From: Prochlorococcus sp. AG-388-F11
GTDB lineage: Bacteria > Cyanobacteriota > Cyanobacteriia > PCC-6307 > Cyanobiaceae
DNA length: 64,000 nt
Assembly (NCBI GenBank): GCA_003279845.1
Contig: QCGP01000002.1
Span: 62,001-126,000, forward strand
Direction of reading: 5' to 3'
This document shows, in pieces, positions 1 to 64,000 of this stretch. The translations under genes and the position numbers were made by a program. The notes beneath the pieces are model-generated. The model saw nothing but the letters and a program-made list of their open reading frames with translations, was not told where the DNA came from and ran no database searches. The first letter of the stretch is position 1, and each line of letters starts with the position of its first letter.

Positions 1-11
1 TTTCTGAATTA

Positions 12-176
12 TTAAATGTTTATGTAGCCTCTACCAAAACAAACTAAGCAAGTTCTTCTTGAATTTTCATGTGTTTTGAAATTTCCTGCCCCTCCACATT
101 TTGAACATTTTATTTTATCAATTGGAGTAACTTCTTCAGAGATTCTTTGTTTTAAAGCAATTTTTGGATTTTCCAT
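12..176 (-). CDS. small DnaJ-type zinc-knuckle protein (54 aa)
   Basis: This short gene encodes 54 residues with two cysteine pairs: CSKCGGAG at residues 24-31 and CLVCFGRGY at 43-51. The CxxCxGxG pattern is that of the DnaJ-type zinc-binding domain, so one Zn ion bound by four Cys is expected. There is no J domain or other catalytic part. The start ATG is the first in frame after upstream stops. It lies 46 bp downstream of the COG0523 GTPase on the same strand, so the two may be cotranscribed; a weak dyad (182-187 with 206-211) sits between them. The C-terminal half closely resembles the protein at 61755-62006. Its function is not known; a role as metal-binding or protein-contact module is inference. 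Confidence 0.7.
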   Translation of the reverse strand: MENPKIALKQRISEEVTPIDKIKCSKCGGAGNFKTHENSRRTCLVCFGRGYINI

Positions 177-222
177 CTTGGGCTGTCTACTGTAGTAAGT
201 ATCCCGACAGCTAACTATAAAG

Positions 223-1287
223 TCAAATTGCTATTTTTGGGTCACTTAAAATCTTAAATTTCTCTTTAATTTTTCTATTGAAAGTTTTTATAGATTTTTC
301 ATCAAAGGAAATTATTACTAATTCAAGCCCAGCATTATCATTTGGTCTCCAACAATTGTTTGGAGCTTCTTCAAACCAAGTATTAATTTTCTTTCCAACA
401 ATTTGTATTTGTAAAGGCAATGATTTGTTTGGTATCCAAATACGTCCTTTTATTCGAAGAATGTTTAATTCATCCAAGATTTTTGACATCTCCTTTTCAA
501 AGTCATTTTTTTCAAGGAAATAATTTAATTTAAATGAATCTGATACAAGCTCAACATGATTATGGTCATGTTCTTCCGTTAAAAATTCTTTATAAGTCTC
601 TTTTTTAAAATTAAAATCAAATAGATAATTTAAATCAATTTTGCCATTCTTGGATTTAAGGACTGGTGTATATGAATTTAGACTTCCTTGAATTTTATTT
701 TTTACAATGTCAAACTGATCATCATTTAAGATATCTGATCTAGAGACTAAAACGATATCAGAAACTTCTAGTTGCTCCTCAAAAAGTTCATCTATAGTGG
801 CGTTGTGATCAATTTTATCTGTTTCATTATATTGTTTTGTTATTTTATTTAAATCATTAATTGGTGAACCATTAAGCATTGATTCTCCATTAACGATACC
901 AACAACAACATCAAGGTAGATGGAAGACCTAATCTCAGGCCAGTTAAGTGCTTGAATTAAGGGAATTGGTAGTGCCAAGCCACTTGTTTCGATAATTATT
1001 GATTCGATAGGAGGATTAAATTCTAGGAGAGCTTTTATTGATGGAACAAAATCATCTTGAACAGTACAACATAAACATCCATTGTTTAATTCAATTACGC
1101 AGTCTTCTTCAGATTCATCACATTTATCACAACTTTTAATCAAATCACCATCAATTCCAACATCACCAAATTCATTAATTATTAAACCAAATTTTTTATT
1201 ACTCTCTTTTAATAGATATCTTAGAAAAGTTGTTTTACCTGAACCAAGAAATCCCGAAACTATTATAACTGGTATTTTTTTTTTCAT
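223..1287 (-). CDS. CobW/COG0523-family metal-chaperone GTPase
   Basis: The protein has 354 aa. It carries the Walker A P-loop GFLGSGKTT (residues 12-20), the family CxCC motif CLCC (71-74), the switch segment ETSGLALP (100-107) and a degenerate NKxD-like SRSD (182-185). A short histidine cluster, HDHNH (240-244), and a C-terminal CobW_C-like domain follow. COG0523 proteins are GTP-dependent metal chaperones or insertases for Zn, Co or Fe; in cyanobacteria they are often annotated CobW and tied to cobalamin or zinc homeostasis. The sequence cannot decide the metal. The gene is leftward, 9 bp downstream of the pentapeptide gene, and is followed by the tiny zinc-knuckle gene. The SRSD variant in place of NKxD could alter guanine specificity. 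Confidence 0.9.
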   Translation of the reverse strand: MKKKIPVIIVSGFLGSGKTTFLRYLLKESNKKFGLIINEFGDVGIDGDLIKSCDKCDESEEDCVIELNNGCLCCTVQDDFVPSIKALLEFNPPIESIIIETSGLALPIPLIQALNWPEIRSSIYLDVVVGIVNGESMLNGSPINDLNKITKQYNETDKIDHNATIDELFEEQLEVSDIVLVSRSDILNDDQFDIVKNKIQGSLNSYTPVLKSKNGKIDLNYLFDFNFKKETYKEFLTEEHDHNHVELVSDSFKLNYFLEKNDFEKEMSKILDELNILRIKGRIWIPNKSLPLQIQIVGKKINTWFEEAPNNCWRPNDNAGLELVIISFDEKSIKTFNRKIKEKFKILSDPKIAI

Positions 1288-1296
1288 CTTTTATGA

Positions 1297-1809
1297 TTAA
1301 CAACCTAAACTATATTCCGTACTTTCTCCTGTAGAACTATTTGTGCCATTAGCAATCGCACATAATTGTTTTTGTTGTGTACGACTAAGAACAGCATCAG
1401 TAAAATCTGCACCATCTATTTTCGCACCTTCAAAATTACTCTCCATTAATAAAGCATTAGTAAAATTAACATCCGAAAGATCAGCATCTGTAAAGTCTGT
1501 TGCATAAGCTAGTGCATCTCTTAAATTTGCTCCAGTAAACTTTGAGTTTTGCAATTTACTATTATTGAAGACCGCCCCTTCTAAATTACTTTCACTGAAA
1601 TTAAACCCATTCAAATCAAACTTAACGTATTCGTTACCGCTTAAGTCTTGACCATGCATATCTGGCTCTAAATTAAGGTCTTGCTGGTTTCTAATCTCAG
1701 GAGGTCTTTTAGCCCATGCAGAATTTACAGAATTAAAAAATAAAATCCCAACGAATAACAAAGTAATTAATGCATTTTTTAGTGAGGGGAAAACAATTGA
1801 TTTAATCAT
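1297..1809 (-). CDS. exported pentapeptide-repeat protein (probably thylakoid lumen)
   Basis: The 170-aa protein begins with a Sec-type signal peptide: basic start, hydrophobic core, and AWA cleavage site near residue 33. Residues ~55-140 are pentapeptide repeats of the A(D/N)LxX type (LSGNEYVKFDLNGFNF, ADLSDVNFTN, ANLRDALAYA), which fold as a right-handed beta helix. In cyanobacteria such exported proteins are commonly found in the thylakoid lumen, so lumenal location is inferred. Two cysteines near the C-terminus (in QLCAIA and the final Cys) could form a disulfide. No enzymatic motif is visible. It precedes the COG0523 gene on the same strand by 9 bp. Confidence 0.85.
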   Translation of the reverse strand: MIKSIVFPSLKNALITLLFVGILFFNSVNSAWAKRPPEIRNQQDLNLEPDMHGQDLSGNEYVKFDLNGFNFSESNLEGAVFNNSKLQNSKFTGANLRDALAYATDFTDADLSDVNFTNALLMESNFEGAKIDGADFTDAVLSRTQQKQLCAIANGTNSSTGESTEYSLGC

Positions 1810-1872
1810 AATAAGACTGTATTTTAGAACTTAAGTATATAAAGTTTGTAAGAGTATCTTAAAGGAAAATAT

Positions 1873-2490
1873 ATGGCAATGTCACTAAAGGTTATTGTTC
1901 CTCCTCATCCATTAATAAAACATTGGCTTTCAATATTGCGAGACAAAAATACTCCAAATATTTTGTACTCAACAGGATATGAGCAATTAGGGAAATGGCT
2001 TACATATGAAGCATTACGTAATTGGCTGCCATATAAAAAAGAAATAGTAAATACTGATAATGGAGACGCAGATGGATTCTTTATTAATAATGATTATCCA
2101 ATAAAAGTGCTCGCAATGTTGCCCGAAGGGTTATCTCTTTGGTTTGGATCTAAAGAAGTAATTCCTAATTCAACCCTCTCATTAGGAGACCTTCCTAAAA
2201 CTATTGAACCAAATGAAGGAGTTATATTTTATTCAGAACAAATAACAACAAAATCAACAACATTAGAAACTTTAATTAAATTAAAGGAATTAGGTGTTGA
2301 TTCAAATAGGATTCTTTTAATAACTGCTATTTGCTCAAATAAAGGGTTAAATGAAATTGCTAAATTACTCCCTAATCAGGTAATTTACACTTCTTGCATA
2401 GATGAGGAAGACGACAAAACACAATTATTAGTACCGGGTATTGGGAATCCTCTATCGCGTTTAAGTACTATATTTCAAGATAAGAACTAA
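1873..2490 (+). CDS. uracil phosphoribosyltransferase-like protein, degenerate
   Basis: The protein has 205 aa, close to the usual Upp length of about 208. The N-terminus matches the UPRTase opening (PPHPLIKHWLSILRD, residues 10-24). The PRPP-binding loop, normally a D-P-x-x-A-T-G-type motif near residue 130, is replaced by SEQITTKSTTL. The C-terminal uracil-binding PGxGDxGDR is reduced to PGIGNPLSR (188-196). I infer family membership but doubt true UPRTase activity. An AAGGAAA ribosome-binding site lies a few bases before the first ATG; the second Met (residue 3) is an equally good start. It is divergent from the pentapeptide gene and followed by a small membrane-protein gene and ilvD on the same strand. 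Confidence 0.75.
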   Translation: MAMSLKVIVPPHPLIKHWLSILRDKNTPNILYSTGYEQLGKWLTYEALRNWLPYKKEIVNTDNGDADGFFINNDYPIKVLAMLPEGLSLWFGSKEVIPNSTLSLGDLPKTIEPNEGVIFYSEQITTKSTTLETLIKLKELGVDSNRILLITAICSNKGLNEIAKLLPNQVIYTSCIDEEDDKTQLLVPGIGNPLSRLSTIFQDKN

Positions 2491-2519
2491 TATATAATAT
2501 AGGAGTAAATATTTTACCA

Positions 2520-2810
2520 ATGTCTGAATACAGAGATTCGTCTTCAAATAATCTTTTATCATTAATAAGCGGTGCTTTTATTGGAGCAGCAGGTCTAGCT
2601 TGGTGGTTAATATCCGAAGCAGACAAAAGAAAGGAGGAAAAAAAACAAAAAGCAATGATGTATTCCTCCAGAATTCAAGACGGCTCAGAAGCGATTGATT
2701 CAAATGAAAATATAAATGAAGTTGAAGGAGAGAATCTGGAGAAGAAAGTTGAGCAACTTAATTCTGCAATTGCTGATGTGAGGAAGCAACTTGAAGAGTT
2801 GGGGCAATAG
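2520..2810 (+). CDS. small membrane-anchored conserved protein (96 aa)
   Basis: I do not recognise a named family. The protein has a hydrophobic glycine/alanine segment at residues ~13-30 (LLSLISGAFIGAAGLAWWLI), then a highly charged region (ADKRKEEKKQK). It ends in a predicted coiled coil, ENLEKKVEQLNSAIADVRKQ. This is the layout of a single-pass membrane protein with a cytoplasmic oligomerisation tail. It begins 29 bp after the UPRT-like gene and ends 23 bp before ilvD, so cotranscription is likely. No function can be assigned. Confidence 0.75.
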   Translation: MSEYRDSSSNNLLSLISGAFIGAAGLAWWLISEADKRKEEKKQKAMMYSSRIQDGSEAIDSNENINEVEGENLEKKVEQLNSAIADVRKQLEELGQ

Positions 2811-2833
2811 AATAAAAAAGGTTCTCAAATAAT

Positions 2834-4507
2834 ATGAATAAACTCAGATCATCTGCAATAACCCAAGGTGTGCAAAGATCCCCTAACAGATCGATGTTAA
2901 GAGCTGTTGGATTTAATGATGAAGATTTTAATAAACCTATTATTGGAGTTGCAAATGGATACAGCACCATAACACCATGCAATATGGGTTTAAATAAGTT
3001 AGCTCTAAAAGCTGAAGAGTCAATAAAAAGATCAGGTGGAATGCCTCAGATGTTTGGGACTATAACAGTAAGTGATGGAATTTCTATGGGAACAGAGGGC
3101 ATGAAATATTCCCTAGTTTCAAGAGAAGTTATTGCTGATTCAATTGAAACAGCATGCAATGCTCAAAGTATGGATGGAGTACTTGCTATAGGTGGATGTG
3201 ATAAAAATATGCCGGGTGCCATGATTGCGATCGCAAGAATGAATATTCCCTCAATTTTCATTTATGGAGGGACAATAAAGCCTGGGAAATTGCATGGAGA
3301 AGATCTTACTGTTGTTAGTGCATTTGAAGCTGTTGGACAATTAACATCAGGCAAAATTAATGAAGAAAGGCTAATCCAAGTTGAGAAAAATTGTATTCCT
3401 GGTGCTGGTAGCTGTGGAGGAATGTTTACAGCTAATACAATGTCTGCGGTTATTGAAGTATTAGGGTTAAGTCTTCCTCACAGTTCCACTATGGCTGCTG
3501 AAGATCTTGAAAAAGAACTAAGTGCAGATAAAAGTGCTGAGATATTAGTCTCTGCGATAGAAAAAGATATAAGACCTCTAGACCTAATGACTAAGAAAGC
3601 ATTTGAAAATGCAATATCAGTAATTATGGCAATTGGCGGATCAACAAATGCGGTATTGCACATCTTAGCTATTGCGAATACTGCAGGAATAGATATCGAC
3701 ATTAATGATTTTGAGAGAATCAGACAAAAAGTACCCGTTATTTGTGACCTTAAACCGAGTGGTAAATATGTGACGGTAGATCTTCACAAGGCAGGTGGGA
3801 TTCCACAAGTAATGAAAATACTTTTGAATGCAGGATTAATTCATGGCGATTGCAAAAACATTGAAGGCAAAACCATCTCAGAATACTTACAGAATATCCC
3901 AGATAAGCCTCCAACAAATCAAAATGTCATAAGAGACATAGATGATCCTCTTTATAAAAAAGGACATCTAGCGATATTAAAGGGTAACTTAGCCAGCGAA
4001 GGTTCTGTAGCCAAAATTAGCGGAGTAAAAAACCCTGTATTAACAGGTCCTGCAAAGATTTTTGAAAGTGAAGAGGATTGTTTAAAATCGATATTAAATA
4101 ACGATATCAAAGCTGGTGATGTTGTTGTTATTAGAAACGAAGGTCCTGTAGGAGGTCCAGGCATGAGAGAAATGTTAGCTCCAACATCTGCGATTGTTGG
4201 TCAAGGGCTAGGAGAGAAGGTGGCTTTAATTACCGATGGCAGATTTAGCGGGGGTACCTATGGTCTTGTTGTGGGTCACATAGCTCCAGAGGCTGCTGTA
4301 GGAGGAAATATTGCTCTAATAAAACAAGGTGATTTAATTACAGTAGATGCTGTAAAACAACTAATTGAAGTTGATTTATCTGACGAAGAATTAGAAAAAA
4401 GAAAAAAAGATTGGGTAAAACCTATTCAAAAATACAAAAGAGGAATTCTTTCAAAATATTCGAGAATTGTAAGCACATCAAGTTTAGGGGCTGTTACTGA
4501 TTTATAA
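2834..4507 (+). CDS. ilvD: dihydroxy-acid dehydratase
   Basis: IlvD dehydrates 2,3-dihydroxy-isovalerate and 2,3-dihydroxy-3-methylvalerate to the 2-oxo acids in valine, isoleucine and leucine synthesis. The 557-aa length is normal. The three Fe-S ligand cysteines are visible: C49 (TITPCNMG), C122 ([11 protein letters not shown]) and C194 (GAGSCGGMF). That pattern fits the plant/cyanobacterial [2Fe-2S] type. The C-terminal domain contains [11 protein letters not shown] and [12 protein letters not shown]. The gene follows a small membrane-protein gene and converges on the 128-aa gene at 4529. Confidence 0.97.
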
Positions 4508-4528
4508 ATCAGCTCAAATTTTATTTTC

Positions 4529-4915
4529 TTAATCAATAAAACTTTTTATCCTATTTGCTAAATTTTCCAATCTAGGGCTGTATTTTGGTGAGTTGCATTT
4601 TTTCCCATTATTGCTATCCATCCATAATGTTTTAACTCCACACCATAATATTGGTTCATCAGGGAAGTTAAGCTTAGAGATTACTAAAACCAACTCATTA
4701 TTTGATTTAAAAAGTTCTAATTCAAGATCATAAATTTCTAATCTTTTACCTTCTTTATCTCGACATAATATATTAACTGTTAAATCAATATCTTCATCTT
4801 CGAATTCGTATTTACCATTTATTTTTACTACAGAATGAACAAAAGGTTTATTTGTTAAATCTGCTGACTTAGCGATTAAGCTCTCTATATTTTTAGGTGG
4901 ATTTTCAAATAACAC
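4529..4915 (-). CDS. conserved protein of unknown function (128 aa)
   Basis: This is a soluble, mixed alpha/beta-looking protein with no signal peptide or membrane segment. It has a tryptophan-containing central part (DEPILWCGVKTLWMD, residues ~86-100) and two cysteines. I do not recognise the family. Its start overlaps the end of the CIA30-like gene by 11 bp, so the two are probably translationally coupled and act in a related process. It is the last gene of the leftward run and converges on ilvD. Confidence 0.75.
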   Translation of the reverse strand: MLFENPPKNIESLIAKSADLTNKPFVHSVVKINGKYEFEDEDIDLTVNILCRDKEGKRLEIYDLELELFKSNNELVLVISKLNFPDEPILWCGVKTLWMDSNNGKKCNSPKYSPRLENLANRIKSFID

Positions 4916-5453
4916 TTATTGATTTAATTAAAACTTTTATTGAACCCTGTTTAAACTCATTATTAAGTAATCCATCATCACCGAACTTAGAGTGTAGTAG
5001 TTGAAATCTTTTAATTTTAGATGGCTTGAATTTAAATGGAAAACTTACTTTATTAGCTCTTACTGAAGGTTTTAACTCACTAAAAGGAATTTGAACATTT
5101 GTTGTCCCGAATTTTTTTGTTGGGAATGATTTAATCCATCTAAGTCCACCCGGAATAAATTCAGTTAGTCCTAGTAGATCATCTTCACAAGCGACAGCAA
5201 ATTTAAAAGTTCTTCCTTGTCCATCAATATTTAATTCAAAGGATGAATACTCAGATACATTTAAAGAAGGTTTATATATAGACGATCTACAACTAACAAA
5301 TCCTCCTGCTTTCTCGACAATATTACCCTTTAATATCAAACCCGTATTTGAAATTTCACAATAAGCTGAACTTGATCCGCCCATAACAGTATCATTTAAT
5401 GTTTTCCAACCATCGAACTGCTTTTTCTGGAATAAAAATTTTTTCTTACTCAT
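4905..5453 (-). CDS. CIA30/NDUFAF1-like protein
   Basis: The 182-aa protein matches the CIA30 fold. It opens with FDGWKTLNDTVMGGSSSAY (residues 13-31), the family signature around W-x-x-x-N-D-x-V-M-G-G-x-S, followed by beta-rich segments (GGFVSCRSSIYKP, LNIDGQGRTFKFAVAC). In mitochondria CIA30 is an assembly factor of complex I; in cyanobacteria the family is widespread and a role in NDH-1 assembly or a carbohydrate-binding-like function is possible but not shown. It is leftward, overlaps the 128-aa gene, and starts 30 bp downstream of pgl. Confidence 0.8.
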   Translation of the reverse strand: MSKKKFLFQKKQFDGWKTLNDTVMGGSSSAYCEISNTGLILKGNIVEKAGGFVSCRSSIYKPSLNVSEYSSFELNIDGQGRTFKFAVACEDDLLGLTEFIPGGLRWIKSFPTKKFGTTNVQIPFSELKPSVRANKVSFPFKFKPSKIKRFQLLHSKFGDDGLLNNEFKQGSIKVLIKSISVI

Positions 5454-5483
5454 TAAATAATTTAAATCATTACTAGACTTTAA

Positions 5484-6221
5484 CTAAATTTCTAATTCTT
5501 TTGCTGATTCATGATCACAAAATATTGAAATTTGATTAATAGATTTTACTAATTTTGATGGTGTTCTATCTGGTGGCTCTTTTTCATCTAATAACCTCTC
5601 AAGAGCAATTCTTTTAGAAGCTCCACTAACTAAAAATACTATCTTTGAAGAAGCTGAAAGAACCTTTGGAGTTAATGAAATTCTTTTTAAACCCTTACCT
5701 TCATTAAAAATAACAAAATCATCTACATTATTATTTTTTTGATAAGGGAATAGTGAGGCTGTATGACCATCGTCTCCAAGACCTAATAATGTCAAATCAA
5801 AAGTTGGAGGGTTTGATCCGCATTTTTCAAATAATTTAGAAATAAATTGATTTTTTGTAGCTTCATCATCAGCATTTAAATCATTGAAAATTTCATAAAA
5901 AAAAACTTTAGATCCAAAATTAGTTAACAATGAATTCTTCAACATTAACGAGTTACTCAATTCTGAATTTGGATCAACACATCTTTCATCCCCTAAAAAG
6001 ACATCAACCATATCCCATCTAAGATCACTTTTTGATAAAAGCTTATAGACAGATTTAGGAGTTGAACCTCCACTTACACAAAATTTGAACCTGTCTTTCT
6101 TTTTTAAAGTATGAATAATGTGACTTTCAATAAACTTAAAAACCGCTGTAGTTAGCTCTAACTTGTCTTTGTAAATGTTAAGTGTATATCCATTTTTAAC
6201 CTTTTCAATCATTTCATCCAT
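5484..6221 (-). CDS. pgl: 6-phosphogluconolactonase
   Basis: Pgl hydrolyses 6-phosphogluconolactone in the oxidative pentose phosphate pathway, the step before Gnd. The 245-aa protein has the family motifs CVSGGSTPKSVY (residues ~48-59), DVFLGDERCV, and LLGLGDDGHTASLFP. Its ATG lies inside the last codons of gnd (13-bp overlap), so translation is probably coupled; an in-frame Met three codons later is an alternative start. Adjacency with gnd confirms the pathway. Confidence 0.93.
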   Translation of the reverse strand: MDEMIEKVKNGYTLNIYKDKLELTTAVFKFIESHIIHTLKKKDRFKFCVSGGSTPKSVYKLLSKSDLRWDMVDVFLGDERCVDPNSELSNSLMLKNSLLTNFGSKVFFYEIFNDLNADDEATKNQFISKLFEKCGSNPPTFDLTLLGLGDDGHTASLFPYQKNNNVDDFVIFNEGKGLKRISLTPKVLSASSKIVFLVSGASKRIALERLLDEKEPPDRTPSKLVKSINQISIFCDHESAKELEI

Positions 6222-7627
6222 TCAGTATGAAAACTACCTTCCTTATCAATTCTTTCATATGTATGAGAGCCAAAACAGTCTCTCATTGCCTGAACAAGAT
6301 TCTGAGGAAGTCTATTGGTTCTATAACTATTCAAATAATCTAAGGTACTGGATAGACATGGGACTGGTATACCAGCTTTTGTGGATAAAGAAACAACTTT
6401 AGCTAAGTTATCTAATCTTGTCGCAATTTCATTATTGAACCAATCATCAAAAATTAAATTTTTTAGATTAGGATCTTTGTTATAAGCATCTTGAATTTTA
6501 CTTAATAATTTTGATCTAATTATGCAACCACCTTTCCATATTTGAGCAATTGACGGCATATTCAAACCATAGTTATATACTGCAGATGCTTCTCTTAAAA
6601 TGTCCATACCCTGGGCATAGCTAGCTATTGTGGCAAGTACTACAGCATCAAATAAAGGTTTCATTCCATCAGATATATTTCCTAAGTCAAAATCATCTAT
6701 CTCTTTAGATGGAATAGTTTTTTCAATCTCGCTACGTTGCTCTTTTAAAGAACTCATTACTCTTGCATTTAAAGATGCATAAATAGTTGGGACTGATACC
6801 CCCAGTTCTAAAGCACTTACAACAGTCCATAACCCAGTACCTTTCTGGCCAGCTTTATCTAATATTTTCTCCACGACATCATCTCCCGTTATCTCATCTT
6901 TAGTATTTAGACAAATCTCTGTTATCTCAACGAGATAAGAAGATAATTCATCAGTATTATTCCAAATACCAAATACCTCTGACATTTGCTGACCGTTCAT
7001 ACCTTTGACTCTCTTCATAAGGTCATAAGCTTCTGCGAGTATTTGTTCAATTCCATATTCAATTCCGTTATGAACAGTTTTTACAAAATGACCTGAGCCT
7101 CCTGGTCCGACATATGCAACACATGGTCCGTCTTCAACTTTGGCAGCCATTTTAGTTAATAAGCTTTCTATTGCATCATATGAAGCCTTAGTCCCCCCGG
7201 GCATCATACTTGGCCCTTCAAGAGCTCCTTTGGCACCTCCAGAGACTCCCATTCCAATGTACCCAAAACTTTTACTTTCAAGAGTATTTACCCTTCTTTC
7301 TGTATCTTTAAATTGGGAGTTACCGCCATCTATTAATAAATCTCCTTCCTCTAGATATCCAGAAATATTGTCTATAACAGCATCTGTTGCTGGTCCAGCT
7401 TTTACCATCATTAAAATTCTTCTAGGTCTCTCTAGCTTGTTAACAAATTCTTGAAGAGTTTCAGCTCCCTCAATATTCTTCCCAAGGCCTCGACCTTGTA
7501 AAAATTCTTCAGTTTTTGAGTAAGTTCTATTAAAAACTACACTAGAAAATCCGTTTCTCTCTGCGTTAAGAACTAAATTTTCGCCCATAACACCAAGACC
7601 TATTAAACCGAAATGTGCCTTGGACAT
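6209..7627 (-). CDS. gnd: 6-phosphogluconate dehydrogenase (decarboxylating)
   Basis: Gnd oxidises and decarboxylates 6-phosphogluconate to ribulose 5-phosphate with NADP. The protein has 472 aa, the normal length. The Rossmann motif GLGVMG (10-15) opens the protein. The substrate motif GMGVSGGAKGALEGPSMMPGG and the catalytic H-K block GHFVKTVHNGIEY follow. In cyanobacteria this pathway is the main dark source of NADPH. Upstream is glgC on the same strand (95-bp spacer), downstream the coupled pgl. Confidence 0.97.
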   Translation of the reverse strand: MSKAHFGLIGLGVMGENLVLNAERNGFSSVVFNRTYSKTEEFLQGRGLGKNIEGAETLQEFVNKLERPRRILMMVKAGPATDAVIDNISGYLEEGDLLIDGGNSQFKDTERRVNTLESKSFGYIGMGVSGGAKGALEGPSMMPGGTKASYDAIESLLTKMAAKVEDGPCVAYVGPGGSGHFVKTVHNGIEYGIEQILAEAYDLMKRVKGMNGQQMSEVFGIWNNTDELSSYLVEITEICLNTKDEITGDDVVEKILDKAGQKGTGLWTVVSALELGVSVPTIYASLNARVMSSLKEQRSEIEKTIPSKEIDDFDLGNISDGMKPLFDAVVLATIASYAQGMDILREASAVYNYGLNMPSIAQIWKGGCIIRSKLLSKIQDAYNKDPNLKNLIFDDWFNNEIATRLDNLAKVVSLSTKAGIPVPCLSSTLDYLNSYRTNRLPQNLVQAMRDCFGSHTYERIDKEGSFHTEWMK

Positions 7628-7722
7628 AAAAAATCAAAAAACTCAATAAATACAGTGTGCCTGCAACTCAACAAAATTGCTCAAAAAAAATACTTATGTC
7701 AGCGAAAAATGATCGAAAAGAT

Positions 7723-9018
7723 TTAAATAACAGTTCCGTTCGCAATAGTTGCATTTTTTACTACTACAACAATTCCATTTCTAATATAGAAGCCTAATTC
7801 TGGCTTATCTGCTTCTTCTACTCGATCTTTATTAATGATCACGACATTATCACCAATCCTTGTATTTTTATCAAGAATTGCCCTTTTTACAGTAGTTCCT
7901 TCACCTACTCCAAGAGGTGTTCCGCCTCCTTTTCTTAATTCAATCCTCTCTTCAGGCGATTCAAAGAAATCGGCACCCATAACTAGAGTGTCTTCAAGAA
8001 CCGAATCACTTTCAATCCTGCTTCTTACACCTAAAACACAATGCAAAATACTGCATGACTTCAAGATTGTACCCTCACAGACTATTGAATCAGTAATTTG
8101 AGCATCTACTAGTTTAGAAGGTGGAAGAAATCTTGGTCTTGTATAAATTGGAAATTTTTCATCATAAAAACTAAATGGAGGTTTTGGTTGCTCAGTCAAG
8201 GCAAGGTTTGACTCAAAGAATGCCCCAATGGTGCCGATATCTTCCCAATAATCATCGAATACATAACTTTTAAGAGTATCCCCCCTATTGAGGGCTTCAG
8301 GAATTATGTCCTTACCAAAATCCGTATAACTAGGAAATTTATTTAAAAGATCGAAAAGAGTATTTCTGCTAAAAACGTAAATACCCATAGAGGCTAGATA
8401 AGGTTTTTCCGCAGCCGACTCCTCACTTAATCCAAATTTAGAAGTATCTACTGCCATTGCCTTCAACTTCTCACCAGTGGGCTTTTCACTGAATTCTTTT
8501 ATATTTCCTACATCATCTGTTCTCATGAGGCCAAAACCCTCTGCTTGAGCTTCATCAACAGGCAAAGCTGCAACGGTTAAATCAGCACCATTATCTCTAT
8601 GATGTTGAACAAATAGACTGTAGTCCATTCTGTACAGTTGATCCCCTGACAATATTAAATATTCATCAACATCCCATTCTTGAAATAACCATTGGTATTT
8701 TCTTACAGCATCAGCAGTACCTTCAAACCACTTAGGACTATCAGGAGTCTGCTGAGCGGCTAAAACCTCCACAAATCCTTGGCCGAAAGGGCCATTTAAA
8801 TTATAGGTTCTTCCTATATGTCTATTTAGGGATGCACTATTGAATTGAGTCAATACGTACATTTTTTCAATACCTGAATTTATACAATTACTAATTGGGA
8901 TATCTATTAAACGATACTTACCTGCCAACGGCACAGCAGGTTTAGCCCTCATTTTTGTTAGAGGGTAAAGTCTAGAACCTTTTCCTCCTCCGAGGATTAT
9001 GGCCAACACACGCTTCAT
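7723..9018 (-). CDS. glgC: glucose-1-phosphate adenylyltransferase (ADP-glucose pyrophosphorylase)
   Basis: GlgC makes ADP-glucose, the committed step of glycogen synthesis. The protein has 431 aa. The N-terminal nucleotidyltransferase domain shows [20 protein letters not shown] (residues 10-29). The sugar-binding segment [11 protein letters not shown] and the catalytic [11 protein letters not shown] follow, then a left-handed beta-helix C-terminus ending [12 protein letters not shown]. Cyanobacterial GlgC is activated by 3-phosphoglycerate and inhibited by phosphate. It lies between hemA and gnd, so glycogen synthesis and pentose phosphate genes are adjacent. Confidence 0.97.
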
Positions 9019-9147
9019 TCAATCTAGTGGAGGTAGATATACAATTATTTAAAGTAGCTGATTATGGGCATATTTAGAAATCCTAATGGTCAGTTTACGA
9101 AGGTATTTCGATAAATCACTAGAAAAACTTAATATAAATGTGAAAAT

Positions 9148-10458
9148 TTAGTTATTTTTGTCCTCTTCTACCAAAGAAAATAATTTTTCAACGATTTTCA
9201 AAGAAACTTGTCTTTCTTCTCTTGATTGAGGACTTCTCAACTTGGTAACAGGCGTGTGAAGTATTTTATTGATAATTCCTTTAGTAAGCGCTTCTACAAC
9301 TTTTCTTTCTCGAGCCGAAAAATCTGGTCCCATCCTACTAAGTGCTTTTTGTAATTCCTCTTTTCTAATTAACTCCAAATCTGATCTAAGTTTATTAATT
9401 ACTGGAACCGCCTCTAAACTTGCCCACCATTCTAGAAAAATGATCCTTTCTTCTTCTACTAAAGATTCCGCTTCCTTTGCTATTTTCTGTCTAAATTCTT
9501 GATTTCTTGAAACGACCTCTTGTAAGTCATCAACATCAAATGATTTTACAAATTCATGCTGCTTAACATCATTGGATATATTTCTGGGTACACCAATATC
9601 AATAAATTTAAGTCTATTACTCAAATTTAATTTTTCAATTTTTGCTAGATCAATAATTGGCTCTTCAGAAGCAGTACTGGTGAAAACAATGGAAGATAGT
9701 GATATGTTTTCTTCTAATTCGTTTAACCCTCTACAAACAATCTCTAAATCAGGGAAGTCTTGAGCAAGATTTAATGCTCTATCAATATTTCTATTTAAAA
9801 GGATAAGTTTATGACATCCTTTTGATTTTAAATGAGTTATTAAAAGCCTACTCATTCGTCCGGCTCCTACGACAAGAACGTACTCTGATTCCAAACTTAC
9901 AAGAGTATCCAAACCCTTTTCTTGTCCAATTTTTAATTGGGCAAGTTCTACCGCTGCTGAACTAATTGATACGGCTCCAGTTCCTAAATTTGTTTCAGAT
10001 CTTACTTTTTTACCTGTACTAACTGATTGAGTTAATAATCTATTAAGAATTGGTCCAGTAGATTGATTCTCTTGACCTAATCGCATCATTTTTTTTACTT
10101 GCGAAAGGATTTGTCCTTCACCTAAAACAAGGCTATCGAGTCCTGCGGAGACTTTCATCAAATGCAAAACTGCTTCTTCCTGTCTAAAGCAAAAAAGATG
10201 TGGATTTAAATCTTCAAAAATAATTCCAGAATATTCTGATATGAATTCTTTAATAGATGAGATTCCAGTATTTTTATCCTTTACTAGCGCATATATTTCC
10301 AGCCTATTACAAGTACTTAAGATTGACACCTCTAATACATCAGAGAAAGCTTTTAATGCTTTCAATGACTCTGTTATGGATTGGTCAGGAATACTTAACT
10401 TCTCACGCACTTCGACAGGTGCCGTGCGATGACTCAGTCCGACGACAACAATATGCAT
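9148..10458 (-). CDS. hemA: glutamyl-tRNA reductase
   Basis: HemA reduces Glu-tRNA(Glu) to glutamate-1-semialdehyde, the first committed step of tetrapyrrole (chlorophyll, heme, bilin) synthesis. The 436-aa protein starts MHIVVVGLSHRTAPVEVREK and has the catalytic cysteine C50 in STCNRLEIY. A GAGRMSRL NADPH-binding site and the C-terminal dimerisation helices follow. It begins 18 bp downstream of glpX, so a glpX-hemA transcript is likely. Confidence 0.97.
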   Translation of the reverse strand: MHIVVVGLSHRTAPVEVREKLSIPDQSITESLKALKAFSDVLEVSILSTCNRLEIYALVKDKNTGISSIKEFISEYSGIIFEDLNPHLFCFRQEEAVLHLMKVSAGLDSLVLGEGQILSQVKKMMRLGQENQSTGPILNRLLTQSVSTGKKVRSETNLGTGAVSISSAAVELAQLKIGQEKGLDTLVSLESEYVLVVGAGRMSRLLITHLKSKGCHKLILLNRNIDRALNLAQDFPDLEIVCRGLNELEENISLSSIVFTSTASEEPIIDLAKIEKLNLSNRLKFIDIGVPRNISNDVKQHEFVKSFDVDDLQEVVSRNQEFRQKIAKEAESLVEEERIIFLEWWASLEAVPVINKLRSDLELIRKEELQKALSRMGPDFSARERKVVEALTKGIINKILHTPVTKLRSPQSREERQVSLKIVEKLFSLVEEDKNN

Positions 10459-10476
10459 AAAATCAAAAGTGAATTT

Positions 10477-11478
10477 TTAAAGGCTGATACTCTTAGCACC
10501 ATCTTTTATATGGACAGTATTTGTGAATCTTGCAGTACTATCTAATGTACTAATAACTAGACTACTTGTTCTAACACAATCCCTTTCAAATTTAACTCCG
10601 TCAAATAATAATCCATCAGTTATTCCACTTCCAGCAAAAACAACATTTTCTCCTGATGCCAATTCATTCGCTTCATAGATTTTATCTATATCGGTTATGC
10701 CCATTTCATTAAGACGTTTTATATTTCCTTCTTTTGTATAATCAGCCCATTCAGAAGTTTGAGCGATTGCTGGATCATAAACTAGTTGTCCTTGAAAGTG
10801 TCCGCCTAGAGCTCTCATTGCAGCTGCTGAAATAACACCCTCTGGAGCTGCTCCTATACCCATCAAGCAATGTGTTCCAGTACCTGCGAAACCACATGCA
10901 ATCGCAGCTTGAACATCACCATCAGAAATCGGTTGCACTTTTGCACCACATCCTCGAATCTCTTTAATTAAATCTTTATGCCTAGTTCTATCCATTACAA
11001 CAACAGTAAGCTCATCAATAGAAAGGCCCAAGCAATCACTTAGTATCTTCAAGTTTTCAGTAGCTGAATTTCTAATATCCACTTTACCTTTGGCCGCAGG
11101 AGGCGCTGCTAATTTGTTCATGTAAAAATCAGGCGCATTGAAAAGACCACCCGTATCAGAGGCAGCTAAAACCGCCATAGAACCTCTTTGATTATTCGCA
11201 CAAAGATTTGTTCCTTCACAAGGATCTACTGCAAAGTCAACCCCTGGGCCACTTCCACTTCCAACCTCTTCACCTATATAAAGCATAGGTGCTTCATCTC
11301 TTTCACCTTCTCCAATAACAATTTTCCCTTTCATTTCAATTTTGCCCATTCGCAATCTCATTGCTTCTACAGCTGCAGCATCAGCTTCATCTTTTTGACC
11401 AAGTCCTGTTAGTTTTGCTGAGGCAATAGCTGCTTGCTCGACAACTTCGAGAATTTCTTGAATTAAAGTTTGATTCAC
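10477..11478 (-). CDS. glpX: class II fructose-1,6-/sedoheptulose-1,7-bisphosphatase
   Basis: In cyanobacteria this bifunctional GlpX-type enzyme is the Calvin-cycle FBPase/SBPase. The 333-aa protein has the metal and substrate motifs [15 protein letters not shown] (residues 56-70), DPCEGTNLC (86-94), DRTRHKDLI, and [20 protein letters not shown]. It is divergent from rpe, another Calvin-cycle gene, across a 187-bp spacer that carries two dyads. It leads the leftward series glpX-hemA-glgC-gnd-pgl. Confidence 0.96.
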
Positions 11479-11518
11479 AATTAAATTTTGAGGATTTTCT
11501 TAAAGGTTTTGAGTATGA

Positions 11519-11547
11519 TCTCATAAAAAATGTCATTTTTTATGAGA
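11519..11547. promoter_or_regulatory. 29-bp near-perfect palindrome between glpX and rpe
   Basis: Two 14-nt arms, TCTCATAAAAAATG (11519-11532) and CATTTTTTATGAGA (11534-11547), are exact reverse complements around a single central base. It sits 41 bp before the glpX start and about 120 bp before the rpe start, in the divergent promoter spacer. Because both flanking genes point away, it is not a terminator of either. An operator for a dimeric regulator or a hairpin in the glpX 5' UTR is inferred. Confidence 0.6.
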
Positions 11548-11584
11548 ATTATTATGCTAGTAAGCTTTTTTTAACTCTTTACAG

Positions 11585-11599
11585 CTGATACTTTATCAG
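11585..11599. promoter_or_regulatory. second dyad in the glpX-rpe spacer
   Basis: CTGATA and TATCAG (11585-11590, 11594-11599) form a 6-bp inverted repeat with a 3-bp centre, 38 bp from the larger palindrome and 66 bp upstream of the rpe ATG. It could be a half-helical-turn operator in the rpe promoter. It is short enough to occur by chance in AT-rich DNA. Confidence 0.3.
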
Positions 11600-11665
11600 G
11601 CCGTGACTTGAAATTAGGAATAAACAACTAAATATAGTATCTTTATTAAATATTTTAAAAATTAA

Positions 11666-12424
11666 ATGACTGAGTTAAATCAAACAATTTTAGCTGGTGT
11701 TAATAGACCAATTCAAATAATTCCTTCAGTTTTACCAGCAGATTGGGCAAATATGGGGGCATGTGTGAAAGAGCTCGAGGAAGCTGGGGTAGATAGAATT
11801 CAATTTGATGTAATGGATGGGAATTTCGTACCAAATCTTACATTCGGTCCTGAAATGATTGCTGCATGCAGGAAATATTGCAATGTCCCTTTTGAAACTC
11901 AATTAATGGTGAGCCAATATAATTGTGAAACCATGCTTGAATCTTATGTAAACTCCACAAAAGGGGCTAATGGTGAACCAGGAGTAGTTATAGCTCATGC
12001 CGAAGCAAATATTCATTTGCATAGAGTTCTCGGAAGAATAAGAGATCTAGGAGGATCTCCTTCTGTTGCATTAAACCCTCATACTCCTTTTGAAATGATT
12101 AAAAACATTATGGATATGGTTGATCATGTATTGGTTATGACAGTTAATCCAGGTTTTGGAGGACAAGCTTATATACCAACAATGCTTAATAAAATCAGAG
12201 AAATAAGAAACTATATTATCGAAAAAAATTTAAATGTCGACATTGAAGTTGATGGGGGGATAAAAGCAAATTGGACTATTTCACAATGTGCCGATGCTGG
12301 TGCTAATTGTTTTATTGCAGGTAGCGGAATGTTTGCTTACCCAACATTAAAAGAAGGATGTGATGACTTGAGAAAAGTTGCACAAGAAGCTCAAAAAGGG
12401 AATGTTCTTTCAGAACCTCAATAA
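11666..12424 (+). CDS. rpe: ribulose-phosphate 3-epimerase
   Basis: Rpe interconverts ribulose 5-phosphate and xylulose 5-phosphate in the Calvin cycle and pentose phosphate pathway. The TIM-barrel motifs are clear: IIPSVLPADWANMG (residues 18-31), DRIQFDVMDGNFVPNLTFGP with the metal-binding D-M-D, VNPGFGGQAYIP and IEVDGGIK. The protein has 252 aa, including an N-terminal extension of about 17 residues typical of cyanobacterial sequences. The start ATG follows a short AT-rich leader. It is divergent from glpX and converges on ccsA. Confidence 0.96.
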   Translation: MTELNQTILAGVNRPIQIIPSVLPADWANMGACVKELEEAGVDRIQFDVMDGNFVPNLTFGPEMIAACRKYCNVPFETQLMVSQYNCETMLESYVNSTKGANGEPGVVIAHAEANIHLHRVLGRIRDLGGSPSVALNPHTPFEMIKNIMDMVDHVLVMTVNPGFGGQAYIPTMLNKIREIRNYIIEKNLNVDIEVDGGIKANWTISQCADAGANCFIAGSGMFAYPTLKEGCDDLRKVAQEAQKGNVLSEPQ

Positions 12425-12445
12425 ATATTCTGGATAATTAAGAAA

Positions 12446-13375
12446 TCACCCAAATATCCATCCATAACTATGCAATCCTATTCCTAAAAAATTAACTCCT
12501 AAATAACATACTAAAACAACTAAAAAGCCTGTAGATGCTAATAATGCTGGTTTGCGTCCTTGCCAACCCTTGCTTATTCTCATATGCAGATAAGCGGCAT
12601 AAAACAACCATGAGACAAATGCCCATGTTTCTTTTGGATCCCAACTCCACCATGTGCCCCAGGCCTCATTAGCCCAAACTGCACCTGAAATTAAACCGAG
12701 AGTCAAAAGAACAAAACCTACTAATATAGAACGATAACTTAATGTATCTAATTCTTCTGAATGAGAAAATTCAATAGGTTCAACTAAATCATTTACAGGA
12801 TAGCTATTTGAAAGTTTAAATCCTCCTATACCTGTAGAACTACTTCTGATTTGAAGCGGCTTATTTTTATTAATAAACAAAACGGTCATTGAAAGTAAAG
12901 AACCTATTATTAATGCTGCATAACTAAGCATTACGACGCTAACATGCATTACTAACCAACTAGACCTTAAAGCTGGAACTAAGTTGGATGATAATTTCAA
13001 ATCCTCAGGCAAAACAAAACAAGCAAATGCCACAGTCAGTAACTCAATAGGTATAGCAATTGAGGGAATTATTGGAGCTTGGTATTCTCTTTCAACCAAT
13101 AGTTGACCTAATGTGATGCCCCAAGTAAGGAAATAAAGAGATTCATACAAATTGCTAATAGGAAAGTGTCCAGAAATTGACCACCTAAAAAGTAATTGTA
13201 ATGTTATTAATAAGTTCACTAAAATCGTAATAAGTCTTACAGCAGAAGAAGACTTTTTTTTAAAAACTGCACCCAAAGATATTGGTAAGTTAATTAATAA
13301 AAAATAAAAAACTAAAAGTCCTAAAACTGAAACCGGTTCATATATTAAATTTTTAAAAAAATTATCTAGTATCAT
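12446..13375 (-). CDS. ccsA: c-type cytochrome biogenesis protein CcsA (system II)
   Basis: CcsA, with Ccs1, moves heme across the thylakoid or plasma membrane and attaches it to apocytochromes c. The 309-aa protein has about eight membrane segments and the signature tryptophan-rich heme-handling loop WGTWWSWDPKE (residues 239-249). Conserved histidines are H70, H144 and H302. It is needed to mature cytochrome f and c6-type proteins such as the one at 56439. It is leftward, convergent with rpe. Confidence 0.95.
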   Translation of the reverse strand: MILDNFFKNLIYEPVSVLGLLVFYFLLINLPISLGAVFKKKSSSAVRLITILVNLLITLQLLFRWSISGHFPISNLYESLYFLTWGITLGQLLVEREYQAPIIPSIAIPIELLTVAFACFVLPEDLKLSSNLVPALRSSWLVMHVSVVMLSYAALIIGSLLSMTVLFINKNKPLQIRSSSTGIGGFKLSNSYPVNDLVEPIEFSHSEELDTLSYRSILVGFVLLTLGLISGAVWANEAWGTWWSWDPKETWAFVSWLFYAAYLHMRISKGWQGRKPALLASTGFLVVLVCYLGVNFLGIGLHSYGWIFG

Positions 13376-13489
13376 TTCTAGAAATTTCTCAGGTTTTAAT
13401 ATTCAATGCCAAACAAATAATAATTAATATCATTCTTAAATGAGTAAATCTTTAATAATAAAGTTTTAATTTATTTTTAAAAAAGCATT

Positions 13490-14218
13490 TCAAAGTTTGA
13501 AATTATCTCCAAGATAATACTTCTTGACTATTGGATTATCAGCCAATTCACTTGACGAACCGTTAGCTAAAATTTTTCCTTCACTTAATACATATGATTT
13601 GTTAGTAATTAGAAGGGTTTCCCGCACATTATGGTCTGTAATGAGAATCCCCACCCCATCACTACTTAATTTAAGAATTAGTTTCTTTAGATCATTAACC
13701 GCTAGAGGATCGATCCCAGCAAAAGGTTCGTCTAATAACAAATATTTAGGTCCTTTTCTGCCTACAGTGAGAGCCCTAGCTATCTCACACCTCCTCCTCT
13801 CTCCTCCCGAAAGTTGATAACCATAATTATCTACGAAGTTATTCAAATTAAATTCATTAATTAATTGTTCTCTTCTATTTCTTATCGCTGCTCTACTATA
13901 AGATGAATTTTGTAAAGCCAAATCTATATTATCCTTAACAGTGAGGTCTCTAAATATACTCGCTTCCTGGGTTAAGTACCCTAACCCAAGTCTTGATCTA
14001 ATTGGTAGAGGAAGATTGGTTATATTTTTCCCATTCATTAAAATTTCACCTTTATCTGGTTTTATATTCCCAACTGCAAGATTAAAAGTTGTAGTTTTCC
14101 CAGCACCATTAGGGCCCATCAAACCTACAACTTCCCCTGGATTAACAGTTATGGAAACATCATTTACGATTAATCTTCCCTTGATTGAAAGGAATACATT
14201 CTGAATCTTTAGGTTCAT
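13490..14218 (-). CDS. LptB-like ABC transporter ATP-binding protein
   Basis: The 242-aa ATPase has Walker A GPNGAGKTTT (35-44), the Q-loop YLTQEASIFRDL, the signature LSGGERRRCEIARAL and Walker B LLLDEPFAGIDP. The sequence style matches LptB, the ATPase that powers lipopolysaccharide transport to the outer membrane. LptF/G partners are not adjacent; an LptA-like periplasmic protein occurs at 56067. It lies 113 bp from ccsA and is followed by no obvious partner. Confidence 0.88.
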   Translation of the reverse strand: MNLKIQNVFLSIKGRLIVNDVSITVNPGEVVGLMGPNGAGKTTTFNLAVGNIKPDKGEILMNGKNITNLPLPIRSRLGLGYLTQEASIFRDLTVKDNIDLALQNSSYSRAAIRNRREQLINEFNLNNFVDNYGYQLSGGERRRCEIARALTVGRKGPKYLLLDEPFAGIDPLAVNDLKKLILKLSSDGVGILITDHNVRETLLITNKSYVLSEGKILANGSSSELADNPIVKKYYLGDNFKL

Positions 14219-14312
14219 CTTCCGTACGAATGATTTGTCATATTGTTTTCTTTAAAAAATAGTGATAAAAGTAATAAAAATTTTATTAAAAAGCAAGAGA
14301 TATTCATTATTA

Positions 14313-14681
14313 TCAAAGAAGTTTCAAGAAAGGCTTATCGTTTTCATTTAAAGTCTCATTAAATTGTAATTTATTTAATAAAGTTTCCAAACATTGGCAA
14401 AAGGATTCAAGATCAATACCTAAATTAATTTTGGTTCTAGTTTTTATTCTTCCTAAACCTTCTCCAAGCAAAATAGTAGCTCCATTTAAATTACCCTTAC
14501 TTAAGTGAAATTGAGAGACTGATACTTGTAATATTCCTTGAATTACTTGTCTTTTATCACCATCAACAGTATTCCAAATTTCTTCAAAAGCATCATGGGC
14601 CTCATACCACTCATGACTGTTAAAAAGATTTAAAGCAATATAAAGGGAATCCTGAAAACTTTTTGTGAAATCTTCACTCAT
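14313..14681 (-). CDS. DUF309 family protein
   Basis: The 122-aa all-helical protein contains the DUF309 core: ALNLFNSHEWYEAHDAFEEIW (residues ~16-36) with its conserved H-E-x-W-E-x-H spacing, then IQGILQVSVSQFHLSKGN and LLGEGLGRI. DUF309 members are small helical proteins of unknown role in bacteria and plastids. It starts 3 bp after typA ends on the same strand, so the two are probably cotranscribed. Confidence 0.85.
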   Translation of the reverse strand: MSEDFTKSFQDSLYIALNLFNSHEWYEAHDAFEEIWNTVDGDKRQVIQGILQVSVSQFHLSKGNLNGATILLGEGLGRIKTRTKINLGIDLESFCQCLETLLNKLQFNETLNENDKPFLKLL

Positions 14682-14684
14682 AAA

Positions 14685-16484
14685 TTAATTAATTTTTTTT
14701 TTCTTATTTAATTTTCTCATTCTTATTGAATCCGGAGTTACCTCTAGCATTTCATCAGGCCCAATATATTCGAGTGCCCTTTCAAGGGTAATATCAACAG
14801 GTGATTGCAAAGTATCAAGTTCTTCTGCCCCCGCAGACCTCATATTAGTCAACTGCTTAGTTTTACATATATTTAACTCAAGATCTTGAGGTCTGTTATT
14901 TTCTCCAATTATCATTCCCTTATAAACTTTAACTCCAGGTTTAATAAAGTAAACTCCCCTATCTTCAGCATTTTTTAAAGCATAAAATGTTGCCACACCT
15001 TCCTCAAACGCGATAAGAACCCCATTTCTTCTAGTTTCAAAATCTCCTGTTTTAGGTTTATATTCATAAAAAGAGTGACTCATAATACCTTCACCTCTTG
15101 TTATTCGAACAAATTCCCCGCGAAATCCAATTAAACCTCTCGATGGCACAAGAAATTCTAATTGAGTTCTCCCGTCTGAACTTGTCTGCATATTTTTCAT
15201 CTCTGCCTTTCTAGATCCAAGTTTTTCAATGCAAGAACCAACAGATACTTCAGGTACATCTAAAACCAAAGTCTCTATAGGTTCACATTCAACATTATCA
15301 ATTTGTCTAAAAATTACTTGAGGTTGTGAGATTTGGAACTCAAAACCCTCTCTTCTCATAGTTTCAATCAAAATTCCTAAATGTAATTCTCCTCTTCCTG
15401 AAACTGAAAACCTATCTGGAGAATCAGTTTCTTCAACCCTTAAGGCAACATTTGTTAGAAGTTCCCTCTCCAGTCTATTTTTCAATTGTCTACTCGTAAC
15501 AAATTTCCCTTCTTTACCCGCAAATGGGGAATCATTGACCACAAAAGTCATATTTAATGTAGGTTCATCAACTTTGATTAATGGAAGAGGATGAGGAGAA
15601 TCAGGACATGCTATTGTCTCACCAATATTGACGTCATCGAAACCAGAAACAGCAACAATATCACCTGCGAAAGCTTCATTTATATCAATTCTTTGTAATC
15701 CTTCAAATCCTAAAAGTTTACTAACCTTACCTTTGATAATTTTCCCATTTTCTTTAATTAAACTAGCTTGTTGACCATTTTTTATGGTTCCATTATGAAT
15801 TTTCCCTATTATAATTCTGCCTAAAAAATCGGAATAGTCCAAAGTAGTTATTTGTAGCTGCAGAGGCTTATTTACATCACCAACTGGAGGTGGGACATGT
15901 CTGATAACAGCTTCAAAAAGAGGCATCATATTGTCACTTATAGATTCCATCTCATCTTTCGCGAAACCAGATAGGCCGCTACCAAAAAGATAAGGGAAAT
16001 CACATTGATCATCATCAGCTCCTAATTCTAAAAACAAATCAAGGACCTTATCAATTGCTAATTCTGGAACTACTCTTGGCCTATCAATTTTATTTACAAA
16101 GACTATAGGCCTGAGTCCTTTTTCTAATGCTTTTTTTAAAACAAATCTTGTTTGAGGCATAGGTCCCTCATTTGCATCAACAATAAGAAGACAACCATCA
16201 ACCATTCCTAAAACCCTCTCAACTTCTCCTCCAAAATCAGCATGTCCCGGTGTGTCTATAATGTTAATTCTGATGTCTTTATAATTAACTGCAGTATTTT
16301 TTGAGAGTATTGTTATTCCTCTTTCTCTTTCAAGATCATTTGAATCCATTACACATGTAGGAATAACTTCATTGTCTCTAAATATTCCTGATTGAGATAA
16401 CAATGCATCAACAAGGGTTGTCTTCCCATGATCTACGTGGGCAATAATTGCAACATTCCTAATTTCTTTTATCGAAGATGACAT
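14685..16484 (-). CDS. typA: ribosome-associated GTPase TypA/BipA
   Basis: TypA/BipA is a translational GTPase of the elongation-factor-G type involved in ribosome assembly and stress adaptation. The 599-aa protein has the G1 motif [14 protein letters not shown] (15-28), [12 protein letters not shown] (G3), NKID (G4), EF-G-like domains III and V, and the BipA-specific C-terminal domain with [12 protein letters not shown]. The length is normal. A DUF309 gene follows by 3 bp. Confidence 0.96.
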
Positions 16485-16607
16485 TTATAAAATTTATATA
16501 AATAGTTGATTGACTTTATTAAGGCTAACTCAAAGAATGCTTATTATGAGAATTTTCTCTCCAAGACTTTGAAAAATATAATCATATTCAATAATTTAAT
16601 GAATCAA

Positions 16608-17327
16608 TTAGATTTGCAATTTTCTATTTGAACTTTCAAAAATTTTTAAAGCTTCAATTGATCCCTCATATCTCCAATGCCAAGGTTCGTAATCTATGTA
16701 TTTATTATCCTTATCAAAGGATAACTTAAAGTGAAACTTAGCTGCATTCTTCATTAACCATCTAAAGGCTTTAGTATTTTCGAATTCGGTTTCAAAGTCT
16801 GTTTCTCTTTGAGTAGCATCACCAATATCAATGGCAAAACCAGTACTATGTTCAGAATATCCTGGAGGTGCTGAGACTCTAGCTCTTTCTGCAGCTTCTT
16901 GATTTCTTATTGATTTTAGAGAATAAAAGATATCTTTTTGCAAATTTATTGATCTATAACCACTTAAAAAGACCAAAAATATCCCATCCTTTTCTGCTTC
17001 CTCTCTCATGTTTAATAGAGAATCACTCATATCAATATGAACTTCAATATTGGGTTCAATTAAAACTAGTTTCTCCCTAGAAACTTCGTTATAGGGTAGG
17101 TGTCCCAAAACTCTATGGTCATGAATTTTCTCAACATGAAAAATGAGATCGAGAAGAGGTCCTGGTTTTAAATTTCTTATCAATCCCAATGCGACCATAG
17201 AAAAAATAAATAAAAGAAATGGAGAAAAAATTAATAATTTTTTTAATAATATTGAACTAGGATTTTTTAGATATGTTCTTTTGGCCAGCGGTATATCAAA
17301 TTGATTGATATCTTTGTTTTGTCCCAA
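16608..17327 (-). CDS. D-alanyl-D-alanine carboxypeptidase, VanY/LAS family
   Basis: The protein has 239 aa. A single membrane-spanning segment (residues ~28-50, LLIFSPFLLFIFSMVALGLI) anchors a periplasmic LAS metallopeptidase domain. Zn and catalytic motifs are visible: SEHSTGFAIDIGD (S-x-H-x-x-G-x-A-x-D) and EPWHWRYEG (the W-H-W-R block). It should trim the terminal D-Ala of peptidoglycan peptides. It is divergent from chlP. Confidence 0.9.
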   Translation of the reverse strand: MGQNKDINQFDIPLAKRTYLKNPSSILLKKLLIFSPFLLFIFSMVALGLIRNLKPGPLLDLIFHVEKIHDHRVLGHLPYNEVSREKLVLIEPNIEVHIDMSDSLLNMREEAEKDGIFLVFLSGYRSINLQKDIFYSLKSIRNQEAAERARVSAPPGYSEHSTGFAIDIGDATQRETDFETEFENTKAFRWLMKNAAKFHFKLSFDKDNKYIDYEPWHWRYEGSIEALKIFESSNRKLQI

Positions 17328-17439
17328 TATTTAGAGGTGAATTTGGAAAAGATATTTCGATATTAACTATTATTTTAAGAAATGCACTTTTATAAGCAAA
17401 AAAGATGTAGTTTTTATATACAGTATTATTTTTTTTCAT

Positions 17440-18780
17440 ATGTTGAGGGTAGCTGTTATTGGGGGAGGTCCAAGTGGTTCATGTGCTGCAGAAATACTTG
17501 CTAAAGCTGGAATAAAAACTTGGTTATTCGAGAGGAAATTAGATAATGCAAAACCATGTGGAGGCGCTATTCCACTTTGCATGGTAGAGGAATTTGATTT
17601 GCCAGAGTCAATAATTGATAGAAAAGTAAGGCATATGAGAATGATTTCTCCATCAAATAGAGAAGTAGATATTAGCTTAGATAGAGTTTATGGGGAAAGC
17701 GATAATGAGTTTATTGGGATGTGTAGAAGAGAAGTAATGGATGCTTTCATGCGCAATAGAGCATCAGATCTTGGGGCCACATTAATAAATGGATTAGTTA
17801 CTTCTATTGATACTGGCGACAATAATCAAGGACCATACAAACTCTCGTATTCAGATTTTACGAATGGAGACAAAAAAGGAGAGCTTAAGGAGCTTACTGT
17901 TGACCTTTTAATCGGAGCCGATGGAGCTAATAGTAGAGTTGCAAAAGCAATGGATGCAGGAGACTACAAAGTTGCTATTGCATTTCAAGAACGAATTAAA
18001 TTGCCTAAAGAGGAAATGAGTTACTACGAAGATCTTGCCGAAATGTACGTAGGTACTGATGTTTCTCCTGATTTTTATGGGTGGGTATTTCCTAAATATG
18101 ATCATGTGGCTGTGGGTACTGGAACCATGCAAAAGAATCAGTCATTAATAAAAGGACTTCAAGAAGGAGTAAGAAATAGAGCAAAGAAAAGACTTGTTAA
18201 TGGTGAGGTAATAAAGGTAGAGGCACATCCTATTCCAGAGCATCCAAGACCAAGAAGGGTAGTTGGGAGAATGGCATTAGTTGGTGATGCAGCTGGTTAT
18301 GTTACAAAGAGTTCCGGAGAGGGAATTTATTTTGCTGCAAAAAGCGGGAGAATGTGTGCTGAGGAAATTGTTGAGTCATCAAAAAACGGTCAATTAATTC
18401 CATCAGAAAAAGATTTAAAAAACTACCTTAAAAAATGGGATAGAAAATATGGCACAACTTACAAGGTTTTAGAAATTCTTCAAAATATTTTCTACAGAAA
18501 CGATTCTGCAAGAGAAGCCTTTGTTGAGATGTGTGATGACATGGATGTACAAAGACTTACTTTTGATAGTTACTTATACAAAAGAGTTGTTTCAATGAAA
18601 CCATTACAGCAACTTAAAATCACAATGCTTACACTTGGTTCTATTTTAAGAGGAAAAGCGTTAGCACCTTTAAAATATAAACCCGTTGATAGTGCTGTTA
18701 GGGAAAATAAAGAAGTAGAAAAAATGCTAGAAAATTATTCAATTAAAGGAGGCATTAAGGTTAAGAGTTCAAAAGTGTAA
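17440..18780 (+). CDS. chlP: geranylgeranyl reductase (chlorophyll phytyl synthesis)
   Basis: ChlP reduces geranylgeranyl groups to phytyl for chlorophyll and tocopherol. The 446-aa flavoprotein starts with an FAD-binding GGGPSGSCAAEIL (8-20). It continues with KPCGGAIP, DLLIGADGANSRVAKAM, and VGDAAGYVTKSSGEGIYFAA, all typical of the family. The 3' end overlaps the end of glyS by 20 bp on the opposite strand. The spacer to the divergent vanY gene (112 bp) should hold its promoter. Confidence 0.96.
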   Translation: MLRVAVIGGGPSGSCAAEILAKAGIKTWLFERKLDNAKPCGGAIPLCMVEEFDLPESIIDRKVRHMRMISPSNREVDISLDRVYGESDNEFIGMCRREVMDAFMRNRASDLGATLINGLVTSIDTGDNNQGPYKLSYSDFTNGDKKGELKELTVDLLIGADGANSRVAKAMDAGDYKVAIAFQERIKLPKEEMSYYEDLAEMYVGTDVSPDFYGWVFPKYDHVAVGTGTMQKNQSLIKGLQEGVRNRAKKRLVNGEVIKVEAHPIPEHPRPRRVVGRMALVGDAAGYVTKSSGEGIYFAAKSGRMCAEEIVESSKNGQLIPSEKDLKNYLKKWDRKYGTTYKVLEILQNIFYRNDSAREAFVEMCDDMDVQRLTFDSYLYKRVVSMKPLQQLKITMLTLGSILRGKALAPLKYKPVDSAVRENKEVEKMLENYSIKGGIKVKSSKV

Positions 18781-20923
18781 AGTCAGCGATCCTTAAAGAA
18801 TAATTTCTTATTAAGCTCAACAAATTGAGTCTATTATTTCTTATTTTTAAATCCTCTGACATTACTAGGACTCCCTTTTCATTATCAAATAAATCCTCGA
18901 TAGTGTTTACATTAATTTCAAACAAATTTAGAAGTTCAAAATAATTGCAATAACCTTCTGAAAAAAGTTCTTCTAATTCTCCAATAAATTCAAAAACTTT
19001 CAATTCACAATCTTTTTCAAAAAGTTTTGTGTTTACATAATCTTTTGTTGACAGAACGTCTCTTGAAATATCACTTTTATTTGCTAATTTGCTTACCCTA
19101 GTAATTACCTTCTGGATTTCAACAAAATTATCCTTTTCGTTAAAATTAATAATAGATTCAATCCGATTTTTAAGATCAACAATATTCAATACTCTTTTTT
19201 GAGATAATTCATCAGAAGAGCAAACGGCCTTTATTAATTCTTTACTTAGTGATATTTCTTCTAGATGACTAACAATTCTTTGAACTAAAAATTCATTTAA
19301 ATCATTAAATACTGTTTCTCTTGAGAAGTTTAAATTCGGAAATACGATTTTCCAAAAATCAATAAGTTCGTTGAATAATTTATCTAAAGGTAAATCAAGT
19401 TCATAATCCCAAATTATTTTAATCACTCCATTCAAATTTCTTCTTAAAGCATAAGGATCAGATGATCCACTGGGACGTTTACCAGAAATAAATATACTTA
19501 TTAAAGTTTCGACCTTATCTGCTATGGAAACTATTGCACCATATTTTGTGGAGGGCAAAGCATCTTTATAAAAAGAAGGTAAATAATGTTCAGCGACAGC
19601 CAAGCAAACATCCTCACTAAATCCCTCATATTTAAGATATTTTCCACCCATTATTCCTTGCAGCTCAGGGAATTCGAAAACAATTTCGCTACATAAGTCG
19701 TTTTTACAGTATTTAGCAGCTTCTATTACTTTTTTTTCTTCTAAAGAATTATCATTTAAAAATTTAAGAATTTTTTTAGTAACTTCCTCTATCCTTTCTA
19801 CCCTCTGAAATATATTTCCAAGTCCTTTCAAATATGAAACAGATTTAAGCTTTTCAATTCTTTCGATTGAAGCAACTTTTTTGTCACTTTCTACGAAAAA
19901 CTTTGCATCTGAAAACCTTGCCCTTAATACTTTCTCATTACCTTTGGCAATATTATTATTTGACTCTACAAGACCATTTGAAATAACGCAGAAAGTTGTA
20001 CTAATATTTTTTTCAGAGCTTAAATCTAGTTTAGAAAAACTTTCGTTTTTTAATAAAAGAGGAACGTATCTCTGGTGAATTTTCATGACTGTTGAGAGAA
20101 CTTCAACCGGAAGATTAAGAAATTCATTACTAAATTTGCCAATAATTAAGTCTGGCCATTCAACCAAATCAGTTAGCTCATTTAGTAATCCTTCTGAAAG
20201 GTCAGGTTTCAGATTTAAAGATTTAGATGCCTGATTTATTAAACTTTCAATTTTTTCTTTTCTATCTTTTCGAATAGCTATTACTCTATTTCGTTTCAAT
20301 AATTCAAAAAAATCATCAGGATTCTGAACTTCTAAAACTTCATTCATTAGCCTATGACTTTTTGTTTTATTACTTATTTTGATTTTTGGATCACATTCAT
20401 CAAATTCAAAATCAAGAATTTCATCATTATAAATAGAGGCAATCCACCTAATAGGTCTTGAAAATTTCATGTTCCCAGCCCCCCATTTCATAAATCGAGG
20501 GCCTTGAAGACTCTTTACTAATTTAGGGACAATCGAAGACAAAGAAACTTTTGTTAATAGTCCTTTCTCAATTTTCTTTCCAAATACAAAATCACCCTTT
20601 TCAGTGTTTTTTATTTCTAGCTCACCTACATCAATATCTAAGCTATTAGCAAATCCTAAAGCAGCATTAGTAGGACATCCATTTAAATAAGCTGAATTTG
20701 CTTTAGGCCCTTTTCTTTCTATTATCTTATCTTCTGCATAATCAACTAAACCTTCGAGAAGTAGAACTATCCTCCTTGGTGTGGAGGTAACAACTATATG
20801 TTCGAATTTGATTAATTTTTTATCCAATTCAAATTCTATTAGAGATTTAAATTGCTCTAGAACAGAATGAGAAAATTTTGCGGGCAACTCTTCTGTTCCT
20901 ATCTCAAGTAAATATTTAGACAA
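18761..20923 (-). CDS. glyS: glycyl-tRNA synthetase beta subunit
   Basis: GlyS is the beta chain of the heterotetrameric bacterial GlyRS. The 720-aa protein begins LLEIGTEELPAKF (5-17) and has FMKWGAGNMKFSRPIRWI, EFPELQGIMGGKYLKYEG, and the HD-like SIADKVETLISIFISGKRPSGSSDPYALRRN block. A C-terminal anticodon-binding-like domain follows. glyQ is not in this window. The gene converges on chlP with a 20-bp tail overlap, so antisense interference between the 3' ends is possible. Confidence 0.95.
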   Translation of the reverse strand: MSKYLLEIGTEELPAKFSHSVLEQFKSLIEFELDKKLIKFEHIVVTSTPRRIVLLLEGLVDYAEDKIIERKGPKANSAYLNGCPTNAALGFANSLDIDVGELEIKNTEKGDFVFGKKIEKGLLTKVSLSSIVPKLVKSLQGPRFMKWGAGNMKFSRPIRWIASIYNDEILDFEFDECDPKIKISNKTKSHRLMNEVLEVQNPDDFFELLKRNRVIAIRKDRKEKIESLINQASKSLNLKPDLSEGLLNELTDLVEWPDLIIGKFSNEFLNLPVEVLSTVMKIHQRYVPLLLKNESFSKLDLSSEKNISTTFCVISNGLVESNNNIAKGNEKVLRARFSDAKFFVESDKKVASIERIEKLKSVSYLKGLGNIFQRVERIEEVTKKILKFLNDNSLEEKKVIEAAKYCKNDLCSEIVFEFPELQGIMGGKYLKYEGFSEDVCLAVAEHYLPSFYKDALPSTKYGAIVSIADKVETLISIFISGKRPSGSSDPYALRRNLNGVIKIIWDYELDLPLDKLFNELIDFWKIVFPNLNFSRETVFNDLNEFLVQRIVSHLEEISLSKELIKAVCSSDELSQKRVLNIVDLKNRIESIINFNEKDNFVEIQKVITRVSKLANKSDISRDVLSTKDYVNTKLFEKDCELKVFEFIGELEELFSEGYCNYFELLNLFEINVNTIEDLFDNEKGVLVMSEDLKIRNNRLNLLSLIRNYSLRIADFTLLNS

Positions 20924-21010
20924 GAAAAAAAAATGACTTCACTTACTATAATTTACTACCAGTTAAATAAGCTTTTCGCTAATGTATAAAAAGAGATATG
21001 TTTTGGTCCT

Positions 21011-22798
21011 TTGATCAAGGTTGAGAAAGTAAAAAAGAAAAAAGATTCTGCAAAGGAAGAGACTGTTTGTTTAGCAAATGGACTAGAAGTCTCTAAATTT
21101 GAAAATTTTAAAAAAAGTAGCCAATTTCTTAAGGAACCACTTGCTACAGAATTAGTCAATGAAAGTGATCATTTTACTAATGATGCAGTTCAGTTATTAA
21201 AATTTCATGGTAGTTATCAACAAGATAATAGGGAAAATAGAAGGCCGGGCAAAAGTAAAGATTGGCAAATGATGCTTAGGTTAAGAAATCCGGGCGGCGA
21301 AGTCCCTGGGAAATTATTTTTAGCATTAGATGAATTATCTGACAAGCTAGGTAATGGAACACTTAGAGCCACTACAAGACAAGCCTTTCAAATGCATGGA
21401 ATCAGAAAGGAGAACTTAAAGGAAGTAATTCAAACAATAGTAAATTCAATGGGCTCCACATTAGCTGCATGTGGAGACATTAATAGAAACGTTATGGCCC
21501 CTGCGGCTCCATTTGATTCGCCAGACTATAATATTGCAAGAGCATTGGCAAAAAAAGTTGCAGATCTTCTCACCCCAATGGCTGGCCAAGGCACTTTTTT
21601 AGAGCTTTGGGCTGATGGAGATTTAGAGTACACCATAAAGCCTGACAAAGATATTGAAGCAATTAGGAAGCTCCAATTCAAAGATAATGTTTTTAGTGGG
21701 ATAAAAGATGAGCCTCTTTATGGTTCAACTTATTTACCGAGAAAATTCAAATGTGCCGTGACAGTTCCTGGGGACAATTCTGTTGATCTTCTTACCAATG
21801 ACATAGGAATAGTTGCCTTTACTTCTGAAGATGGAAACTTAGAAGGGTGCAACTTCTATGTTGGAGGTGGTATGGGTCGCACACATAATAATGAGGAGAC
21901 CTTTGCCAGAATTGCAGATCCACTTGGATATGTTGAAGAACCTGATATTTATGAATTAATACAAAGCATTGTGGCTATTCAAAGAGATTATGGTGATAGA
22001 AAATCAAGAAAAAATTCGAGAATGAAATATCTTCTTCATAGAAAAGGTATTAAATGGTTTAAAAAGATACTTTCTGATAAGTATTTCAAAAAAGAAATTA
22101 AAAAAATCAGAAAAGAACCTGATAAGGTTCTTATTGATTACCTAGGTTGGCATAAACAAAATAAAACCTCCCATTTCGTAGGTTTACCTTTATTATCAGG
22201 AAGATTATCTGGAGAGAAGAAGAATACCATCACAAGTATTGTTAAAAAATATAATTTAGATTTAAGACTCACACCTAATCAAGATATTTTACTTTGTAAT
22301 ATCGCCAATAAAAACAAAGGTGAAATTCAAAAATCTCTATCAAAAATTGGATACGAAAATTTAGAAAACATTAATGAAATACAAAGACACGCTTTAGCTT
22401 GTCCTGCTTTACCACTTTGCGGTCTTGCAATGACTGAAGCTGAAAGAATATTACCTGATGTACTAAAAAGGATTGAAAATTTACTATTAGATCTAAAAAT
22501 ACAAAAGACAATATTATTCAGAATGACAGGATGTCCGAATGGATGTACCAGGCCTTATATGGCCGAATTAGCACTTGTTGGAAGTGGGCAAAACAAATAC
22601 CAATTATGGTTGGGGGGAAGTAAAAATCTCCAAAGGCTTGCTAAACCATTTTTACAAAGAATGGAACTTAACGATTTAGAAAAAACTCTTCAACCATTAT
22701 TTGATAATTGGAAGAGTAATTTGGATTTGGATTTCGGAGATTTTATAAATACTCAAGATGAGATTTATATATTAAATTTACTAAATGAAAATCAATAG
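21011..22798 (+). CDS. sir: ferredoxin-dependent sulfite reductase
   Basis: Sir reduces sulfite to sulfide with six electrons from ferredoxin. The protein has about 595 aa. Siroheme/[4Fe-4S] ligands are visible as CPALPLC (C464, C470) and CPNGC (C508, C512). N-terminal SKFENFKKSSQFLKEPLATEL and RATTRQAFQMHG match plant-type sulfite reductases rather than nitrite reductase. No ATG precedes the conserved start in frame; TTG at 21011 is the best start, and the exact N-terminus is uncertain. It is divergent from glyS and converges on the dipeptidase gene. Confidence 0.94.
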   Translation: MIKVEKVKKKKDSAKEETVCLANGLEVSKFENFKKSSQFLKEPLATELVNESDHFTNDAVQLLKFHGSYQQDNRENRRPGKSKDWQMMLRLRNPGGEVPGKLFLALDELSDKLGNGTLRATTRQAFQMHGIRKENLKEVIQTIVNSMGSTLAACGDINRNVMAPAAPFDSPDYNIARALAKKVADLLTPMAGQGTFLELWADGDLEYTIKPDKDIEAIRKLQFKDNVFSGIKDEPLYGSTYLPRKFKCAVTVPGDNSVDLLTNDIGIVAFTSEDGNLEGCNFYVGGGMGRTHNNEETFARIADPLGYVEEPDIYELIQSIVAIQRDYGDRKSRKNSRMKYLLHRKGIKWFKKILSDKYFKKEIKKIRKEPDKVLIDYLGWHKQNKTSHFVGLPLLSGRLSGEKKNTITSIVKKYNLDLRLTPNQDILLCNIANKNKGEIQKSLSKIGYENLENINEIQRHALACPALPLCGLAMTEAERILPDVLKRIENLLLDLKIQKTILFRMTGCPNGCTRPYMAELALVGSGQNKYQLWLGGSKNLQRLAKPFLQRMELNDLEKTLQPLFDNWKSNLDLDFGDFINTQDEIYILNLLNENQ

Positions 22799-22801
22799 AA
22801 T

Positions 22802-23485
22802 TTAAATTTTTCCATAAAGGGCATTTGCTTGTTTATTTTTCCAAGCCCATAATTGATCACCATAACTAAAATGCCACCATTCATTAGGATGTTGAGCAAA
22901 TCCGAATTTAGTCATAATTCCCCTTAATAAATTTCTTCTACTATTCCAAATAATTGCTCCTTCGTTCTTTATGTTTGCATAAAAATAAGGATTTGAGGTC
23001 TCATCCATTTGATCAACCATGCTTCCCATTTCAACAAGATTTCCGTCTTTATCTGATAAACAAACATCCAATGCGCCCCCAGTTGAATGAGGGGGAGGAC
23101 ACCTAGTGTCATGAGAAGGATAGGCCCAAAATTTTTCAACTTTTTTTAAAATGGATGGATAAGATTTTATATTTTCAAAAGAAATATCAATTTCGTATTT
23201 TTCACACTCTAATAAAAATGCTCTTTTAAACATAAATTCCTGGACTTCTAAAGGTCGCCAACTGTCATAAATTAAAAGGTTAAAACTACTCTTTGATATC
23301 AAATAATCATTTACTTTTACTAATCTATTTACAACCTCCTCTCTTAATTTCCAAATAGAAGATTTATCTTTGTAAGGTGCTCCTAAATGAAAGTAAGGGT
23401 GGGGATCTAAAATCTTTAAGCAGCTAGGTATAGCTATTAGTTTATCTCCATTATCTTTAATTGGTATTTTATTCCAAATTTTCAA
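22802..23485 (-). CDS. D-Ala-D-Ala dipeptidase (VanX/DdpX-like)
   Basis: The 227-aa protein has the VanX-family zinc and catalytic motifs: IYDSWRPLEVQ, the Zn-binding HSTGGALDVCL (S-x-H-x(6)-D equivalent), and EWWHFSYG with the catalytic Glu and third Zn ligand. VanX/DdpX hydrolyses free D-Ala-D-Ala. In a non-resistant cyanobacterium a peptidoglycan recycling role is more likely than glycopeptide resistance. No signal peptide is seen, so it is cytoplasmic. It is the second LAS-type D-Ala peptidase here, with 16608-17327. Confidence 0.88.
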   Translation of the reverse strand: MKIWNKIPIKDNGDKLIAIPSCLKILDPHPYFHLGAPYKDKSSIWKLREEVVNRLVKVNDYLISKSSFNLLIYDSWRPLEVQEFMFKRAFLLECEKYEIDISFENIKSYPSILKKVEKFWAYPSHDTRCPPPHSTGGALDVCLSDKDGNLVEMGSMVDQMDETSNPYFYANIKNEGAIIWNSRRNLLRGIMTKFGFAQHPNEWWHFSYGDQLWAWKNKQANALYGKI

Positions 23486-23542
23486 TTGAAATTTGCAATT
23501 GATTTATAGTGGCATATATATCAAAAATTACAATGATAGTTT

Positions 23543-25999
23543 TCAATTTAAGAAATCATGAATGAATTTATTATCAGAATTATCAATAAGTATATTCTTT
23601 AAAACAATATTTTCTTTTAAATCAGGATCATCACTAACAATCTTAATAGCCTCTTCACGAGCCTTATCAATAAGAAATTTATTGTTAGGTAAATTGTCCA
23701 GTACAAAATCAGGCAATCCGGATTGTCTATATCCTAAAATCTCGCCTGGTCCTCTAAGCTCCAAGTCTTTTTCAGCAATATAAAAGCCATCATTAGATTT
23801 TTGCAAAACACAAAGTCGTTTATTTTCTAATCCATTTTTATCGGGGGTTACCAGATAACAAAAAGATTTTGTTGATCCTCTACCAACTCTCCCCCTTAAT
23901 TGATGTAGCTGGGACAATCCAAATCTGTCCGAATTATAAATAATCATAATTGTGGCGTTAGGCACATCAATGCCAACCTCAATTACTGTGGTTGAAACCA
24001 ATATATTAATTTCATTCTTTAAAAAAGAATTAATTACTTCATTTTTTTCTTTTGAACTTAATTTGCCATGTAATAATCCAACTTTTTTGTTAAAAAAGAC
24101 CTCTTCTGATAAATGTTTGAATGTTTTCTTTGCGGAGCTTAAATTCATTTTTTCTGAATCTTCTATAAGTGGCAAAATCACATAAGCTTGCTTTCCCTTA
24201 TTGATCTCATCTTCAACAATCTTAAACAAGTTAGTTAAATCATCTTCTGAAATTATTTTTGTTGTTATGGGAACTCTCCCAGGAGGGAGTTCTGTAATTT
24301 GACTTACATCTAAATCACCATAAATAGAAAGCGCAAGAGTTCTTGGAATTGGTGTTGCTGTCATTGATAACAAGTTAGTATTTTCTCCTTTATTTAGTAA
24401 TCTATTTCTTTGAGTAACTCCAAATCTATGTTGTTCATCAATTACTACCATGCCTAATGCATTAAAGATGACTTTATCCTCAAATAATGCATGAGTACCT
24501 ACTAGAATATCAACTAATCCATTGTTCAAATTAGAGAAAATTTCTTTTCTCTTTTTTTGAGGAGTATTACCAGTAAGTAGTTCAACAGAAACTAAAAGCG
24601 GATTCAAATATTTTAATAAATTTTTATAATGCTGTTCTGCCAATACCTCAGTTGGGACCATAAATGCGCCTTGCAGGTTTTTTTCAATGACAAGCAAAAG
24701 AGACGCTATTGCAATTATAGTTTTACCGCTTCCCACATCTCCCTGAAGCAATCTAGACATTGGTACGGGATTAGATAAATCTTTCTTAATTTCATTTAAA
24801 ACATTTTCTTGAGATTTTGTTAATTCAAAAGGAAAAGTATTTAAAAATTCTTTTAATAAAGATTTCTTTTGAGGTAATTGTTGGGAAGTTACATTTTTAT
24901 TCGTCTTTCTTTTTCTAAGTAGGAACTTTATTTGAAGTAGGAATAACTCATCAAAAACCAAACGTTTTTTTGACTCAATAAGTGCCTTTTGAGTTGGAGG
25001 GAAATGAATATTAATCAACGACTCTCCTTTTGATAATAAAGATAATGAATCAAGTTGCTTTTTATTTAAAATTTCTGGATATTGCTTTGCATAAATCAGT
25101 ACTTTTTTCATAAGTTTTATAAAACTCATATTTGATAATGCTTCACCTAATGAATACAAGGGTAATATTTTGCCTGAGAAATTAAAATTATCATTGTTAT
25201 CCTTAATAATTTCAATCTGAGGATCTACAAAAGTTTTGCCATACTCTGTCAATTTAACCTTACCGGAAATTGCTAATTTGGTTCCAGGAGTATACAAAGA
25301 TTTTTGAGATGTGAAGAAGGAGTAAGATCTAAATCTTCTTCCTAAAAAAAATTTTGTAACCTTTATTGAAGACGTTTCATCAGAAACTACAATATTCATT
25401 ATTGATAAATTACTATTTTTTTTACTCTTATGAATATAAAATCTTTTAACGTTTGCGATGCACGTGTATAAATTATCTGGTTTTAAATTTATTATCTTGA
25501 CTCTATTCGTATAGTCTAGATATGTTCGTGGGAAATAATTAATTAGATCTTTTATATGAAATATCCCTAATTCATTAAGCTTATTTTTATAAACTTTTCC
25601 TACATTTTTTATTAATGAAATATCTGAATCAAAAGACAAACTTGAATCAGCTTTATTCAGAAAAACATTATTATAAATATTATTAGAATTTTCTATTTCT
25701 AGAGTTTTACCTAGTTTATAAAGATTTTTTCTTGTATCTATAATTAACCTTTTTCTTTGATTTTCATCTAATTTATTATATTCATTATATTTTTCAGAAA
25801 ATTCATAAAATATCCTTAAATATTCGTCTGAGAGATTTAGATTATCTAGTTTTTTTAATGATTCATGCAAATAAGCATTAAAATATTTTTCTCTTCCTAA
25901 AGTATTAATAAATTTGTTTTCAGTTTCAATAGTAAGAGATTTTTGAAGAGGTCTTATCCAATCTTTAATTAATTTATTATTATTCTCGCTAATAGTCAC
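23543..25999 (-). CDS. recG: ATP-dependent DNA helicase RecG
   Basis: RecG remodels stalled replication forks and branched DNA. The 818-aa protein has an N-terminal extension of about 120 residues common in cyanobacteria, then an OB-fold wedge domain (VKRFYIHKSKKN...). The SF2 motor follows: GDVGSGKT (Walker A), DEQHRFG (motif II DExH), SMTATPIPRT (motif III), and HQLRGRVGRG (motif VI). Downstream of the 358-aa protein gene by 22 bp, so a tsf-hypothetical-recG transcript is plausible. Confidence 0.96.
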   Translation of the reverse strand: MTISENNNKLIKDWIRPLQKSLTIETENKFINTLGREKYFNAYLHESLKKLDNLNLSDEYLRIFYEFSEKYNEYNKLDENQRKRLIIDTRKNLYKLGKTLEIENSNNIYNNVFLNKADSSLSFDSDISLIKNVGKVYKNKLNELGIFHIKDLINYFPRTYLDYTNRVKIINLKPDNLYTCIANVKRFYIHKSKKNSNLSIMNIVVSDETSSIKVTKFFLGRRFRSYSFFTSQKSLYTPGTKLAISGKVKLTEYGKTFVDPQIEIIKDNNDNFNFSGKILPLYSLGEALSNMSFIKLMKKVLIYAKQYPEILNKKQLDSLSLLSKGESLINIHFPPTQKALIESKKRLVFDELFLLQIKFLLRKRKTNKNVTSQQLPQKKSLLKEFLNTFPFELTKSQENVLNEIKKDLSNPVPMSRLLQGDVGSGKTIIAIASLLLVIEKNLQGAFMVPTEVLAEQHYKNLLKYLNPLLVSVELLTGNTPQKKRKEIFSNLNNGLVDILVGTHALFEDKVIFNALGMVVIDEQHRFGVTQRNRLLNKGENTNLLSMTATPIPRTLALSIYGDLDVSQITELPPGRVPITTKIISEDDLTNLFKIVEDEINKGKQAYVILPLIEDSEKMNLSSAKKTFKHLSEEVFFNKKVGLLHGKLSSKEKNEVINSFLKNEINILVSTTVIEVGIDVPNATIMIIYNSDRFGLSQLHQLRGRVGRGSTKSFCYLVTPDKNGLENKRLCVLQKSNDGFYIAEKDLELRGPGEILGYRQSGLPDFVLDNLPNNKFLIDKAREEAIKIVSDDPDLKENIVLKNILIDNSDNKFIHDFLN

Positions 26000-26021
26000 A
26001 TTTGAAATAAGAGTTATTTTT

Positions 26022-27098
26022 TCACCGTATCTTATTCAAAGTTATTTCTTTTTGCCTCCAATATATCTCTTTTTTAATCAAACGCTGAAATTGATTTTTT
26101 AGCTCATTTATTTTGTTCCTTTGAATAGAAAGATTTAAATTTTTAAACTCTAACTCAATAGTAGATATATTGAAGAAAATAATGCTTGGTAAATTATTGC
26201 CGATTAATGATGACCGATTTAAGTTTATTTCGAAATTAATAACGAAAGGATATGGATGTTTTATCATAAAATTTTTGCCTACTAAGTAATCAAAGGTATC
26301 TTTAGATATCATCTTTTTTATTAGATTTGCCTCGAATAATTCTTGGTTAATATTATATGAAAGATTCAATAGTAAATTTTCCAATGACTTGTCTATTAAA
26401 TCAAAATCATTAAGAATCTGATTTTTTCTTAAATTATCCATTTGATTGATATTTTCTTTTTCTTGATATCTTGGTTTTTCCTCCTTTTCTTCTCCTATTA
26501 ATTCAAGTAAGGAGGAAATAAATTGTTTTTCTACTCCTAAATTTTCAAAAATAATGTTTTTAGATAAATAATTATTATGGTGGTTATTATCTAAATCAAG
26601 TGATACGAATCTCTCATAATTATGAGCTTGATAATATTCAGAAGTATTTGATAAGTCTTCAGTAATCTCGAACTGACTGGCTTCTTTTAATTGAAAACCA
26701 TCTTCATATTTAAATTTTTCTTTTTGATCATCATTTATTTTTGTGGAACTATCAAAAATAGTAAAATTAATTTCCTTATTTATATTTTTTTCAATTTCAT
26801 TTATCTTTAATTGTTCTACTGTTAAAAAGGGCAAATTCGTAAATATTAATTTACTTATTTTTTTTTCAAAAAGACTATAGAATTCATTTTCATTTAAGAA
26901 ATTATCATTAATTGTTGGATAACTATATATTTGGTTAAGGCCTTTTTCTACAGAGATGAGAAGTAGATCTCTTACTAGATTAAGATAAAGTTCATATTCC
27001 CTATAGATATTTCTAGTTAATATTCTTTTTTGTATGTCTGCTCTCTCTAATTGAGAATTAATTCTATCTGTATCTATGGAATTATTGAAATTATGCAA
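26022..27098 (-). CDS. protein of unknown function (358 aa)
   Basis: I do not recognise this family. The N-terminal ~90 residues are helical and basic/acidic mixed (INSQLERADIQKRILTRNIYREYELYLNLVRDLL). A middle of about 100 residues is low-complexity, Glu/Asn-rich and probably disordered. A C-terminal domain (residues ~215-358) has a beta-rich part (PYPFVINFEINLN, SIIFFNISTIELEF) and a final helix. No signal or membrane segment is seen. Its gene sits 4 bp after tsf and 22 bp before recG on the same strand. Confidence 0.7.
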   Translation of the reverse strand: MHNFNNSIDTDRINSQLERADIQKRILTRNIYREYELYLNLVRDLLLISVEKGLNQIYSYPTINDNFLNENEFYSLFEKKISKLIFTNLPFLTVEQLKINEIEKNINKEINFTIFDSSTKINDDQKEKFKYEDGFQLKEASQFEITEDLSNTSEYYQAHNYERFVSLDLDNNHHNNYLSKNIIFENLGVEKQFISSLLELIGEEKEEKPRYQEKENINQMDNLRKNQILNDFDLIDKSLENLLLNLSYNINQELFEANLIKKMISKDTFDYLVGKNFMIKHPYPFVINFEINLNRSSLIGNNLPSIIFFNISTIELEFKNLNLSIQRNKINELKNQFQRLIKKEIYWRQKEITLNKIR

Positions 27099-27102
27099 GT
27101 GA

Positions 27103-27759
27103 CTAGTTTGTTTTCATTGATGCGACCTCTTCAGCAAAGTCCATCTGATTTTTTTCGATACCTTCACCCAATGTATATCGTGTAAAGCGTCTTACTTTGA
27201 TATTTTCTCCAATTTTTGCAGCTGCTTGTTTAACAAGATCCTCAACTGTTAGAGAACTATCTTTAATGTAGGGTTGTGAAAGCAAAACAAGCTCATTAAG
27301 TCTTTTTGCTATTCTCCCTTCAACTATTTTTTCTTTAATTTGTTCTGGTTTTCCAGATAAATCATCCCTACCCATTTCAATTTGCTTTTCTTTATCCACA
27401 ACATCTTCAGGTATTTCGTCAATTGATACATACTCAACATTTGGGCATGCTGCTACTTGCATTGAGACATCCTTCAACAGAGATTGGAATATATCACCTC
27501 TAGCAACGAAATCAGTTTCACAATTTAACTCTAGTAAAACTCCGACTCTTGATCCAGTATGTATGTAACTACCAATTGAACCTTCGGCCGCTACTCTTCC
27601 CATTTTCTTTTCAGCACTAGCTATGCCTTTTTTTCTTAACCATTCCAAAGCTTTATCTAGATTTCCTTCAGTTTCGTTAAGTGCTTTTTTGCAGTCCATC
27701 ATTCCTGCGCCAGTTTTGTCTCTAAGATCTTTTACAAGTTTTGCTGTAATGTTTCCCAT
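27103..27759 (-). CDS. tsf: elongation factor Ts
   Basis: EF-Ts is the guanine nucleotide exchange factor of EF-Tu. The 218-aa protein starts [24 protein letters not shown] (family N-terminal module), has [11 protein letters not shown] (EF-Tu contact region) and the C-terminal SLTVEDL motif. The length is typical of the short cyanobacterial form. It follows rpsB by 44 bp in the usual rpsB-tsf order. Confidence 0.97.
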
Positions 27760-27803
27760 TTGAAATAATAAAAAATAGTGAATAGTAAGTTTTAAATTAG
27801 AAT

Positions 27804-28508
27804 TTAATTTTTTCTTTCGGCATTAGAGCCCTTTCTACCCTCATTTATGGCATCTGCAAGTCTTCCTAAAATAAGTTGCACAGATCTAACGGCATCATCG
27901 TTACAAGGAATTGGAACTTCACACAAATCCGGATCGCAATTTGTATCCAACATTGATACTAATGAGATATCTAATTTTCTAGCTTCTAATACTGCATTAG
28001 ATTCTCTTCTCTGATCAACCAATACAACTACGTCTGGTAATCTTCTCATACCCTTAAGTCCACCTAAGTATTTTTGTAATCTTTCAAGTTCTCTCCTTAA
28101 TACTGCAGCTTCTTTTTTAGGCCTCATTGCTATTGAACCACTACTTTCCATTCTTTCTAGATCCTTTAATCTTTCAATCCTAGCTTTCATTGTTGTCCAA
28201 TTAGTCAACATCCCTCCAAGCCATCTTTGATTTACATATGCAGCTCCACAGCGTGTAGCTTCCTGAGCTACTACATCTGATGCTTGTTTTTTTGTACCGA
28301 CAAATAGGAAACGTTTACCGCTTTTTGCAGCGTTTCTCGTCCATTTATATGCATTGTTCATACACAATGCTGTTTTTACAAGATCAATAATATGAACTCC
28401 ATTTCTCGCGCAATATATATACTTAGACATCTTGGGATTCCAACGTCTAGTTTGATGCCCGAAATGAGCACCAGCTTCCATCATTTCTGATAGTGATACA
28501 ACAGCCAT
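27804..28508 (-). CDS. rpsB: 30S ribosomal protein S2
   Basis: The 234-aa protein matches S2: [22 protein letters not shown] (residues 6-27), [14 protein letters not shown], and [18 protein letters not shown]2 binds late to the 30S subunit head near the platform. Its 5' leader contains a predicted pseudoknot (28521-28584). rpsB and tsf form the usual pair, with the unknown gene and recG following. Confidence 0.97.
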
Positions 28509-28520
28509 AATTTAAAAAGG

Positions 28521-28584
28521 GTTTCGGGTTAGCCTCCATCTGACTGGGAATTAATATTAATAATTCACCCGAAACTGTCAGATG
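28521..28584 (-). promoter_or_regulatory. predicted pseudoknot in the rpsB 5' leader
   Basis: Four segments read, on the plus strand, as A (28521-28529, GTTTCGGGT), B (28537-28544, CATCTGAC), A' (28567-28575, ACCCGAAAC) and B' (28577-28584, GTCAGATG). A pairs perfectly with A' (9 bp) and B with B' (8 bp), in the interleaved order A-B-A'-B', which is the topology of an H-type pseudoknot. In the mRNA the last arm ends 13 nt before the rpsB ATG. The loop contains a further small AT stem. The position suggests autoregulation by S2, as is known for rpsB-tsf in E. coli; that regulation here is inferred. Confidence 0.7.
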
Positions 28585-28637
28585 TGTGAAATTTATTTCA
28601 TCTATTCTAGCAAGTGATGTGTATTTCTAAAAGTTTT

Positions 28638-29549
28638 TTATCTTGATTTGGTTAACTGTTTAATGTAAATCATATTTAAAGGGATCCTAAGTATCTCAAG
28701 TGCAAGTCTATTTCTTCTTATATTTACTAGGAATCTTAATAAAGGAAGGATTCTATCAACACTGATTAGTCCTCCCACGCAAAGAATTTGCCAAAGTAAA
28801 TTATGGAGAGGAGTTAATTGAATCATAAATCTAACCCTTAAATTTGGGTGTTTCTTGTAAAACACTAAAGCCATTTTTGCTCTCTCTTTTTCTTGAGCTA
28901 TTAATGAATCTATTTGTTCGCAATTAAATGGCGGATGCCAATGAAAACCTACTGCATTTGGACATTTAATTAATTTTGTCCCAATTTTTTTTAATCTTTC
29001 TCCAAGTTCTAAATCCTCCCAACCGTAAAGACTAAACGAAGTATCAAATAATCCCACACTTATAATCAATTCTTTTGATATCGCTACATTCCCAGTAGCA
29101 AAATAGGCAAAGGAAGTGTCCAGAATTTTATGTGTTTCACTCTGAGGATTTAGAAAATTAGATGTATTGACTACCGAGCCATAGGTAAAACATTTTTTAT
29201 CATTTTTTCTCCAAGAGGCAAGTAATTTTTCTACGTGGCAATTTATAAAATTGTCTAAAACAATAAGATCACTATCAATGAATATAATAATTTCATATTT
29301 TGATTTAATTACTCCCAGATTTCTTCCAAGTGCAGGCCCTCCATGTTCTTGCTGAAATAGAATAACGTGTGGGAGATTAGCTTTGTTTTTATTTATCCAT
29401 GAGGTTGTCCCATCAGTTGATCCATCATCAACTACTATTACTTCATAATTACTGATATTTGTATTTAATTTTTGATTCTCAAGGGCAAATAGACATTTCT
29501 CTAATATAGGCAATCTATTGTAAGTCGGTATAACAATACTTACATTCAT
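28638..29549 (-). CDS. family 2 glycosyltransferase
   Basis: The 303-aa protein has a GT-A fold: SIVIPTYNRLPILEKC (4-19), VVDDGSTDGTTSW with the nucleotide-sugar Asp, IIFIDSDLIV (DxD-like), and GWEDLELGERLKKIG (acceptor/base ED motif). A hydrophobic amphipathic C-terminus may associate with the membrane. The sugar donor and acceptor cannot be told; cell-surface polysaccharide is the usual role. It stands alone between rpsB and the small basic gene, with 129 bp to rpsB that contains the S2 leader. Confidence 0.88.
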   Translation of the reverse strand: MNVSIVIPTYNRLPILEKCLFALENQKLNTNISNYEVIVVDDGSTDGTTSWINKNKANLPHVILFQQEHGGPALGRNLGVIKSKYEIIIFIDSDLIVLDNFINCHVEKLLASWRKNDKKCFTYGSVVNTSNFLNPQSETHKILDTSFAYFATGNVAISKELIISVGLFDTSFSLYGWEDLELGERLKKIGTKLIKCPNAVGFHWHPPFNCEQIDSLIAQEKERAKMALVFYKKHPNLRVRFMIQLTPLHNLLWQILCVGGLISVDRILPLLRFLVNIRRNRLALEILRIPLNMIYIKQLTKSR

Positions 29550-29610
29550 GATTATGTCTTAAATATGCATAATATATTGAATTCCAAAATATAAAAATAA
29601 AAGATATTCC

Positions 29611-29760
29611 CTAATCAGCTGCGCCGCCATTATTTGCTGTACCTGTAACATTTCCACCATCAGGTCTTCCATCAGTTCTTAATTTCCTTTTTTTGAATTT
29701 TCTAGCATAGGCTCTATTACGTTCCTGCTTTTCTTTTTTTAGATTCCTTCTCTTAGACAT
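29611..29760 (-). CDS. small very basic protein (49 aa)
   Basis: The 49 residues start MSKRRNLKKEKQERNRAYARKFKK in style, with more than a third Lys/Arg in the first 28 residues, then a Gly/Asn-rich acidic tail ending GGAAD. This looks like a nucleic-acid or ribosome-associated small protein. I do not recognise a named family. It lies 18 bp upstream of the DevA-like gene on the other side of the same strand's run. Codon use and position argue that it is real. Confidence 0.7.
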   Translation of the reverse strand: MSKRRNLKKEKQERNRAYARKFKKRKLRTDGRPDGGNVTGTANNGGAAD

Positions 29761-29778
29761 AAAATTTTTAACTTTTAA

Positions 29779-30507
29779 TTATATTAGCTCACTATGAGCA
29801 CTATATATTTTACCATCTTCCATATTTAATATCCTATCAGCCATATCAGAAATTCTTGGGTCATGCGTCACCATAAGTACAGAACAATTTTGCTCTTTTG
29901 CTAGTTTCCTTAAAAGGGTTACAATTTCTCTTCCTGTGACGCTATCTAAAGCAGAAGTGGGCTCATCAGCTAATAAAAGTTTTGGGTTAGCAGATAAAGC
30001 TCGGGCAATTGCTACTCTCTGTTTCTGCCCACCAGATAAGTCATTTGGCAACTTTTTATGATGTTCTTCTAATCCTACTGCTGACAACCAATTGCGTGCT
30101 ATTTCACGTCTTTGCAAATATGTTAAACCTTTTATTAAATCGGCGCCCATCTGGACATTTTGTTCTGCTGTTAAACATCTCAGAAGATTGTGACCTTGAA
30201 AAATCATTCCAATACTTCTTCTAAGAATCTGACGAGTTTTCCTTGATGCTCCATTTAACTGATTATTTAATACAGTTAAATCTCCACTTTGACAGGTTCT
30301 CAAAGCCCCAATTAATGTTAAAAGAGTCGTTTTACCACATCCAGAAGGTCCTTTTAAAAGAACCAACTCTCCTTTATCAATATTTAAATTAACGTCATTA
30401 AGAACTTGTTTTTTATTCTCATTTTTTCCATAAAAGTGACTCAAATTTTTTATTGAGACTGATTTAAGGTTTTTAACATTATTTTTTGAATTATTAGCTT
30501 TAGTCAT
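29779..30507 (-). CDS. devA: DevA-like ABC exporter ATP-binding protein
   Basis: The 242-aa ATPase has Walker A GPSGCGKTTL, Q-loop IFQGHNLLRCL, signature LSGGQKQRVAIARAL, and Walker B LLLADEPTSALDS; it belongs to the MacB/LolD/DevA group. With the two genes upstream it forms a devBCA-type exporter. In heterocystous cyanobacteria DevBCA with TolC exports glycolipid; in a unicellular species the substrate is unknown. It follows devC by 13 bp. Confidence 0.88.
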   Translation of the reverse strand: MTKANNSKNNVKNLKSVSIKNLSHFYGKNENKKQVLNDVNLNIDKGELVLLKGPSGCGKTTLLTLIGALRTCQSGDLTVLNNQLNGASRKTRQILRRSIGMIFQGHNLLRCLTAEQNVQMGADLIKGLTYLQRREIARNWLSAVGLEEHHKKLPNDLSGGQKQRVAIARALSANPKLLLADEPTSALDSVTGREIVTLLRKLAKEQNCSVLMVTHDPRISDMADRILNMEDGKIYSAHSELI

Positions 30508-30520
30508 TTATCTTCAATTA

Positions 30521-31693
30521 TTAAAAAATTTCGGCAGGATCAGCGTCAACTAATTTACGCATCGCAACAGCGGCGGACCCCATACACATAACTAAAACTA
30601 AAACGAAAATTAAAATCGTTTTTTCTGCATCCATTATTATTGGGAGTTTAGTAGAACTTCTTATAACTGAGTAAAGTATTTGACCAGAGAAATAAGCAGG
30701 TAAATAACCAAACAATGCCAACAAAAACCCCTCTCTAGCTACAACAAAGAAAAGGGACTTAAGTCTATACCCCATTGCCAATAAGGTGGCGTATTCTGGG
30801 AGGTGATCTGTAACGTCACTATAAAGAATTTGATAAACAACCACACACCCTACAACGAAACCCATCAATGCTCCCAAACTAAATATAAAACCTATTGCAG
30901 TACTATTTTTCCAATAATTCTTCTCAAATTCTATAAATTGATTTTTTGTAAGAACCCTAACATCATTTGGGAGTGAGTTATTTAATATTCTTGAAATCAA
31001 TTCAGGATCAGATCCTTTTTTTAGCTTTACTAAACCAATTTCTATACTGCCAGGAGGATTAGCAGGAAAAAGTCTTAAGAAGGTTTCTCGACTAGTTATC
31101 AAATTACCATCTGCACCAAAAGATGGTCCCAACTCCACAAGGGCCTCAACAATTACTCTTTTTCCCGCAACCTCAGTCTCAACTTTCTTTTCAGATAAGA
31201 ACCATTCTTCAATCGGTCCAAATTCAGGTCTAGATAATTTGTCAAAAAGAACTCGTGATGGATTTCTCAATTTATAAGCTTTCTTTGAGAATCCCTCATC
31301 CAAAAGAAGTGAATCGGAGGGATTAAAACCTAATGCAAGTATTGATCTAGTTTTAAGATTTTCGGGATTTCTCCAAAGTAAATAATTTAGGTTAACGGGA
31401 GCAGTTTTTTCAACATCTTCTACTGCGAGAGTCTGAATTAATCTTCTTTTTGGGAATCCACTCATGCTTATAGAACTTTTTGATCTGGGACTTATCAAAA
31501 CAAGATCGGCATCTAGAAGTTTATGAATAGTTACGCTCGTGTCAAATAAACCATCTCTAAAACCTAATTGCATAAACATCAAAATCCCTGCGAAACTGAT
31601 TCCAGCTATTGCAACAGCTAGCCTTAATGGTTGCCTAGTTAATAACAACCAAGCTAATGGTATTTTTCTGAATTTTAAAAAAGAAAAACTCAT
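30521..31693 (-). CDS. devC: DevC-like ABC exporter permease
   Basis: The 390-aa membrane protein has a first TM at residues ~18-42 (PLRLAVAIAGISFAGILMFMQLGFRDGLFD), a periplasmic MacB-like domain, and three C-terminal TMs, the FtsX/MacB topology. DLVLISPRSKSS is typical of the DevC group. Its first base coincides with the last base of devB (1-bp overlap), so the pair is coupled. It pairs with the DevA-like ATPase. Confidence 0.88.
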   Translation of the reverse strand: MSFSFLKFRKIPLAWLLLTRQPLRLAVAIAGISFAGILMFMQLGFRDGLFDTSVTIHKLLDADLVLISPRSKSSISMSGFPKRRLIQTLAVEDVEKTAPVNLNYLLWRNPENLKTRSILALGFNPSDSLLLDEGFSKKAYKLRNPSRVLFDKLSRPEFGPIEEWFLSEKKVETEVAGKRVIVEALVELGPSFGADGNLITSRETFLRLFPANPPGSIEIGLVKLKKGSDPELISRILNNSLPNDVRVLTKNQFIEFEKNYWKNSTAIGFIFSLGALMGFVVGCVVVYQILYSDVTDHLPEYATLLAMGYRLKSLFFVVAREGFLLALFGYLPAYFSGQILYSVIRSSTKLPIIMDAEKTILIFVLVLVMCMGSAAVAMRKLVDADPAEIF

Positions 31694-32606
31694 CAGGGAA
31701 TAAATTTTGCAATCACTTTCATTCCTGCATAGTTTTGAACGATATCTATAGAATCTTGATCTAGTTTTACTAGTACCTCGATAATTCGTGAATCAGCATC
31801 CCCTGTTGGATCAGTCGATAGAACTTTTCTTTGTTTTACCTGAGGACTAATCCTAATTACCTTTCCTTTAAGATTTTTTTGGAAACCTCCATTCTCACTG
31901 CTCAATTCAACATTCTGAGAGATAAAGACTCTATCGATATCAGATTCATAAACCTCTATCAAAGCTTCCATTTTTTGACTAGATCCAATTTCCAAAATCC
32001 CCTCATTTTTAGGCCTTTCACCAACTCTCGTGTTTATTCCAAGGATAAAACCATCGATTGGACTCCTTAATTTTGAATTAAATAGATCTATCTTGATATT
32101 TTTTTGATCTCCAATAAGGTTTATTTTCTGTTTGTGCAATTTTAATAATTCATCTTTTCTCTGAGAAAACTCTACAAAAGAATATACATCTTTGCTCAAA
32201 GCTAACTCATACCTTTGAATTTGATCTTTCTTTAGGGTAATTTCTTCGTTAATAGTATTAATTAGATTTTCGTTTCTTTCAAGATCAGCAATTAATTTTT
32301 CTCCATTTTCAAAGATTGCGAGGATATCACCTTTTTTAACGAAATCTCCTTCATTTACTAAAATTTCGACAATTCGGGGGGAAGAGCCAAACTGACTTAT
32401 TGGAGCTGCCAATTGTCTAATCTCTCCCGAAGGAGAAAGTTGACCAAGTGCGGCAACAGCTGTAATAGGAGGTATGAAATCTGAAGTTATTTCTTCTTTA
32501 AATTTTGAACTAGATTTATTATTTCCAGAACAGGAAATAACACCAAGAGATATTGGTGTAAATAATAAAAAATAAATAAATAAATTTTTTAATATTTTTA
32601 ATTTCA

Positions 32607-32607
<1 letters not shown>
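31693..32607 (-). CDS. devB: DevB-like membrane fusion (adaptor) lipoprotein
   Basis: This HlyD-family adaptor has a lipobox VIS-C with Cys26, a biotinyl-lipoyl-like segment (EGDFVKKGDILAIFENGEKL), a coiled-coil hairpin and a second lipoyl half (LRSPIDGFILGINTRVGE). I place the start at the ATG at 32607, which overlaps the pcyA stop as TAATG, instead of an in-frame ATG 14 codons further up. That gives 304 aa. It should bridge the inner-membrane DevC/A to an outer-membrane TolC-like protein. Translational coupling with pcyA is unexpected for the function. Confidence 0.85.
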
Positions 32608-33356
<749 letters not shown>

Positions 33357-33373
33357 TTAAAGAGAGAATCGAA

Positions 33374-34624
33374 ATGAACGTAGGAGATGTTAATTACTAC
33401 ACCCATTCAAGCAAAACTAGATGTGTGTTTGTGGATAATAAAGAATTGCCGCTTATAAGCATTGATATTTGGTGCAAAGCAGGTTCTTCATTTGAGGATG
33501 TTGATAAAAACGGCACTGCTCATTTTCTAGAACATATGATTTTTAAAGGATCTAACAAAATAATGCCAGGTGAGTTTGACCATAAAATTGAATCACTAGG
33601 CGGGTTAAGTAACGCTTCAACTGGTTATGATGATGTACATTACCATGTATTAGTTCCACCCAGTAACTTTAAAGAATCACTTGCTCTTTTGACAAATATT
33701 GTCGTTGCTCCAGTTTTTAATCCTGATGAATTTATAAAAGAAAAAGGGGTAGTTATTGATGAAATAAAACAACAAAATGATCAGCCTGAAGAAAGACTAT
33801 TTAATTATTTTTTGAAAAGGGTTTGGTTAAGTCCGAATTATGCCAACTCGATTCTGGGAACTGAACATAGTATTAAAAACTTAGAGATAAATGACCTTGT
33901 GAAATTTCACAGCAAACATTACACTACTGAAAAAATTTGTATTGCAATTGCGGGGAATCTCTCTGAAGAAATTTATAAATTTTTTAAAAAAAGCGATCTA
34001 TCTGGCATAAAAGAAAGTCCAAGTTCAATAAATCTAAAAAATATACCTTCTTTAAAAATTAGGAATGGTAGAGAGTCAGTTAAGTTTGATAATTTAGAGT
34101 TTTCAAGAATATTTATGGCTTGGTTTATCCCAAACCTAAATGATCAAAAAAATATTATTGGTCTTGAGATATTAGCATCAATACTTTCTGTTGGAAGAAA
34201 CAGCAGATTAGTTAAAATTTTAAAAGAAGATAGTAATCTTGTTGAATCGGTATATGTAGATGTAAATGCAGGAGAATTAGGAGGATTATTTATAATGGAA
34301 GCAAGTTGTGAGTCCAAAGATATTGATTTAGTAGAAATGCAAATTAATAAAACAATATATGAGATCTCAAATTGTAAAGCCTTGGCTTTGGATGAAATAA
34401 AAAAAGCAATAAATATTGTGAAAAGTAATTATATCTTTAATTTAGAGACATCTACACAACTCTCTTCGTTCTTTGGGAATGAACTTCTATGGGGGAGAAA
34501 ATCTTCAATAAATAATTTAGAGAGTTATTTAAAATATTGGAATGACTTGGATAACTTTAAAGAGATCACAGAATATATCCGTGGAGAGAAATTCACTTTA
34601 GTTGCATCCCCTAGTAAATGTTAA
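33374..34624 (+). CDS. M16 family zinc peptidase, catalytic subunit-like
   Basis: The 416-aa protein has the inverted zinc motif HFLEH (H50, E53, H54) within AHFLEHMIFKGS. A downstream acidic stretch, GVVIDEIKQQNDQPEE, supplies the third Zn ligand. M16 peptidases such as PqqL-, processing-peptidase- and presequence-peptidase-like enzymes cleave short or unfolded peptides. Its 3' end overlaps the next M16 gene by 7 bp, so a heterodimer of catalytic and partner subunits is expected. Confidence 0.93.
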   Translation: MNVGDVNYYTHSSKTRCVFVDNKELPLISIDIWCKAGSSFEDVDKNGTAHFLEHMIFKGSNKIMPGEFDHKIESLGGLSNASTGYDDVHYHVLVPPSNFKESLALLTNIVVAPVFNPDEFIKEKGVVIDEIKQQNDQPEERLFNYFLKRVWLSPNYANSILGTEHSIKNLEINDLVKFHSKHYTTEKICIAIAGNLSEEIYKFFKKSDLSGIKESPSSINLKNIPSLKIRNGRESVKFDNLEFSRIFMAWFIPNLNDQKNIIGLEILASILSVGRNSRLVKILKEDSNLVESVYVDVNAGELGGLFIMEASCESKDIDLVEMQINKTIYEISNCKALALDEIKKAINIVKSNYIFNLETSTQLSSFFGNELLWGRKSSINNLESYLKYWNDLDNFKEITEYIRGEKFTLVASPSKC

Positions 34625-35835
34625 AAAAATATTTTTTAAATAATAAAATAAGAAATTTTTCAACTGCTTCAATTTGGATTAAAGGGGGAAGTGATATGGA
34701 CAGTACTGGTAAAAAAGGGATAAACAAGATCCTTTGTTCATTACTTACCAGAGGATGTGAAGGTTTTAACAATTTCACTCTCTCTGAGTATATTGAGTCC
34801 TATGGCGCAGAATTAAATCAAGAAATATTTGAAGATGGTATTTCAATAAGTATTAAATCCCTAAATGAACATTTCAGCAAATTATTACCTTTATTAGAGT
34901 TGATAATTAATAAGCCAATCCTCTCGGAAACAGAATTTAAAAAAGTAAAAAAATCTTCTATTGATCACATTAAAAAAGATAAAGAGAATCCATTCAATAT
35001 CTGTTTTGAAAAATGGAGAAAAATTGTTTACTCAAATCATCCTTATGCTTTCAACACAATTGGCAATGCTAATGATGTCTCAAAGATTACCTATGAAGAT
35101 GTTTTGCTTGAGTTTAAAAATTTTAAAAATAGAGAAAAGTATTTAATTTCAAATAATTCCGAAATTAATGGAGAAAATTTTGGAACATTAGAAAAAAAAT
35201 TTTTAAAAGAAAAATCAAATCATTTAAATCATAATTTAAATATTACTAATAGATTCGATTTTATTAATAATGATTCAAATCAAACAATCATAATGATGGG
35301 GGTCCAAACTTGTTCGAGAAGAAGTAGTGAATATTTGCCACTTAAAGTTTTGGAGTCATATTTATCTTATGGAATGAGCGCTGCTTTATTTAAACTTTTC
35401 AGAGAAAAACATGGCATCACTTACGATTTAGGTGTTTATTATCCTGTCAGGAGTGGTAATGCCCCATTTTTAATTTATTTATCAGTATCTAGTAAACAAG
35501 CGCTTTTTGCCTTTGAACTTTTATCAAAACTATGGAAAAATCTACTTTTTAATCTGTTGTCTGATGCTGAAATATTTTTAGCAAAAGAAAAACTAAAAAG
35601 TTCTTTTTTATTAGGAAATCAATCACTAGATGAAATTTTACTGAGAAAGATACAATTAATTAGTTATGGTATTCCACCAATTTCTGAGATCGATTTAAAT
35701 TCAAAAATAGAAGAAATATCTTCGTTAGATATTCTTGAATTAACTAGAAAGTATCTTTCAAAACCTTTTCTGAGTATTTCTGGCAATGAAAAAATATGTT
35801 TAGAAATTTCTAAAAGATGGAAGGAAAACTTTTAA
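34618..35835 (+). CDS. M16 family peptidase, non-catalytic partner
   Basis: The 405-aa protein has the M16 fold but the zinc motif position reads KILCSLLTRGCEG, with no HxxEH, so it cannot bind Zn in the usual way. The substrate-binding pair of the family is present as REKHGITYDLGVYY (Arg/Tyr region). It overlaps the catalytic gene by 7 bp and should be its partner. It meets the SipA-like gene tail-to-tail with a 4-bp overlap. Confidence 0.9.
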   Translation: MLKKYFLNNKIRNFSTASIWIKGGSDMDSTGKKGINKILCSLLTRGCEGFNNFTLSEYIESYGAELNQEIFEDGISISIKSLNEHFSKLLPLLELIINKPILSETEFKKVKKSSIDHIKKDKENPFNICFEKWRKIVYSNHPYAFNTIGNANDVSKITYEDVLLEFKNFKNREKYLISNNSEINGENFGTLEKKFLKEKSNHLNHNLNITNRFDFINNDSNQTIIMMGVQTCSRRSSEYLPLKVLESYLSYGMSAALFKLFREKHGITYDLGVYYPVRSGNAPFLIYLSVSSKQALFAFELLSKLWKNLLFNLLSDAEIFLAKEKLKSSFLLGNQSLDEILLRKIQLISYGIPPISEIDLNSKIEEISSLDILELTRKYLSKPFLSISGNEKICLEISKRWKENF

Positions 35836-36047
35836 GTTAGTTTTTTTTCAATCTTATCAATATCGATTAAAAATGAACCTCTTCTAAACTTTACTTCAAC
35901 AGTATCTGGTGATTTGATTGATAGGATTTCTCCAATTTCATCAATTCCCACAAGATCAGGTGGTCTTAACATAGGCATATTATCTGAAGTCTTCAAGTAA
36001 GAAACTGGCGCAATCAACTTTACTTTATCGTTAATCTCAAATTTCAT
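35832..36047 (-). CDS. sipA: SipA-like (DUF3148) small regulator
   Basis: The likely 71-aa product begins at the ATG at 36047 and matches the cyanobacterial SipA/DUF3148 pattern: VKLIAPVSYLKTSDNMPMLR, PPDLV, then a beta-barrel-like DTVEVKFRRGSFLID. SipA binds the sensor kinase NblS/Hik33 in cyanobacteria and modulates stress signalling. A longer reading from 36113 adds a hydrophobic stretch that does not fit the family, so I reject it. It is convergent with the M16 partner and divergent from ftsH. Confidence 0.75.
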   Translation of the reverse strand: MKFEINDKVKLIAPVSYLKTSDNMPMLRPPDLVGIDEIGEILSIKSPDTVEVKFRRGSFLIDIDKIEKKLT

Positions 36048-36152
36048 TCTAAAATTGGATACATTTAAAAGTAGTATAAGCAAAAAGTTAGAGAAAATAT
36101 CAACGAAATGCACTGATTCATTCTAGAATCTGTTGATAATTTAAATGAATTA

Positions 36153-38066
36153 ATGAATCAAAAATTTAAAACATTAATTTTATGGGCTCTACCTATACTT
36201 TTAGTAATTGCACTTTCCTATCAATTTTTATCATCTAGTAATGTTGATTCACTTAAATCAAATGGAACAACAATTGCACCAAGAAATTCTGCAGTAGCTA
36301 GAGTTAGTTATGGGAGGTTCTTAGATTATATTAATTCGGGAAGGGTTACATCAGTTGATATATTTGAGGGTGGTAGAAATGCAGTAATAGAGACAATAGA
36401 TTCAGATTTAGACAACAAAGTTCAAAGATTGAGGGTAGACCTTCCAGGCTTGACACCTGAACTTATAAATACTCTTAAAAATGAAGGGATTAGTTTTGAT
36501 GTACACCCTGTTAAATCAGCCCCCCCTGCATTGGGAATTTTAGGTAATTTACTTTTCCCAGCTATTCTGATAGGAGGTTTAATTTTACTTGCAAGAAGAT
36601 CTAATGGCATGCCTGGAGGACCTGGTCAGGCAATGCAATTTGGAAAGACAAAAGCAAGATTTGCAATGGAAGCCGAGACAGGAGTTGTTTTTGATGATGT
36701 TGCAGGTGTAAATGAAGCTAAACAGGATTTAGAAGAAGTCGTCACTTTTTTAAAAAGACCAGAAAAATTTACTTCTGTAGGAGCAAGAATTCCTAAAGGT
36801 GTTTTATTGGTAGGACCTCCGGGAACAGGTAAAACACTTTTAGCAAAAGCTATTGCAGGAGAAGCAGGGGTACCATTTTTCTCCTTGTCTGGTTCTGAAT
36901 TTGTGGAGATGTTTGTTGGAGTTGGTGCTAGTAGAGTTAGAGACCTTTTCAAGAGAGCTAAAGAAAATAGCCCTTGTCTAATTTTTATTGATGAAATAGA
37001 TGCTGTTGGAAGGCAAAGAGGAGCAGGTATTGGAGGTGGGAATGATGAAAGAGAACAAACACTTAACCAACTTCTTACCGAGATGGATGGATTTGAAGGT
37101 AATAGTGGGATAATAATAATTGCAGCAACAAATAGGCCTGACGTATTAGATTCAGCTTTGATGAGACCTGGCAGATTCGATAGACAAGTAACTGTAGATG
37201 CACCAGACATTAAGGGCAGACTTTCAATTCTAGAAGTGCACGCAAGAAATAAGAAACTTCAAGAAGATTTAACTCTTGAAAGTATAGCAAGAAGGACGCC
37301 GGGTTTTACAGGAGCTGATTTAGCAAATCTACTTAATGAAGCCGCTATCCTTACCGCTAGGAGGAGAAAAGATTCTATTAGCATTTCAGAAATTGATGAC
37401 TCTGTAGATAGGATTGTTGCAGGTATGGAGGGTTCTCCACTGACAGATGGAAGAAGTAAAAGATTAATCGCGTACCATGAAGTGGGACATGCTCTTATCG
37501 GTTCTTTAGTTAAAGCTCATGATCCTGTTCAAAAAGTAACTGTTATACCAAGAGGTCAAGCTAAAGGATTGACTTGGTTCACACCTGATGACGAACAAAG
37601 CCTTGTAAGCAGAGCTCAATTAAAAGCTAGAATAATGGGAGCATTAGGTGGAAGAGCTGCTGAGGATGTTGTTTTTGGGAAAGGTGAAATTACAACGGGA
37701 GCCGGCGGTGATTTCCAACAAGTTGCTTCTATGGCTCGTCAAATGGTAACCAGATTTGGTATGAGTAATTTAGGTCCAATAGCTCTTGAAAGTGGAAATC
37801 AGGAAGTTTTTGTAGGCAGAGATTTAATGACCAGAAGCGAAGTCTCTGATTCTATTTCAAAGCAAATTGATGAAAGTGTAAGGGTAATGGTTAAAGAATG
37901 CTATAAAGAAACTTATTCCATAGTCAGAAAAAATAGAGAAGCTATGGATAGGATTGTCGACTTACTTATTGAAAAAGAAACTTTAGATGGTGAAGAATTT
38001 GTAGAAATTCTTTCCAAATTTACAGATATTCCTAAAAAAGATAGAACTCCTCAACTGCTAAATTAA
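36153..38066 (+). CDS. ftsH: membrane ATP-dependent zinc protease FtsH
   Basis: FtsH degrades damaged membrane proteins; in cyanobacteria it removes photodamaged D1. The 637-aa protein has TM segments at ~8-26 and ~128-146. The AAA domain follows: Walker A GPPGTGKT (221-228), Walker [10 protein letters not shown], and the SRH region [19 protein letters not shown]. The Zn-protease motif HEVGH is at 442-446. The stop codon overlaps the clpP stop on the other strand by 4 bp. clpP and thf1 are adjacent. Confidence 0.97.
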
Positions 38067-38650
38067 ACTTTGACTGGTTTCTTATCTAGAACTAGATCTA
38101 TCAATCCATACTCAACCGCTTCATTAGGTGACATGTAAAAATCTCTATCAGTATCTTCTTTAATAGTTTCATAATCCTTGCCAGTTCTTTCAGATAATTC
38201 TGTATTAAGTCGTTCTTTTAAAAACAAAATCTCATCTGCTTGAATTCTTATATCACTAGCTTGGCCTCTTGCCCCTCCTAGTGGCTGATGTATCATGATT
38301 CTAGAATGTCTTAAACTGCTCCTTTTACCTTTAGTCCCAGCCGCCAATAAAAAAGCTCCCATACTTGCTGCTAAACCTACACAAACAGTATGAATATCAG
38401 GCTTAACATGTTGCATTGTGTCGAAAATACCCAAGCCGTCGTATACTGATCCACCTGGTGAATTTATATACATATAGATATCTTTTTCGGGATCCTCTGC
38501 CTCAAGAAATAATAATTGAGCAACAATCCTATTAGCAGTCTCACTAGTAACTTGTTCTCCCAAAAAGATTATTCTCTCTCTTAGCAATCTTGAATATATA
38601 TCGAAGACTCTTTCACTGCCACCAGATTCTTCTAAAACTAAAGGGATCAT
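38063..38650 (-). CDS. clpP: ATP-dependent Clp protease proteolytic subunit
   Basis: The 195-aa protein has Ser96 in [22 protein letters not shown], His121 in [10 protein letters not shown], and the usual [20 protein letters not shown] handle. It should form the tetradecameric ClpP ring. Cyanobacteria have several clpP paralogs; I cannot tell which this is. It is antiparallel to ftsH (tails overlap) and divergent from thf1, sharing a short promoter region with it. Confidence 0.95.
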
Positions 38651-38730
38651 AATAATATTTATTTGTTTACTTGATATTAACGATATTGATTCAACATACG
38701 CTAACCTTATTAAGGTTTACATATAAAAAA

Positions 38731-39339
38731 TTGAAAGAAAAATTGACTGTTTCAGATAGCAAAAAGTTATTTCATGAACAATTCCCCTACGTTATTCCAG
38801 GTTTATACAAAAGAATAGTTGATGAAATGCTTGTAGAACTAAATCTTTTAAATCATCAAAATGAATTTACTCAGGATTTTCTCTTTTGTATTGGCCTCAC
38901 TGAAACATTCAAAGAACTAATGAAAGGATATAAACCTGAGAAACATTTAGATCTTCTTTTCGAATCTTTATGTAGTTCTACCAACTTTAAATCGAAAGAA
39001 ATTATAGAAATATCGCAAAAATCAAAAGAAGAATTTAATGAGAAATCAACAAAAGATGTATTAAAAATATTAAAGGAAAAAAGCGATCCCAAACTTTATC
39101 CTTCAAGAATATTGAACTTAGGGATGTATATAATAATTGCAAATTCAAAAGATATCAAAGGGAAAAATGAATCTGAAATGAATAATATAATCACTAACAT
39201 TTTTGAGAATTTAAACTTGTCTGTTAATAAAGCAGAAAAAGATATTGGGATCTATAAAAGCAGTATTGCAAAAATGGAACAAGCCAAAGAATTAATTAAA
39301 GAGCTAAAAATAAAGGATAAAAGAAAAGAGAATAAGTAG
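38731..39339 (+). CDS. thf1: Thf1/Psb29 thylakoid protein
   Basis: The protein matches Thf1/Psb29: TVSDSKKLFHEQFPYVIPGL, then YKRIVDEMLVELNLL, FTQDFLFCIGLTETFKELMKGY and LYPSRILNLGMY, with a C-terminal coiled coil. I place the start at TTG 38731 (K-E-K-L-T-V...), giving 202 aa; the longer ATG reading adds 20 residues that do not look like the family. In cyanobacteria Thf1 interacts with FtsH and helps PSII repair. It lies beside ftsH and clpP. Confidence 0.9.
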   Translation: MKEKLTVSDSKKLFHEQFPYVIPGLYKRIVDEMLVELNLLNHQNEFTQDFLFCIGLTETFKELMKGYKPEKHLDLLFESLCSSTNFKSKEIIEISQKSKEEFNEKSTKDVLKILKEKSDPKLYPSRILNLGMYIIIANSKDIKGKNESEMNNIITNIFENLNLSVNKAEKDIGIYKSSIAKMEQAKELIKELKIKDKRKENK

Positions 39340-39342
39340 TTA

Positions 39343-39483
39343 CTACTTTTTTAATCTTTTTTTATCTTTCCAAGATATATAAGAAATATAAATTACAGCA
39401 AAAGTAATCAATATAAGTAAAACAAAAGATGTAGAGATAAGAATATTACTTAAAGAGACTTCATAATTGAAAATTGAAATCAT
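39343..39483 (-). CDS. small single-pass membrane protein coupled to petN (46 aa)
   Basis: The 46-residue protein has one hydrophobic segment ([20 protein letters not shown], residues 11-30) and a basic tail WKDKKRLKK. Its ATG overlaps the petN stop as ATGA, so it is probably translated by coupling from petN. I do not recognise it; a photosynthetic membrane subunit or assembly factor would fit the context. It ends 3 bp from the end of thf1 on the other strand. Confidence 0.6.
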
Positions 39484-39581
39484 ATATCAATAGAGCCGTC
39501 TCCGTTTCTGCCCCAAACAACCATTGCGATAGAAAAAGTAAAAATAGCAGCTAAGGCAGCCCATCCTAATTGAAAAATCAT
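39480..39581 (-). CDS. petN: cytochrome b6f complex subunit VIII
   Basis: PetN is the tiny single-helix subunit of the b6f complex. The 33 residues read as one TM helix ([19 protein letters not shown]) ending in the family signature VVWGRNG. The length fits. The gene is too short for most ORF cut-offs. The following 46-aa gene overlaps its stop codon. Confidence 0.93.
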
Positions 39582-39693
39582 TAGATTTATATCACTAACA
39601 TAAATATAACAGAACTTCCAAAATTTTTATTAATTTCTAAGCTAAAGTTAATTTCTCAATAACACAAATTTGTTAATAGAATGATTAAAAAAA

Positions 39694-39969
39694 TTGGGAA
39701 GGCTAGTATTAAATCATAGTACAAATATTGAAGGGCTTATTCCAATACTGCAAAAGTTGGCCCTTAATAACAATGTAAAGACAATAACACCTGCTGTGAT
39801 ATCAAGAGTTAGAGGAAGATCCTCTAAGTTGATAATAAGATTATCAGTAAAAACTATAAACGGATATAAAGCTATTGCAAGAAAGGGTAAAACAGCTCAA
39901 GAAGTTTTCATTTCAACAGACTTAAGTAAAGACGAATTAAAAGAAATGTTAGAAATTTATAATAACTAA
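39694..39969 (+). CDS. DUF2103 family predicted metal-binding protein
   Basis: The 91-aa product matches DUF2103: GRLVLNHSTNIEGLIPIL, then ITPAVISRVRGRSSKLIIRL and AIARKGKTAQEVFI. The conserved His (H8) is present. It begins with TTG at 39694, with no in-frame ATG, so the start is uncertain. Its function is unknown; the family is listed as small metal-binding proteins in cyanobacteria and archaea. It marks the start of the small-gene segment. Confidence 0.8.
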   Translation: MGRLVLNHSTNIEGLIPILQKLALNNNVKTITPAVISRVRGRSSKLIIRLSVKTINGYKAIARKGKTAQEVFISTDLSKDELKEMLEIYNN

Positions 39970-40014
39970 GTAACTTAATGCAAAAGAGTTTAAGATTTAA
40001 AAAAGATTAAATTA

Positions 40015-40221
40015 ATGAGATCAGCTTTAAAATTATCTTTATTTTTATTTCCTTTGTTTATGTTGGGAGAAAAATCATTCTCACTGAGTAATTACGAAAT
40101 AAATCAAATTTGTAAAAAGGAGAGAAAGGGATCAATTTGCATAAAAATTCTGAAAGAGAAAAGGAATAATCTGCAAAAGGGAAATTTAATTGAAATACCA
40201 GTAATTCCTTTTAGGAAATAA
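40015..40221 (+). CDS. small exported protein of unknown function (68 aa)
   Basis: The protein has a clear signal peptide (LKLSLFLFPLFMLGEKSFS, cleavage near residue 23) followed by 45 mature residues, basic, with two cysteines (QIC, SICI) that could pair. I do not recognise it. It follows the DUF2103 gene on the same strand by 45 bp and meets the next gene tail-to-tail. Confidence 0.6.
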   Translation: MRSALKLSLFLFPLFMLGEKSFSLSNYEINQICKKERKGSICIKILKEKRNNLQKGNLIEIPVIPFRK

Positions 40222-40228
40222 TGACAAA

Positions 40229-40498
40229 TTAAATTTCAAATTCCGATTCGAAAAGATTAAAAGCATTTTTATAATTTTCTAGGAATTCTTCTGAATTACC
40301 ATTAAATCCTTGTTGCTCATAATCTTCTTTTAATTCATCATATAAGTAAACTACTCCGTTAAATGCGGTCATATATTCTTTTTGAATATCTTCGTCATTG
40401 ATATCATGAATTTTGGCCAAAACTAATTCGACATTTTTTTTTGATGCATAAATTTTCTTCTCGAAATCTTTATTTAACTTCCTTCTTTTCTTTGGCAT
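40229..40498 (-). CDS. small acidic helical protein (89 aa)
   Basis: The N-terminus is basic (MPKKRRKLNKDFEKK), the rest acidic and helical (NDEDIQKEYMTAFNGVVYLY, EEFLENYKNAFNLFESEFE). No membrane segment or known motif is seen. An open frame of this composition with typical AT-rich codons is likely real, but the family is unknown. Confidence 0.6.
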   Translation of the reverse strand: MPKKRRKLNKDFEKKIYASKKNVELVLAKIHDINDEDIQKEYMTAFNGVVYLYDELKEDYEQQGFNGNSEEFLENYKNAFNLFESEFEI

Positions 40499-40629
40499 AA
40501 AAGGTTTATTTTAAATACAAATTTACATTACTCAAATTCATAGATAAATTAAATTAAAACTTATAAAATGAAAATATAGTTTCCAAATCAAAATAAAAGC
40601 TCTATTTTTCGAATTATTTATTAGATGAT

Positions 40630-41067
40630 ATGAATGAAAAAGGAACAAGTAATTTCAAAAACGTTAGAAAACAAAATTATGAAGCTAAGAAAATGAATAA
40701 TCCTAGAAAGCCTAATAAAAAAGATGGCAATTTATTACCATGGTGGGTTGAGTTATTATTTGTTCAAATAGGATTGCCAGATAAAATACTAATATCAATA
40801 TTAAAAGCAAAAAAGGACTCCAAAGAATTAATCAAAAAAGATAAAAAATTATTAATAGCATTTTTATTTTTTATTGCCACATTGGCATATTTTTATCCAG
40901 TTATTAAACATTCGAAAAATAAATTAAATTGTGAAGCGATCGCCACAAAATACATAATTAAAAATAAAAATATTTCAAAAATTAGTAAGAGGGAATTGAA
41001 GATGTTATCAACAAATTTCTGTTATGGTGGCGAAGAGATCTATGAAATTGAAGATTTAAAAAATTAA
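40630..41067 (+). CDS. membrane protein of unknown function (145 aa)
   Basis: The basic N-terminal 37 residues lead to a segment LLPWWVELLFVQIGLPDKIL and a strong TM at ~78-95 (KLLIAFLFFIATLAYFYPVI). The ~50-residue C-terminal part holds two cysteines (NCEAIA, NFCYGGEE). I do not recognise the family. It is a lone rightward gene in the small-gene island. Confidence 0.6.
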   Translation: MNEKGTSNFKNVRKQNYEAKKMNNPRKPNKKDGNLLPWWVELLFVQIGLPDKILISILKAKKDSKELIKKDKKLLIAFLFFIATLAYFYPVIKHSKNKLNCEAIATKYIIKNKNISKISKRELKMLSTNFCYGGEEIYEIEDLKN

Positions 41068-41148
41068 AATTTTGATTTTTTCCTATTAATAACTCTCTTA
41101 ATACTAAAATAGTTATATTAAGTTTAATTTGATTTATATTTTAATTCC

Positions 41149-41325
41149 ATGACCGATAAAGGACAAAATAAAGAAGAAGTAAAAATGCGATTAAGAGATT
41201 TAAGGCAAAATTTAAAAAAAATGCATCTGGCAGTTACAGAAGATTTAACATTGCCTCAACCAGATGAAGTTAAAATGTTGATGACTAAAATGGATCAACT
41301 ATTGAAATTAATAGAATCAAAATAA
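41149..41325 (+). CDS. small helical protein (58 aa), related to 42563-42766
   Basis: The 58 residues include KEEVKMRLRDLRQNLKKMH and end QLLKLIESK. The pattern E-E-V-x(3)-L-R-x-(L/I)-R-x(2)-L-(K/R)-x-M-H, followed by an acidic Leu/Pro stretch and a D-x-L-L-x-L end, is shared in order and spacing with the protein encoded at 42563-42766 on the opposite strand. A helical hairpin is likely. Function unknown. Confidence 0.6.
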   Translation: MTDKGQNKEEVKMRLRDLRQNLKKMHLAVTEDLTLPQPDEVKMLMTKMDQLLKLIESK

Positions 41326-41364
41326 ACTATAATTTAATTAAATTGGAACTAATAGATTGACAAA

Positions 41365-41715
41365 ATGAAACCAGTAAAACAATTTTCGCAAATATTAATA
41401 TTTTTATTTTTATTATCTTCATGTAAAGCAACTATCAACAAAAACGATCGTATAATTGATTCGGAAGAAAAATTGTTTGAGGAAAATAATTCGGAAAAGA
41501 AAACGATGGAAATAAAGTTTTCATGTGGAGAAAATGGTATTTCAGAATACTTAGAAGATGGATGGATTATCGTAAAAGAAGATTCTCAAGAAAAAATTTG
41601 TACATGGAAATCAGTTCCTGCGACAAAAGATTGTGATATGGAAAAAGATAAAGGTTGCAAGATAACAAAGCCTGATAAAATTGGAGAAGAGAAAATATAT
41701 TTACTAAAGAAATAA
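41365..41715 (+). CDS. putative lipoprotein (116 aa)
   Basis: A signal peptide ends in the lipobox LLSSC with Cys20. The mature part is acidic, then has a beta-rich domain with four more cysteines (FSCGENG, KICTWKS, KDCDME, KGCKI), probably forming disulfides in the periplasm. I do not recognise the family. It stands 39 bp after the 58-aa gene on the same strand. Confidence 0.65.
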   Translation: MKPVKQFSQILIFLFLLSSCKATINKNDRIIDSEEKLFEENNSEKKTMEIKFSCGENGISEYLEDGWIIVKEDSQEKICTWKSVPATKDCDMEKDKGCKITKPDKIGEEKIYLLKK

Positions 41716-41725
41716 CTTTAATATT

Positions 41726-41854
41726 ATGAATTCAAAATTAGATTATTTAGTAGATTCAATTTTTAATAAATTTAAAAACTATAAAAATAAAGAAATCTTT
41801 TTAGAGAAAGAAAATTTAAAGAATTTTATTCTTTTACTTTTTAAAGAGAATTGA
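41726..41854 (+). CDS. possible small protein (42 aa)
   Basis: A 42-codon frame begins 11 bp after the lipoprotein gene. The product is basic at first (DSIFNKFKNYKNKEIFLEKE) with a hydrophobic end (NFILLLFK). No motif is seen and the codons are almost all A/T, so chance is possible. It is kept because it fills a gap in a run of co-directional small genes. Confidence 0.35.
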   Translation: MNSKLDYLVDSIFNKFKNYKNKEIFLEKENLKNFILLLFKEN

Positions 41855-41903
41855 ATTCAAGAAAAGTATAAAAATAACTGTTATAGTAAGCAGATATTTT
41901 TAT

Positions 41904-42005
41904 ATGGTTATGTATAATTTTTCACCATTAACTATTGTTCTTATTTTGTTTTTTATTGCAAGCCTATATTTTTTATATAAGGCAACATCGCAAGCAAAGA
42001 AATAG
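41904..42005 (+). CDS. small single-pass membrane peptide (33 aa)
   Basis: A 33-aa peptide: short N-terminus, TM LTIVLILFFIASLYFLY (residues 9-25), and a polar basic tail KATSQAKK. The size and shape resemble small photosystem or b6f subunits, but I recognise none. The next gene is on the opposite strand, tail to tail. Confidence 0.5.
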   Translation: MVMYNFSPLTIVLILFFIASLYFLYKATSQAKK

Positions 42006-42022
42006 AAAATAATTAAAGTATT

Positions 42023-42205
42023 TTAAATAATTGGATCTTCTCTAAGAAGTAAAACTGTATGCTTACTTAAACCATCTTTCATCCATTCGTTATATTCTTC
42101 TAAAACACACTTTTTATTAGAGTCTTCTAATAAAGAAATTCTTTTTTTGGCATTATCTAAGGCTAGTTTTATAGAATATTCAAAATCTCGAGATTTTTCT
42201 TGCAT
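42023..42205 (-). CDS. small charged protein (60 aa)
   Basis: A helical, charged product (EYSIKLALDNAKKRISLLED) with a single Cys and a final LLLREDPII. No recognised domain. The frame ends near 42023 and begins at an ATG after upstream stops. Confidence 0.5.
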   Translation of the reverse strand: MQEKSRDFEYSIKLALDNAKKRISLLEDSNKKCVLEEYNEWMKDGLSKHTVLLLREDPII

Positions 42206-42344
42206 AGTTTTTTTTTCATTTTAGTTAGATTGATTGCCTATTCTGTATAACAAATAACAATATTAAGCTTTCAATTGATAAGAGTATCAAGCAATACTGA
42301 ACAATCTTATATATATTTGTCATAATATTATTTTTTAAAATACT

Positions 42345-42539
42345 ATGTCTTACGAAGCAGGAAGTAAAGAATGTAGGCATTTGATTGAAGCAAAGGAAAG
42401 TCTTTTATTAGCAATGGAAGCTTTGAGCAATATTAGTTCAACTGATATTTTACAGATACAAATTAAAGAAATTTACAATAAATTAGAAAAGATGCATGAC
42501 AATCGCAAAAAAATAGAATCAGCAACTAATTATTTATGA
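42345..42539 (+). CDS. small helical protein (64 aa)
   Basis: The product has two predicted amphipathic helices (ECRHLIEAKESLLLAMEALS and IQIKEIYNKLEKMHDNRKK), likely a helical hairpin. Its LEKMHD resembles the MH element of the two related small proteins nearby, but similarity is weak. No function is known. The ATG is preceded by a long AT-rich spacer. Confidence 0.55.
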   Translation: MSYEAGSKECRHLIEAKESLLLAMEALSNISSTDILQIQIKEIYNKLEKMHDNRKKIESATNYL

Positions 42540-42562
42540 TTTATACAAATGATTTTATAACT

Positions 42563-42766
42563 TCAAAAATTACTATTTACCCTTTTTACTCTTTTATCTG
42601 ATAATAAATCTAGTAATGCATCTAGTTGTGCATGAACTTCCTTCGCTTCATTTATATCTGGTAACAAATCTTCTTTGATGAGCATTTGATGCATTTCTCT
42701 AAGTTCTAACCTTATGTATCTAAGGTGAGAACTTACTTCTTCTCTCTTAGTTGCACTCATATTCAA
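42563..42766 (-). CDS. small helical protein (67 aa), related to 41149-41325
   Basis: The 67 residues include REEVSSHLRYIRLELREMHQ, then IKEDLLPDINEAKEVHAQLD, ending ALLDLLSDKR. The order and spacing match the 58-aa protein at 41149 (E-E-V, L-R-x-I/L-R, M-H, D-L...LP, D-x-L-L). These look like diverged paralogs lying on opposite strands. Function unknown. Confidence 0.6.
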   Translation of the reverse strand: MNMSATKREEVSSHLRYIRLELREMHQMLIKEDLLPDINEAKEVHAQLDALLDLLSDKRVKRVNSNF

Positions 42767-42898
42767 TTTTCAGTTCTTTAATTATACAATACTGAGTTTT
42801 TACTATCGCTAAATAGATTTTGATTAATCAGAAACAGATATAAAAATTTAATAACTCATCAAGATTTTTTTTAATTGCAGTGTAGTAAGATATATCGA

Positions 42899-43072
42899 AT
42901 GGGAAACAAAAATTCAAAAAAAATTCAAACTAAGTTAAATAAAAAAAATCAAGAATTAGGTCAAACTAAAAACTCTGCAAAATTAGTTCTTTTTATTTTT
43001 GGTATAGGTCCAATAATAGGCATAATAATATTTTTATTTAGCAAGGGATTTTTCAATTCACCAAATTTGTAA
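42899..43072 (+). CDS. small C-terminal membrane protein (57 aa)
   Basis: From the ATG at 42899 the product has a basic Asn/Lys-rich N-terminus (NKNSKKIQTKLNKKNQELGQ) and one TM (LVLFIFGIGPIIGIIIFLFS). A TTG eight codons upstream is possible but less likely. The shape resembles ribosome-associated membrane proteins and other small picocyanobacterial genes; I do not recognise it. Confidence 0.5.
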   Translation: MGNKNSKKIQTKLNKKNQELGQTKNSAKLVLFIFGIGPIIGIIIFLFSKGFFNSPNL

Positions 43073-43128
43073 ATCTTGAGTTTTGAATATTAAACTTTAA
43101 TAATAAATTCAATAAAAATATAAAATAA

Positions 43129-43332
43129 TTATTGAAATTTCTTTAATGAAAATATTCTAAATTGAGCCATTTTTCTTGCATTTTCTGGATTAGATACTAA
43201 AAAAGGATGGTCAGATAAAACCTCAAATACTTTATCAATCTTTAATAGTGAGTCCTCACAATCAATATTATTCCATTCTTCATCAAATGACATTGCGAAG
43301 CTATCTGCATTATCGTAAAGTTTATCTTTCAT
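43129..43332 (-). CDS. small acidic protein (67 aa)
   Basis: The acidic N-terminal half (DNADSFAMSFDEEWNNIDCED) is followed by DKVFEVLSDHPFLVSNPENA and a basic end. No membrane segment or known domain. It is a lone leftward gene; AT-rich spacers lie on both sides. Confidence 0.5.
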   Translation of the reverse strand: MKDKLYDNADSFAMSFDEEWNNIDCEDSLLKIDKVFEVLSDHPFLVSNPENARKMAQFRIFSLKKFQ

Positions 43333-43511
43333 AAGATTTTAATTTAAATAAAAAATCTATAAATTTTGAACTGATCTTAAAAAGTAATTAGGTAAAGCAT
43401 ATAATACTCATCTAATAACTAATTAAAAATTAAATTTTAAGGTACTTTAAAATTATACTTTCTTTTATCCCTTAAATTTAAACTGCTTACTAAAAATTCA
43501 ATAAAAATAAT

Positions 43512-43919
43512 TTGACAGAAGTGTTACAATTACGACAAATGATAAATCTCATGGAAAATAAAGTCAAAAGAATAGGGTATCTTCCTAGGAAAAGAGTACT
43601 TGATATTATTGATGAAATATCCAAAAGCGAATCCATAAGCAGATCTAAAGTTGTTGGAATATTAGTTGAAGAAGCATTAGACGCAAGAGGAATTGCAAAT
43701 TTTGGATATAGCAATATTAATAAATCAAATTTATATAAATCGAATATTTATAAAGAGGTACATAATGAAAATATTCACTTGAAAGATACAGAAGATGAAT
43801 TTGTTGATGATAGTGGTTACACAGTTTCTTCTAGCAAAACACTAGATCGCTCAATATCTTCTGCTGATATTGAATTAGCAAAAAAAATAAATATTCTTAA
43901 AGAATCAGGATTAATATAA
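43512..43919 (+). CDS. possible ribbon-helix-helix DNA-binding protein (135 aa)
   Basis: The N-terminal ~45 residues (KVKRIGYLPRKRVLDIIDEI, SKSESISRSKVVGILVEEAL) fit the beta-helix-helix spacing of RHH/CopG-like regulators. The rest is polar, Ser/Asp-rich and probably disordered. The start is uncertain: TTG at 43512 gives the longest form, and ATGs at 43539 and 43551 are good alternatives; none has a clear ribosome-binding site. A weak hairpin follows. It might regulate its neighbours; that is inference. Confidence 0.55.
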   Translation: MTEVLQLRQMINLMENKVKRIGYLPRKRVLDIIDEISKSESISRSKVVGILVEEALDARGIANFGYSNINKSNLYKSNIYKEVHNENIHLKDTEDEFVDDSGYTVSSSKTLDRSISSADIELAKKINILKESGLI

Positions 43920-43971
43920 ACTCCATTGGGAATTTATTTTATTTTTTTAATGCATAACATTGAATCATTGT

Positions 43972-43991
43972 TTATTCTAAGTCAAGAATAA
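43972..43991 (+). terminator. weak AT-rich hairpin after the RHH-like gene
   Basis: TTATTCT (43972-43978) and AGAATAA (43985-43991) form a 7-bp stem with a 6-nt loop. A short T-run follows a few bases later. It is 53 bp past the RHH-like stop and 60 bp before the DUF2130 gene. Weak stems are common in such AT-rich DNA, so it may not terminate transcription. Confidence 0.3.
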
Positions 43992-44050
43992 TATTCCTTT
44001 TTAAATAGTTGGGATATTAAGTCTTTTATAAATTAATTTGAAATCAAAAA

Positions 44051-45370
44051 ATGAAAGATATTAAATGTCCCTCCTGCGGCAAAACTTTCCGAATTGATCC
44101 AAGTAGCTTTGAAGAAATTCTTCTTCAAATAAAAGACGAAGAATTTAATAAACAAATAAAAGAAAGACTTCAATTGGCTGAAGAAGATAATAATAAAGCT
44201 TTGGAAATTGTAAAGCAAGAATTTAAAATAAAGTTAGTAGAGCAAAACCGTCTTAAAGAAAATGAAATGCAGGCTCTTCAAGCTAAATTAAATATCACTG
44301 AAGAAAAGAAAACAAATGCTCTAAGTGAATTAAGAAATCAGGCTTCAAATAAAATCAACAAACTAAATAACGAATTAAAAAATTTACAGAATGAAATTAA
44401 AAGCCAGTCTTTAATTTCAGAATTATCATTAAAAAACAAAATCAATGAAGCTGTTAGTAATTTAGAAAAAGAAAACTCATTATTAACAAATTCCATTGAA
44501 AAGATGAAGCTCGAACAATCAATTAATGAAAAATTGATTGAAGAAAAATTTAGAAACAAAATTAGTGAAAGGGACCTGACTATTCAGGAGTTAAGAGAGA
44601 TGAAATCTAGATTATCTACAAAGATGGTAGGGGAAACCTTAGAAATCCATTGCGAAACCCAATTTAATCTTAATCGTGCTTCTGCATTCAAAAACTCATA
44701 TTTCGAAAAAGATAATGATGCCACTTCCGGAAGTAAAGGGGACTATATATTTAGAGAATTTGATAAGAATAAAACCGAAGTAGTATCAATAATGTTTGAG
44801 ATGAAGAACGAAAGTTTAAATGGAACTAATAAAAGAAAAAACGAAGATTTTTTAAAAGAATTAGATAAAGATAGAAGGCAAAAATCTTGTGAGTACGCAG
44901 TACTCGTTAGTCTATTAGAACCAGAAAGTGAACTATATAATGCAGGCATAGTAGATGTTTCACATAGGTTCCCAAAGATGTATGTAATAAGACCGCAATT
45001 TTTCTTGCCAATTATTTCTTTGCTAAGAAATGCATCCATGGAAACCTTAAAATACAAGTCACAAATTGATTTAATGAAACGCGAGAATTACGACATAACT
45101 AATTTTGAAACTACACTTGAGCAATTCAAAAATGCCGTTGGTAAAAATGTTTCTCTGGCCCAAGATAGATTTAATGATGCAATTTCAGAAATTGATAAAT
45201 CAATAACCCACTTACAAAAAACAAAAGAAGCTTTAATTCTCTCAAAAAAACACCTTTTATCTGCTGACAGCAAATCTCAAGATTTAACAGTAAAGAAATT
45301 AACTAGAAATAACCCAACTATGAAGAAAAAGTTTAATGATTTAAATAATTTCGAAGATGAAGTAGCGTAA
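44051..45370 (+). CDS. DUF2130 protein: zinc ribbon, coiled coil, nuclease-like core
   Basis: The 439-aa protein has a one-pair zinc-ribbon start (C6-x2-C9, IKCPSCGKTF), a long coiled coil (~40-185), and the DUF2130 core from ~190. The core includes STKMVGETLEIHCE, SGSKGDYIF with D231, and SIMFEMKNE with E250 and K252. The D...ExK arrangement resembles PD-(D/E)XK nucleases; this is inferred from pattern, not shown. A basic C-terminal helical region follows. It precedes the IF2_N, tail-anchored and ligase-associated repair genes on the same strand, so a DNA-processing role is attractive. Confidence 0.8.
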   Translation: MKDIKCPSCGKTFRIDPSSFEEILLQIKDEEFNKQIKERLQLAEEDNNKALEIVKQEFKIKLVEQNRLKENEMQALQAKLNITEEKKTNALSELRNQASNKINKLNNELKNLQNEIKSQSLISELSLKNKINEAVSNLEKENSLLTNSIEKMKLEQSINEKLIEEKFRNKISERDLTIQELREMKSRLSTKMVGETLEIHCETQFNLNRASAFKNSYFEKDNDATSGSKGDYIFREFDKNKTEVVSIMFEMKNESLNGTNKRKNEDFLKELDKDRRQKSCEYAVLVSLLEPESELYNAGIVDVSHRFPKMYVIRPQFFLPIISLLRNASMETLKYKSQIDLMKRENYDITNFETTLEQFKNAVGKNVSLAQDRFNDAISEIDKSITHLQKTKEALILSKKHLLSADSKSQDLTVKKLTRNNPTMKKKFNDLNNFEDEVA

Positions 45371-45468
45371 TCAAACAATTAATTTTGTAATTAATAATAG
45401 TTAAAAATATTTTTAATTTCTAATTTATAAATATATTATTAATAATAAATTCCATAGCTAAGAAAATA

Positions 45469-45750
45469 ATGTCTATCAACACTCCAATTTTTACTATTGC
45501 CAAAGATCTTAATGTCGAAAGTAATAGAATATTATTAGCCTGCAAGAAACTTGGAATCAACGCAAAAGGTGCGGCAAAAAGATTAAATAAACAAGAATTA
45601 GAAAAAATTAAAAGTTATTTTGAAACTGGTAAAAATGTATCCGATGAAGTAATTAATTTAAATAAAGTTAAGGCTAAAAGCAATTCGAGAGAAATTGTAG
45701 AAAAAGTAAGGATTAACTTTTTTCCAAACAGACTTATTCGTAAATCTTAA
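45469..45750 (+). CDS. stand-alone IF2_N-domain protein (93 aa)
   Basis: Residues ~6-51 (IFTIAKDLNVESNRILLACK, KLGINAKGAAKRLNKQELEK) match the IF-2 N-terminal helical domain. That domain normally sits in front of translation initiation factor 2 and also occurs in other nucleic-acid proteins. Here it is alone, followed by a basic tail ending FFPNRLIRKS. No G domain follows, and no frameshift joins it to a larger gene. It lies 98 bp after the DUF2130 gene and 84 bp before the next gene. Confidence 0.65.
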   Translation: MSINTPIFTIAKDLNVESNRILLACKKLGINAKGAAKRLNKQELEKIKSYFETGKNVSDEVINLNKVKAKSNSREIVEKVRINFFPNRLIRKS

Positions 45751-45834
45751 ATAAAACTTATTTTTTCTAATTAGTTAAAAGAATAAGCCACAGAAGAGAA
45801 AAATAATAATTTATCATAAGTAAAAATACTTAAT

Positions 45835-46248
45835 ATGCGTTTAAACTCAATTCTAAACTCTCTTGAAAAATCTTGGGAAAGAGATGATATTCTTTTAAAA
45901 ATAAAGAACGGGTCTGGTGAAGATGAGATAGTTAATGAATTTCTTGCAAATAACGAGATGCAAATTAAAGAATTAAATACTTTATTAAAACCAAAAGATA
46001 TTGATTTATTTAATCAAGTAGAAAAACTCTCAACTTGCGAATCTAAATTAATAAATAAGATTAAAAATTTAAATTACTTAGAAAATAATGAAAATCAATA
46101 CATAGTAAATCAGAAAAACATTTCATCATCTAATGAAGTACCTTTTAACATGATTAGTTCATTCATGATTAATTGGAGCAACAAAGTTGTAGTTTTTGCC
46201 TTACTAACAATTTCAGCCATAGCTTTATCAAAACAAGCGTGGGCATAA
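45835..46248 (+). CDS. possible tail-anchored membrane protein (137 aa)
   Basis: The N-terminal ~110 residues are soluble and helical (NSLEKSWERDDILLKIKNGS). A single hydrophobic C-terminal segment, VVVFALLTISAIALSKQAWA, ends the protein at once, the topology of tail-anchored proteins. I do not recognise the family. It lies 35 bp before the repair module and shares its direction. Confidence 0.55.
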   Translation: MRLNSILNSLEKSWERDDILLKIKNGSGEDEIVNEFLANNEMQIKELNTLLKPKDIDLFNQVEKLSTCESKLINKIKNLNYLENNENQYIVNQKNISSSNEVPFNMISSFMINWSNKVVVFALLTISAIALSKQAWA

Positions 46249-46283
46249 TTAGCTAAATTAACTTCATTGTAAGAGATGGAGTT

Positions 46284-47270
46284 TTGAGAACTAACCAAGA
46301 ATATTTAATCAAATATAAAGATGGAAATCTTTATTGTGAACTTGCTGATATTTGGATTGATCCAATTAAGCCAGTTAAAAGAGCATTAATAACCCATGCT
46401 CATTTTGATCACTTTACATTTGGCTGTGAAGAATACCTTTCTACTAACGAGACTGCGATACTTCTTAAAGAAAGAGTTGGAGATAATATAAAAATTAAGA
46501 CTTTTGATTATGGAGAAGAATTTAAGATAAATGGCATCAATATTTCTTTTCATCCTTCAGGTCACATTCTTGGATCTAGTCAAATAAGATTTATTTTTGC
46601 TGATGAAAAATGGCTAATTTCAGGTGACTTTAAGCTTCAAAAAGATGAGACTTGCAAACAATATGAAATAGTAAAAACTGATTATTTAATAAGCGAATGT
46701 ACTTTTGGTTTGCCAATATTTAAGTGGGATGAGACTAATAAAATAGCTAATGATATTTCAAAATGGATAACTCATTCGCCAGAAAAAACTTCTTTACTTT
46801 TCTGTTATTCACTTGGTAAAGCTCAGAGATTGATAAACGAAATTAGTCAAACAAATTTCAAAGGTAATATTTATTCCCATGGCAGTATTTATAAAATGAG
46901 CAATTGTTATAAGGAACTTGGAATTGATATTAAAGATACTATAAAAATTGAAAATAAAAAAAAGATTGATGAACTTAAAGGAAGTCTATTATTATTACCG
47001 ACATCTTTAAGTAAGGGCTCTTTTCTAAAAAATTTTAAAAATATTCAAACAGCTTTTGCGAGTGGATGGATGTCAATAAGAGCTTTAAGGAAAAGATCAG
47101 GATATGACAAAGGATTCGCAATCTCTGATCATGCAGATTGGGATGGAATTCTGGAAGTAGTAAAAAAGTCTGAAGCAAAAAATGTATTTTTTCATCATGG
47201 AGATAGTGAAGCCTTAAGTAAATATTTAGTTGAAAAGGAATCAATAAATGTTCTTTTATTCGGTAAATAA
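46284..47270 (+). CDS. ligase-associated MBL-fold DNA exonuclease
   Basis: The 328-aa metallo-beta-lactamase-fold protein has the metal motif HAHFDH (38-43), the second His element HPSGHILGSSQ, and Asp in ISGDF. A later GFAISDHADWDGI resembles the beta-CASP C-terminal motifs. With the next three genes this is the first member of the bacterial gene cluster encoding exonuclease, ATP-dependent ligase, Lhr-Core and phosphoesterase. It is predicted to process DNA ends. TTG at 46284 is the start: an ATG just upstream runs into a stop. The ligase ATG lies 2 bp after its stop. Confidence 0.85.
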   Translation: MRTNQEYLIKYKDGNLYCELADIWIDPIKPVKRALITHAHFDHFTFGCEEYLSTNETAILLKERVGDNIKIKTFDYGEEFKINGINISFHPSGHILGSSQIRFIFADEKWLISGDFKLQKDETCKQYEIVKTDYLISECTFGLPIFKWDETNKIANDISKWITHSPEKTSLLFCYSLGKAQRLINEISQTNFKGNIYSHGSIYKMSNCYKELGIDIKDTIKIENKKKIDELKGSLLLLPTSLSKGSFLKNFKNIQTAFASGWMSIRALRKRSGYDKGFAISDHADWDGILEVVKKSEAKNVFFHHGDSEALSKYLVEKESINVLLFGK

Positions 47271-47272
47271 AT

Positions 47273-48913
47273 ATGAGCTTAAAAAAATTTTCAGAATTAT
47301 TTGGCGATCTAGATTCAATTAATAGTACAAATAATAAAATTGAAGTTTTAAAAAGATATTTCTTATCAAATGAACCAATAGATAATTCATGGGCAATATA
47401 TTTACTAACTGGAAAAAGTAATAAAAGATTTATTAGTGGAAGAAATTTAAAAAATCTTTTTTCGCAAATATATGAATATCCTCAATGGTTAATTGATACC
47501 TGTTATTTAAAAGTTGGTGATTCTGCTGAGGTAATAACGTTATTACTTAAAAATAAAACTACTTCCAGAAATAAAAAATTATCAAATATAAGTCTCAATC
47601 AATTACTAAGCAAGATAATACCTGAGTTATCAAAACTTAATGATGAGGAGAAAAATTTACAAATTAAAAATATTTGGGAAACTTTACCTGAAGATAACCA
47701 CTTAATTTTCAATAAAATTCTTACAGGCACTTTTAGAGTAGGAGTCTCTATCGGATTAATTACAAAATCAATATCAAAACTAATTAATATTGATGAAGAA
47801 ATTATTTCACATAGGTTAATGGGTAATTTCAAGCCTTCAATTGATTCATATGAATTTTTAATTAATAAGAATATCAATCTTGAAGAGTTAAATTCCAAAC
47901 CATATCCATTTCTTCTAGCAAATAACTTTGAAGATAAAATCTTCAAAAATTCAATAAATGATTTTCAATTTGAATGGAAATACGACGGAATCAGGATGCA
48001 ATTAATTAAAAGATCAGGAAATGTTTCGTTATGGACAAGAGGTCAAGAATTAGTAAATGAATCTTTCCCAGAATTAGTAGATAAAATTTCATATATAAAA
48101 GATGATTTTGTTCTTGATGGGGAATTATTAGTTTGGAATTTTAAAGAACAAATTGCCTTTGATTTTTCTTTTCTTCAAAAAAGAATAAATAGAAAATCTC
48201 CTACTAGATCAATCCAAATAAAATATCCAATTATTTTTATTGCTTATGATCTTTTAGAGATAAATGGAAGAGATATAAGAGAAATTCTATTAGAAAATAG
48301 AAGAATTGAGTTAGAAAAATATTATTCAGAATGGCAAAATAAAACTAAGAATAATATCACTGATATTTTCAGAATATGCGATTTAATCTATCCTAAAGAT
48401 TGGTCTGATGCTTTAAATTTTAAAGAAAAATCTCGAGAAAATAATACTGAAGGATTAATACTTAAGAACAAAAGGTCTCCATACACCTCCGGTAGAAAAA
48501 AGGGTATTTGGTGGAAATATAAAGTTGATCCAATGCAATTGGATGCTGTTCTAATTTATGCTAAGGGTGGAAGTGGGAGAAGAGCTGGTCTTTATACAGA
48601 TTACAGTTTTGCATTATGGAAAGATCAAAAATTAATTAAATTTGCGAGTGCATATTCTGGTTTAACAAATATTGAGATTAAAGAGCTAGATAAATGGATA
48701 AGGAAAAATACAATAGAAAAATTTGGCCCTGTTCGATCATTGAAACCAGAAATGGTATTCGAAATATCTTTTGAGAAAATACAAATTTCAAAACGTCATA
48801 AGTCAGGAATAGCAGTAAGATTTCCAAGAATAACAAAATGGAGAAAAGATAAAAAAATTAATGATGCAGATAGTCTAAAGAATGCATTTGAACTGATGAA
48901 AAAAATATCATGA
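47273..48913 (+). CDS. ATP-dependent DNA ligase (repair-cluster type)
   Basis: The 546-aa enzyme has the nucleotidyl-lysine motif EWKYDGIRMQL with Lys236 in K-x-D-G. It also has FVLDGELLVW (motif III-like), LILKNKRSPYTSGRK, WWKYK (motif V) and the OB-fold part near FGPVRSLKPEMVFEISFEKI. The N-terminal ~220 residues form the usual DNA-binding domain. A chromosome normally also has NAD-dependent LigA, so this is a dedicated repair ligase. It overlaps the helicase gene by 4 bp. Confidence 0.92.
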   Translation: MSLKKFSELFGDLDSINSTNNKIEVLKRYFLSNEPIDNSWAIYLLTGKSNKRFISGRNLKNLFSQIYEYPQWLIDTCYLKVGDSAEVITLLLKNKTTSRNKKLSNISLNQLLSKIIPELSKLNDEEKNLQIKNIWETLPEDNHLIFNKILTGTFRVGVSIGLITKSISKLINIDEEIISHRLMGNFKPSIDSYEFLINKNINLEELNSKPYPFLLANNFEDKIFKNSINDFQFEWKYDGIRMQLIKRSGNVSLWTRGQELVNESFPELVDKISYIKDDFVLDGELLVWNFKEQIAFDFSFLQKRINRKSPTRSIQIKYPIIFIAYDLLEINGRDIREILLENRRIELEKYYSEWQNKTKNNITDIFRICDLIYPKDWSDALNFKEKSRENNTEGLILKNKRSPYTSGRKKGIWWKYKVDPMQLDAVLIYAKGGSGRRAGLYTDYSFALWKDQKLIKFASAYSGLTNIEIKELDKWIRKNTIEKFGPVRSLKPEMVFEISFEKIQISKRHKSGIAVRFPRITKWRKDKKINDADSLKNAFELMKKIS

Positions 48914-51396
48914 AAAATATTACGCAAAATAGTAAGCCAAATAATTTAATTTCTAAAATTAAACAGTTTTTCTTCACAAATGGATGGGAGCCATTACCCT
49001 ACCAGATCGAATCATGGGAAGCATTTTTAAATGGGGAAAATGGAATAATACAAGTTCCTACTGGATGCGGCAAAACTTATGCTGCAGTAATGGGGCCTCT
49101 ATCACAGATAGAAGATCCCAAAAATAATAAAAGTGTAAATATATTATTAATAACACCTTTAAAAGCATTAAGTAGAGATCTAAAAAATTCCCTACAATTA
49201 GCAGCTTTGCATTTCAATAAAGAAATTACTGTTGAAATCAGGAATGGAGATACCACCTCATATGAAAAGAAAAAGCAATTAGCTAAACCACCTAATATTC
49301 TTATTACCACTCCAGAGTCTCTATCTCTTTTACTTTCTAATAAAGAATCTAATAATCTGTTTAAGGAATTGTCATCAATAATTATTGATGAATGGCATGA
49401 ATTGATGGGTAGTAAAAGAGGTAACCAGTGCGAATTATCTTTAAGTTGGCTAAGAGGTAATATAAAAAATTTACAAATTTGGGCAATGTCTGCAACTATA
49501 GGAAATATTGAAGAGGCGGCAAGAGTAATAGTTGGTATGAGTGCTATTAAGCCCAAAATAATAAGTACAAATATTCAAAAAGAGATCGAAATTATAAGTG
49601 TTTTACCAGAGGAGAAAACGACCTTTCCATGGAGTGGGCATCTTGGAATTAGGAGTCATTCTTCACTTTTAAAAATCCTTGATAAAAATAAAAGTACCTT
49701 ATTATTCACCAATACAAGAAACCAATCTGAAAGATGGTATCAATGTCTTAAATTTTTTCTGCCAGAGATGGAAGACAAAATTGCACTTCATCACGGCTCC
49801 CTTGATAAAGAAGATAGAAAAAGAGTTGAAGAAGGGGTTAAAGACGGATTAATAAAATGGGTAGTCTGCACAAGCTCGTTAGATTTGGGCGTTGACTTCC
49901 AACCAGTAGATCAAATAGTTCAAATTGGTAGTCCAAAGAATTTAGCTAGACTTATCCAAAGAGCAGGAAGAAGTGCTCATAGACCAGGCGGAAAATCAAA
50001 AATAATTTTTATGCCTACTAATTCATTAGAGTTATTAGAGATTAGTGCAATGAGACGAATAATAAAAAGTGGTATATCTGAGGAAATTAGACTTCCTGAA
50101 TTATCTTATGATGTGCTTCTACAACATCTAATAAGTTTGGCATGCGGAAATGGCTTTGATCCAAAAATTGAGAAAGAAAGAATTAAAAATTGCTGGAGTT
50201 ATAGAAACTTAAAAGATCAAGATTGGAATTGGTGTCTTGACTTTTTAGAGTATGGAGGAAAATGTCTTAAAGCATACCCAAAATATAAAAAGATAGTTAA
50301 AGAGAAATCACAAAATAATAATGAAAACTTTAAATATTTTGTAAAAGACAAATCTTTAATAAGAATGCATAAGTTCAATATTGGGACAATTACAAGTGAC
50401 AAATTTGTAAATGTTAAATATATGAAAGGTAAATCCTTAGGTAATTTAGAGGAGAATTTTGCTTCAAAATTAAATCCTGGAGATACATTTTACTTTGCCG
50501 GCAAAATGCTTCAATTTGTAAGAATTAGAGATATGATTTTATACGTTAAAAAATCAACAAAAAAGAGTTCTCTAATTCCTGCATGGGTTGGAGGTCAAAT
50601 GGCAATTTCTGATCTACTTTGTGAGAGTTTGAGAAAAGAAATAGATATATGTAACGAACTAGAAAATTATGATTACTTAAATCCTGAACTAAATTCATTA
50701 CGCCCAATATTGATGAAACAAAAAGTTCTTTCAAATATTCCAAAGAAAGATGAATTCCTTATAGAAATATATAAAACCAAGGATTTATCAAATCTTTTTG
50801 TTTTTACGCTTGATGGCAAATTTGCAAATGAAGGAATTGCATTTCTATGGGCTTTGAGATTGGCAAAATTAAAACAATCTACATTTAGTATTACTGCTAA
50901 TGATTTTGGATTCAGCTTAACTACCGCAGAAGATTATAATTTTTCCATAATAAAAAAAGAAGCCGATTACTTTTTGGATAACAAAAAATTAGAAGAAGAT
51001 CTAGAAAATGCAATTAATTTTTCAGAATTAACAAAACGTAGATTTAAAAATATTGCCCAAATAAGTGGACTTGTAAATCAAAATAATCCAACCAAAACAA
51101 AAACCTCCTCTCAACTTCAAATAAGTTCAAGTCTTTTCTACGATGTCTTTAAGAAATATGAAGAAGGCCATCTTTTGATAAAACAATCGCATCAAGAAGT
51201 TAAGGAATATCAATTAGAAAATAAAAGAATATCTAGATCATTAGAAAGATTAAAAAATTTAAAAATGCTATTAAACGAGATAAAAACTCCAACTCCTTTC
51301 GCTTTCCCTTTATTAGTTGAAAGACTTAAAAATACTTTAAGCAATGAACCAATAGAAAAAAGAGTAGAAAAACTTATAAAAAAATATAGTGATTAA
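48910..51396 (+). CDS. Lhr-Core family DEXH helicase
   Basis: The 828-aa SF2 helicase has Walker A PTGCGKT (50-56), motif Ib TTPESLSLLLSN, motif II DEWHE with D160-H163, motif III AMSATIGN, and motif VI QRAGRSAHRPG. After the RecA-like domains come the winged-helix/beta-barrel Lhr-Core parts ending near GIAFLWALRLAKL, as in the ligase-associated DEXH helicases. It should be an ATP-dependent DNA translocase unwinding 3'-tailed duplexes. ATGA overlap with the ligase stop indicates coupling; PdeM follows with no gap. Confidence 0.9.
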   Translation: MKNITQNSKPNNLISKIKQFFFTNGWEPLPYQIESWEAFLNGENGIIQVPTGCGKTYAAVMGPLSQIEDPKNNKSVNILLITPLKALSRDLKNSLQLAALHFNKEITVEIRNGDTTSYEKKKQLAKPPNILITTPESLSLLLSNKESNNLFKELSSIIIDEWHELMGSKRGNQCELSLSWLRGNIKNLQIWAMSATIGNIEEAARVIVGMSAIKPKIISTNIQKEIEIISVLPEEKTTFPWSGHLGIRSHSSLLKILDKNKSTLLFTNTRNQSERWYQCLKFFLPEMEDKIALHHGSLDKEDRKRVEEGVKDGLIKWVVCTSSLDLGVDFQPVDQIVQIGSPKNLARLIQRAGRSAHRPGGKSKIIFMPTNSLELLEISAMRRIIKSGISEEIRLPELSYDVLLQHLISLACGNGFDPKIEKERIKNCWSYRNLKDQDWNWCLDFLEYGGKCLKAYPKYKKIVKEKSQNNNENFKYFVKDKSLIRMHKFNIGTITSDKFVNVKYMKGKSLGNLEENFASKLNPGDTFYFAGKMLQFVRIRDMILYVKKSTKKSSLIPAWVGGQMAISDLLCESLRKEIDICNELENYDYLNPELNSLRPILMKQKVLSNIPKKDEFLIEIYKTKDLSNLFVFTLDGKFANEGIAFLWALRLAKLKQSTFSITANDFGFSLTTAEDYNFSIIKKEADYFLDNKKLEEDLENAINFSELTKRRFKNIAQISGLVNQNNPTKTKTSSQLQISSSLFYDVFKKYEEGHLLIKQSHQEVKEYQLENKRISRSLERLKNLKMLLNEIKTPTPFAFPLLVERLKNTLSNEPIEKRVEKLIKKYSD

Positions 51397-52062
51397 ATGA
51401 AAAAAAGTTCTATTAAATTTTGTTGGGAAGATACATTGTTAGAGATGCTACCTTCAAGAGCATTATTTCTACCGGAAACAAAAGAGTTGTTAATATGCGA
51501 TATTCATCTTGGTAAAGCTGAGTATTTTCAGCAAAATGGGATACCTCTTACTAATAATTCAGATAAAAACAATTTCGCAAGAATAAAAAAATTAGTAAAA
51601 AAATATAGTCCGCAAAAGTTATTAATATTAGGAGATTTATTCCATAGCAAATATTCAATAGATAAAACTCTTCAAAAAAAAGTTGAAGATCTTCCTAAAC
51701 TACTTAAAACAAATGTTGAACTCGTCCTTGGAAATCACGATGTAGGTTGTGATATTAAAAATATAAAGATTTTTGATGTAAGAAAAACTAAAAATATTAC
51801 TTTTAGCCATGAACCAGTTAATTTAGAAAACAATAAAACCTTGAATATTTGTGGACATTATCATCCAAAAATCTATTTAAAAAACAATGGAGATAAATTA
51901 TCTTTTAGGTGCTTTGCGATGGATAAGAATAAAAATACTTTATTTTTACCTTCATTTGGAGACTTAACAGGCGGATATCCCTGCAAAGAGTCATTTAAAA
52001 AATGGGCAATTGTTTCTGAAGAAGAAATTATTGAAATAAAATCTCAAGAAAAATCCTACTGA
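51397..52062 (+). CDS. ligase-associated PdeM-like metallophosphoesterase
   Basis: The 221-aa calcineurin-type phosphoesterase has CDIHLGKAE (metal D/H), ILGDLFHSK (G-D), LGNHDVGCD (GNHD), and CGHYHPKI (GHxHP). Members of this class in the exonuclease-ligase-Lhr cluster are Mn-dependent DNA nucleases. Its ATG follows the helicase stop directly. This completes the four-gene module. Confidence 0.88.
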   Translation: MKKSSIKFCWEDTLLEMLPSRALFLPETKELLICDIHLGKAEYFQQNGIPLTNNSDKNNFARIKKLVKKYSPQKLLILGDLFHSKYSIDKTLQKKVEDLPKLLKTNVELVLGNHDVGCDIKNIKIFDVRKTKNITFSHEPVNLENNKTLNICGHYHPKIYLKNNGDKLSFRCFAMDKNKNTLFLPSFGDLTGGYPCKESFKKWAIVSEEEIIEIKSQEKSY

Positions 52063-52250
52063 AGTGAATTAAATTTTTCATTTATATATACCAATTTACA
52101 CTTAAAAGTCTCGTTTAGTTTTTTTATCAATTATTTTGTATTTATTAAATTTTTCGCAGGTAAAAACAGATAATAAAAAATTTATACAGCTAATGACCCT
52201 TTCTTTAGCATAAAATCCACGTTATAAAAAAATAAACACATTTTATAGAA

Positions 52251-52553
52251 ATGAAAAAATTAATAGCCTTGATTTTATTTCCATTTCTTGTCATATCATT
52301 TGGGTTAAAAGCAAATGATAATTTTTCCGTTGAGATAGAGGCACTCACACTAGTAATGGAGCAATATAAAGAAGATACTGAATCAAGTGTTAAATTAGAT
52401 ATAGAAGATAAAAAGCCAAGTTACATGGCTTCTAAACAAGACGAATGCAATGCAACTGTTGAAGTTACAGAAAAAACAGGATTAGAGGTTGTAAATACTG
52501 AATCATTCGATGTAAATGTCTGTTTGAAAGAAATCAATAAAGTAATCAACTAA
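52251..52553 (+). CDS. small exported protein of unknown function (100 aa)
   Basis: A signal peptide (KKLIALILFPFLVISFGLKA, cleavage near 22) is followed by an acidic mature region with two cysteines (DECNATVE, VNVCLKE) that may pair. I do not recognise it. It is 188 bp after the repair module, so it is not clearly in the same operon. Its 3' end is followed by a minus-strand compact unit. Confidence 0.6.
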   Translation: MKKLIALILFPFLVISFGLKANDNFSVEIEALTLVMEQYKEDTESSVKLDIEDKKPSYMASKQDECNATVEVTEKTGLEVVNTESFDVNVCLKEINKVIN

Positions 52554-52594
52554 CTTAGCTGGTTATAAAAATATAATAAAAACAAAAAATTAAA

Positions 52595-52625
52595 GAGGTC
52601 TTTTACTTAAAGAAGGTAAGACCTC
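52595..52625 (-). terminator. minus-strand intrinsic terminator of a compact unit
   Basis: GAGGTCTT (52595-52602) pairs with AAGACCTC (52618-52625), 8 bp, extended by 2 bp past a small bulge. On the minus strand it is followed by TTTAATTTTTTG, a U-rich tail. It overlaps the end of a 20-codon frame and fits a Rho-independent terminator of that unit. Confidence 0.55.
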
Positions 52626-52665
52626 GAGACCTAACAGAAAACTTTGGAACGGGTTCTGCATACAT
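52603..52665 (-). CDS. 20-codon minimal ORF inside a hairpin-bounded unit
   Basis: Reading left, MYAEPVPKFS-VRSRGLTFFK is encoded between an upstream hairpin (CTACAA/TTGTAG, 52675-52691) and a terminator hairpin (52595-52625). It is less AT-rich than its surroundings. It may be a tiny peptide, or the unit of about 100 nt may be a small RNA and the frame accidental. An upstream in-frame stop shows it is not the end of a larger gene. Confidence 0.35.
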   Translation of the reverse strand: MYAEPVPKFSVRSRGLTFFK

Positions 52666-52735
52666 AATTAATAACTACAAAGTAATTGTAGAGGTGTAAT
52701 TAAAAGTACAAAAACTAAAATTATTTTTTAAATAA

Positions 52736-52882
52736 TTATTTCTTCTTTGATAATGTTTGCAATTCTTCCCTAGACATTAAAGCTTCGATTTGAGCAAGAA
52801 CTTTTTGAAGTTCATCCGTTTTTGTAAGAGATGCTTCTGCTACTTCTCTTAATTTTTCTAACTGTTCTTTAGTTTTATCCAT
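52736..52882 (-). CDS. small coiled-coil protein (48 aa)
   Basis: The 48 residues are almost wholly helical (KTKEQLEKLREVAEASL, TDELQKVLAQIEALMS) with heptad-like Leu spacing and a basic tail LQTLSKKK. I do not recognise the family. It is the gene just upstream, on the minus strand, of the compact hairpin unit. Confidence 0.6.
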   Translation of the reverse strand: MDKTKEQLEKLREVAEASLTKTDELQKVLAQIEALMSREELQTLSKKK

Positions 52883-53076
52883 GATAAATAAATTAGAAAT
52901 TAACCACTTTTAAAAATGGTTTTAATACAGATTTTTCACTCACACAGATTCATATTCTCTCTTTTTTTTATAAAGTCAAATAAATTTCCCTTTATTAAGG
53001 TTTTATGAGGACTTCCAATTAATTCTTTATTTATTATTGAAACCATAAGATTAGCTGAAATAGATATGCTCTTAAA

Positions 53077-53166
53077 TTATGAAGTAAATACGGGCAAACC
53101 TATTGTTGCAGTAGTTATTAGAGCACCTGCAAAAATCAATAAAGGTAGAAAAGGATAGTTTTTCAA
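53077..53166 (-). CDS. possible tiny membrane peptide (29 aa)
   Basis: From a TTG at 53166 the frame gives a hydrophobic peptide (NYPFLPLLIFAGALITTATI) ending GLPVFTS. No ATG is available and the opposite strand is also open for 30 codons, so the call is weak. It lies 109 bp beyond the pstB stop. Confidence 0.3.
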   Translation of the reverse strand: MKNYPFLPLLIFAGALITTATIGLPVFTS

Positions 53167-53274
53167 AGATAAACTTACTAATTCGAAATAACTATATAGG
53201 TATTTATACTGTTTGTCTACCCCCTTACCTGTCTTAAAGGTAAAATTTTTTCTTTTGAAGGTAAAACTTTAACA

Positions 53275-54084
53275 TCAACCAAATTTACCAGATATGTATT
53301 CCTGAGTTGTTTTTTCTTTTGGAGAGTTAAAAATTTTCTTTGTCGAATTAAATTCTGCAAGATAACCAACCTTTCCTCCGTCACCATCTTCATACTCAAT
53401 TGCATTGAAAAATGCAGTCATATCACTGACTCTCAAAGCCTGTTGCATATTATGAGTAACGATTATTATTGTGTAATTCTTCTTAAGTTCATGCATGGTC
53501 TCCTCAATTTTCAGAGTGGAAATTGGATCTAACGCTGAGCATGGCTCATCCATGAGGATTATTTCAGGCTCAATTGCGATGGTTCGAGCAATACATAATC
53601 TTTGTTGTTGTCCACCAGATAAAGAGTAACCACTATCATTTAATTTATCCTTACATTCACTCCATACAGCAGCTTTTCTCAAGGAACTTTCCACTAATTG
53701 ATCCATATCACCAGTAAAGCCATTGATTCTTGCTCCAAATGCAATATTTTCATAGATAGATTTTGGGAAAGGATTAGGTTGTTGAAAAACCATACCAATT
53801 CTTCTTCTCACTTCAACTGGATCTACTCTTTTGTCATAAATATTAGTCCCATCAAAGAGAACAGTTCCTTTGAGTGAACAATTAGGTATTAAATCGTTCA
53901 TTCTATTCAAAGCTCTAAGAACGGTTGATTTGCCACAACCAGAAGGGCCAATGAGTGAAGTTATATCTCCGGCTTTAAAATTTAAAAAAACATTTTTTAC
54001 GGCTTCAAAAGTTCCATAACTAATAGAAACATCCTCAAGAGATAAAATGTTTTTCTTTTGCAACTTTTTAGTATTTTTAATCAT
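53275..54084 (-). CDS. pstB: phosphate ABC transporter ATP-binding protein
   Basis: The 269-aa ATPase has Walker [20 protein letters not shown] (PstB-typical), Q-loop [20 protein letters not shown], signature [16 protein letters not shown] and Walker [13 protein letters not shown]. It powers high-affinity phosphate uptake. It is last in pstCAB, 1 bp after pstA. No pstS or phoU is next to it. Confidence 0.97.
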
Positions 54085-54085
54085 T

Positions 54086-54979
54086 TCATACCCTCTTAGT
54101 TTTCTCAGTAAAAGCGGCCAATATCCTTGAAAGAATATTAACTGTTAGTATTGATATGACAAGAATAAAGGAAGCTGCCCAGGCTAGTTTATTCTGGGCA
54201 TCGTAGGGTTCAAGGGCAAAATTATATATCAAGACAGCTAATGAGCCCATCTCGTAAAATAAATCTCCAAAACCCGTTATGTAATAGTAAGAGAACAAAG
54301 CAGTAAATATCAAAGGTGCTGTTTCGCCTGCAGCTCTTGCGATTCCAAGAACAACACCAGTAGCAATAGATCTAAATGCTGTGGGTAAAGTTATTTTTAA
54401 TATTGTTGTATACATACTTGCTCCAATGCCTAGAGAAGCATACCTTAATTCATTTGGCACTAACTTAAGACCTTCATCAGTTGTCTTTATCACAGTTGGC
54501 AACATCAATATTGAAAGTGCCATACCTCCCGCCAAGCCACTATACATACTTCCAAACAAAATTTTTGTAGAGACAATTAAGGCGTAAATAAATACACCTG
54601 CAATTATTGAAGGAACTCCTGCTAAAACATTTACCCCGAATCGAACAAATTTTGAAAAAGGTCCTCCTTTTGAATATTCAGCTAGATAAATACCTCCGCC
54701 TACACCTACTGGTATGGAAATAATTGAAGCAATAGTTGTAATTACTAGTGTCCCAATTAATGCGGGATTAATTCCTCCTGCATCTAAATCATCTCCAGGC
54801 GGATTTGGTTCTAAAGTAAATAGATCAGGATTTATCTGAGCTCCCCCTTTAATAAGAATATATGTAACCACAAAAATCAAAGGAAGAATTGCAATGAGTG
54901 CACAAAACAATGATAAAAAAGTAAAGAATTTATCTACTACATTTCTTGATAGTTTTTTCTGGTAATAAAGTGAATTCAT
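54086..54979 (-). CDS. pstA: phosphate ABC transporter permease
   Basis: The 297-aa membrane protein has six TM segments and the binding-protein-dependent EAA loop near [23 protein letters not shown]. PstA pairs with PstC to form the channel for phosphate delivered by periplasmic PstS. Spacing to pstC is 6 bp and to pstB 1 bp, so a single transcript is expected. Confidence 0.95.
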
Positions 54980-54985
54980 AATTAT

Positions 54986-55933
54986 CTAATATTTGAGACT
55001 AAATTTCTTTACCAGCCACTGCGCAAAGATATTTACCACTAACGACAGGATCATCAGTACAAAAGCCGCATAAAAGAGTGATGAAACCTGACTTCCATCA
55101 GCCTCACCAAACTGGTTTGCAAGCATTGAGGAAATGGTATATCCAGGAGATAATAGAGACCAACTAAATGCATTGGAATTACCAATTATCATTGTGACAG
55201 CCATAGTTTCACCCATTGCCCTTCCTAAAGCCAATAGAACACCTGCCATAATTCCTGATAATGCTGCCGGCAAAATCACTGAAAATATTGTTTTCCATCT
55301 ACTTGCTCCAATTCCATAAGCTGCATTTCTTAGCTTTTTAGGCACCTGATTAAGTGTATCCCTTGCAATCGAGGTCACTATTGGTAAAAGCATTACCACT
55401 AAAATTATTATCGCTAAAAGTGAATTTCGACCTGCAGGTTCCGAACTTAATAAAGGAATCCAACCAAAGAATTTATGTAAAAAAACAAAAAAGTCTCTAA
55501 AGAAAGGTTCCAGAACAAATATCGCCCATAATCCCAATACAACAGATGGTATAGCTGCTAGTAATTCAACAAATGAACCAACTATTTCTCTGACAAATTT
55601 CGGAACAAAATCCTCTGTAATAAATATCGCAGTTCCAACGCCTAAAGGGATAGTAATCAATAATGAAATAAGAGAAGTAACTAATGTCCCATATATTGCA
55701 GTAAAAGCTCCATATTCATCTTTTACTGGATTCCATTCAGAAGTTACTAGAAAATTTAAGCCATACCTTGAAAAAGATTCAAATGACTGAAAAAAGACTA
55801 CTAAAATAATCCCAAATAGTACTATTGCGACAAGACTAGACAAGACTAGGGTTGTATTTTTAAAGATGATATCTATATTTTTTTCAATCCCGAATCTTTT
55901 ACGATTCTTGAAAAGAATTAATTTCTCTTCCAT
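54986..55933 (-). CDS. pstC: phosphate ABC transporter permease
   Basis: The 315-aa permease has six TMs, the EAA-type loop near KLRNAAYGIGASRWKTIFSVILP, and GRAMGETMAVTMIIGN. It is the first gene of pstCAB. A three-heptamer Pho-box-like array lies 47 bp upstream of its start (55981-56009), so control by a PhoB-type regulator under phosphate limitation is likely. Confidence 0.95.
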   Translation of the reverse strand: MEEKLILFKNRKRFGIEKNIDIIFKNTTLVLSSLVAIVLFGIILVVFFQSFESFSRYGLNFLVTSEWNPVKDEYGAFTAIYGTLVTSLISLLITIPLGVGTAIFITEDFVPKFVREIVGSFVELLAAIPSVVLGLWAIFVLEPFFRDFFVFLHKFFGWIPLLSSEPAGRNSLLAIIILVVMLLPIVTSIARDTLNQVPKKLRNAAYGIGASRWKTIFSVILPAALSGIMAGVLLALGRAMGETMAVTMIIGNSNAFSWSLLSPGYTISSMLANQFGEADGSQVSSLFYAAFVLMILSLVVNIFAQWLVKKFSLKY

Positions 55934-55980
55934 TAAAAAAAGTATGTTTATATAAACCTACTATTAAATTTTGCAAAAAA

Positions 55981-56009
55981 CTTTAAGAATGGTTAAAGGT
56001 AAATGAAAG
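55981..56009 (-). promoter_or_regulatory. candidate Pho box upstream of pstCAB
   Basis: On the minus strand three heptamers, CTTTCAT, CTTTAAC and CTTAAAG, occur exactly 11 bp apart (4-bp spacers), the spacing of tandem PhoB half-sites. TTTAAT about 12 bp downstream is a possible -10. Cyanobacterial Pho boxes are C/T-T-T-A-A-rich direct repeats, which fits the second and third units. Confidence 0.55.
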
Positions 56010-56066
56010 TCATGAAAAGTAAACATCCTTATACTTAATTTCTTAATTTTTTTTTAAAGCAAGCCT

Positions 56067-56438
56067 CTACTTAAAATATAATTTTGTTTTGACTCTGTTT
56101 TTATTTTGAGATTTGAATTCAAAAATTCCTGTGTCAGTGAATATGGTCAACTCATCTCCAGATGTTTCTTCAATTGAAATTCCTTCAGACTCTAAATTTT
56201 TTACATATACATTGCCTAAAAGTTTTATAGATTTATCATCCTTGTCAAAAGAAAGCTTGTCCGAATAAGCTTCAAAATTAGGACTATTACTTTTAATAAC
56301 TACATTTCCCTTAGCTTCTAAATCACCTTCTAAAGTATTTATTTGAGAATCAGATGTAATTGTGTAATTAGTTAATTCCTCAGCAAAAGAAAATTCAGCT
56401 AATAGAAATAAAAAAGATGAAAGAAATATACTTTTCAT
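56067..56438 (-). CDS. LptA/OstA-like periplasmic protein
   Basis: The 123-aa protein has a signal peptide (cleavage near 19, FSFA) and a beta-rich OstA-like domain: LEGDLEAKGNVVIKS, FEAYSDKLSFDKDDKSIKLL, GNVYVKN. LptA bridges LPS across the periplasm. With the LptB-like ATPase at 13490 a lipid-transport role is plausible. It starts at the stop of the cytochrome gene and overlaps none. Confidence 0.72.
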   Translation of the reverse strand: MKSIFLSSFLFLLAEFSFAEELTNYTITSDSQINTLEGDLEAKGNVVIKSNSPNFEAYSDKLSFDKDDKSIKLLGNVYVKNLESEGISIEETSGDELTIFTDTGIFEFKSQNKNRVKTKLYFK

Positions 56439-56792
56439 CTACTCCCAGCCCTTTTGGGCATTTTGAATAATCCATTCTGCAAGAACCTTATCCTCTCCAT
56501 CCTTTAATTTATGTTTATAACCTTTCATAAAACCAATCCCTTCATTGGCAATAATTGTTATTGAATTTACATCTGCTATTCCTCTTTTTTCAAGGTCGGA
56601 AAGTTTTAATGATTTGGATCCTTTAAGAACGACCGATCCACCTCTTACATGGCACCCTGCACAAACATTTCTAAAAATTGTTTCTCCATTTCTAATATCA
56701 GAAGCCATTAGATATCTGTTTTGCAAAGAGGTTTGAAAAATAATGATTAAAGTTATTACAGGAATAACGAATAGAAATTTAAATATTTTCAT
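56439..56792 (-). CDS. cytochrome c6-family protein
   Basis: The 117-aa protein has an N-terminal signal anchor, the heme motif CAGCH (44-48) and Met89 in GIGFMKGY as the likely sixth ligand. This is class I, c6-like. The sequence around the Met differs from PetJ (usually G-x-G-A-M-P), so it may be one of the c6-like variants, not the main plastocyanin substitute. It leads a short operon with the LptA-like gene. Maturation needs CcsA (12446). Confidence 0.85.
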   Translation of the reverse strand: MKIFKFLFVIPVITLIIIFQTSLQNRYLMASDIRNGETIFRNVCAGCHVRGGSVVLKGSKSLKLSDLEKRGIADVNSITIIANEGIGFMKGYKHKLKDGEDKVLAEWIIQNAQKGWE

Positions 56793-56846
56793 TTAATTTA
56801 TTCCACTCAAAATCAATTTAGCAATTAATTCTGAATCTCGATCTAT

Positions 56847-57902
56847 CTATTTTAATAACTCTACTGCTACGACAAGATTTCCTAATAAACCGTTCAAAAT
56901 ATTTAGCTGTTCTTTACTACCAAATGCTATTAAAACCTGACCTGGCTGAAGTATGAAATTACCGCCAGGATTAGTGAACAACTTTTCATTTTCTTTAATC
57001 GCTAAGATTTTTGCACCGCTTTTTTTACCTATTCCAAGTTCAGAAAGTGATCTTTTCTCTGCAGTTTCAAAAAGACTAATATCATTACTTAATTCAAATT
57101 CTTCAATCTCACATTCACTTCCTGCTAAAAGATCTAGAAAATCTATGGCTATTGGCCTTAGAGCCATTGATGCCATTGCTCTTCCAGCTGCGATATAAGG
57201 ACTAACAACTATACTTGCCCCAGCCAATCTCAACTTACTTGCAGCTTCTTCAGTTCCAGCCCTTGCTATTACTCTTATAGAACTTCTTATGCCTTTAGCA
57301 CTTAAAACTACATATAAATTTGCAGCATCATTAGGTAAGGTAACGACCAAACTTTTGCATTTTTCTAATCCTGCCAGTTTTAAAGTCTCATCAAGAGTCG
57401 CATCAGCACAAAGCACTTCTAAACCATTTTCTTCAGCAATCTTTTTTCTATCTTCGTCACTCTCAACAACGATAATTGGAATATTTTGCGTTTTTATTTG
57501 GTTAGATATTTCCTGACCTACTCTCCCATATCCACACAAAATTACATGATTTTCCATTTTTCTAAGAATTCTTTTAAAACGTAATTCGTTTACTCTTTGA
57601 AAATAGCCGGATTCGAATAATCTAACAGCTTTTTGAAAGGTAAATTGAATAAAGATCAATCCGCCAACGATTACTAAAACAGTTACGATTCTGCCTTCAG
57701 GACTTAAAGGTTGAACTTCTCCAAAACCAATAGTGGTTATTGTGATCAGAACCATCCATAAGCAATCACTCCATTCCCATCCTTCTGTTATTCGATAGCC
57801 AATTGCACCTAAAAAAAACAGAAAGAATAAAGAATAAATAAGACCAAACCAAGGCCTTAAATAGTCTTTAATAAAATAGAACTCAAATAATCTAAGCTTC
57901 AT
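56847..57902 (-). CDS. two-TM potassium channel with RCK domain
   Basis: The 351-aa protein has two TMs (~18-36, ~73-90) around a pore loop with filter TTIGFGE (56-62) and a cytosolic RCK/TrkA-N domain (CGYGRVGQEIS, 123-133) with a TrkA-C part. It is MthK-like. The filter has Phe for Tyr and Glu for Asp compared with the usual TVGYGD. It may control membrane potential or K+ efflux. Confidence 0.88.
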   Translation of the reverse strand: MKLRLFEFYFIKDYLRPWFGLIYSLFFLFFLGAIGYRITEGWEWSDCLWMVLITITTIGFGEVQPLSPEGRIVTVLVIVGGLIFIQFTFQKAVRLFESGYFQRVNELRFKRILRKMENHVILCGYGRVGQEISNQIKTQNIPIIVVESDEDRKKIAEENGLEVLCADATLDETLKLAGLEKCKSLVVTLPNDAANLYVVLSAKGIRSSIRVIARAGTEEAASKLRLAGASIVVSPYIAAGRAMASMALRPIAIDFLDLLAGSECEIEEFELSNDISLFETAEKRSLSELGIGKKSGAKILAIKENEKLFTNPGGNFILQPGQVLIAFGSKEQLNILNGLLGNLVVAVELLK

Positions 57903-58085
57903 ATCCCTTATTATCGTTAACTATTCAAAAATTTCAAAAAAATTTTCTATTATGTTCCTAAAACTATTTATTTGTTTAAGTGAAATACATACTAACCAGG
58001 ATAATAATATTTATTTTCGTAGCTGTATGCATTAAACAAATGATTACTGTCTCAGGTCTTATTTAATACTTCATTAAAAATTAAT

Positions 58086-58217
58086 TTAAGGTTTTACTTG
58101 TACTGATTCAATTAGAAAATCAGAAGCTGCTTTTAACCAATCAGCGACTGTAAGACGAAGGTCAGGTTGAGAATATACAAGCGCGACAATAATTCCAACT
58201 AAAATTATCTTTACCAT
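58086..58217 (-). CDS. small protein with N-terminal hydrophobic segment (43 aa)
   Basis: The 43 residues open with a short hydrophobic stretch (VKIILVGIIVALVYS), followed by RLTVADWLKAASDFLIE and a QVKP tail. It resembles small picocyanobacterial membrane-associated proteins but I do not recognise it. Its ATG lies after a spacer that separates it from the DUF1499 gene. Confidence 0.55.
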   Translation of the reverse strand: MVKIILVGIIVALVYSQPDLRLTVADWLKAASDFLIESVQVKP

Positions 58218-58294
58218 GGCAATTCAAATATTCTTATGAATTAAAGCACAACTATTATGTAAAAAGAACCTTAAATTTATAAAAAATAGATTAA

Positions 58295-58693
58295 TTAAAA
58301 TTTCTCTAATTGATTAAACAAGTATTCCACTCTTCTTTGATTAACTCCTAAATCTGATTGGCCTAATCTTGCTGCAGATCTTATCTGAATAATCCCTTTA
58401 GATCTATCTACATAACTTCTAACGTCAAGCTTCAAAATTTCGAGGTTATCTGGAAATCTAAAAATTAAGCTTCTACAAACACCCCTCCAATAATTTCTAC
58501 CACTTTCAATAACTTCTGTACGAGGTAACCCTTCTGCCAGAGAAACAAGTTGAATGAACTTTTGATCAACATTTATTAGTTTCTTTTCTACTAAAACACT
58601 ATTTAATGGATTAGTTATTGGAGCAAGACCTTGGATGGAGGAAACCATATTTATAAAGAACGATGTAGATGTTCTAACCGATTTCGCATACAA
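58295..58693 (-). CDS. DUF1499-like protein
   Basis: The C-terminal half of this 132-aa protein matches DUF1499 (DVRSYVDRSKGIIQIRSAAR, LGQSDLGVNQRRVEYLF). The N-terminal cysteine-serine element typical of the family is missing; residues ~20-35 read SIQGLAPITNPLNSVL. It may be a shortened or diverged member. A possible signal or hydrophobic segment is weak. Function unknown. Confidence 0.75.
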   Translation of the reverse strand: MYAKSVRTSTSFFINMVSSIQGLAPITNPLNSVLVEKKLINVDQKFIQLVSLAEGLPRTEVIESGRNYWRGVCRSLIFRFPDNLEILKLDVRSYVDRSKGIIQIRSAARLGQSDLGVNQRRVEYLFNQLEKF

Positions 58694-58769
58694 AGTGAGA
58701 GAAAAAAGTAAATAATTTTCCGATAAAACTGATCTCTTTATAGAGATTCCTTATTTTGTGATCAAAATT

Positions 58770-58907
58770 CTAAAATTTGAGATTTTTTATTGTTTTTTTT
58801 GATAGAGATGGTTGCCTACTTTGTTTACTATTTAGATTCCTAACCCATAAAAAAACTCCAACAAACAAAAAAATTTCAACAATAATTCCAACCTTTATTA
58901 AACTCAT
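58770..58907 (-). CDS. small single-pass membrane protein (45 aa)
   Basis: One TM (IKVGIIVEIFLFVGVFLWV, residues 4-22) is followed by a polar, basic tail (NSKQSRQPSLSKKTIKNLKF). The minus-strand frame fits small-subunit style better than the overlapping plus-strand frame, which lacks sense. Not recognised. Confidence 0.5.
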   Translation of the reverse strand: MSLIKVGIIVEIFLFVGVFLWVRNLNSKQSRQPSLSKKTIKNLKF

Positions 58908-59004
58908 TTTTTATCCTCTTTTTTTCTTGTTGGTGCCTTCTATGTATGGCACAAGGATATTTTGTAACAATTTTTTAAATGAACTTAACGGTTTCATATT
59001 CTAT

Positions 59005-59388
59005 TTATTTTCCTTTTCTCCACATACTCCTACCTTTCATTAGATCCTCTATATTTGGCCAAGCTGCTATTAATTCTTTAAGGGCCTTTCTATTAGGAGT
59101 ATAGAAAACACATGACAATGCACTTATTACATAAAGTATGAACCATAACTTACTTTCTGAATAAGCTAAAAACAAAGAGAAAAGAAAACTTCCAATAAAG
59201 AAAAAGAAAAATGATCTATTTAATATCTCTAATGGAGTTCTTTTAAGTCTGTAAAATTTATTCTTTTTTTTGTCTGGTTCAGTATCTTTCAGGAATTTAC
59301 TCTCGTACGTATTAATTATTTCTTCTTCTAGAACTTTTTCATACTCTAAATTATCAATTGGATCGCTTTTATCCTTATTATTTATCAT
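59005..59388 (-). CDS. membrane protein of unknown function (127 aa)
   Basis: An acidic N-terminal 45 residues is followed by LKRTPLEILNRS and two TMs (~58-76 FFFFFIGSFLFSLFLAYS, ~80-96 KLWFILYVISALSCVFY), then RKALKELIAAWPNIEDLMKG. I do not recognise a named family. A 283-bp spacer of AT-rich DNA to the next gene holds nothing I can identify beyond its promoter. Confidence 0.65.
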   Translation of the reverse strand: MINNKDKSDPIDNLEYEKVLEEEIINTYESKFLKDTEPDKKKNKFYRLKRTPLEILNRSFFFFFIGSFLFSLFLAYSESKLWFILYVISALSCVFYTPNRKALKELIAAWPNIEDLMKGRSMWRKGK

Positions 59389-59671
59389 TGGTATCTATAA
59401 CGTACAAATATGGTAACTAATTTAAGGTATTTTAAAAAGTATCAAATTTTATCTGTTAACGGGAGCTATACGAACAAATCATGGTTTTGAAAATACTTCA
59501 AGATTGTCTTATTCATAAAAGATAAATTAGTCAAAATATTCTTTTTAATTTTCCCAAATCTTTCGGTCATTTAAAACAATCACTTCTATAAACTTCATAG
59601 CATTAATTAAATTGGGAGGCAATATCTAAATCTAGAGTTAAAATAGTTTAGAGATTTTAATAATAATCTAT

Positions 59672-59983
59672 ATGCAAAGGTATTTGATTTCCTACGAATT
59701 TACAGATGGCGAGGATCAAGAAGAAGGGGCAGAAATGCTAATTAATTGGTACGAATCAGGTGGTCCCCAAAACAGACCTGAAAACTATGAAGTTCACTCT
59801 TGGATTTTTATGGTTCAAAATGGGATTGGACATTCTGTAGTTAGTGCAGATTCACTTGAGACAATTTGGAAGCAATGGCACCCCTGGAGAAGGTTAATGG
59901 ATATAAGTATTCAGCCGTGTATGGATCTTGATGAGACAGTAGGATTATTTAAAAAACAAAAAATGAATACACGGATAGTCTAA
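59672..59983 (+). CDS. DUF3303-like protein (103 aa)
   Basis: The protein matches small cyanobacterial DUF3303-type sequences: QRYLISYEFTDG, INWYESGGPQNRPENYEVHS, IWKQWHPWRRLMDISIQPCM. It is soluble and single-domain. Function is unknown; the family looks like a dimeric alpha/beta barrel. It is preceded by a 283-bp gene-free spacer. Confidence 0.7.
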   Translation: MQRYLISYEFTDGEDQEEGAEMLINWYESGGPQNRPENYEVHSWIFMVQNGIGHSVVSADSLETIWKQWHPWRRLMDISIQPCMDLDETVGLFKKQKMNTRIV

Positions 59984-60078
59984 AAGTATTTCTAACTTCT
60001 AAATATAAATTTATTTTTAGTAGCACCTAATACTACATACATATTTCACTGCGTTAAAAAGAATAAGATTAATTTTCC

Positions 60079-60273
60079 ATGATGAATGATTCTTATCACA
60101 TTTACTTCAAAGGAGAAATTCTTTTCAAGAATTTAAGTAAAGATGAATTTGAATTTGTTTGGGGAAAACTTTATACATCTTATATAAATGCCCTAAACAA
60201 AGAGCTAACCTACGAATTAATTAGCGAAAATAATATTATGGAGCCGGCCTTTAACCTTGAGCCATCTTACTAA
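60079..60273 (+). CDS. small protein of unknown function (64 aa)
   Basis: The product is acidic, with SYHIYFKGEILFKNLSKDEF and a helical EFVWGKLYTSYINALNKELT. It has no membrane segment. It follows the DUF3303 gene by 95 bp on the same strand, and its stop is beside a short tandem repeat. Confidence 0.55.
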   Translation: MMNDSYHIYFKGEILFKNLSKDEFEFVWGKLYTSYINALNKELTYELISENNIMEPAFNLEPSY

Positions 60274-60300
60274 ATCAAGAACTAAATCAAGAACTAAATC
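60269..60300. repeat. 2.7 copies of a 12-bp tandem repeat
   Basis: ACTAAATCAAGA is repeated at 60269-60280 and 60281-60292 with a partial third copy to 60300. It begins at the end of the 64-aa gene and lies in the convergent spacer before 60306. Probably slippage in simple sequence. Confidence 0.7.
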
Positions 60301-60305
60301 CTTGA

Positions 60306-60548
60306 TTATGAATAAAACAAGAAAAGCTGTCTTTCTTTTATTTTGAGGTGCTCTTTCTCTTCTTTAGTTATATCCAAAGCAATTTTATTTGCCTCAATTA
60401 CTACATTCGAACTATAAGTTTCAAAGTTTTCATCTCTTTTAAATAGGGCAACAATGCCAATATCTGTTATGAACCAGATAAAATGATCAGTTTCTCCAAT
60501 TGGCTCCTCTTTTAAAGAGTCAATAATCAAATCACAGGTTGAATCCAT
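60306..60548 (-). CDS. small protein of unknown function (80 aa)
   Basis: An acidic beta-rich start (DSTCDLIIDSLKEEPIGETD, FIWFITDIGIVALF) is followed by a charged helical end (TKEEKEHLKIKERQLFLF). No signal or membrane segment is clear. It shares strand and 21-bp spacing with the 78-aa gene upstream, so cotranscription is likely. Confidence 0.55.
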   Translation of the reverse strand: MDSTCDLIIDSLKEEPIGETDHFIWFITDIGIVALFKRDENFETYSSNVVIEANKIALDITKEEKEHLKIKERQLFLFYS

Positions 60549-60569
60549 TTAGTTGTTCTGTGAGGGATT

Positions 60570-60806
60570 TTAATTGCCCCCATTGCAATATCTTACGGCC
60601 TCAGATTTGGTACCACCATCTTCAATAATTTCTGCAACACATTTATTGAAAAGTTTAGACTCTTTTTTTACTGAACAGAATCCAAAAGCAATTGCAGCTA
60701 GAGCTATTGCGGATACGAAACTAGAACCAAGTTGTATAGAACCATAGGCGATCATAATATTTTTCCTTCCGGAACATTTTTTTGAATCTTTTTTTTCTTC
60801 AGTCAT
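60570..60806 (-). CDS. small membrane protein with four cysteines (78 aa)
   Basis: The protein has a charged N-terminus with one Cys, a hydrophobic stretch (MIAYGSIQLGSSFVSAIALA), AAIAFGFCSV, and a C-terminal helical part with two more cysteines (FNKCVAEI, VRYCNGG). The last two cysteines may pair. Not recognised. It starts the leftward pair 60806-60306; the gene-poor stretch begins upstream of it. Confidence 0.55.
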   Translation of the reverse strand: MTEEKKDSKKCSGRKNIMIAYGSIQLGSSFVSAIALAAIAFGFCSVKKESKLFNKCVAEIIEDGGTKSEAVRYCNGGN

Positions 60807-60899
60807 TTTAAATTTGAATTTAATTTAACCTATTTGATTAATTTTAGGTTTGAGAAATATTTCCATAGAGAAAACCGAATCAAGACTTAATTTAAACAG

Positions 60900-61007
60900 A
60901 TGAGACAAATTTTCAAAAATTCAAGATCCCTTTTATTTTTCTTAACTTTATTTGTCAATTTGATACATCATTCAAAAATAAATGTCTTAATTTTTTCTCA
61001 ACACTAG
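60900..61007 (+). CDS. doubtful small hydrophobic ORF (35 aa)
   Basis: RQIFKNSRSLLFFLTLFVNL forms a short signal-like stretch followed by SKINVLIFSQH. No ribosome-binding site or neighbour supports it. It lies in a 950-bp gene-poor stretch (60807-61754), otherwise holding the DnaA-box-like cluster, one small ORF and a nested dyad. Confidence 0.2.
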   Translation: MRQIFKNSRSLLFFLTLFVNLIHHSKINVLIFSQH

Positions 61008-61167
61008 TTTATAGAAAAGATCCTTTATACAAATATAAAAGTAATGATCCCACTGTCATAACAATAGATTATGATATCTTTTAAACTTTATTTAAATTTT
61101 TCTTGATGAGGTATTAATACTTAAAAACTATTCCAGAAAAGCTTGTTTTGATCATGCTCCCCGAGAG

Positions 61168-61278
61168 TTATCCACTTTTTTGCTGTTTTTCAACAGGGTT
61201 TTCCACAATATGTTGATTAAATTAAATCTTCTATGTGCAAAATAAAATATTTTCTCTTTTTAAAAAAATATTTCCACA
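61168..61278 (+). promoter_or_regulatory. cluster of DnaA-box-like 9-mers
   Basis: TTATCCACT (61168-61176), TTTTCCACA (61199-61207) and ATTTCCACA (61270-61278) are all in the same orientation in 111 bp. TTTTCCACA is the form common at cyanobacterial origins. A small hairpin (CTGTT/AACAG, 61183-61196) lies between the first two. No dnaN or dnaA is near, so this is more likely a DnaA-titration or regulatory cluster than oriC; a chance origin in AT-rich DNA is possible. Confidence 0.4.
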
Positions 61279-61338
61279 TTTTGTTTTCATGATCAGTAGG
61301 ATTCAATATGTCATTTTTTTAAAATTATTTTTAAACTT

Positions 61339-61464
61339 ATGAATCTCCATAAAATTAAAAAATATTCGACTTCTGAAATTCAAGAAAAACTTAAGAAATC
61401 AAAGTTAGATGTACTTACTAACGAAAATGATTTTTTAGTTAAAAATTTAAAAAAGGCTGGATAA
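61339..61464 (+). CDS. small basic helical ORF (41 aa)
   Basis: The 41 residues are Lys-rich (LHKIKKYSTSEIQEKLKKSK, VKNLKKAG) and soluble. Coding potential is modest. It is downstream of the DnaA-box-like cluster. From its end to 61631 I see only AT-rich DNA, then a nested dyad. Confidence 0.4.
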   Translation: MNLHKIKKYSTSEIQEKLKKSKLDVLTNENDFLVKNLKKAG

Positions 61465-61631
61465 TTTTTTGGATTTACCAAATTTTATTTTCTCAACAAA
61501 TCTATTAAACTTAAAATTAATTCTATATAAAAAATAATTTGTTTTTAAATACTTAAATTAGTTCATCAAATATAAATTTTCTATTAAAAATAAAAAATAG
61601 TCTACCTAACAATAAACATAAAAAAAAATAT

Positions 61632-61682
61632 CCGTTATATTATAAAGATCTCAATTTGAGATCAGATTAGAAATATAAACGG
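61632..61682. promoter_or_regulatory. nested dyad upstream of the zinc-knuckle gene
   Basis: The inner 17-bp element is GATCTCAA-T-TTGAGATC (61647-61663), a perfect dyad. An outer imperfect stem, CCGTTATATT (61632-61641) with AATATAAACGG (61672-61682), encloses it with one bulge. It lies 72 bp upstream of the zinc-knuckle gene. It could be an operator or a 5' UTR structure. Confidence 0.45.
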
Positions 61683-61754
61683 TAAATTCATAGGGTTATT
61701 TTAATTATTTATTGATTCCTTTTACCTAAATTTGAAAATAGTTTCAGTCAAAAG

Positions 61755-62006
61755 ATGAATACCCAAGAACTTAAAGTCAACTACAAAAAGCTTTTAAACA
61801 AAGCTGCTAAAGCCAACGGACGTAAAGAAACAGTTTTTTACTTAAATCGCGCTGCTAAAATCAAATCAAAACTTTACTCAAATATTAAAGTAAATTGCTT
61901 TAGATGTAATGGATTAGGTTTTCTAAGAATTTCATTAGATGAGACTAAAACGTGTTTATCTTGCTATGGAAAGGGTTTCTTAATTAGAGAAATTCAACAG
62001 GTTTAA
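61755..62006 (+). CDS. DnaJ-type zinc-knuckle protein (83 aa)
   Basis: The N-terminal ~40 residues are basic and helical (LKVNYKKLLNKAAKANGRKE). The C-terminal part has NCFRCNGLGFLRIS and TCLSCYGKGFLIRE, two CxxCxGxG knuckles that should bind one Zn. The knuckle region aligns with the 54-aa protein at 12-176, so the two are paralogs. Alone such domains bind unfolded protein or nucleic acid. Function unknown. Confidence 0.7.
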   Translation: MNTQELKVNYKKLLNKAAKANGRKETVFYLNRAAKIKSKLYSNIKVNCFRCNGLGFLRISLDETKTCLSCYGKGFLIREIQQV

Positions 62007-62024
62007 AACAAATTTAATTATTAA

Positions 62025-62171
62025 TGAAAGATCTCCTTCAAGCTCACAAAAAATTAATTAGAACAGTCAAAGAACAAATGGGATTTTCTGATTATGGGAT
62101 GTACTGGTTGGCTTTCATGGAAGGTGGGTTAACTATATGGTTGCTGGATAGAATATTTTTCCACTGGTTAA
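62025..62171 (+). CDS. small membrane-associated protein (48 aa)
   Basis: Basic start (KDLLQAHKKLIRTVKEQMGF) then a hydrophobic stretch (YGMYWLAFMEGGLTIWLL). It starts 18 bp after the zinc-knuckle gene on the same strand, so the two are probably cotranscribed. Not recognised. Confidence 0.55.
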
Positions 62172-62269
62172 AGTTTTAATTCTGATTTGTATCAAAAAAA
62201 TGCAGCAGGTATTAAATTAATTTATTTATCAAAACCATTTGAAAAGTTGTAGCATAGTAGAAAACAAAT

Positions 62270-62497
62270 ATGCAATTACTGGGATTAATTCTTCTGCTAG
62301 CTAGTAGCTGGTACTTATGGAAATTAACATCAAACTTTCTAGATGAACCAACAAAAAAAGAACTGACAAATAGTTTTAATAATCTTAAAAATAAATTTTC
62401 TGAGGGGAAACAAAATTTTTCTAAAGCAAAAATAAGTGAAGCTTGGGAAAAATACAAAGAAGATGGTGGAGCCTTATCTAATAAAGACAAAAGCTAG
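62270..62497 (+). CDS. small membrane-anchored protein (75 aa)
   Basis: An N-terminal TM (LLGLILLLASSWYLWKL) is followed by a charged, helical soluble part (LTNSFNNLKNKFSEGKQNFS). Its stop TAG overlaps the GTG start of the next gene as TAGTG, so these two are coupled. Not recognised. Confidence 0.6.
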   Translation: MQLLGLILLLASSWYLWKLTSNFLDEPTKKELTNSFNNLKNKFSEGKQNFSKAKISEAWEKYKEDGGALSNKDKS

Positions 62498-62751
62498 TGG
62501 ATTTTTTTATTATTACAAGTCTCACTAAAGATATTTCTAGAATTGATCTAGTTGGTATTTTGATTGGTCATTTAATTTTTGGTGTTGCATTGACACAGCT
62601 TTTAGATTGGACGTGGCTTAAGAACCTTATGAGTGAGGAAGATAAAAAAAGGATGCTTAAAAGTTATACATGGAAAGACTTATTAGTTGATGGAGCAATT
62701 GTTACGGTAATTCTAGGAATAATCTTTTTAATAATTAGCATTTTTCTATAA
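62497..62751 (+). CDS. small two-TM membrane protein (84 aa)
   Basis: GTG start overlaps the previous stop. Two TMs (~17-36 LVGILIGHLIFGVALTQLLD, ~64-83 LVDGAIVTVILGIIFLIISI) flank a charged loop (MSEEDKKRMLKSYTWKDLL). A small two-helix membrane protein of unknown function. The next gene follows with no gap. Confidence 0.6.
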   Translation: MDFFIITSLTKDISRIDLVGILIGHLIFGVALTQLLDWTWLKNLMSEEDKKRMLKSYTWKDLLVDGAIVTVILGIIFLIISIFL

Positions 62752-62856
62752 ATGAACGTAACTTACATCCTTTTAGTTTTTTTAATGTTATCAATTGTGC
62801 TTTTCTCTCAAATAATCAATTCCCCCGACAAAAATCAAAATGACAGAAGTTACTAG
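62752..62856 (+). CDS. tiny membrane peptide (34 aa)
   Basis: One TM (YILLVFLMLSIVLFSQII) with a short polar tail. It starts directly after the stop of the two-TM gene. Its last 17 bases overlap the next gene in another frame. Coupled small membrane proteins in series argue that it is real. Confidence 0.5.
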   Translation: MNVTYILLVFLMLSIVLFSQIINSPDKNQNDRSY

Positions 62857-62941
62857 CAACTCCTCAACTGGGTGGTATTTAATCGCTTTGGTAAGCACTT
62901 TATCATTTTTAGCCTTAGTATACTTTGGCAAAAAAAGATAG
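62840..62941 (+). CDS. tiny membrane peptide (33 aa)
   Basis: TEVTSNSSTGWYLIALVSTL is followed by the end of one TM (SFLALVYFG) and KKR. It overlaps the previous gene by 17 bp in a different frame. It completes a run of five small rightward genes (62025-62941). Confidence 0.55.
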   Translation: MTEVTSNSSTGWYLIALVSTLSFLALVYFGKKR

Positions 62942-62978
62942 ATTATATTTTGAAAGACTATTTAAATTCATAAAAAAA

Positions 62979-63005
62979 GCTCTGCAACTACTTGAGATGC
63001 AGAGC
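62979..63005 (-). terminator. strong hairpin with minus-strand T-run
   Basis: GCTCTGCA (62979-62986) and TGCAGAGC (62998-63005) form a perfect 8-bp stem with an 11-nt loop. Read leftward, seven T follow directly, as in an intrinsic terminator. Read rightward there is no T-run. It may end minus-strand transcription from 63.1 kb, or also act at the end of the rightward small-gene run. Confidence 0.65.
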
Positions 63006-63043
63006 ATATAATTCCTAAATGATTTATTTATATAAATCTATTT

Positions 63044-63181
63044 ATGATAAAACCTTTTTTCTTAATTAAAGAAAAAGAGACCGATGAATGTGATGAAGAT
63101 ACTGAATTCACGGTCCCTTTAGTAACCGTAATTTTCGGTAGATACGACAATGAATCACCTCCTTTACTAATGTTTTTTTAA
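63044..63181 (+). CDS. possible small acidic protein (45 aa)
   Basis: The frame gives IKPFFLIKEKETDECDEDTE, FTVPLVTVIFGRYDNESPPL and ends LMFF. Codon choice suits this AT-rich genome better than the opposite strand, where a 40-codon TTG frame (63150-63028) uses rare codons but has a perfect AGGAGGTGAT seven bases upstream. No ribosome-binding site precedes this plus-strand ATG. It is uncertain which strand is used. Confidence 0.4.
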   Translation: MIKPFFLIKEKETDECDEDTEFTVPLVTVIFGRYDNESPPLLMFF

Positions 63182-63282
63182 AGATAACTAAAAGAATTAA
63201 ACAAGGAAAGAAATTCGTATAAAACTTAAAAGTTTTTTAACAAATTATCGATATAAATCTCTTCAATACAAAGGTAAAGATA

Positions 63283-63948
63283 TTACCATGGCAAAACTTC
63301 TCCGTTGGCGTGCCAAAACATACCTGATTCTTTTTTATTTAAAGAATCAATACGTTTTAAAAGGCCATTTACTGATTCTTCAGGACTAATTCCATTTTTT
63401 GTAAAGCCAGTCATTCTTGTACTGACTAATCCAGGATGCAAAATAGCTATATAAATATCTTCTTTTGATAGATCTATAGAAAGTGACTTTGCTGCCATGG
63501 ACAAGGCCACTTTAGACATCCTATAACCATAAGAACTTCCAGATGTATTATCTTCAATAGATCCCATTCTACTTGTGATAAATGCCACTTTAGAAGGTCT
63601 TTTTAAAAGATGTTTAAGTGCTTTAGTCATATATATTGGGCTCAATGCATTGACTTCAAATTGACGCAAAATACTTTTTTTATCAAAGTTTTCGAAAGAG
63701 TTAAATTCATAAATTCCTGCATTATGAATTAAGCAATCTAAATTAACTCCAGATAATTTTTTACACAAATTTGTTATCGACTCATTAGAAGAAATCTCTA
63801 TATTCTCTTCAAATCTCACTCCTAAATCTCTAAGTTCTTTTGAAGCTTTCCTACATGTTGCAATTACATTATCGCCCCTCTTATGAATTTGCCTACATAA
63901 TTCTAATCCAATACCCCTATTTGATCCTGTAATTAGATAAGTTTGCAT
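63283..63948 (-). CDS. short-chain dehydrogenase/reductase
   Basis: The 221-aa SDR has the cofactor motif TGSNRGIG (7-14), NAG at 75-77, a Ser at 125 and the catalytic Y141-x3-K145 (SYGYRMSK), then HPGLVSTRMTG. It is a classical C-factor-like SDR using NAD(P)H; the substrate cannot be told. It is leftward; the next gene to the left on this strand, if any, is the 40-codon frame at 63.1 kb. Confidence 0.9.
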   Translation of the reverse strand: MQTYLITGSNRGIGLELCRQIHKRGDNVIATCRKASKELRDLGVRFEENIEISSNESITNLCKKLSGVNLDCLIHNAGIYEFNSFENFDKKSILRQFEVNALSPIYMTKALKHLLKRPSKVAFITSRMGSIEDNTSGSSYGYRMSKVALSMAAKSLSIDLSKEDIYIAILHPGLVSTRMTGFTKNGISPEESVNGLLKRIDSLNKKESGMFWHANGEVLPW

Positions 63949-64000
63949 CTCTAAACTAAAAATAAATAATCAATCTAAATCCAAATATAAAAAAAAACAA

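Follow-up and report, generated by a model that had tools for sequence, protein, structure and literature searches.

A pseudoknotted leader of the rpsB motif kind ahead of the S2 gene in Prochlorococcus, a probable S2-responsive element

INTRODUCTION

Directly upstream of rpsB, the gene for ribosomal protein S2, the genome of Prochlorococcus sp. AG-388-F11 carries two pairs of complementary arms in an interleaved order, and the question raised by this locus is whether they form an RNA structure through which S2 could control its own synthesis. The window analyzed here is the whole stretch of 64,000 nt that contains them. A preliminary description, made from its letters, had proposed an H-type pseudoknot, had held the arms unlikely to arise by chance, and had pointed to E. 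coli, where S2 autoregulates rpsB-tsf through the leader. A 2024 review agrees with this last statement: with S1 assisting, S2 acts through the leader to repress rpsB-tsf, by a mechanism whose details are called unclear (PMC10931766). An "rpsB motif" with a pseudoknot, located upstream of rpsB and with Cyanobacteria among its holders, was described by Meyer et al. 2009 (PMC2704228).

MATERIALS AND METHODS

The sample comprised the rpsB upstream regions of 33 other genera in the family, which we take to be Cyanobiaceae, with one region per genus, and seven divergent ones of the same genus. Beyond the family, 29 leaders came from elsewhere in the class, and a further 11 represent other classes in the phylum. 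Upstream regions were used from 78 of 80 rpsB loci, L050 and L058 being too short, and loci L081-L110 were left out of the counts. Polymorphism was counted in 85 of 86 Prochlorococcus leaders, with L150 skipped.

The parser, which demands at least six P1 pairs and fixed flanks and picks the best pseudoknot run, yields counts that lean towards structure. It failed on 12 of 159 leaders, including L159, L171, L173, and L176, which the covariance model did match. L151 was parsed in the wrong register, L182 and L187 were parsed but not counted as members, and L180 was parsed but is doubtful.

Alignment A1 is made up of 58 leaders whose P1 strands lie no more than 70 nt apart, and covariance model R1 was built from 58 leaders on P1 only. 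Of 84 sources, alignment A3 holds 82 leaders, 58 of them also in R1; 81 are cyanobacterial and one is from E. coli, whose row is blank at the pseudoknot 5' strand. L230 and L231 were left out of A3 as missed at E 0.01, yet they resemble L171 by eye, and L224 was left out as the same leader as L154. Alignment A2, which has six spurious rows, was excluded from the counts.

RESULTS

In the plus-strand letters, the arms are exactly complementary as first reported, over 9 bp between GTTTCGGGT (28521-28529) and ACCCGAAAC (28567-28575) and over 8 bp between CATCTGAC (28537-28544) and GTCAGATG (28577-28584). Their interleaved order is borne out as P1-PK-P1'-PK' on the minus strand, which codes for rpsB (Table 1). 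The mRNA reads 5' CAUCUGAC-a-GUUUCGGGU-22 nt-GUCAGAUG-GAGGCUA-ACCCGAAAC-12 nt-AUG; the end of the element had been placed 13 nt before the start codon, which is correct as a difference of coordinates, but the bases between the last arm and the AUG number 12. The pseudoknot itself stands, with covariation in both stems, but it is not a bare H-type fold, because a third stem, P3, which the preliminary description had overlooked, sits within the 22-nt interval.

Table 1. Coordinates of the element, of its neighbors, and of other features in the window
Feature	Position	Strand	Remarks
Promoter-like site TTTAGA-16-TAGAAT	28604..28631	-	TG before -10; consensus scan only
5' unpaired CACA (CRCA)	28585..28588	-	Conserved; also CACA in E. 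coli and in the t44 consensus
P1 5' strand CAUCUGAC	28577..28584	-	Pairs with 28537-28544
Pseudoknot 5' strand GUUUCGGGU	28567..28575	-	J2-3 of the rpsB motif; pairs with 28521-28529
Possible alternative 5' hairpin CAUCUGA/UCGGGUG	28566..28584	-	7-pair stem; exclusive with P1 and the pseudoknot
P3 hairpin GAAUUA-7 nt-UAAUUC	28548..28566	-	6-bp stem, -2.6 kcal/mol
P1 3' strand GUCAGAUG	28537..28544	-	Complement of the P1 5' strand
Joining strand GAGGCUA, P1 to pseudoknot	28530..28536	-	Conserved; GAGGCAUA in E. coli
Pseudoknot 3' strand ACCCGAAAC	28521..28529	-	Pairs with 28567-28575
Spacer to AUG	28509..28520	-	12 nt; without a Shine-Dalgarno-like 4-mer
rpsB, ribosomal protein S2, 234 aa	27804..28508	-	ORF; TIGR01011 rpsB_bact 326 bits, cut-off 76; downstream of the element
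tsf, elongation factor Ts	27103..27759	-	ORF; TIGR00116 tsf 227 bits, cut-off 104; second in a presumed operon with rpsB
Glycosyltransferase-like gene	28638..29549	-	Upstream of rpsB, same strand; top NCBIfam match is EpsD at 137 bits (cut-off 370, not reached)
Yfr17 (RF02365)	61051..61309	-	82 bits; only Rfam match in the window at curated cut-offs

The S2 protein of the window is identical to many Prochlorococcus records, and the intergenic leader of rpsB measures 129 nt. A promoter scan finds three sites against a mean of 1.3 in shuffles, so the promoter-like site, which might start the mRNA a few nucleotides upstream of the element and not inside it, carries little weight. The sole terminator-like call was the alternative 5' hairpin followed by AAUUAUUAAU, which has no U tract, and an intrinsic terminator was rejected.

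Predicted helix strengths in the window are -9.7 kcal/mol for P1 and -11.4 kcal/mol for the pseudoknot helix, and nested folding of the 98-nt leader retains the pseudoknot helix and P3 and breaks P1 (-20.6 kcal/mol, z -2.4). For a pseudoknot, a 9-bp second stem preceded by just 1 nt leaves little space, and its outer two pairs may therefore be unformed. L146 and L149, two Prochlorococcus leaders, have GGGUUA, with which the pseudoknot helix could reach 11 bp and the alternative hairpin loses its first pair.

Across leaders, the crossing segments are nearly constant, with 4-7 nt from P1 to CGGGU and 7-9 nt from P1' to ACCC in each of the 144 parsed leaders, whereas the loop between them varies from <20 to >100 nt and the P1 strands lie 24-117 nt apart in parsed leaders. 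Near-fixed crossing lengths around a variable loop fit a pseudoknot, while two independent alternative hairpins would not require them. The interval between the P1 strands folds below -1 kcal/mol in 104 of the 145 leaders tried. CGCA or CACA stands at the 5' unpaired site in 142 of 144 parsed leaders, a count that leans because the parser required CA and favored C first, and the joining strand holds GAGG in 138 of the 144, the parser having admitted only GAGG-like strands.

That such stems are unlikely by chance was upheld: when the 129-nt leader was shuffled 20,000 times with dinucleotides preserved, 18 shuffles had perfect interleaved stems of 8 and 9 bp or longer, thresholds that were chosen after the arms had been seen. 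Looser interleaved stems are present in 666 of the same shuffles at 7+7 and in 6,757 at 6+6.

The preliminary description had looked to compensatory changes in both stems, and these are found across cyanobacteria, many in P1 and few in the pseudoknot. Among the 82 aligned leaders, two-sided changes occur in 8 of 8 P1 pairs, the alignment being fitted to P1, and in 5 of 9 pairs of the pseudoknot, to which it was not fitted, in 1-4 sequences each and with three pairs that never vary. The last P1 pair is non-standard in 19 of the 82, and 13 of 71 cells are unpaired at the eighth pseudoknot pair. The two-sided pseudoknot changes rest on nine cells, in related sequences, and the GGGU/ACCC core shows one G-U and no two-sided change across the 82 leaders. 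Support for the pseudoknot thus comes from few changes because this core hardly varies, and the core could partly be kept as sequence. In each helix 96.5% of cells are paired, and 13 of the 17 pairs of both have two-sided changes. None of 500 shuffles reached the observed values for both helices together (slid versions were 14-53% paired); for the pseudoknot alone, none was as high on four measures and one on the fifth (slid versions, 6-67%).

A MAFFT alignment of 58 leaders, selected in part because they have both helices, gave two-sided changes in 7 of 8 P1 pairs and 1 of 9 pseudoknot pairs. Compensated pseudoknot variants are seen in divergent families (UUGGGU/ACCCA and ACGGGU/ACCCGU), and compensated P1 changes occur within Prochlorococcus, such as CATCTGGC/GCCAGATG. 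In the 85 Prochlorococcus leaders, the mean minor-allele fraction is 0.000-0.024 in the four arms versus 0.21-0.26 in the flanks. From these comparisons, the element is a conserved folded RNA.

In every one of the 33 other Cyanobiaceae genera the parser finds the element upstream of rpsB, and the 29 rpsB leaders from other families of the class have it without exception, 25 by the parser and four by the covariance model. Outside the class, 10 of the 11 leaders (L180-L190) from other classes of the phylum are without it, and the model matches only L180, weakly (15.6 bits, E 0.0096). Searched against 291 whole genomes from the phylum, R1 detects the element in 126 at E<=0.1. Among the genomes listed, in order of kinship, the matches are 11 of 12 for the genus, counting the own genome, all 24 of the other genomes in the family, 90 of the 103 others in the class, and a single one of 152 outside the class, which is doubtful (16.9 bits). 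The twelfth genus genome, G260, has no R1 match and also no rpsB match. As for the 13 class-level misses, the rpsB leaders of 11 carry a model match, and L230 and L231 resemble their relative L171 by eye.

The best R1 hits that were compared with rpsB coordinates, some of the 126, sit just upstream of rpsB. Elsewhere, R1 gave seven weak extra hits (16.8-25.3 bits), and none of the six read by eye is complete, the seventh being that of G156; one of them, L236, has a P1-like stem and GGAGG and no GGGU strand. Viral contigs gave no matches to one strict pattern of the element.

The joining strand has GUGG in place of GAGG in four Cyanobiaceae genera (L121, L125, L127, and L132). It is strongly altered (GGUUGUUUA, GGUUUGA or GGAUUAA) in two class-level families, one with L171, L230, and L231 and the other with L173 and L228, and the same families have compensated pseudoknot changes; their leaders are useful test cases for what S2 recognizes. 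Four leaders of one family from other classes (L183, L184, L189, and L190), which are without the pseudoknot element, share a block GATAGG.TTTGCCCTAGT ... TTTAGCCCGTAGTACAA in most or all four ahead of rpsB. Its consensus fold is weak, with 15 pairs, four of them with two-sided changes, in four sequences, and it is possibly a different leader element.

After the pseudoknot, a Shine-Dalgarno-like 4-mer is present in all 25 class-level leaders that were parsed, and by eye in the remaining four, versus none of the 33 other Cyanobiaceae genera and none of the 86 Prochlorococcus leaders, all these being counts of rpsB leaders only. The pairing strand is 9 long in all 33 of those genera versus 5-8 in 21 of the 25 class-level leaders. 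The absence of a Shine-Dalgarno sequence in the sampled Cyanobiaceae, set against the other families sampled, may be a new detail. We considered GGAGG in the joining strand as a displaced Shine-Dalgarno sequence and disfavor it, because the genera with GUGG there (4 of the 33) are also without such a 4-mer after the pseudoknot.

DISCUSSION

The element is most probably an S2-responsive leader (rpsB motif) of the rpsB-tsf mRNA, and S2 autorepression is most likely its function. The comparisons show an 8-bp P1 capped by P3, with UUUCGGGU between P1 and P3 paired to ACCCGAAA after P1, forming a pseudoknot just before the start codon. In the mechanism that we propose, S2 in excess of assembling 30S subunits, by homology, would bind this fold and stabilize it, probably through two conserved strands, CRCA and GAGGC(U)A, where P1 has its base. 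The stabilized knot would then exclude the 30S subunit, lowering the synthesis of S2 and, by coupling, that of EF-Ts. Simple mimicry of 16S rRNA does not carry over, because GGAGG near E. coli position 829, a stretch which is presumably helix 26 and which reads UUGGAGG in E. coli, is absent from the same stretch in Prochlorococcus, and we rule against it. Among the member leaders output by the parser, 8-21 nt separate the end of the pseudoknot 3' strand from the AUG, and a 30S subunit would cover this stretch, so direct occlusion would be the simplest mechanism. It may still not be the mechanism used, because the ribosome binding site of E. coli lies outside the S2 operator according to the review (PMC10931766).

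Three other readings have to be weighed against this one. At the shuffle frequency given above, a 64-kb window could contain one pair of such stems, as would be expected if the arms were chance inverted repeats in AT-rich DNA; the covariation across 82 leaders and the single model match in the whole window speak against it, and conservation and covariation together leave this reading with a negligible probability. The fold could also be a constitutive 5' structure, one that shields the mRNA against decay or determines its translation rate, with no S2 sensing in cyanobacteria. With the promoter-like site, and assuming a start about 7 nt after the -10, the mRNA would begin about 9 nt ahead of the element, as for a 5' stabilizer, and no S2 binding or repression in a cyanobacterium turned up in the literature searched, which lacked most subscription journals. 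However, no complete copy away from rpsB is seen among the extra hits examined, the unpaired GAGG and CRCA strands are strongly conserved, and the leader matches the S2 operator of E. coli, all of which makes a purely constitutive role improbable.

The remaining reading concerns the order of folding, with the helices and the alternative hairpin, in which the P1 5' strand pairs with GGGUG, as successive, mutually exclusive folds: the hairpin would form first and leave the start region open, and S2 or time would lead to closure of the pseudoknot. P1 positions 1-5 are compatible with GGGUG in 403 of 405 cells (99.5%) though positions 3-5 vary, slid versions reaching 21-50%, and in 77 of 81 leaders the 5' fragment takes the hairpin as its minimum-free-energy fold, with a mean of -6.8 kcal/mol. 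Runs of at least five pairs occur in 81 of 81 leaders versus 34% with shuffled P1 arms, and of at least six in 57 of 81 versus 8%, although the leaders are related and this comparison is not one of independent cases. The shuffle control, with 500 of 500 as high, is uninformative, and covariation cannot test the pairing, because GGGUG is nearly invariant. Stems change mainly by transitions, which preserve pairing to G anyway, and this counts against the reading. So do the purine at P1 position 6 in 81 of 82 leaders, though an A at this position cannot form the alternative pair, the E. coli leader, which by eye permits only three such pairs in register, and P1 and the pseudoknot helix, each of which is stronger in the window. 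We consider such successive folds unlikely, and the alternative hairpin a lead and not proof, with a detail that may be new beyond the published description. Slightly less likely again is a fuller version, with the cyanobacterial S2 leader as a bistable co-transcriptional switch. Its P1 5' strand would be complementary to both P1' and GGGUG, and a nascent open hairpin would refold into an S2-stabilized knot over the initiation region; in Cyanobiaceae, two more pseudoknot-compatible positions would replace the Shine-Dalgarno sequence, fusing operator and ribosome entry site.

An S2-responsive leader, the reading that we prefer, is not new in kind, because the motif, with its pseudoknot and its occurrence in Cyanobacteria, was already described by Meyer et al. 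2009, and the element is a cyanobacterial form of their rpsB motif. In that article, P2 is absent or short in Cyanobacteria, P3 is variable, the pseudoknot joins J2-3 to a 3' extension after P1, and five pseudoknot pairs are predicted in groups other than Firmicutes (PMC2704228). Like the motif, the element lies in the rpsB 5' leader, in the window and in 62 further leaders (L111-L143 and L151-L179; 58 by the parser and four by the model). Its P1 is supported by covariation, its pseudoknot pairs the junction strand ahead of P3 with the strand that follows P1, P2 is absent or short, with 4-7 nt from P1 to CGGGU in 144 of 144, and P3 is of variable length. Unlike the five pairs predicted in the article, 9 uninterrupted complementary positions are present in 33 of 33 other Cyanobiaceae genera; the class-level leaders show 5-9 in 25, with L151 read in the wrong register.

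At curated cut-offs, Rfam has no match at the element. The t44 model (RF00127), which is annotated in E. coli K-12 directly ahead of rpsB, gives 27.6 bits on the leader (E 4.7e-4 in a search of 261 nt) and does not reach its gathering cut-off of 44; over the whole own genome it finds no match at E<=1, and it matches 5 of 14 control genomes, one of which passes the cut-off. In the other direction, R1 scores 24.1 bits (E 1.7e-5) on the E. coli rpsB leader, a match that rests on CACA, P1, GAGGC, and ACCC because the GGGU strand is left unaligned. This comparison with known S2 leader models, which the preliminary description had proposed, shows the E. coli and cyanobacterial leaders matching mutually, with the t44 score below its cut-off. 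Because both leaders match each other's models, the tie to S2 control in E. coli is stronger than that description had it.

By eye, the E. coli leader shares with the element CACA, an 8-bp P1 (CACGUAUC/GAUACGUG), the joining strand GAGGCAUA, a GGGGU/ACCCC complement, and the position ahead of rpsB. It differs in that the t44 consensus has a long extra stem, that about 22-24 nt, AGAGG among them, separate the E. coli element from the AUG, and that E. coli has a second, 7-nt rival partner for the 3' strand (ACCCC). Evidence from many more genomes now favors an S2 operator common to cyanobacteria and E. coli, though the Rfam cut-off misses the form seen here. The compact cyanobacterial version adjoins the start codon, whereas the E. 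coli operator is said, in the review, to lie apart from the ribosome binding site, and if the mechanism is as proposed here, cyanobacteria would be a simpler place than E. coli to learn how S2 represses translation.
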